Source of the DNA: an uncultured Actinomycetes bacterium
GTDB lineage: Bacteria; Actinomycetota; Thermoleophilia; Solirubrobacterales; 70-9
Length of the DNA stretch: 21,206 bases
Direction: 5' to 3'
Assembly: GCA_946482365.1 (NCBI GenBank)
Contig: CAMLQY010000031.1
Span: forward strand, 1 to 21,206
The notes under the pieces are model-generated. The model did no database searches, had not been told where the DNA came from, and worked only from the letters and a program-made list of their open reading frames with translations. A program made the translations under genes and the position numbers. Position 1 is the first letter of the stretch. Every line of letters starts with the position of its first letter. This document shows, piece after piece, positions 1 through 21,206 of the stretch.

Positions 1-250
1 GGTCGAGCAGCTGGTGCATGTCGCCCTTGTTGGCGATCGAGACGCCGACCTTGCCTACCTCGCCGCGGGCGAGGACGTGGTCGGGGTCGTACCCGGTCTG
101 GGTCGGGAGGTCGAAGGCGACCGAGAGGCCGGTCTGCCCCTTGGCGAGGTTGCCGCGGTAGAGCTCGTTGGAGCGCCGGGCGTCGGAGTGCCCGGCGTAG
201 GTGCGCATCACCCAGGGACGGTCGCGCTCGGGAAGGCGGTGCTCGCTCAC
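1..250 (-). CDS. ecm: Ethylmalonyl-CoA mutase / MeaA-like B12-dependent acyl-CoA mutase, N-terminal part
   Basis: The - strand from 250 reads an uninterrupted frame beginning VSEHRLPERDRPWVMRTYAG and continuing through GNLAKGQTGLSVAFDLPTQT and LARGEVGKVGVSIANKGDM; it runs off the left window edge after about 83 codons. The RTYAGHS, KGQTGLSVAFDLPTQTGYDPDH and ARGEVGKVGV blocks are those of the MeaA/ethylmalonyl-CoA mutase clade. Methylmalonyl-CoA mutases usually read RQYAGFS and FDLATHRGYDSDH there. Family knowledge: adenosylcobalamin enzyme converting (2R)-ethylmalonyl-CoA to methylsuccinyl-CoA in the ethylmalonyl-CoA pathway, cytosolic. The crotonyl-CoA carboxylase/reductase at 2423-3685 on the same strand makes its precursor. 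GTG at 250 is chosen because a TAAGAT box lies 7 nt upstream and no Shine-Dalgarno is placed correctly. The cobalamin-binding C-terminus is outside the window, so assignment rests on the N-terminus only. Confidence 0.82.
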   Translation of the reverse strand, partial: MSEHRLPERDRPWVMRTYAGHSDARRSNELYRGNLAKGQTGLSVAFDLPTQTGYDPDHVLARGEVGKVGVSIANKGDMHQLLD

Positions 251-257
251 GCCCCCA

Positions 258-263
258 ATCTTA
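258..263 (-). promoter_or_regulatory. Leaderless -10 box of ecm
   Basis: TAAGAT on the - strand ends 7 nt before the GTG start of the mutase gene. The expected transcription start falls at or next to the start codon. No good -35 is visible. Confidence 0.5.
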
Positions 264-329
264 TTTGGGTCGCCCCGAAATACGCCGTTCACCAGGTGGC
301 GGGCCGCATCTTTCCCCTCCGCCTGTGTT

Positions 330-335
330 TAGGCT
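330..335 (+). promoter_or_regulatory. Leaderless -10 box of the secreted-protein gene
   Basis: TAGGCT ends 8 nt before GTG at 344. The same hexamer at the same distance precedes the acyl-CoA carboxylase gene at 20636. Confidence 0.45.
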
Positions 336-343
336 GCGAGATC

Positions 344-1039
344 GTGAAAGCGCTACGCACAGGCGCGCTCGTCGCTCTGCTGGCCACGTTGCTGGCCCTC
401 GTCCCGACGGCCGGGGCGGCCCTGGTCGGCATCTACCGCAACGGCATGGAGAGCAAGGGGCAGCTCGCGCAGGTCAAGAAGTTCTCCGGGGATCGCTGCG
501 GGCGCGGCGCCTCAGAGGGTGCTTTCGGCATCGTCGTCGGCAAGCAGACCAGGGAGTGCTCCTACCGCACGCCGGTGTTCGGGCGGGACCTGGAGATCGC
601 CGCGACCGAGCGGCTGCTGGGCAAGACCCCCAAGCCGGTGCAGCGGGCCGCCTACCTTGGCCTCGACCTGCGGGCCGGCGGCGGCGCCCGCTACCAGCTG
701 GCCGCCTACCCGTTCCAGCGCAAGGCGCAGCTGCGCAAGATCCTCCCCGACGGCAGCATCGAGTACCTGCAGATCGCCAAGGACGTCGCCGCCATGAAGG
801 GAGTCGATCGCGAGAACGACCTGCGGCTTCGCGCCTTCAACATCACCGAAGGGGAGGAAAAGGGGAACTGCCGCATCCTCGCCTACGTCGGCGGAGAACT
901 GGTTGCCGACGTCACCGACGAAGGGACGGGGGAACTGGCAGGCCGCGCCTCCGGGTTCTCGGTCGGCTCCGCCAAGGTAGCCAAGGGCGCGCAGGCGACG
1001 GTCGACAACGTCGTGGTTCGGGTTCCCAGTCCGTTTTAG
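344..1039 (+). CDS. Secreted protein of unknown function, beta-rich, LamG/concanavalin-like C-terminus
   Basis: 231 residues from GTG at 344. The N-terminus MKALRTGALVALLATLLALV is a signal peptide: positive start, about 17 hydrophobic residues, and a likely AGA/A signal peptidase I cut near residue 25. The rest has alternating hydrophobic residues typical of a beta sandwich. The last third (LRLRAFNI, CRILAYVGGELVADVTD, QATVDNVVVRVP) resembles the closing strands of LamG/concanavalin-A-like jelly rolls, where a protein ends on an exposed pair of strands. No catalytic motif was recognised. The frame extends further upstream, but GTG 344 is preferred because it gives a clean signal peptide and sits 8 nt after a TAGGCT box. 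The gene is divergent from ecm, and a long hairpin repeat begins 16 nt after its TAG stop. Function unknown; the fold is a weak inference. Confidence 0.7.
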   Translation: MKALRTGALVALLATLLALVPTAGAALVGIYRNGMESKGQLAQVKKFSGDRCGRGASEGAFGIVVGKQTRECSYRTPVFGRDLEIAATERLLGKTPKPVQRAAYLGLDLRAGGGARYQLAAYPFQRKAQLRKILPDGSIEYLQIAKDVAAMKGVDRENDLRLRAFNITEGEEKGNCRILAYVGGELVADVTDEGTGELAGRASGFSVGSAKVAKGAQATVDNVVVRVPSPF

Positions 1040-1055
1040 CGGGCGGTGTTTGTGG

Positions 1056-1131
1056 GGGATGCCGGCGCCCCTTTCCAAAACGCTCGGCAGGAGCCTCGCT
1101 GGAGTGTTTTGGAAAGGGGCGCCGGCATCCC
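1056..1131 (+). repeat. Hairpin repeat E1, 26-bp perfect stem with conserved loop
   Basis: The left arm 1056-1081 (starts GGGATGCCGGCGCCCC, ends CCAAAAC) is exactly complementary to 1106-1131. The 24-nt loop 1082-1105 reads GCTCGGCAGGAGC then CTCGCTGGAGT. GCTC/GAGT at the loop edge adds four more pairs, one of them G-U. The loop is the reverse complement of the E2 loop with one mismatch (23/24), while the outer stem sequence differs. It begins 16 nt after the stop of the secreted-protein gene and could act as terminator or 3' mRNA structure, but no T-run follows. Confidence 0.85.
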
Positions 1132-1296
1132 TTCAACAGCGCACTGGCTTCGAAGCTCCTACCCGTGAAGCGTTACCGGCTCCCCGAAAGCTTCAGATGT
1201 CCCGGTGCCCGTTTCGGGCGCCCCAAGCTCTTTTAAAAGCTTGTGGACCCTGGCGCCGGGCTCGCAAGCTGGGCGTCACTCGGCGACGGTTCGCGA
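1132..1296. other. Spacer between two hairpin repeats, no gene seen
   Basis: No credible reading frame was found between the convergent gene ends. The spacer contains a small imperfect palindrome at about 1225-1243 centred on TTTTAAAA with CAAGC/GCTTG flanks, and a short CCCG-TTT-CGGG hairpin. No RNA gene was recognised. Confidence 0.4.
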
Positions 1297-1377
1297 GGAG
1301 GGCCATCGGGGGCCCTCCCCAAAACACTCCAGCGAGGCTCCCGCCGAGCGTTTTGGGGAGGGCCCCCGATGGCCTCC
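1297..1377 (-). repeat. Hairpin repeat E2, same family as E1 in inverted orientation
   Basis: The left arm 1301-1325 (GGCCATCGGGGGCCCTCCCC then AAAAC) is exactly complementary to 1350-1374. Three further pairs across a single bulged G extend the stem to 1297 and 1377. The 24-nt loop 1326-1349 contains CAGCGAGGCTCCCGCCGAGC and matches the reverse complement of the E1 loop at 23 of 24 positions. Only the CCAAAAC base of the stem is shared with E1; the outer arms differ but remain self-complementary. Read along the - strand it lies 27 nt downstream of the winged-helix gene, the same placement and orientation as E1 has to its own upstream gene. Confidence 0.85.
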
Positions 1378-1403
1378 AACGCCTCCGTCCCAGACCCGAC
1401 TCC

Positions 1404-1673
1404 CTACGCGCCCTTCTCTACCGCCTGGTCCGTCAGCCGGTAGACGTGTTCGACGGTACCGCGCCGAGGCCGCGTCTCCACCAGCTCGATACAGCCGAGG
1501 CTCCGCAGCACGCGGATGTGGTAGGCGACGGTGCGAACGTCGAGCTCGAGCTTCTCGGCGATCAGCTTGGGGCTGTCGATGCCATCCGCGATCAGGGCGA
1601 GGGCCCTTGCCCGCAGGGGGCTGGACAGGGCTTTGGCCAAGCGCTGATCGATCGAGACGGGACGTGGTCGCAT
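1404..1673 (-). CDS. ArsR-like winged helix-turn-helix transcriptional regulator
   Basis: 89 residues from ATG at 1673. Residues about 8-25 (IDQRLAKALSSPLRARALAL) form the first helices of an ArsR-type domain. About 30-60 (DSPKLIAEKLELDVRTVAYH then IRVLRSLGCIELV) are the helix-turn-helix with its recognition helix, followed by a beta wing (ETRPRRGTVEHVYRLT). No cysteine cluster for metal sensing is visible; the only Cys is in SLGCIEL. Family role: dimeric DNA-binding repressor; the inducer is unknown. ATG 1673 has a GGAG about nine nt upstream and an AT-rich TATAAA region further up. A GTG at 1751 would add 26 unconvincing residues. The gene is divergent from clpS with 150 nt between, which contains a short palindrome that may be its operator. 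Confidence 0.75.
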   Translation of the reverse strand: MRPRPVSIDQRLAKALSSPLRARALALIADGIDSPKLIAEKLELDVRTVAYHIRVLRSLGCIELVETRPRRGTVEHVYRLTDQAVEKGA

Positions 1674-1741
1674 GGTCCGGGTCTCCAGACTAGTTTGTTT
1701 ATAGGTCAGCAATGAGTCTAGGCCATAGCTAATCTGAGTAG

Positions 1742-1756
1742 TTAAGTGCACTTTAA
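1742..1756. promoter_or_regulatory. Short palindrome in the regulator-clpS divergent region
   Basis: AAGTGCACTT (1744-1753) is a perfect 10-bp palindrome within TTAAGTGCACTTTAA. The AT-rich divergent region and the neighbouring winged-helix gene make it a candidate operator. There is no direct evidence of binding. Confidence 0.3.
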
Positions 1757-1809
1757 GGCGAAATGGTGCAAGTTCGGCCGCAGCGCTTTCTTATTGCAGG
1801 GACTTTCCG

Positions 1810-1815
1810 CATAAT
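1810..1815 (+). promoter_or_regulatory. Leaderless -10 box of clpS
   Basis: CATAAT ends 8 nt before the clpS ATG at 1824, and no Shine-Dalgarno is present in between. Confidence 0.45.
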
Positions 1816-1823
1816 GCCGAGCG

Positions 1824-2114
1824 ATGTCGACTTCGACGGTGGAGAGGCCCCGCACCGACGGGCCGGGCTCGGACCTGGGTGGCGACTGGCGTGTGATCGT
1901 GCGCAACGACAGCCACAACACCTTCGACCACGTGGCTCAGTCCCTGGCGCGCGTGCTGCCGGGGGTGTCGCTGGAGAAGGGCCATGAGCTGGCCGAGAGC
2001 ATCCACAACAACGGCCTGGCGATCGTCTGGTCGGGGCCGCGCGAGCCGGCCGAGCACTACTGGCAGCAGCTCAAGGCCGCCGGCCTGACGATGGCCCCGC
2101 TCGAGCGCGCGTGA
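1824..2114 (+). CDS. clpS: ATP-dependent Clp protease adaptor ClpS
   Basis: 96 residues, near the usual family size. After a flexible 20-residue N-terminus comes the ClpS core: WRVIVRNDSHNTFDHVAQSL (about 22-41) with the ND-x(3)-T/F substrate-pocket edge. It is followed by GHELAESIHNNGLAIVWSGP, with the conserved His of the N-degron pocket in the IHNNG turn, and REPAEHYWQQLKAAGL (about 73-88). Family role: docks on the ClpA/ClpC N-domain and delivers N-end-rule substrates to ClpP; cytosolic. The start at 1824 fits the domain and follows a CATAAT box by 8 nt. It is transcribed divergently from the winged-helix regulator and convergently with the ABM-like gene, whose stop lies 16 nt away. Clp partners are not in the window. 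Confidence 0.88.
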   Translation: MSTSTVERPRTDGPGSDLGGDWRVIVRNDSHNTFDHVAQSLARVLPGVSLEKGHELAESIHNNGLAIVWSGPREPAEHYWQQLKAAGLTMAPLERA

Positions 2115-2129
2115 GGGCGCTGCGACTGG

Positions 2130-2423
2130 CTACTCGGCAGCCAGCAGGACGTGCCAGGTGGGAAGGATCGGGATGTCGTAGAGGTCGATGACGGTGGCGC
2201 GGGCCTTCTCGATCTCCTCCGAGAACCAGTAGCGCTCGAAGTCCGTGCGGCTCTCCCAGACCGAGGACTGCCGGATCGCCAGCGGGTCGTCGGTCGAGCG
2301 GGTCAGCGACCAGCTCTTGGCGCCGAAGGCGGGCATCCTCGCCGCCGCCGGTTCCCAGAGGTCGAGGAAGCGGTCGGCCCGGAATGGGGCGACGTGCCAG
2401 TCCAGTACGCAGACCTCGCTCAT
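2130..2423 (-). CDS. Small ABM/dimeric alpha-beta barrel-like protein of unknown function
   Basis: 97 residues from ATG at 2423. The A of its start codon is also the last base of the ccr TGA stop (TGATG), so translation is probably coupled to ccr. The pattern of an N-terminal strand (EVCVLDWHVAPFRADRFLDL), a long helix, a strand with SxxxRSTDDP, and VWESRTDFERYWFSEEIEKA resembles antibiotic-biosynthesis-monooxygenase/NIPSNAP-type dimeric alpha-beta barrels, where a Trp-Glu pair ends a strand before a helix. This is a fold-level guess from pattern only; no active site is identified. The coupling suggests a role with crotonyl-CoA carboxylase/reductase or its substrate, but no known partner of this type comes to mind. 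Confidence 0.65.
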   Translation of the reverse strand: MSEVCVLDWHVAPFRADRFLDLWEPAAARMPAFGAKSWSLTRSTDDPLAIRQSSVWESRTDFERYWFSEEIEKARATVIDLYDIPILPTWHVLLAAE

Positions 2424-3685
2424 CAGGCTCCCACCTCCGCCCGGATCGCGCCCGGGCCCTCCTCGTTTTGGCCCTCGTCCTCGGACTCGGCCCCGACCAG
2501 GATCGAGATCTTGCCGAGGTGCTTGTTTTCGTGCAGCAGCTGGTGCGCCTCGGCGACCCCGTCGAACCCCATCGTCTGCCAGATCACCGGCCGGACCTTG
2601 CCCTCGGCCATCAGCTGGTTGGCGCGCATGCACTCGTATGCGTTGGCGAAGTGGGAGCCGATGATCTGCTTCTGGCGCATCCACAGGTAGCGCACGTCGA
2701 AGTCGAGCTGGAAGCCCGAGGTGGCGCCGCAGATGACGACTTTGCCGAACGGCTTGACGACGAAGACCGAGGTCGGGAAGGTGGCCTGCCCGACGTGCTC
2801 GAAGACGATGTCTGGCGCGTCGCCGAGGATCTCCTTGACCCGCTTGGCGAAGCCACGCGAGGCCTTGAAGCGGTCCTTGTCGGCGGCGGGGTCGGTGAGG
2901 TTCTCCCTGGTCCGCATCATCTCGCCGAACTCGTTGCGGTTGATGTAGTCGACGGCGCCGAGCTGCTTGACCAGCTCGCCCTTCTCCTCAGAGGAGACGA
3001 CGCCGACCGCGTTGGCGCCGGCCGCCTTGCAGAGCTGCACGGCGAATACGCCGAGACCGCCCGCCGCGCCCCAGATCAGGACGTTGTGACCGGGCTGCAG
3101 CTTGCACTGGTCGATCAGCATCCGGTAGGCGGTGAAGTAGGTGAGGCCGTAGGAGGAGGAGTCGACCCAGGAGAGGTTCTGGGGACGGGGGAGGAGCTGC
3201 TGCGCCTGCACCTTGGTGAACTGGGCGAAGGAGCCCCAGGTGGTCTCGTAGCCCCAGATCCTCTGGCTCGGCGCCGCCAGCGGGTCGAGGCCGTGCACCT
3301 CGACGTCCTCGTAGGAGGCCTGGTTGCAGTGGACGACGACCTCGTCGCCGGGCTTCCAGCGGGTGACGCCCTCGCCGACCTTCCAGACGACCCCTGAGGC
3401 GTCGGAGCCGCCGATGTGGTGGCCGTACTCGGGGTGGTCGCCGTAGGGGAAGACCGAGACCGGCTTGCCCAGTGCCGCCCAGACGTTGTTGAAGTTGACG
3501 CCGGCCGCCATCACGCGGACGACCACCTCGAAGGCCCCGGGCTCGGGGACCTCGATCTGCTCCAGCTGGAAGGCGTCGGTCGGTTCGCCCTCCCGCTCCT
3601 CGCGGATCACCCATGCCGCCATCGTCTCGGGCAGGGTTCCGGGCTCAACGTCCAATTTCGCGATTGCGCTCGTGTCAACGGCCAA
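2423..3685 (-). CDS. ccr: Crotonyl-CoA carboxylase/reductase
   Basis: 420 residues, close to the usual 410-450. It is an MDR-superfamily protein: N-terminal GroES-like domain with AGVNFNNVWAALGKP (61-75) and HIGGSDASG (90-98), and RIWGYETTWGSFAQFTKV (142-159). The NADPH Rossmann loop is WGAAGGLGVFAVQLCKAAGA (205-224), followed by VFEHVGQATFP (294-304), ICGATSGFQLDFDVRYLWMR (318-337) and GSHFAN (343-348). Family knowledge: NADPH-dependent reductive carboxylation of crotonyl-CoA to (2S)-ethylmalonyl-CoA; the GSHFAN His and an Asn near NFNN belong to the CO2 pocket. The start is TTG at 3685, supported by GGAGG eight nt upstream and by the preserved N-terminus. With the ecm gene nearby it implies the ethylmalonyl-CoA pathway. 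The acidic, Gly/Glu-rich tail after residue 398 is unusual. An acrylyl-CoA or other enoyl-CoA reductase is the alternative. Confidence 0.87.
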   Translation of the reverse strand: MAVDTSAIAKLDVEPGTLPETMAAWVIREEREGEPTDAFQLEQIEVPEPGAFEVVVRVMAAGVNFNNVWAALGKPVSVFPYGDHPEYGHHIGGSDASGVVWKVGEGVTRWKPGDEVVVHCNQASYEDVEVHGLDPLAAPSQRIWGYETTWGSFAQFTKVQAQQLLPRPQNLSWVDSSSYGLTYFTAYRMLIDQCKLQPGHNVLIWGAAGGLGVFAVQLCKAAGANAVGVVSSEEKGELVKQLGAVDYINRNEFGEMMRTRENLTDPAADKDRFKASRGFAKRVKEILGDAPDIVFEHVGQATFPTSVFVVKPFGKVVICGATSGFQLDFDVRYLWMRQKQIIGSHFANAYECMRANQLMAEGKVRPVIWQTMGFDGVAEAHQLLHENKHLGKISILVGAESEDEGQNEEGPGAIRAEVGA

Positions 3686-3691
3686 CTGAGA

Positions 3692-3698
3692 TTCCTCC
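3692..3698 (-). promoter_or_regulatory. Shine-Dalgarno that sets the TTG start of ccr
   Basis: GGAGGAA on the - strand is placed eight nt (from GGAGG) before TTG at 3685, which makes the rare start credible. Confidence 0.6.
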
Positions 3699-3739
3699 GC
3701 GGGGATGGGTTTGCAGGCGGGCGGCGAATCCTAGTCAAC

Positions 3740-3915
3740 CCGCGTAGATGAACGACCCCGATGCGCGCACGCCCGGCTGACGCGCCTGGCGCGGCACTGG
3801 ATCGGCGCCCGCTGCCTCGCGCGTAGCGCTGCTACGCGCAGCGGCCCCGTGCACCGCCCAGCTTGGCCAGCCGCGTCCCCGCGCGCACGCGAATCGGAAT
3901 CGGTCATCTACGCGG
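3740..3915. repeat. 176-bp imperfect inverted repeat between ccr and the rmuC-like gene
   Basis: The left arm starts CCGCGTAGATGA and continues CGA, CCGAT, CGCG, GACGCG, CTGGC. The right arm, read in reverse complement, gives the same blocks in the same order with scattered substitutions (roughly 80 percent identity over about 50 columns by eye). The centre is a tight GCGCGTAGC-GCT-GCTACGCGC hairpin with CCGCTGC/GCAGCGG outside it. The right end covers the TAG stop and last codons of the rmuC-like gene. The left end lies 54 nt upstream of the ccr start. No T-tract is present, so a plain terminator is unlikely. Confidence 0.7.
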
Positions 3916-5038
3916 CTTCTGCGTTAGGCCGCTTTTCTTCAAGCCGATCCGCGTGTTTTTTGGCCTTGCCTGATTCGAGCTCGTGGATATCCGCCTCGAT
4001 CTCGGGAGGGACCTTCTCGGCGGCTCGTACGGCTGGCTCAAGCACGTCACGGCCCACAATGCCATTCGGCGCGAAAGCAGCGATTACCTGGGCGAGTGAG
4101 TCACCGAGCCGCTTATGTTGGGTGACCACGCCTTCAACGCGACCCAGAAGGTCGATGCAGGCTGCGAACATTCGGTCCGCGTGCTGGGGGGTGAATAGCT
4201 CACCAATCTTCTCGCCCCAACCCTCCTCGCGATGCACCTCCGCTAGAGCATTGGCCATCTCGTAGAGACCGTCTGCTGGCAACAGGCCCACGCTGTGTTC
4301 TGCAGCGAACTCGGTGATCTTCGGGTCCGCCTTCCTGACCATCTCGAGTGTCTGCCAGTCGGGCACGACCACAAGTACATGGCGCACGGAGAGGCCCCGA
4401 GCACCACGGTATTCGCGCCCTCCAATGTCCTTGATGTGGGTTCGCAGAGCGTCACGGAGCTTGCGCAAGGCAAAGTCGCGGGTCTCTTCGCCACCGTCGT
4501 CTACCACCTCTCCCAAGAGGCGGACCCAAGGGAACTTCGCATCTAGTGCGACGCCTTGTGAGTTTGGCAGCAGAAGAAACACGTCAATGACGCCGTTCTT
4601 GTTTCCACGAGTGGCTTCTATCTCAACGCGCTTCTGAACCTCAAAGTGAACGTCGTCTCGTAGTCCCATCTGTCTGAGAGCGGCGACGAGCCACTCCTCG
4701 CTGAGCTGGCCCCGCTGCTTGGGGTTGGCCCAACGACCAACGAGAGCGTCAATACGCTGCACGACCTGCCCGCTGGACTGAGCCACGCTCGCGAGCATCT
4801 CGCCTACTTCTTTGTCACGGACATCCTCGCGCTCCTTGTACTTCGCGACAGCGTTTTCGACTTGCTTGAGAGCGTCGCCGAACTCTCTTAGGTCGCCTTG
4901 TCCTTGCTTAGCGTTAGCGCTCTCGGCCTCTAGGCGATTGGTTGCCTCGGCCAAACGCGCATTTGTCTCGCGGGTGCGCAGCAAGAGTCCCGCCACGCCG
5001 ATGAGTGCGATCACGAGGATCGCAATTACTACAGCCAT
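3908..5038 (-). CDS. rmuC: RmuC-like DNA recombination protein
   Basis: 376 residues from ATG 5038, with AAGGAGGA five nt upstream. Residues 2-20 are one membrane segment (VVIAILVIALIGVAGLLL). Residues 21-100 are a Glu/Lys/Arg/Ala-rich coiled coil. Residues about 108-260 are the RmuC domain: RGQLSEEWLV (109-118), NGVIDVFLLLP (148-158) and VALDAKFPWVRL (163-174), giving a D-x(n)-D-x-K nuclease-like core (D152, D166, K168), then VLVVVPDWQT. Family knowledge: membrane-anchored coiled-coil protein with a PDDEXK-like fold that limits rearrangements between inverted repeats. The gene is a composition outlier: GC is visibly lower, with many T/A third positions, than every neighbour, suggesting acquisition. 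Its stop codon lies inside the 3740-3915 inverted repeat. It ends shorter than many RmuC proteins of 450 or more residues. Confidence 0.8.
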   Translation of the reverse strand: MAVVIAILVIALIGVAGLLLRTRETNARLAEATNRLEAESANAKQGQGDLREFGDALKQVENAVAKYKEREDVRDKEVGEMLASVAQSSGQVVQRIDALVGRWANPKQRGQLSEEWLVAALRQMGLRDDVHFEVQKRVEIEATRGNKNGVIDVFLLLPNSQGVALDAKFPWVRLLGEVVDDGGEETRDFALRKLRDALRTHIKDIGGREYRGARGLSVRHVLVVVPDWQTLEMVRKADPKITEFAAEHSVGLLPADGLYEMANALAEVHREEGWGEKIGELFTPQHADRMFAACIDLLGRVEGVVTQHKRLGDSLAQVIAAFAPNGIVGRDVLEPAVRAAEKVPPEIEADIHELESGKAKKHADRLEEKRPNAEAA

Positions 5039-5117
5039 GTTTTCCTCCTTCGATGCCTTCCCCGTCTTTCGCCGGTCCGGTGGGCCGAGGAGGACGCGGT
5101 GCATCTTGGGTCGGGTT

Positions 5118-5138
5118 GTGCTCTCAAGGCGAGAGCAC
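5118..5138 (-). terminator. Perfect hairpin between the lipoprotein gene and rmuC
   Basis: GTGCTCTC-AAGGC-GAGAGCAC: an 8-bp perfect stem and 5-nt loop, 40 nt downstream of the lipoprotein stop on the - strand. No T-run follows, so a terminator role is likely but unproven. Confidence 0.4.
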
Positions 5139-5177
5139 GTACCAGGATGGAAATTGCGTCGGACGTAACCGAAATGC

Positions 5178-5663
5178 CTAGGGCAACAGCAGGTCGTTCT
5201 CGGAGGAGGTGCGGTACGCGCCGACCGAGAAGCGGGCGGGCTCGGCGGCCGGGATGTCGGCGGCGCTCACCCGGTAGACGCCGGTCGGCAGCGAGGTCAG
5301 CAGGGAGCCGTTGCCGTTGGCGACCAGGAGCCCGGAGGCGTCTTTCTTCGGCCCGCGGATCTCCAGCTTCGAGTCGAAGTCGGTCAGGTTGGCGGTGACG
5401 AAGACGACGTCGACCGGGGCGTCGGAGTCGACCGCGGGCTGGCCGGCGTGCTTGTTCTGGGGGATCTGCTGGCTCGGTTCGGGCCCGATCGCGATCCGCG
5501 GGGGCTGCACGGTGATCGTCTTCGGCGTGATCGTGACGCTGACGCGGGTCGGCGGCTGCGGCCGCGCTTCGTTGGCGTTCTCCTCGGCTCCACACCCGGC
5601 CGTTGCCATGGCCAGCACGCCGAGCACGAGCCCCGCGGCGATTCTGCCTCTCCCACGACCCAT
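5178..5663 (-). CDS. Putative lipoprotein of unknown function
   Basis: 161 residues from ATG 5663. MGRGRGRIAAGLVLGVLAMA is followed by TAGC, a lipobox with Cys 24, so a signal peptidase II lipoprotein anchored on the outer face of the membrane is predicted. After a Glu/Asn/Ala linker, residues 35-65 are Pro/Thr-rich. A beta-rich domain then follows (VDVVFVTANLTDFDSKLEIR and SLLTSLPTGVYRVSAADIPA) ending in VGAYRTSSENDLLLP. The GVYRVSAADIP stretch resembles Ig-like or carboxypeptidase-regulatory-type beta sandwiches; no catalytic motif is visible. The gene starts 11 nt after the ygfZ stop, yet a TAGATT box overlaps that stop codon, so it probably has its own leaderless transcript. Function unknown. 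Confidence 0.72.
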   Translation of the reverse strand: MGRGRGRIAAGLVLGVLAMATAGCGAEENANEARPQPPTRVSVTITPKTITVQPPRIAIGPEPSQQIPQNKHAGQPAVDSDAPVDVVFVTANLTDFDSKLEIRGPKKDASGLLVANGNGSLLTSLPTGVYRVSAADIPAAEPARFSVGAYRTSSENDLLLP

Positions 5664-5671
5664 CGGGGCGG

Positions 5672-5677
5672 AATCTA
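5672..5677 (-). promoter_or_regulatory. -10 box of the lipoprotein gene overlapping the ygfZ stop codon
   Basis: On the - strand TAGATT starts with the TAG stop of the ygfZ-like gene and ends 8 nt before the lipoprotein ATG. Confidence 0.45.
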
Positions 5678-6679
5678 GACGAACGGCAGGTCGACGACGC
5701 GAGCCGTAACGCCATCTTCACCTACGGCCAGCTCCGCACCCGGCTCCGCCTCGCGGCGCAGGACCGCGAGCGCGATCGCGCCGTGCAGGGGGGAGACGCA
5801 GCTGCTGCCGACCGTTCCCACCTCCTTCTCTCCCACCCGTAGGGCCGTGCCGGCGGGAGCGGGGGCGGAGAGACGGAGGCCGCGCAGGTGACGGTTTGGC
5901 TTGCCGCGGTAGTGCAGGCGGGCGACGGTCTCCTGGCCGATGTAGCAGCCCTTCTCGAAGTCGACGGCGCGCCCGACGATGCCGGCCTCGGCGGGCATCG
6001 TGCCGCTGTCCATCTCGGCGCCGAAGCGGGGCGTTCCCGCCTCGATGCGGAGGATCTCCGCCGCCTCGAGGCCGACCTCGACCGCGCCGGACTCGACCAG
6101 CGCCCTGCGCAGGCGCTCCGCGTCGTCCACCGCCGCGATCAGGTCGATGCCGGTGGCGGTTCCCGCCGCCACGCAATCGACGCCCGCGACCGCGAGCGGC
6201 TCGCAGGCGTGCTCTGGCAGCGGCGGCGCTCCCGCGAGGTCGGCGCTGCGCGGCCCGATCAGGGAGAGCAGGGCGCGCTCGGCGGTCACGTCCTCCACCT
6301 CCACCTCGCGCCCGATCTTGTAGGTCTCGAGGTGCTTGCGCACGACCGGTAGCGCCGCCGCCTCCGTGTCGACCCAGATCGCCGCCTCTCCCTCGGTTCC
6401 GGTGGTCCTTTCCCCCGATATGGGGGGGAAAGGCGCACCGGAGCAGTTGAGGACCCGCATGTCGGCCTGCATGTGCCCCTTGCGGTCCAGCAGCGCCGCG
6501 TAGCAGCCCTCGCCGGATCCTAGGCCCTCTATGTCGTTCGTCAGCTGTCCCTGTAGGTACTCGGCAGCTTCAGCACCCCTAAGCAGCAGCTTCCCCCGCC
6601 TCGAGCGATCGAGCAGCCCGCACTCCTCCCGCAGCTGCCTGTACTGGGCATCGAGCTCCACTGTCACGGCTTCGGCCAT
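5675..6679 (-). CDS. ygfZ: YgfZ/GcvT-like folate-binding protein
   Basis: 334 residues. The N-terminal part carries GKLLLRGAEAAEYLQGQLTN (29-48) and GCYAALLDRKGHMQADMRVL (58-77), as in the aminomethyltransferase fold. The YgfZ signature KGCYIGQE is at 243-250, preceded by RFGAEMDSGTMPAEAG, and a C-terminal beta barrel follows. Family knowledge: tetrahydrofolate-binding helper for iron-sulfur enzyme maturation or repair, cytosolic; it lacks aminomethyltransferase function. Residues about 79-97 (CSGAPFPPISGERTTGTEG) interrupt the usual short turn between MRVL and the WVDTEAA strand, and are encoded by a 43-nt hairpin. The start ATG 6679 follows a TAGAAT box by 6 nt. It is divergent from the multicopper oxidase operon. 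Radical-SAM FbiC and other Fe-S enzymes of this cell are possible clients, by inference only. Confidence 0.87.
   Translation of the reverse strand: MAEAVTVELDAQYRQLREECGLLDRSRRGKLLLRGAEAAEYLQGQLTNDIEGLGSGEGCYAALLDRKGHMQADMRVLNCSGAPFPPISGERTTGTEGEAAIWVDTEAAALPVVRKHLETYKIGREVEVEDVTAERALLSLIGPRSADLAGAPPLPEHACEPLAVAGVDCVAAGTATGIDLIAAVDDAERLRRALVESGAVEVGLEAAEILRIEAGTPRFGAEMDSGTMPAEAGIVGRAVDFEKGCYIGQETVARLHYRGKPNRHLRGLRLSAPAPAGTALRVGEKEVGTVGSSCVSPLHGAIALAVLRREAEPGAELAVGEDGVTARVVDLPFV
6399..6441 (-). repeat. Hairpin inside the ygfZ-like reading frame
   Basis: CCGGTG (6399-6404) pairs with CACCGG (6436-6441), and CCTTTCCCCC (6407-6416) pairs with GGGGGAAAGG (6424-6433), with a 2x2 internal loop and a 7-nt apex. 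It encodes residues about 80-94, a Pro/Gly/Thr segment absent from typical family members, without breaking the frame. Confidence 0.65.
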
Positions 6680-6685
6680 GCCCCG

Positions 6686-6691
6686 ATTCTA
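6686..6691 (-). promoter_or_regulatory. Leaderless -10 box of ygfZ
   Basis: TAGAAT on the - strand ends 6 nt before ATG 6679; no Shine-Dalgarno fits. Confidence 0.45.
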
Positions 6692-6705
6692 GGAAGCCGG
6701 TGTCG

Positions 6706-6773
6706 GGGGCAATGGGGATGGCCCCGACCGAGCCTCCCCGCTGTTGCTCGGGCGGGGCCATCCCCATTGCCCC
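6706..6773 (+). repeat. Hairpin repeat E3, 20-bp perfect stem, relative of E1/E2
   Basis: GGGGCAATGGGGATGGCCCC (6706-6725) is exactly complementary to 6754-6773. The loop holds an inner CCGAGC/GCTCGG stem around CTCCCCGCTGTT. The strand GAGCCTCCCCGCTG resembles the GAGCCTCGCTG core of the E1 loop with three added bases. Unlike E1 and E2 it lies upstream of two divergent genes, not behind a gene end. Confidence 0.7.
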
Positions 6774-6786
6774 AACCCCAACGTCT

Positions 6787-6821
6787 TTTAGATGTGCCAA
6801 AATTATTTAGACGTGTCTAAA
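6787..6821 (+). promoter_or_regulatory. DtxR/MntR-type operator pair in the multicopper oxidase promoter
   Basis: TTTAGACGTGTCTAAA (6806-6821) has perfect 7-bp arms around GT and closely resembles DtxR/MntR-family boxes of the TTTAGGNNNNCCTAAA type. A degenerate copy, TTTAGATGTGCCAAAA (6787-6802), has its centre 19 bp upstream. The operon's third gene encodes a DtxR-family repressor, so autoregulation is the natural reading. An AGGAG Shine-Dalgarno (6830-6834) follows before GTG 6842. Confidence 0.65.
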
Positions 6822-6841
6822 TCTCTGACAGGAGCAATCAA

Positions 6842-7972
6842 GTGAGCTCCCGCCTCAGCAGGCGAAAGATGCTTGGCGGCGCCCTCGCCGCCGGTGCCGG
6901 CCTGCCGATCGTCCAGGGCCTGCTGCCGCGCGAGTCCGGCGGCCCCGGCGCCGCCGGCGCGATGGCCGGCCACGGCGGCCACGCCGGGCACGATGCCTTC
7001 GTCCACGCGGGCTTCGCTCCCGGCCGCTCCGTGAATCACCGCGCCAACGGCTTTCACCCGACCGAGCTGCTGCGCGACTTCGACTACGGCAAGACGCGGC
7101 GCCTGGCCAGCGGCCGCGTCCTGCGCGAGTGGGAGATCGTCGCCCAGGACAAGGAGGTCGAAGTCGCGCCGGGGGTCAAGTACGAAGCCTGGACCTACAA
7201 CGGCCGCGTCCCCGGCCCGACCCTGCGCGCCCGCGAGGGGGAGAAATTGCGGATCCACTTCCTCAACGCCTCCGAACACCCGCACACGATGCACTTCCAC
7301 GGCATCCACACCGCCCTGATGGACGGCATGCCCGGGATCGGGGAAAACCGCGGCGGCGGCCAGGTCGGCCCCGGCGAGAAGTTCACCTACGAGTTCGACG
7401 CCGAGCCGTTCGGCCTCCACCTCTACCACTGCCACGTCTCGCCCCTGGCCAGCCACATCTCGCGCGGGCTCTACGGCGCCTTCGTCATCGACCCGAAGGA
7501 GGGCCGGCCCGAAGCCGACGAGATGGTGATGGTGATGAACGGCTTCGACACCAACTTCGACCTCGCCAACGAGATCTACGCGGTCAACACCGTCGGCTTC
7601 CACTACGTCAACGAGCCGATCCAGGTCGGCCGCGACGAGCTGCTGCGCATCTACCTGGTCAACGTGCTCGAGTACGACCCGCTCAACTCCTTCCACGTCC
7701 ACGCCAACTTCTTCCAGTACTACCCGACCGGGACCTCGCTGGAGCCGAGCGAGTTCACCGACACGGTGGTCCAGGGGCAGGGACAGCGGGGCATCGCCGA
7801 GATGAAGTTCCCCTTCGACGGCGACTACATGTTCCACGCGCACGTCAGCGAGTTCGCCGAGCTGGGCTGGTCCGGCTTCTTCCGGGTCGGCAACCCGTCG
7901 CGGCTGACCGCCGCCGCCGCGTCGGCGGCGTACTGCGACCTGCCCTGGGGCGAGTCGGGGAGCAGAGCCTGA
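6842..7972 (+). CDS. Two-domain multicopper oxidase, Tat-exported
   Basis: 376 residues from GTG 6842, with AGGAG seven nt upstream. SRRKMLGGALAAGAG (6-20) is a twin-arginine-type signal. A His-rich linker (GHGGHAGHDAFVH, 43-55) follows. Two cupredoxin domains carry four HxH motifs: HFH 151-153, HCH 196-198, HVH 285-287 and HAH 332-334, the expected trinuclear-centre ligands. Type-1 copper ligands fit domain 1 only: H148, C197, H205, with Leu 210 where copper nitrite reductases have axial Met. The Asp of nitrite reductases is replaced by H151, so nitrite reduction is unlikely. Family knowledge: extracytoplasmic oxidation of a phenolic or metal substrate with O2 reduction. It overlaps the ZIP transporter by one base and shares a metal-type operator, which hints at a metal-related role. 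The actual substrate is unknown. Confidence 0.85.
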   Translation: MSSRLSRRKMLGGALAAGAGLPIVQGLLPRESGGPGAAGAMAGHGGHAGHDAFVHAGFAPGRSVNHRANGFHPTELLRDFDYGKTRRLASGRVLREWEIVAQDKEVEVAPGVKYEAWTYNGRVPGPTLRAREGEKLRIHFLNASEHPHTMHFHGIHTALMDGMPGIGENRGGGQVGPGEKFTYEFDAEPFGLHLYHCHVSPLASHISRGLYGAFVIDPKEGRPEADEMVMVMNGFDTNFDLANEIYAVNTVGFHYVNEPIQVGRDELLRIYLVNVLEYDPLNSFHVHANFFQYYPTGTSLEPSEFTDTVVQGQGQRGIAEMKFPFDGDYMFHAHVSEFAELGWSGFFRVGNPSRLTAAAASAAYCDLPWGESGSRA

Positions 7973-9201
7973 TGGAGGCGGCGGCGCGGGCCGAGCGCGC
8001 CCCCGGAGGGCGCCTGCCGGCCTGGCTCCTGGGCCTGATCCCGCTTGCGCTGATCGCGGCGGCGATCGGCGCCTTCGCGCTGCTCGGCGGCCCCGGGCTG
8101 GGCGAGCGGACCGGCCCGCCGGTCGAGGAGGTCGCCGTCGAACGGACGACGCTGCGACCCGGGGAGATCGAGCTGACCCTGCGCAACGACGGCCCCGACC
8201 CGGTCGACCTCGCCCAGGTCGCGGTCAACGACGCCTACGCGCCCTTCAGCGCCAGCGAGGGCACCGAGATCGGCAGGCTGAGCTCGACCACGCTGACGAT
8301 CTCCTATCCCTGGGTAGAAGGCGAGGCCTACGAGATCTTCGTCCTCACCGCCTCGGGCGGGACCGTGGACGCCTCGATCCCCGTCGCCGCGGAAACGCCC
8401 GAGGCCGACCTCGGCTTCTACGGGCTGATGGCGCTGCTCGGCGTCTACGTCGGCGTTATCCCGATCGCCCTCGGCCTGCTCTGGCTGCCCTTCGTCCGCC
8501 GCATCGACGCCCGCTGGGTCGGCGCCCTGATCGCCTTCACGGTCGGCCTGCTGGCGCTTTTGGGGATCGACGCCGCGCTCGAGGGGCTGGAGATCGCCGC
8601 CGCGGCTCCCGGCGCCTTCGGCGGCTCCGCCCTCGTCTTCGCCGGGGCGCTCGTCGCCTACCTGCTGCTGGCCGGCGTAGACGCCTATCTGGGCCAGCGG
8701 CGCAGCGCGCGCGGGGAGGGCGGGGCCATGGCCCAGGGGGGGCTCTACATGGCGCTGCTGGTCGCGATCGGGATCGGCCTCCACAACCTCGGCGAGGGCC
8801 TGGCGATCGGTTCCGCCTACGCGACCGGGGCGCTCGCCCTCGGCGCCTTCCTCGTCGTCGGCTTCGCGATCCACAACACCACCGAGGGCCTGGCGATCGT
8901 GGCGCCGCTGCGCGAGGGCGCCGGGCCGACCGCCGGCGCCCGGTTCGGGCATCTCGCCGCCCTGGGCCTGATCGCCGGCGCCCCCGCGATCCTCGGCGCC
9001 TGGATCGGCGCCGCCGCCTTCAACCCCAGCCTGGCGGCGCTGCTCTTCGGCGTCGGCGTCGGCGCGATCGCCAGGGTGATCGTCCAGATCGCCCCGGCGA
9101 TGCGCGACGACGAAGGACGGATCCTGCACCCGCTCTCCGTCGCCGGCCTGCTTGCCGGGATCGCCCTGCTCTACGTAACCGGCCTGCTGGTCTCGGTCTG
9201 A
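7972..9201 (+). CDS. ZIP-family metal transporter with N-terminal extracytoplasmic domain
   Basis: 409 residues from ATG 7972, sharing its A with the TGA of the oxidase gene. One membrane helix (15-40) is followed by a beta-rich domain at 50-140 (VERTTLRPGEIELTLRNDGP; LSSTTLTISYPWVEGEAYEI) resembling a cupredoxin or Ig-like sandwich. The ZIP part runs 147-409, with about eight hydrophobic segments and the two diagnostic metal motifs HNLGEGLAIG (271-280) and HNTTEGLAIV (301-310). A charged loop with few His (QRRSARGEGG) sits before the first motif. Family knowledge: ZIP proteins move Zn, Mn or Fe into the cytoplasm. The long sensor-like N-terminal domain is not part of the common ZIP architecture. 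The downstream MntR-like repressor suggests Mn or Fe/Zn import under limitation; the metal itself is not determined. Confidence 0.85.
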   Translation: MEAAARAERAPGGRLPAWLLGLIPLALIAAAIGAFALLGGPGLGERTGPPVEEVAVERTTLRPGEIELTLRNDGPDPVDLAQVAVNDAYAPFSASEGTEIGRLSSTTLTISYPWVEGEAYEIFVLTASGGTVDASIPVAAETPEADLGFYGLMALLGVYVGVIPIALGLLWLPFVRRIDARWVGALIAFTVGLLALLGIDAALEGLEIAAAAPGAFGGSALVFAGALVAYLLLAGVDAYLGQRRSARGEGGAMAQGGLYMALLVAIGIGLHNLGEGLAIGSAYATGALALGAFLVVGFAIHNTTEGLAIVAPLREGAGPTAGARFGHLAALGLIAGAPAILGAWIGAAAFNPSLAALLFGVGVGAIARVIVQIAPAMRDDEGRILHPLSVAGLLAGIALLYVTGLLVSV

Positions 9202-9659
9202 TGGCGACCGGCGGCACCAGCCCGCGTCGCGCGCCGGGGACGGAGGCGATCGAGGACTACGCGAAGGCGATCTACGCCGTTGCCAGCAAGCGCGCCGGGC
9301 CCGTCACCAACGGCGAGCTGGCCGAGCGGCTCGGGGTGGCGCCGGGGACCGCGACCTCGATGCTGAAGCGGTTGGACGATCTCGGCCTGGTCGAGTACCT
9401 GCCCTACAAGGGCGTCACGCTGACCCCGGCGGGGGAGAAGGTGGCGCTCGAGGTGATCCGCCACCACCGCCTGATCGAGGCCTACCTCTCCGAGGCGCTG
9501 GGGATGCCCGACGACCGGGTGCACGAGGAGGCCGAGGTGCTCGAGCACTACATCTCCGAGGAGCTGGAGCTTTTGATGGCCGCGAAGTTGGGGGAGCCTA
9601 GTCACGACCCTCATGGGACGCCTATTCCGGGGCCGGATCTTTTGCCGCCGGTTGAGTAG
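9201..9659 (+). CDS. DtxR/MntR-family metal-dependent transcriptional repressor
   Basis: 152 residues from ATG 9201, which overlaps the ZIP stop by one base. Winged helix: TEAIEDYAKAIYAV (14-27), TNGELAERLGVAPGTATSML (36-55), LVEYLPYKGVTLTP. Dimerization and metal-binding helices: VIRHHRLIEAYLSEALGM (85-102) and VHEEAEVLEHYISE (107-120). Compared with known proteins from memory, Asp 19 matches MntR Asp8. Glu 112 sits where MntR has Glu99 and DtxR has Cys102. Glu 115, His 116 and His 89 match the remaining ligands, and Lys 22 replaces MntR Glu11. There is no SH3 domain. Mn(II) sensing is therefore favoured over Fe(II) but not certain. It probably represses its own operon through the boxes at 6787-6821. 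Confidence 0.87.
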   Translation: MATGGTSPRRAPGTEAIEDYAKAIYAVASKRAGPVTNGELAERLGVAPGTATSMLKRLDDLGLVEYLPYKGVTLTPAGEKVALEVIRHHRLIEAYLSEALGMPDDRVHEEAEVLEHYISEELELLMAAKLGEPSHDPHGTPIPGPDLLPPVE

Positions 9660-9682
9660 GGACGGAGGGGACCCCTCCGTCC
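9660..9682. terminator. Hairpin between convergent genes
   Basis: GGACGGAGGGG directly abuts its complement in ACCCCTCCGTCC, a near-perfect palindrome filling the 26 nt between the stops of the repressor gene and the receiver gene. It is usable from both sides, has no T-run, and shares the GGACGG-GGGGACCCCT pattern with the arm of the fbiC hairpin. Confidence 0.55.
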
Positions 9683-9685
9683 GGA

Positions 9686-10003
9686 TCAGCGCTCGAGAAG
9701 TTCGGCTACCAGGGCCGGGAGTTCGCGGGCCATGCGGGAGCGGGGGACAGCTTGTGTGATCCCGGCGGCTTCTGCGGTGCGCTTGGTCTCGATGTCCACG
9801 TGGGAGTAGAAGCCGAGGACGGGGACGGGGGTTGCCGCGAGGGCGTCGAGGTCGGCGGTGTCCAGGTCGCAGACGATTGCGTCGGCTTCCAGCGGGTCCG
9901 GGAGGGTGGGGGCGAGGACGACCTCGTGGCCGGCTGCCTGGAGGCTCTCCTGCACGCGGCTCGCCAGCATCAGGTCGGTGACGATGGCCAGGATCTTCGC
10001 CAT
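9686..10003 (-). CDS. Degenerate response-regulator receiver-like protein
   Basis: 105 residues from ATG 10003, which directly follows the TAG of the preceding gene. The pattern is that of a single alpha/beta receiver domain: strand ILAIVTDL (4-11), helix ASRVQESLQAAGHEVVL, strand DAIVCDLD (41-48) with Asp 46 or 48 at the phosphoacceptor position, strand PVLGFYSHVD (61-70), helix TKRTAEAAGIT, then AVPRSRM. Only one acidic residue (D10) is seen at the first strand, and the conserved Lys is replaced by the PRSRM region, so phosphorylation is doubtful. No output domain. It is the last gene of the substrate-binding protein cluster, coupled to the unknown gene before it. Role unknown; a pseudo-receiver that binds a partner is possible. 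Confidence 0.65.
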   Translation of the reverse strand: MAKILAIVTDLMLASRVQESLQAAGHEVVLAPTLPDPLEADAIVCDLDTADLDALAATPVPVLGFYSHVDIETKRTAEAAGITQAVPRSRMARELPALVAELLER

Positions 10004-10366
10004 CTAGAGCGAGCGGCGTTCGCGGAACTCCTCGCGAACGCTCTCCGGGCGGCCCCACATCTGCACGACCTCGGCCCGGCCCTCGCGAACCTCGCGCACG
10101 ACCATCTCGCCGCTGACGCCGTCGGCGTCGAGCTTGGCCAGCACGCCCTTGACCGTCTCCGGGGCGGCGGCGTGCCCGAAGCTGTGGGCGACCAGGAGCC
10201 GCCAGTCCCACTCGGCCTTCGAGTAGGGCTGGGCGTTGACCTGGCTGAGGGCGACCGCGGTGTCCACGTAGCGGCTCTCGTCGTCGATCCGCAGGTCGAG
10301 CTCGAGGTCCGTCCAGTCGGGCGGCATCGCGTCGAGCACCTGCTGGAAGTCGGCGGCCAGGCTCAC
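10004..10366 (-). CDS. Conserved-looking protein of unknown function
   Basis: 120 residues from GTG 10366; a TACGCT box ends 6 nt upstream. Acidic N-terminal part with DFQQVLDAMPPDWTDLELDL, then SRYVDTAVALSQVNAQPYSK, EWDWRLLVAHSFGHAAAPET and a C-terminal REGRAEVVQMWGRPESVREE. No family was recognised and no signal peptide or membrane segment is present, so it is probably cytosolic. Its stop abuts the start of the receiver-like gene with no gap, implying coupled translation, and it lies 25 nt after the substrate-binding lipoprotein gene. Codon use is normal for the region and overlapping frames are poor, so the reading frame is credible. Confidence 0.6.
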   Translation of the reverse strand: MSLAADFQQVLDAMPPDWTDLELDLRIDDESRYVDTAVALSQVNAQPYSKAEWDWRLLVAHSFGHAAAPETVKGVLAKLDADGVSGEMVVREVREGRAEVVQMWGRPESVREEFRERRSL

Positions 10367-10372
10367 GGGCGA

Positions 10373-10378
10373 AGCGTA
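10373..10378 (-). promoter_or_regulatory. Possible leaderless -10 box of the 120-residue protein gene
   Basis: TACGCT ends 6 nt before GTG 10366 on the - strand, in the 25-nt gap after the substrate-binding gene. Confidence 0.3.
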
Positions 10379-10391
10379 TCTGGATGGGACG

Positions 10392-11342
10392 TCAGGGTTC
10401 GGAGAACGCGGCGTCGACGCCCAGCGGCCGCTTCAGCAGTCCGTGCTCGAGGTCCCAGGCCGCCCAGGCGCGAAGCACCGCCGGGTCGAAGGGCGCCGGC
10501 TGCAGGTCCCGCAGCAGGACGTTCAGCTGCCCGGCCTGTTCTTCGCGGTCGAGGGCAGGCACCGCGGCGAGGAGGTCGTCCAGCGCCAGGCCCGGCTGCC
10601 TGGTGGCGAGCCGGTAGCCCCGGCGGGTCGCATCGACCGTCGACTCGACCAGCTCGGGGTCGTTGCGGAGAGTGTCGCCGGTGGTCGCCAGGACCAGCTC
10701 GGGGTAGGAGGGGGCGCCGTAGCGGTCGACCTTGAAGATATGGACGGGAATGCCGCGAGCGCGCAGCGCCACGCCCTCCGCGTTCCAGAAGCCGGTCACG
10801 GCGTCGACCTTGTCCGCGACGAGGGACGAGACGGCATTGAAGCCGATGGTCACCCGCTTCACCTCCGCCGGGTCGCCGCCGTCGGCGCTCACCTCGGAAT
10901 CGATCACCGCTTCGTCGGAGGGCAGCCCGGTTACGCCCACGGTGCGTCCCTGGAGCTCGCGCGGCCGGCCGACGTCCTCGCCGGCGATCACCGCGGCGAG
11001 CGGTCGCTGGACGAGGGGCATCACGCCGACCAGGTCCAGCCCGCGCTCGCGCGCGATCCCGAGGTCGTGGATGTCGAGGATCGCGAACTCGGCGCGACCC
11101 GCCTCGAGCAGCTTCGGGGCGTCGGTCGATTCCCCCGGCTGGCGGATCGCCAGGTCCACCCCCGCGTCGCCGTAGTAGCCCTGCCTCTGGGCCGCATAGA
11201 TGCCGGAATGGACCGCGTTCGGCGTGAAGTCGAGCACGAGCGTCGCGCCGGCTGGCGCGCCCGGTTCAGCGCCGTCCCCGCCGCAGCCGGCGTCGCCGGA
11301 GAGCAGCAGGGCGGCCGCCAGCAGCGCGACGAACACCCTCAT
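10392..11342 (-). CDS. NMT1/THI5-like ABC transporter substrate-binding lipoprotein
   Basis: 316 residues from ATG 11342. The signal MRVFVALLAAALLLSGDAGC has Cys 20 as a lipobox, although Asp at -3 is atypical. The mature part begins ATLVLDFTPNAVHSGIYAAQ (33-52), followed by GYYGDAGVDLAIRQPGESTD, FAILDIHDLGIARERGLDLV, ELQGRTVGVTGLPSDEAVID and TIGFNAVSSLVADKVDAVTG, the order of the NMT1/THI5 two-lobe binding fold. Family knowledge: this group binds thiamine-pyrimidine precursors, riboflavin, or sulfonate/nitrate-type small molecules, and delivers them to an ABC permease. No permease or ATPase gene lies next to it and no TPP riboswitch was seen, so the ligand is open. A TAAGCT box ends 10 nt before the start. 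It is divergent from the aquaporin and first in the three-gene cluster. Confidence 0.8.
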   Translation of the reverse strand: MRVFVALLAAALLLSGDAGCGGDGAEPGAPAGATLVLDFTPNAVHSGIYAAQRQGYYGDAGVDLAIRQPGESTDAPKLLEAGRAEFAILDIHDLGIARERGLDLVGVMPLVQRPLAAVIAGEDVGRPRELQGRTVGVTGLPSDEAVIDSEVSADGGDPAEVKRVTIGFNAVSSLVADKVDAVTGFWNAEGVALRARGIPVHIFKVDRYGAPSYPELVLATTGDTLRNDPELVESTVDATRRGYRLATRQPGLALDDLLAAVPALDREEQAGQLNVLLRDLQPAPFDPAVLRAWAAWDLEHGLLKRPLGVDAAFSEP

Positions 11343-11377
11343 CGAGCTGGGCAGCTTATTCCTTCGCTCGATCTGGG

Positions 11378-11383
11378 TAGACT
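11378..11383 (+). promoter_or_regulatory. Putative -10 box of the aquaporin gene
   Basis: TAGACT about 39 nt before GTG 11423. In contrast to its neighbours the gene has a leader with a full AGGAGG Shine-Dalgarno at 11412-11417, five nt from the start. Confidence 0.35.
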
Positions 11384-11422
11384 GGCGCCGCCCAGTCGAA
11401 TCAAGGGATCTAGGAGGAAAGA

Positions 11423-12181
11423 GTGCAGGAACGAGGACTTGCGGCATACCTTGCTGAGTTGATCGGCACCTTCTTGCTGGTGTTTTTCGTCACCACCGTC
11501 GTCGTGCTCTTCGTCTCCACCGGCGAACAGGCGAGCTTCGGCTCCGACTTCGCGGTGATCGGTCTCGTCCACGCCTTCCTGCTCTTCGGCCTCATCGTCA
11601 TGTTCGGTGTGGTCAGCGGTGGGCACTTCAACCCTGCGGTGACCCTGGCCGCCTGGGGGATCAAACGGATCTCCTCGATCGACGCGCTGATCTACATGCT
11701 GGCTCAGTTCTCGGGCGGCGTCCTCGGCGCCCTGCTCTGCAAGGGGCTGCTGCTCGACGAGGGACGCGCCACCAACTACGGCGCGGCCACGGTGAGCGGC
11801 CTGCTTGCCGGCAACTTCCAGGGCATGATCATCGAGGCGATCGGCACCTTCTGCCTGGTGCTGGTGATCCTCGCCGCGGTCTTCTCGCGCAAGAGCTTCA
11901 AGGAGTGGGCGCCGCTGGCGATCGGCACCACGCTTGGCTTCATCGTCATGGTCGGCGGCCCGCTGACGGGTGGCGCCTTCAACCCCGCCCGCTGGTTCGG
12001 CCCGGCCCTGGTCGGCAACGAGTGGGGCGGCGCCTGGCCCTACCTGCTCGGCCCGATAGTCGGCGCGGCTCTCGCGGCCGTCGTCTTCAGGTTCGTGCTG
12101 GAAGCGGCGAAGCTGCCGCCCACCGAGCCGGCTGAGCCGGTCAGGCCTCCGGCGCCGAAGTACTCCGAGGGTGCACGCTGA
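11423..12181 (+). CDS. Aquaporin (MIP family channel)
   Basis: 252 residues from GTG 11423, preceded by AGGAGG at 5 nt. Six membrane segments can be traced: about 8-31, 42-65, 88-108, 132-153, 162-179 and 204-226. The two half-helix pore motifs are GGHFNPAVT (67-74) and GGAFNPARWFGPAL (183-196). Arg 190 after the second NPA is the filter arginine. The residue after it is Trp instead of the Asp of GlpF-type glycerol channels, so a water or small neutral solute channel is favoured. The C-terminal 25 residues are Pro/Glu-rich and cytosolic. It is transcribed alone, with a hairpin 25 nt after its stop. Divergent from the substrate-binding lipoprotein. Confidence 0.9.
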   Translation: MQERGLAAYLAELIGTFLLVFFVTTVVVLFVSTGEQASFGSDFAVIGLVHAFLLFGLIVMFGVVSGGHFNPAVTLAAWGIKRISSIDALIYMLAQFSGGVLGALLCKGLLLDEGRATNYGAATVSGLLAGNFQGMIIEAIGTFCLVLVILAAVFSRKSFKEWAPLAIGTTLGFIVMVGGPLTGGAFNPARWFGPALVGNEWGGAWPYLLGPIVGAALAAVVFRFVLEAAKLPPTEPAEPVRPPAPKYSEGAR

Positions 12182-12205
12182 TTTCCTGATTCGTCTGCGA
12201 GTTAC

Positions 12206-12231
12206 CGTCGGGGCCCTGCGGGGCCCCGACG
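12206..12231 (+). terminator. Hairpin after the aquaporin gene
   Basis: CGTCGGGGCCC and GGGCCCCGACG form an 11-bp perfect stem with a TGCG loop, 25 nt after the aquaporin stop. There is no T-run downstream, as for the other hairpins here. Confidence 0.55.
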
Positions 12232-12242
12232 CGTAGTTGCAG

Positions 12243-12248
12243 TAGCTT
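12243..12248 (+). promoter_or_regulatory. Leaderless -10 box of fbiC
   Basis: TAGCTT ends 6 nt before the GTG start at 12255, directly after the aquaporin hairpin. Confidence 0.45.
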
Positions 12249-12254
12249 GGCGGC

Positions 12255-14570
12255 GTGCGCCGGGTCACCTTCTCGCGGAACTACACGCTCTCCCTCTCGC
12301 GGACGTGCCAGTGCTACTGCAAGTACTGCGCCTTCGCGACGCACCAGGCGCATATCCGCTCGCCTGAAGAGGTCGAGAGCCTTCTGGACGAGGCTTTGAA
12401 ACGAAACGCCAAGGAGCTCCTAGTGCTCACGGGGGAGCGCCCTGAGGTCAACCCCGTCGTAGCTTCGAAGCTGGCGCAATGGGGCCACGACGACTTCACG
12501 TCCTACGTCGTCTGGGCCTGCGAACGAGCTTTGGAACGGGGCATGCTTCCGCACACGAACATCGGTGTCCTGGATCGCGAGGACCTGGCCCGGTTGCGAG
12601 AGGTGACCGCTTCTCAGGGCCTGATGCTGGAGTCGGTCTCAGAGCAGCTCATGGAGACCGTCCACGCGGGTTCTCCCACGAAGCATCCTGCTCAACGGCT
12701 GGCGACGATCGAAGTCGCCGGCGAGCTCAAGATCCCTTTCACGAGTGGCATCCTGGTCGGTATCGGCGAGACCGAGGAGGAGCAGGTCGCGTCCCTCGAA
12801 GCCCTCGCGGACTTGCACGGCCGCTATGGACACCTCCAAGAGATCATCCTCCAGAACTTCGTTCCTCACCCTCGCTATTACGGGGCCGAAGTGGCGGACA
12901 TCGCGGACGCTGCTTCCCGCAAGCGGTGGGGGGACGGCGGGGACCCCTCTGCTGGGGCTCCGCAGCGGGATCGTGATGGCGGTACAGAGGTTGAGCGGCT
13001 TCGCGAGTTCCCATCAGAGGGGTCCCCGCCGTCCCTTCCAGTTCCATCGTGGGCTAGCCCGGTCGGTGTGGAGGACATCAAGCGGTTGATCGGGGAGTGC
13101 AAGCGGCTGATGCCGGATGTGGGGGTGCAGGTGCCGCCGAATCTGTCGGACAGCTGGGATGAGCTGGTGGAAGCGGGAGCGACTGATCTCGGTGGGCTGT
13201 CAGCTAATGGAGACCACATTTCCCCTGAGCACGCGTTCCCGAGTCCCCACGAGGTCAGAAAGTCTCTGGCTCCCAGGGGCTATGCACTGACCGAGAGGCT
13301 GTGCGTCTACCCGCAGTACATGGACTCGGAGTGGATGGAGCAGGGGGTCCTCGACGTGATCAAGCTGAAGTACTGGAGCTTCATCCCGCGGCGGGGGTCA
13401 GGGAGGCGGTCGGAAGAGTCCCTGGACGGGAAGCTGGCTCCCGAAGCGATCGCCAAAGGGCGCGAGGGGGTCGAGCTGAGCGAGGACGAGCTGACGGCTC
13501 TCTTTGCCGAGACGCGGCCCGGGGTGATCGAGGAGATGCGGGTCGCTGCGGACGAGCTTCGGCAGGAGCTGGCGGGGGACCGGGCCACCTTTGTCGTCAA
13601 CCGGAACATCAACTTCACGAATATCTGCGTTGTGGGCTGTGCTTTCTGCGGCTTTGGGCAGGGCAAGAGGTCGCCAGATGCTTATGAGGTGTCCGAGGAC
13701 GATTTTGCGGCGCGGATCGAGGAGGCTGTTGCCTTTGGGGCGACGGAGATCTGCATGCAGGGGGGGATCCATCCCGACCTGACCCTGGAGGAGTACGGCA
13801 AGTGGCTGCGGCTGGCGAAGGAGGTGGCGCCGCAGCTGCACCTGCACGCCTACTCGCCGATGGAGGTCGACCACATGTGCGAGCGCTCGGGCAAGGGCGC
13901 GGACGAGGTCTTCGAGTATCTGATCGGGTGCGGCCTCGGCTCGACGCCGGGGACCGCGGCGGAGGTGCTCGACGACGGTGTGCGGCAGCGGATCTCGCCC
14001 AACAAGCTGCCGGCGCGGCGCTGGGTCGAGATCATCGAGGCCTCCCACCGGGCGGGCCTGCGCTCGACCTCGACCGTGATGTTCGGCCACATCGAGGAGC
14101 CGCGCGAGCTGGCCCGTCACATGCAGGTCGTCCGCGCGCTGCAGGAGCGCACCGGCGGCATCACCGAGTTCGTCCCGCTCAGCTTCATCCCCTTCAACAC
14201 GATGCTCGGCCGCACGCACGGGATCGAGGAGATCTCCGCCGCCGAGAACCTCAAGCACACCGCTGCCTTCCGCCTGGCCCTGGGCAGGACGATCCCCAAC
14301 CTGCAGGCGAGCTGGGTGAAGATGGGCCTCGAGGCTGCCACCGAGGCGCTGCGCTGGGGCGTCAACGACCTCGGCGGCACGCTGATGGAGGAGAGCATCT
14401 CCCGCATGGCGGGCTCCCAGCACGGCGTCCGGCTGGAGCCCGATCAGCTGATCGGGGCCGCCCGCGCCGCGGGGCGCGAACCGGCACAGCGGACGACGCT
14501 GTACGAGATCATCGAGACGTATGCGAGCGATGGTCCTCGAGAGGCAGCGGGAGCCCCTTCGGCCGGCTGA
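12255..14570 (+). CDS. fbiC: FO synthase FbiC (CofG-CofH fusion)
   Basis: 771 residues. The CofG half carries the radical-SAM cluster TCQCYCKYC (Cys 18, 22, 25) and runs to about residue 390. The CofH half carries NICVVGCAFCGF (Cys 458, 462, 465), MQGGIHPD and ITEFVPLSFIPFN. Family knowledge: two radical-SAM steps join 5-amino-6-ribitylaminouracil and tyrosine into FO, the F420 deazaflavin core. The remaining F420 genes lie at 15504-18535. GTG 12255 follows TAGCTT by 6 nt. Codons 226-261, in the loop between QNFVPHPRYYG...RKRW and WASPVGVEDIKRL, come from a 105-nt hairpin insert in frame. Codon use changes within the gene: up to roughly 13750 many third positions are A/T; after that they are nearly all G/C. 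The C-terminal 17 codons overlap the alcohol dehydrogenase gene. Confidence 0.92.
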   Translation: MRRVTFSRNYTLSLSRTCQCYCKYCAFATHQAHIRSPEEVESLLDEALKRNAKELLVLTGERPEVNPVVASKLAQWGHDDFTSYVVWACERALERGMLPHTNIGVLDREDLARLREVTASQGLMLESVSEQLMETVHAGSPTKHPAQRLATIEVAGELKIPFTSGILVGIGETEEEQVASLEALADLHGRYGHLQEIILQNFVPHPRYYGAEVADIADAASRKRWGDGGDPSAGAPQRDRDGGTEVERLREFPSEGSPPSLPVPSWASPVGVEDIKRLIGECKRLMPDVGVQVPPNLSDSWDELVEAGATDLGGLSANGDHISPEHAFPSPHEVRKSLAPRGYALTERLCVYPQYMDSEWMEQGVLDVIKLKYWSFIPRRGSGRRSEESLDGKLAPEAIAKGREGVELSEDELTALFAETRPGVIEEMRVAADELRQELAGDRATFVVNRNINFTNICVVGCAFCGFGQGKRSPDAYEVSEDDFAARIEEAVAFGATEICMQGGIHPDLTLEEYGKWLRLAKEVAPQLHLHAYSPMEVDHMCERSGKGADEVFEYLIGCGLGSTPGTAAEVLDDGVRQRISPNKLPARRWVEIIEASHRAGLRSTSTVMFGHIEEPRELARHMQVVRALQERTGGITEFVPLSFIPFNTMLGRTHGIEEISAAENLKHTAAFRLALGRTIPNLQASWVKMGLEAATEALRWGVNDLGGTLMEESISRMAGSQHGVRLEPDQLIGAARAAGREPAQRTTLYEIIETYASDGPREAAGAPSAG
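12931..13035 (+). repeat. In-frame hairpin insert within fbiC
   Basis: The 21-nt left arm 12931-12951 (begins GGGACGGCGGGGACCCCT) is exactly complementary to 13015-13035. The 63-nt apex can add imperfect TGGG/CCCA and CTC/GAG pairs. It totals 105 nt, 35 codons, so the frame is kept. The encoded segment is Gly/Pro/Ser/Arg-rich and lies in a surface loop of the CofG half. The arm shares the GGACGG-GGGGACCCC pattern with the 9660-9682 hairpin. Confidence 0.75.
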
Positions 14571-15507
14571 GCTTCCCGAGCCCTCGGCCGGTCCCGGCCA
14601 GGTGCTCGTCTCCGTCGCCACGTGCGGTGTCTGTCGCACCGACTTGCACATCGCCGATGGCGACCTGACCGAGCCGAAGTTGCCCTTGGTCCCCGGCCAC
14701 CAGATCGTCGGCACGGTGGCCGAGGCCGGAGAGGGGGCGGAGCGCTTCGCGGTCGGGGACCGGGTCGGAGTGCCCTGGCTGGGCTGGACATGCGGCGAGT
14801 GCCGCTACTGCGCGAGCGGGCGCGAGAACCTCTGCGACCGCGCTCGCTTCACCGGCTACAACGTCGACGGCGGCTACGCCGAGCGGGCGGTGGCCGACGA
14901 GCGCTTCTGCTTCCCGATCCCCGGGGGCTACCCGGACGAGCAGGCGGCGCCGCTGCTCTGCGCCGGGTTGATCGGCTACCGCGCGCTGCGCCTCCTCGGC
15001 GACGCCGAGCGGGTCGGCTTCTACGGCTTCGGCGCCTCGGCCCACATCCTCTGCCAGGTCGCCGCGCACCAGGGCCGGCGGGTGTTCGCCTTCACCCGCC
15101 CCGGGGACGAGGAGGGGCAGGCGTTCGCGCGCGAGCTGGGTGCCGAGTGGGCGGGGCCCTCGGACGAGGCGCCGCCGGAGGAGATCGACGGCGCGATCGT
15201 CTTCGCCCCGGTCGGCGTCTTGATGACGACGGCTCTGCGGGCCAGCGCCAAGGGCGCCCGGATCCTCAGCGCCGGCATCCACATGAGCGACGTCCCGAGC
15301 TTCCCCTACGAGCAGCTCTGGGGCGAGCGCACGCTCGGCTCGGTCGCCAACCTGACCAGGCGGGACGGCGAGGAGTTCCTGGCCCTGGCGCCCCAGGTGC
15401 CGGTGCGCACCGAGGTCGAGGTATACCCGCTGCATGCTGCGAACGAGGCGCTCGACGCGATCCGCGACGGCAGCCTCCGCGGCGCTGCGGTGCTGAAGAT
15501 CGACTAA
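14521..15507 (+). CDS. Zinc-dependent alcohol dehydrogenase (MDR family)
   Basis: 328 residues from ATG 14521 (MRAMVLERQREPLRPAEL), starting 50 nt inside fbiC, so probably cotranscribed. GroES-like catalytic domain: Cys 35 (ATCGVCRTDLH), His 60 (VPGHQIVG) and Cys 147 as catalytic zinc ligands. Structural zinc: Cys 91, 94, 97 and 105 (TCGECRYCASGRENLC). The nucleotide loop YGFGASAH lies near 168-175. It matches the AdhA-type bacterial alcohol dehydrogenases that use NAD(P)H; the substrate cannot be told. Alternative start ATG 14530 would trim three residues. Its TAA overlaps the stop of the convergent cofE gene. A link to F420 metabolism is suggested by position only. Confidence 0.85.
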   Translation: MRAMVLERQREPLRPAELPEPSAGPGQVLVSVATCGVCRTDLHIADGDLTEPKLPLVPGHQIVGTVAEAGEGAERFAVGDRVGVPWLGWTCGECRYCASGRENLCDRARFTGYNVDGGYAERAVADERFCFPIPGGYPDEQAAPLLCAGLIGYRALRLLGDAERVGFYGFGASAHILCQVAAHQGRRVFAFTRPGDEEGQAFARELGAEWAGPSDEAPPEEIDGAIVFAPVGVLMTTALRASAKGARILSAGIHMSDVPSFPYEQLWGERTLGSVANLTRRDGEEFLALAPQVPVRTEVEVYPLHAANEALDAIRDGSLRGAAVLKID

Positions 15508-16250
15508 CGGAAGAGGTCTTCGTCCCGTGGTCGGCGTATCGCAGCGGCTCCCGGCCCGTCGTCTGTTGTCACGAAGCGATTGAGGCCGCGGACGATGACA
15601 GCGGGGATGCGGCTGTCCTTGCTGCGGGCGAGGTCAGCGGCGGCTGCCGCCTCGTCGGCGACGGCGATCACGGTTGCTTCGAGCTTTTGGCCATGAGCGT
15701 CTTGCCGATTGCGCCAGTCGTCGAGTGGGACAAGGCCGGCGCAGCCGATCGCCACCTCGGCCTGGCCGAGGCGCCAGGGGCGGCCAAAACTGTCGGCGAT
15801 CACGATGCCGACGGTGGAGAGGATTTCGGCGCGGATGCGGCGGGCGGAGGCGTCGGGGTCCTCGGGCAGGAGGCAGACGGTGCCGTCGTCCGGCAGGTTC
15901 GAGCTGTCGATGCCGGCGTTGGCGCAGACGAATCCGTGATGCGTCTCCGTGATCAGGACGCCGCGCTCGGCGCGGAGGACGTCTTTGCTCTCGGCGAGGA
16001 CCAGCTCGACCAGGGCCGGGTCCTTGCCGAGCTCCCCGGCGAGCCTGCGCGCGCCCTCGCCGGGCGCAACGGAACCGAGCCGCCGCACCCGGCCCTCCGC
16101 CTTGGAGACGGCCTTCTGCGCGATCACGAGGACGTCGCCGTCCTCGATCTCGGCGGCTGCGGCGACCAGCTCGCCGAGGTTCGTCCCCGCCTCGATCTCG
16201 GGCAGGCCGGGCACCGGCAGCACGCGCAGCTCGCCGCCCACGTCGCTCAT
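15504..16250 (-). CDS. cofE: Coenzyme F420-0:L-glutamate ligase (CofE)
   Basis: 248 residues from ATG 16250. Recognisable blocks: VLPVPGLPEIEAGTNLGELV (10-29), GDVLVIAQKAVSKAEGRV (38-55), RGVLITETHHGFVCANAGID (95-114) with SSNLP, and VIADSFGRPWRLGQAEVAIG. These match the GTP-dependent ligase that adds glutamates to F420-0. The frame ends after RPRDEDLFR, so the nitroreductase-like C-terminal domain of mycobacterial FbiB is absent and the protein is the short CofE form. The gene overlaps cofC by four bases (ATGA) and is last in the npdG-cofD-cofC-cofE operon. Its TAG stop overlaps the TAA of the convergent alcohol dehydrogenase. A frame reaching up to 16595 is noncoding extension. Confidence 0.9.
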   Translation of the reverse strand: MSDVGGELRVLPVPGLPEIEAGTNLGELVAAAAEIEDGDVLVIAQKAVSKAEGRVRRLGSVAPGEGARRLAGELGKDPALVELVLAESKDVLRAERGVLITETHHGFVCANAGIDSSNLPDDGTVCLLPEDPDASARRIRAEILSTVGIVIADSFGRPWRLGQAEVAIGCAGLVPLDDWRNRQDAHGQKLEATVIAVADEAAAAADLARSKDSRIPAVIVRGLNRFVTTDDGPGAAAIRRPRDEDLFR

Positions 16251-16888
16251 ATGCCGAGCACCCTGGCCGTTCGCCTGGCGCGCCGGCGATCCCTCTCCAG
16301 CTCCATGGTCAGGGCGACGACGTCGGCCGGCGTGTCCAGGTCCAGCGCCAGCGACGCCAGCTCCTCGACGCCGTAGGGCACCCCGGCCTCGCGAGCAGCC
16401 GCGACGTGACGGGCGCAGCTGTCCTCGCCGAAGGACGGCTCGATCGCGTCGGGCGGGGCGAGCGCGAGCGCGTTCGTCCCGCTGCCGTGCCGGTCGGGGA
16501 CGACGGTCACGAATCGCTCGGGCAGGCCGGTCAGCAGCCGTTCGAGCTCGCGGGAGTCGAGCAGGGGGCAGTCGATGGGGAGCAGGACGGCGCAATCGGC
16601 GCCGAGCTCGCGGGCGCGGGCGGTCCCGGCGAGGGCGGCGCCGGAGTGGCCGCCCTCGTCCGGGTCGGCAACCAGCTCGCAGCCCCTCTCGCCGGCCAGC
16701 TCGATCGCACGCGGCTCGCCGGTGACGACCACCGTCTGCTCGATCGACCGTGTCGCGCCGATCGCCTCCAGCACGTCCTCCAGCATCGCTGCCGCCAGCT
16801 CGGCGCGGTGCGTTGCGCCCATGCCTGGGGCAAGCCGTTGCTTGGCTGCGCCGAAGCGCTTGACCGGCAGGACGGCGATCGCCTTCAA
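16247..16888 (-). CDS. cofC: 2-phospho-L-lactate (or phosphoenolpyruvate) guanylyltransferase CofC/FbiD
   Basis: 213 residues. AVLPVKRFGAAKQRLAPGM (5-23) is the nucleotide-binding N-terminus of this nucleotidyltransferase group; ADPDEGGHSGAALAGT (74-89), AVLLPIDCPLL (99-109) and DRHGSGTNALAL (131-142) follow. Role: transfers GMP to 2-phospholactate or, in mycobacteria, phosphoenolpyruvate, giving the donor for CofD; cytosolic. The start TTG 16888 is supported only by family length and the conserved MKAIAVLPVKR start; no clear ribosome site is seen in the 18-nt gap after cofD. Overlap ATGA with cofE. Which three-carbon substrate is used cannot be read from this sequence. Confidence 0.88.
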   Translation of the reverse strand: MKAIAVLPVKRFGAAKQRLAPGMGATHRAELAAAMLEDVLEAIGATRSIEQTVVVTGEPRAIELAGERGCELVADPDEGGHSGAALAGTARARELGADCAVLLPIDCPLLDSRELERLLTGLPERFVTVVPDRHGSGTNALALAPPDAIEPSFGEDSCARHVAAAREAGVPYGVEELASLALDLDTPADVVALTMELERDRRRARRTARVLGI

Positions 16889-16906
16889 GCTGCGGGGGAG
16901 GGGGGT

Positions 16907-17836
16907 TCAGTCACCTTCGAGGAGGCTACTGGCGTAGTCGAGCACGATACGGGCGAGGCGCAGCCTTCCCGCCGCGCCCTCCATCAGGGTCGGCACCGCG
17001 AGCGTGGGGATCTCCTCCGGCGGCGGGTCGGGGTCGCCCTCGTCGACGACCATCGCGTCGATCAGCCCCGCGTACAGGGAGGCGACGCCGGCCGCGGTCG
17101 ACGGCCGGCCGAGCGCCTGCATGAAGCGCTCCGTCGGCCCCTTGACCACCTGGCCGGCGACGAAGGGGCTGACCGCGACGACGGGAGCGGTGGAGGCGGC
17201 GATCGCCTCGGTCATCCCCGGGATCGCGAGGATCGGGCCGATGCTGATCACCGGGTTGGAGGGGCCGATCACGATCGCCTCGGCCCAGCGCAGCGCCTCC
17301 AGCACCTCGGCGCTCGGCTCGGCGGTCTCGACCCCGTCCAGCTCGACGCCCTGGACCTCTGGCTCGCCGCGGTCGACGATCAGGTACTCCTGCAGGGCGC
17401 GGCTGCCGCCGGCGGTCAGCACCCTGGTCCGCACCGGCGCCTCGCACATCGGCAGAACCCGCGCCTCGACCCCGAGCGCACGGCCGATCTGCGCCTGGGC
17501 GTCGGTGAGCCGCCCGCCCTCCTCGAGGAACTGGCGGCGGTAGAGGCAGGCGGCGAGGTCGCGGTCGGAGAGGCCGAACCAGCTCGGCGCACCCAGCTTC
17601 GTCAGCCGGTCGAAGACGGTGAAGGTGTCGTCGCGCAGGCCCCAGCCGCGCTCCTCGTCGATCTCTCCGCTGAGCCAGTAGGTGACGAGGTCGGGGTCGG
17701 GGGAGACGTGGACGCCGAGCGTCTCGACGTCGTCGGCGGTGTTGGCGATCACCGCTAGGTCGGAGCCGATCTCCTCCTGCATCCCGGCGGCGAGCTTGGC
17801 GCCCCCGGTGCCGCCCGCCAGCAGCGCGACCCGCAT
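16907..17836 (-). CDS. cofD: 2-phospho-L-lactate transferase CofD/FbiA
   Basis: 309 residues from ATG 17836. The N-terminus VALLAGGTGGAKLAAGM (3-19) is the LPPG/FO-binding glycine loop, followed by IANTADDVETLGVHVSPDPD and VTYWLSGEIDEERGWGLRDD. Next come WFGLSDRDLA, AIVIGPSNPVISIGPILAIP, and VVAVSPFVAGQVVKGPTERF, all typical of the family. Role: joins FO to the phospholactyl or enolpyruvyl group to give F420-0 or dehydro-F420-0. It starts 6 nt after the npdG stop and ends 18 nt before cofC, consistent with one transcript. Length matches the family. Confidence 0.92.
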   Translation of the reverse strand: MRVALLAGGTGGAKLAAGMQEEIGSDLAVIANTADDVETLGVHVSPDPDLVTYWLSGEIDEERGWGLRDDTFTVFDRLTKLGAPSWFGLSDRDLAACLYRRQFLEEGGRLTDAQAQIGRALGVEARVLPMCEAPVRTRVLTAGGSRALQEYLIVDRGEPEVQGVELDGVETAEPSAEVLEALRWAEAIVIGPSNPVISIGPILAIPGMTEAIAASTAPVVAVSPFVAGQVVKGPTERFMQALGRPSTAAGVASLYAGLIDAMVVDEGDPDPPPEEIPTLAVPTLMEGAAGRLRLARIVLDYASSLLEGD

Positions 17837-17842
17837 GGATGG

Positions 17843-18535
17843 CTACCCCCAGTGGTCGCCGTCGGGGAGGCCGGTCAGCTGGATCCCCGCGTGGGCCTTG
17901 TAGCGGACGTTGACCGAGATCAGCAGCGGCGTCAGCTGCTCGACGATCCGCGCCATCTCCAGCGGCCCGGCGTTGACGGCCCGCAGTCCCGGGATCAGCT
18001 CGATCAGGCGCGCGACCCGGGCCTTGTCGGCCTTGCGGTCGCCGCAGACGAGTATGTCCTCACCCAGCTCGGCCTCTGCGTCGGCCAGCGTCGGGGCGCC
18101 GATCGTGTGCAGGGCGGCGACCACGGTGACGCCGTCGGGGACCATCTCCTGGGCCTGCTGGGCGGCGCTTCCCTGCCAGACGCCGAGCGAGCGCGTCGCC
18201 TTGCCGCTGACCGCGGCGGCGAGCGGGACCGTGCAGTCGACCAGGATCTGCCCGGGCTGCAGCGCCTCGCGCAGGTTGTTGAGGTTCTCGGACTGGTTGC
18301 GGAAGGGGACGGTGAGGAAGACGATCTCGGCGCGCTTCACGGCCTCCTCGTTGAGCAGGCCCTCGACCTCGGCGCCCGGCACCTTCTCGCGCAGCTTCGC
18401 GGCTGCCTCCCCGGCCCGCTCGGCCGATCGCGAGCCGATCGCGATCGGGGCGCCTGCCTGGGCCCAGCGCAGGGCGAGGCCGGCGCCGAGCGCTCCGGTG
18501 CCGCCGACGATCGGGATGGTGGGAAGGTCCGCCAC
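17843..18535 (-). CDS. npdG: F420H2:NADP+ oxidoreductase (NpdG/Fno-like)
   Basis: 230 residues from GTG 18535. TIPIVGGTGALGAGLALRWA (6-25) is the NADP-binding loop, with SRSAERA beyond the second strand for the phosphate. KRAEIVFLTVPFRNQ, GQILVDCTVPL and PLEMARIVEQLTPLLISVN are typical of the F420-dependent NADP reductase family. Role: hydride exchange between F420H2 and NADP+, cytosolic. It is first in the F420 operon, so the cofactor maker and the main user are co-expressed. GTG 18535 follows a TAGACT box by 9 nt, shared head-to-head with the SDR gene promoter. Family members end near GDHWG as here. Confidence 0.9.
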   Translation of the reverse strand: MADLPTIPIVGGTGALGAGLALRWAQAGAPIAIGSRSAERAGEAAAKLREKVPGAEVEGLLNEEAVKRAEIVFLTVPFRNQSENLNNLREALQPGQILVDCTVPLAAAVSGKATRSLGVWQGSAAQQAQEMVPDGVTVVAALHTIGAPTLADAEAELGEDILVCGDRKADKARVARLIELIPGLRAVNAGPLEMARIVEQLTPLLISVNVRYKAHAGIQLTGLPDGDHWG

Positions 18536-18544
18536 GGACGCGCC

Positions 18545-18554
18545 AGTCTATGCT
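18545..18554. promoter_or_regulatory. Overlapping divergent -10 boxes of npdG and the SDR gene
   Basis: On the - strand TAGACT covers 18550-18545; on the + strand TATGCT covers 18549-18554. They share the self-complementary TA at 18549-18550. Each lies 9 nt from its start codon, so a single AT-containing site may drive both genes. Confidence 0.5.
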
Positions 18555-18563
18555 GCCCGGCGC

Positions 18564-19298
18564 ATGAGGCTGGAGGGACGAAAGGCGCTGGTCACCGGCG
18601 GGGCGAGCGGGATAGGCGCCGCGATCGCCGCGCGCCTCTCCGCGGAGGGTGCCGAGGTGTGGGTCGGCGACGTCGACGTCGCGGGCGCCGAGCGCGTCGC
18701 CCGCGAGGCCAACGGTCACGCGCTAGAGCTCGACGTGACCGACCTGGAGTCTGCCCGCGCCGCGGTCGAGGCGACGGGCACCCTCGACGTCCTCGTCAAC
18801 AACGCCGGCACCGACGAGTTCGGCTTCTTCACCTACACCAGCCCCGAGCAGTGGCAGCGGCTGATCGGGATCAACCTCCTCGGTGTCTTCAACTGCACCC
18901 ACGCCGCCCTGCCCGGGATGCAGGAGGCCAAGTACGGCCGCATCCTCAGCATCTCCTCGGAGGCGGGGCGGGTCGGCTCGAAGGGCTCCGCCGTGTACTC
19001 GGCGACGAAGGGCGGCGTCGTCGCCTTCATGAAGGCGATCGCCCGCGAGAACGCCCGCTACGGCGTCACCGCCAACTCGATCGCCCCCGGCCCGATCGAG
19101 ACCCCGCTGCTGATGGGCGCCAAGGAGTTCGGCGAGATCGGCGAGAAAGTGATCGAGACGATGCGCTCCTCGACCCAGATGGGTCGCCTCGGCCAGCCCG
19201 AGGAGGTCGCCGCCGCCGCGGCCTTCCTCGTCTCCGACGACGCCACCTACGTCACCGGCGAGACCCTGGGCGTCAGCGGCGGCCTGGGGATGGTCTGA
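18564..19298 (+). CDS. SDR-family short-chain dehydrogenase, probably acyl-CoA related
   Basis: 244 residues from ATG 18564. TGGASGIGAAIA (11-22) is the cofactor loop, with D36/D38 suggesting NAD. ELDVTD (55-60), LVNNAG (77-82), and the triad Ser 132, Tyr 145, Lys 149 (SSEAG, YSATK) follow, then NSIAPGPIETPL and the C-terminal GETLGVSGGLGMV. This is the classical SDR architecture. The sequence resembles 3-hydroxyacyl-CoA or 2-hydroxycyclohexane-carboxyl-CoA dehydrogenases, but the substrate is inferred. It shares its stop A with the next gene's ATG, and its neighbours are a thioesterase, HMG-CoA lyase and acyl-CoA carboxylase, which supports an acyl-CoA role. Confidence 0.87.
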   Translation: MRLEGRKALVTGGASGIGAAIAARLSAEGAEVWVGDVDVAGAERVAREANGHALELDVTDLESARAAVEATGTLDVLVNNAGTDEFGFFTYTSPEQWQRLIGINLLGVFNCTHAALPGMQEAKYGRILSISSEAGRVGSKGSAVYSATKGGVVAFMKAIARENARYGVTANSIAPGPIETPLLMGAKEFGEIGEKVIETMRSSTQMGRLGQPEEVAAAAAFLVSDDATYVTGETLGVSGGLGMV

Positions 19299-19684
19299 TG
19301 GGTGAGCCCGACGGCCTGGTTCCGGGGATCGAGCGCAGCGACGAGTTCACCGTCGCGCCGCCGCTCGTCACGGACGTCGGCGGCACGATCGGCACCGGCG
19401 TGCTCTCGACGCCGGGCATGATCGGGATGATGGAGGGCAGCGCCCAGATGCTCGCCTACGAGCACCTGCCGGAGGGCCAGGCGACGGTCGGCTTCGAGGT
19501 CTGCGTCAAGCACGTGGCCGCGGCCGCGGAGGGGGCGAGGTGCCGGACGCGTGCCACTCTGCGCGAGGTCGTCGAAGGCCGCAAGCTCCGCTTCGACGTC
19601 GAGGTGACCGAAGGCGAGCGCACGATCGGCGTCGGCACCCATGAGCGGCGCGTGGTGGGCCAGGCCGGCCCGCCGACCGCGTAG
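19298..19684 (+). CDS. FlK-like hot-dog acyl-CoA thioesterase
   Basis: 128 residues from ATG 19298, overlapping the SDR stop by one base. It has the single hot-dog domain pattern. GVLSTPGMIGMMEGSAQMLA (34-53) carries Thr 38 and Glu 46, and EVCVKHVAAA has His 72. The spacings Thr-8-Glu-26-His equal those of the FlK fluoroacetyl-CoA thioesterase triad (Thr42, Glu50, His76). Later RKLRFDVEVTEGERTIGVGT forms the closing strands. FlK itself is specific for fluoroacetyl-CoA; this relative more likely hydrolyses another small or branched acyl-CoA. The gene lies between the SDR and HMG-CoA lyase, and its TAG stop is part of the next gene's -10 box. Confidence 0.8.
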   Translation: MGEPDGLVPGIERSDEFTVAPPLVTDVGGTIGTGVLSTPGMIGMMEGSAQMLAYEHLPEGQATVGFEVCVKHVAAAAEGARCRTRATLREVVEGRKLRFDVEVTEGERTIGVGTHERRVVGQAGPPTA

Positions 19685-19687
19685 CCT
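19682..19687 (+). promoter_or_regulatory. -10 box of the HMG-CoA lyase gene overlapping the thioesterase stop
   Basis: TAGCCT starts with the TAG stop codon of the thioesterase and ends 7 nt before ATG 19695. Confidence 0.45.
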
Positions 19688-19694
19688 CGTCCCG

Positions 19695-20624
19695 ATGAGC
19701 GCGCTGCCGGGCAACGTCCGCATCCGCGAGGTCGGGCCTCGCGACGGCTTCCAGAACGAGCCGGAGACGATCCCGACGGCGGAGAAGGTCCGCCTCGTCG
19801 ACATGCTCTCCGGCACGGGGCTGAAGCGGATCGAGGTGACCTCCTTCGTGCGGCCGGAGGCGATCCCGCAGCTCGCCGACGCCGAGGAGGTGCTTGCCGG
19901 AGTCGAGCGGCCCGAGGGCGTCGCCTTCTCGGTGCTGGTGCCGAACGAGCGCGGGCTGGAGCGGGCGCTGGCCCTGCGCGACCGCTTCGACGAGGTCAAC
20001 GTCTTCGTCTCCGCCTCGGAGACGCACAACCGCCGGAACGTCAACCGGACGATCGAGGAGTCGCTGGTCGGCCTCGAGCGCACCCTGGAGGCGGCGCGCG
20101 GGGCGGGGCTGCGCTGCGAGGGGGTGATCTCGGTCTCCTTCGGCTGCCCGTACGAGGGCGAGGTGCCCGTGGAGCGCGTCTTCGGGATCGCCGAGCGCCT
20201 CGCCGCCGGCGGCTGCGCCGAGGTCGGCTTCGGCGACACGACCGGGATGGCCAACCCGCGCCAGGTCGGCGAGTTCTTCGCCGCCGCGCGCGAGCGGCTC
20301 ACGGGGGTCGAGCTGACCGCCCACTTCCACAACACCCGCGGCCAGGGGCTGGCGAACGTGCTGGCGGCGCTGGAAGCCGGCGTCGATTCCTTCGAGTCGA
20401 GCTTCGGCGAGCTGGGCGGTTGCCCGGTCCCCCCCGGGGCGACCGGCAACGTCGCCACCGAGGACGTGGTCTCGATGCTGCACGAGATGGGAGTGGAGAC
20501 CGGAATCGACCTGCCGGCACTGGTCGAGGCCTCGCACGCCGCGCAAGACGTCCTCGGCCGCCCCCTCGGCTCACACGTGTTGCGGGCCGGTCCCGTGGAC
20601 TGGCACCGTGCCGAGTCCGAATAG
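19695..20624 (+). CDS. Hydroxymethylglutaryl-CoA lyase
   Basis: 309 residues from ATG 19695. Metal and substrate blocks of the HMGL-like TIM barrel: VGPRDGFQNEP (13-23, Arg 16 and Asp 17), EVTSFVRPEAIPQLADAEEV, FVSASETHNRRN, GFGDTTGMANP (178-188), HFHNTRG (His 210 and 212), and FGELGGCPVPPGATGNVATE with Cys 243 in the active-site lid. Reaction: HMG-CoA to acetyl-CoA and acetoacetate, the last step of leucine breakdown. The neighbouring acyl-CoA carboxylase beta gene fits methylcrotonyl-CoA carboxylation, but the alpha subunit is not in the window. The start is set by family alignment and the TAGCCT box. Other pyruvate-carboxyltransferase-domain lyases are a weaker alternative. Confidence 0.88.
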   Translation: MSALPGNVRIREVGPRDGFQNEPETIPTAEKVRLVDMLSGTGLKRIEVTSFVRPEAIPQLADAEEVLAGVERPEGVAFSVLVPNERGLERALALRDRFDEVNVFVSASETHNRRNVNRTIEESLVGLERTLEAARGAGLRCEGVISVSFGCPYEGEVPVERVFGIAERLAAGGCAEVGFGDTTGMANPRQVGEFFAAARERLTGVELTAHFHNTRGQGLANVLAALEAGVDSFESSFGELGGCPVPPGATGNVATEDVVSMLHEMGVETGIDLPALVEASHAAQDVLGRPLGSHVLRAGPVDWHRAESE

Positions 20625-20627
20625 GCT
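20622..20627 (+). promoter_or_regulatory. -10 box of the carboxylase gene overlapping the HMG-CoA lyase stop
   Basis: TAGGCT begins with the TAG stop of the lyase and ends 8 nt before ATG 20636, the same hexamer and distance as for the gene at 344. Confidence 0.45.
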
Positions 20628-20635
20628 CCGCAGCC

Positions 20636-21206
20636 ATGTCTGACTTCCAGAAGGCTCTCGAGGCCGCCCTCGCCGGAGGGCCGCAGCGCCATCACGAGAA
20701 GACCGCCGAGCAGGGCAAGCTGCCTGTGCGCGAGCGGGTCGCCCGGCTCGTCGACCCCGGCTCCTTCGCCGAGGAGGCGGCGCTTGCCAACTGGGACGAG
20801 GAGGGGCTCGGCGCCGACGGCGTCGTCACCGGCCTGGCCGCGATCGACGGCCGCCGCGTCGCCCTGATGGCAAACGACCCCACGGTCAAGGCCGGCTCCT
20901 GGGGGCCGAAGACGGTGGAGAAGATCCTCCGCGTCCAGGAACGGGCGCTATCGCTGCAGGTGCCGATGGTCTACCTGGTCGACTCGGCCGGGGCGCGGAT
21001 CACCGACCAGGTGCAGATGTTCCCCGGCCGCCGCGGCGCCGGGCGCATCTTCCACAACGAGGTGAGGCTGTCCGGCCAGGTGCCGCAGGTCTGCCTGCTC
21101 TTCGGGCCCAGCGCCGCCGGCGGCGCCTACATCCCCGCCTTCTGCGACGTGGTGATCATGCGCGACGGCAACGCCTCGATGTACCTGGGCTCGCCGCGGA
21201 TGGCCG
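20636..21206 (+). CDS. Acyl-CoA carboxylase beta subunit (carboxyltransferase), N-terminal part
   Basis: About 190 residues before the right window edge. After a short helix, GKLPVRERVARLVDPGSFAE (27-46) and GVVTGLAAIDGRRVALMAND form the crotonase-like carboxyltransferase start. MVYLVDSAGARITDQVQMFP and GPSAAGGAYIPAFCDVVIM are the acyl-CoA-binding oxyanion blocks. Family: transfers carboxyl from biotin to acetyl-, propionyl- or methylcrotonyl-CoA. The neighbouring lyase favours a leucine-type pathway, but this subgroup is close to generic AccD proteins, so the substrate is open. ATG 20636 is set by the TAGGCT box and the usual MSDFQ-type start. Truncated at 3'. Confidence 0.88.
   Translation, partial: MSDFQKALEAALAGGPQRHHEKTAEQGKLPVRERVARLVDPGSFAEEAALANWDEEGLGADGVVTGLAAIDGRRVALMANDPTVKAGSWGPKTVEKILRVQERALSLQVPMVYLVDSAGARITDQVQMFPGRRGAGRIFHNEVRLSGQVPQVCLLFGPSAAGGAYIPAFCDVVIMRDGNASMYLGSPRMA

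Follow-up and report, generated by a model that had tools for sequence, protein, structure and literature searches.

An in-frame palindromic insert in fbiC of an uncultured Solirubrobacterales bacterium and its likeness to dispersed elements whose arms change together

The fbiC gene of an uncultured Solirubrobacterales bacterium carries a 105-nt palindrome in the half that encodes CofG. This raises the question of whether the segment is an insertion or an ordinary loop of the protein whose codons happen to be complementary and, if it is an insertion, of what keeps its two arms paired while they lie in coding DNA. The locus was analysed in a window of 21,206 nt (the whole stretch of DNA under study, contig CAMLQY010000031.1) and compared with the genomes of relatives. 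The answer that we favour, with a probability of about two in three, is that the segment is a selfish-type palindromic element in a tolerant loop of FbiC, that it is part of a superfamily restricted to this clade, and that DNA-level copying preserves the complementarity of its arms. The features of the window are collected in Table 1.

Table 1. Palindromes and related features of the window (R1 is the covariance model described in the text)
Feature	Positions	Strand	Remarks
fbiC, FO synthase (fused CofG and CofH halves)	12255..14570	+	host gene; 771-aa ORF
palindromic insert, 105 nt, in frame	12931..13035	.	absent or different in relatives
left arm of the insert, encodes about GDGGDPSAG	12931..12956	+	
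apex/core of the fbiC insert	12957..13009	+	same peptide in fbiC homologs at the equivalent place
right arm of the insert, encodes about PSEGSPPS	13010..13035	+	reverse complement of the left arm except for one base
second palindrome, intergenic, core CTCCCCGCTGTT, type-B relative	6706..6773	.	R1 57.1 bits, E 8.9e-9, matched over 6707-6772
intergenic palindrome, similarly built, perfect arms of 26 nt	1056..1131	.	
palindrome of similar build, 25-nt perfect arms	1301..1374	.	weak R1 match, 30.5 bits, E 0.0051
23-nt palindrome, looks like coreless arms	9660..9682	.	directly after the stop of an MntR-like gene
cofE stretch without palindrome	15786..15840	-	G036 ortholog has an in-frame one, L189 4874-4938

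Both the CofG and the CofH models of NCBIfam match the host ORF above their own cut-offs, and cofE, cofC, cofD and npdG lie nearby on the other strand (15504-18535). The arms of the insert, of 26 nt each, are 96% complementary with one mismatch and lie 53 nt apart. The first-pass annotation had described perfect 21-bp arms with a 63-nt apex, which is the same palindrome cut at the single mismatch, and its claim that the reading frame is kept was borne out, since 21+63+21 gives 105 nt, a multiple of three, in the frame of the 771-aa ORF. Its statement that exactly 35 codons are added is correct for the palindrome itself and too high for the net gain: measured between the RW and W(A) anchors, the window has 123 nt and the close palindrome-free relatives L112, L113 and L114 have 45-48 nt, a gain of 75-78 nt or 25-26 codons. 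The palindrome is real and beyond chance. Its inverted-repeat score of 23 exceeded those of all 100 dinucleotide shuffles (largest 11), no inverted repeat scoring at least 15 appeared in five random windows generated with the first-order Markov statistics of the window, and RNA folding of the insert gave z = -5.6, with none of 200 shuffles as low. An AlphaFold2 model of the window's FbiC (26-row alignment, mean pLDDT 80.6, pTM 0.56), a check that the first-pass annotation had proposed, gives residues 223-260 as the longest stretch with a pLDDT below 50; it is flanked in the CofG half by helices 211-225 and 272-285. As modelled, the insert is a flexible loop.

The corresponding stretch is variable in relatives. 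Across 120 FbiC sequences, namely that of the window together with P0003-P0121 (P0002 has the same sequence as the window), the part between ..RW and ..WASPV is variable both in length and in sequence, and interiors of several unrelated kinds are enclosed by similar ends. Nine of 45 distinct family-level sites, the window included, had a score of at least 15, each above its own 100 shuffles; two were borderline at a score of 11, which 1 of 100 shuffles attained in each case, one (L092) was masked, and 33 scored 10 or less. The length was a multiple of three at all 45 sites. The nine strong palindromes differ in arms and apex, and some are mutually related (L082/L089 and L083/L091). Among the palindrome-free genomes, G041, G042 and G037 have just 45-48 nt at this place. 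A second set of 45 distinct sites from a GTDB search, which partly overlaps the first, contained four with a score of at least 15, and those that scored below 11 had a median length of 45 nt (range 30-147). An equally long and non-palindromic loop in all relatives, the simple alternative named in the first-pass annotation, is therefore not what the alignment revealed. Since nine of the 45 family-level sites are palindromic and differ from one another, 33 have no strong palindrome and close relatives have only 45-48 nt, the comparison supports an insertion; elements are present or absent at this site, and different ones replace each other there. Two further observations concern the same gene. 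In eight sequences (P0027, P0029, P0046, P0049, P0057, P0099, P0113 and P0117) an extra insert follows the first in the same loop, with a peptide like PSPGASQ.VAPGEG, and G007 has two fbiC copies on one contig, ∼20 kb apart (C6:3706-5949 and C6:24093-26330).

The residues encoded by the two arms change together. In 53 of the 120 FbiC sequences the site follows the pattern RWGxyGDPS...REFP...EGSPuv, where, by complementarity, the first two bases of the codon for u follow from y, and those for v from x. For 104 of the 106 residue pairs in these sequences the fit to complementarity holds, against 41.2 with shuffled right halves (sd 4.5, largest 57), and among the 18 distinct haplotypes 35 of 36 pairs fit, against 11.6 when shuffled. 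Examples are DD with SS, AA with AA, AG with PA, and GD with SP. The rule extends to other families of insert found there: 18 of the 45 sequences that lack REFP could be placed (27 could not), and 32 of their 36 pairs fit, with P0066, which looks like a misplaced register, counted as a failure. The 22 leftover homologs were examined afterwards in a looser register in which 20 were placed and 2 were not; there 27 of 40 pairs fit, against 10.0 after shuffling (largest 19), the weaker rule being partly a matter of shifted and double inserts. When the insert was left out of tree building, both residues of a pair changed on 36 occasions, and each such pair was complementary afterwards; one residue alone changed on 4. 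Shuffled labels gave 10.5 and 63.0. The parsimony ancestors were limited to observed residue pairs, which favours two-sided changes, and the shuffled control was equally limited. An ordinary variable low-complexity loop that became palindromic by chance in a G+C-rich gene would agree with the variable length of the fbiC loop in relatives generally. Shuffles never reach the score of the site, however, and together with this complementarity rule they refute such a reading.

The window holds further palindromes. The gene to the left of the second palindrome (6706-6773) has orthologs in L017, L134, L001 and L184, the orthology reaching as far as the insertion point. At the matching place L017 (G003) has a related element, L134 (G036) has one of another type, and L001 and L184 have none; the right flank gave no blastn match, and the left flank, together with a short motif judged by eye, is the basis for assigning them to the same site. 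The palindromes at 1056-1131 and 1301-1374 form a mirrored pair ∼170 nt apart, with inner arm ends that look alike and cores that appear oppositely oriented by eye. The recurrence of the fbiC arm at 9660-9682, pointed out in the first-pass annotation, is present with 1 and 2 mismatches; this short palindrome, at most a candidate member, scores only 18.4 bits against R1 (E 2.1). Within the window, the arm has 6 matches at up to 3 mismatches against 1.93 expected, and 1 of 100 shuffles reaches 6.

Like elements are dispersed in the genomes of relatives. Long-armed inverted repeats in ∼0.81 Mb of G036, and in portions of other genomes, fall into types with recurring cores. One core has 7 copies in G036, six of them identical over a 22-nt probe and one with 1 mismatch; it is absent from G001, G044 and G004 at up to 3 mismatches. 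Outside the core the arms of these copies differ, except in two copies that lie 5.6 kb apart, one of which is the fbiC insert of that genome. For a second type a covariance model, R1, was built on 13 copies. At the family level it matched 14 of 50 genomes, the richest having 63, 38 and 30 matches; it further matched the same 14 among 232 genomes of the order, and G036 alone among 396 genomes drawn evenly from the larger set of the phylum (E up to 1e-5). In these searches only the best candidates per genome were scored (104 for the family, 22 for the order and 13 for the phylum, under stricter filters), so that the counts may be low and weak copies may be missed. Against R1 the fbiC insert scores weakly (30.8 bits, E 0.0045). 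As a DNA query it gave 7 short partial matches in 6 of the 50 family genomes, and no second full-length DNA copy of its core was found among them. We infer that the window's copy belongs to the dispersed superfamily from its arm build, the weak R1 scores and the common insertion site, since its core was not found again. Most of the genomes compared consist of many contigs, and assembling palindromes is difficult, yet many independent assemblies agree.

By a crude gene caller, most of the 91 type-B copies collected (56) lie between genes, 19 are inside genes, 9 are weakly inside, and 7 overlap a gene in part. The intergenic ones have neighbours in every relative orientation, and those inside genes occur on either strand. 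Type-B copies are 64-75 nt long (90 copies). Their open frames number 3.98 of 6 against 3.82 after shuffling, so that selection for open frames is not clearly indicated, and viral contigs gave no exact match to the type-B core pattern. In-frame insertion is seen in unrelated genes whose orthologs have no insert, namely fbiC and the cofE gene of G036 (L189 4563-5366); cofE is a second F420 gene with an in-frame palindrome in a genome whose fbiC also carries one, and six orthologs compared, the window's included, have no palindrome there. Several patterns were recorded alongside. At least 10 times, type-B copies stand in close pairs, minus then plus, ∼80-770 nt from start to start, among them pairs in G004, G035 and G041 (L255 4163/4605, L293 1004/1210 and L177 14996/15389). 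Palindromes in predicted genes occupy matching positions in G036 and G001 with differing arms (L132 17452-17512 and 18899-18957; L187 1713-1765 and 3211-3263), and three of these four have an apex like CAC.TTGCARGTA or CCACCTGCAAGTA. Other palindromes lie within two predicted MMPL-type transporter genes (L143 13098-15218 and L147 10202-12568).

The size, dispersal and palindromic form of these elements would also suit a known class of small repeat, either REP sequences moved by a Y1/RAYT transposase or MITEs that duplicate their target site. Y1 transposase (PF01797) was detected in 3 of the 50 family genomes, which are drafts, and all three are without R1 matches. A search for direct repeats of 3-9 nt at the ends of 90 copies returned one, of 4 nt, about as many as expected, and thus no target-site duplication. 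Such an assignment is very improbable. An inverted duplication of the target flank, in which one arm would be old and the other new, was considered because the arms are copy-specific. It was dropped: in the two cases with empty orthologs that were inspected (cofE of G036 and the intergenic site at L134), neither arm was seen by eye in the empty sites.

In the dispersed copies, as at the fbiC site, the arms change in concert. At 16 outer arm pairs in each of the 91 type-B copies, which were chosen with a model that rewards pairing, 1415 of 1456 pairs are Watson-Crick, 18 are G-U, 13 are A-C and 10 are other. The set consists of 76 of 83 matches (6 duplicates and 1 incomplete copy were dropped) and 15 of 47 from another match set, from which reverse-strand repeats, a duplicate and weaker matches were left out. 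In a control that used the core only and gave no reward for pairing (1.34 Mb of contiguous loci), 10 copies were found, and 163 of their 180 flanking pairs are Watson-Crick; the remainder comprises 3 G-U, 4 A-C and 10 other pairs, and one out-of-register copy accounts for 13 of these 17. Between copies of one genome the mean identity is 0.87-0.89 in the core and 0.54-0.55 in the arms (33 G004 copies and 15 G044 copies), and the alignment of 13 copies has two-sided changes at 17 of 21 outer pairs and a one-sided change to another standard pair at none. Orthologous copies allow changes to be counted in place: 22 of 26 pairs have an arm identity of at least 0.55 and differ by 86 two-sided versus 11 one-sided changes, and with the four less alike pairs the counts are 111 and 20; the 26 pairs are non-independent, and the group L271/L260 rests on flank matches of ∼60 nt. 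Some decayed type-B copies exist. Between L223 (G042) and L277 (G044), the one clear ortholog pair of this kind, the core is inverted within flanks that are 91-92% identical, and the site is empty in G036.

Perfect arms might also result if they were not maintained in place and whole elements with new perfect arms replaced older ones at a few hot spots. The fbiC site and one intergenic site do each carry differing types of element, the arms differ among copies within one genome, and whole-element replacement surely also happens. As the main explanation we hold it to be rather improbable, against which stand the orthologs with clearly homologous arms and core, which change mostly by two-sided substitutions at single positions (e.g., L280/L263), and the FbiC homologs with a common interior peptide, which change their arm residues in step. 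Selection by the host on an RNA (or DNA) hairpin, with the element domesticated as a structured signal and an mRNA hairpin in fbiC, would account for the better conserved core, the strong covariation of the arms and the very stable hairpin. On this account, however, G-U pairs should be tolerated in RNA, and they are about as rare as A-C pairs; the copies are found in genes on either strand and in intergenic stretches whose flanking genes have every relative orientation, the core is flipped between the orthologs L223 and L277, and the window has no Rfam match at the gathering threshold. The similar rarity of G-U and A-C pairs, the in-gene copies on either strand and the inverted ortholog core together favour copying at the DNA level over selection on RNA, and we regard the hairpin reading as unlikely.

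Our preferred model, a selfish-type element whose arms are kept complementary by DNA-level copying, can be put as follows. One of a superfamily of palindromes of ∼60-130 nt, restricted to the clade, would have arrived in fbiC by a transposition-like copying process and settled in frame in a loop that tolerates extra residues, where it would be translated as a passenger. One arm would then be copied from the other by replicative template switching, or quasipalindrome correction, so that a mutation in one arm would be either reverted or written into the other. The arms would drift as a unit, and the encoded protein would change at two distant residues at once. Two features of template switching are seen here: homogenised arms with two-sided changes, in the copies and at the fbiC site, and inversion of the spacer, in L223/L277. 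The spacers are ∼12-70 nt long and the fbiC apex is 53 nt, and template switching favours short spacers according to the excerpted text of PMC8604942. A further reading goes beyond this model: the elements could form a mobile class with a fixed core, whose arms are rewritten by fold-back copying that is perhaps tied to the spread of the element. Each copy would then be given its own perfect arms, renewed in place, and distant residues in coding copies would be coupled by DNA base pairing without structural contact. We offer it as speculative, with the odds clearly against it.

The first-pass annotation had likened the insert to the palindromic elements of Rickettsia (RPE), and the comparison holds as an analogy: by the description of RPE, the fbiC insert works in the same way. 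The excerpted accounts describe RPE as palindromic, 105-146 bp long, and located both between genes and, with the frame kept, within protein genes; one of their products was tested and had retained its activity (PMC2229807, PMC6649704). The insert of the window, with 105 nt, falls in that range, type B is shorter (64-75 nt), and in-frame insertion in genes whose orthologs have no insert is common to both (fbiC and cofE here). Multi-copy dispersal like that of RPE is seen in the relatives' genomes; the core of the window's copy was not found again in the 50 family genomes. RPE occur in another clade and are reported, in the excerpts of PMC6649704, to lose the identity of their repeats over time, whereas here the core is constant and the arms are copy-specific yet complementary, and covary. 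In-frame palindromic elements being already known in Rickettsia, our results would add an uncultured actinobacterial clade, and F420 genes as hosts, to their known range; the open-licence literature, in the excerpts covered, holds no account of such elements in Solirubrobacterales, nor of an fbiC insert.

Other systems share single traits with these elements. Palindromic repeats of Wolbachia are named in the title of a cited work. REP with RAYT and bacterial MITEs are, in the excerpts of PMC3733652 and PMC2229807, likewise small, non-autonomous, dispersed and hairpin-forming; in contrast to them, the R1 carriers are without Y1 transposase, and the 90 copies are without target-site duplication. 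The mitochondria of Nematomorpha have perfect inverted repeats of up to 284 bp inside coding genes, which are thought to be actively maintained (excerpted text of PMC6649704); these are animal mitochondria, and the excerpt describes no dispersed family with a constant core. Whether perfect stems survive mutation by selection or by template switching is an old question, which the residue coupling in fbiC makes directly testable. The coupling is also a warning that coevolution signals in protein alignments can stem from DNA palindromes rather than from contacts. In yeast genes, template switching between inverted repeats homogenises arms and inverts spacers (excerpts of PMC8604942). Template switching can change several residues of a protein at once (excerpts of PMC8604942 and PMC8794818), and it has been proposed to maintain stems (excerpts of PMC8794818). 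The events in yeast are mutations in existing repeats, with inversion spacers of 2-5 bp in the excerpted text of PMC8604942. Compared with the yeast cases, the process proposed here would recur across a whole clade and work on a mobile-type element whose apex is longer. The residues that base complementarity couples at a single orthologous site would then preserve, in natural coding DNA, a record of one arm being copied from the other.
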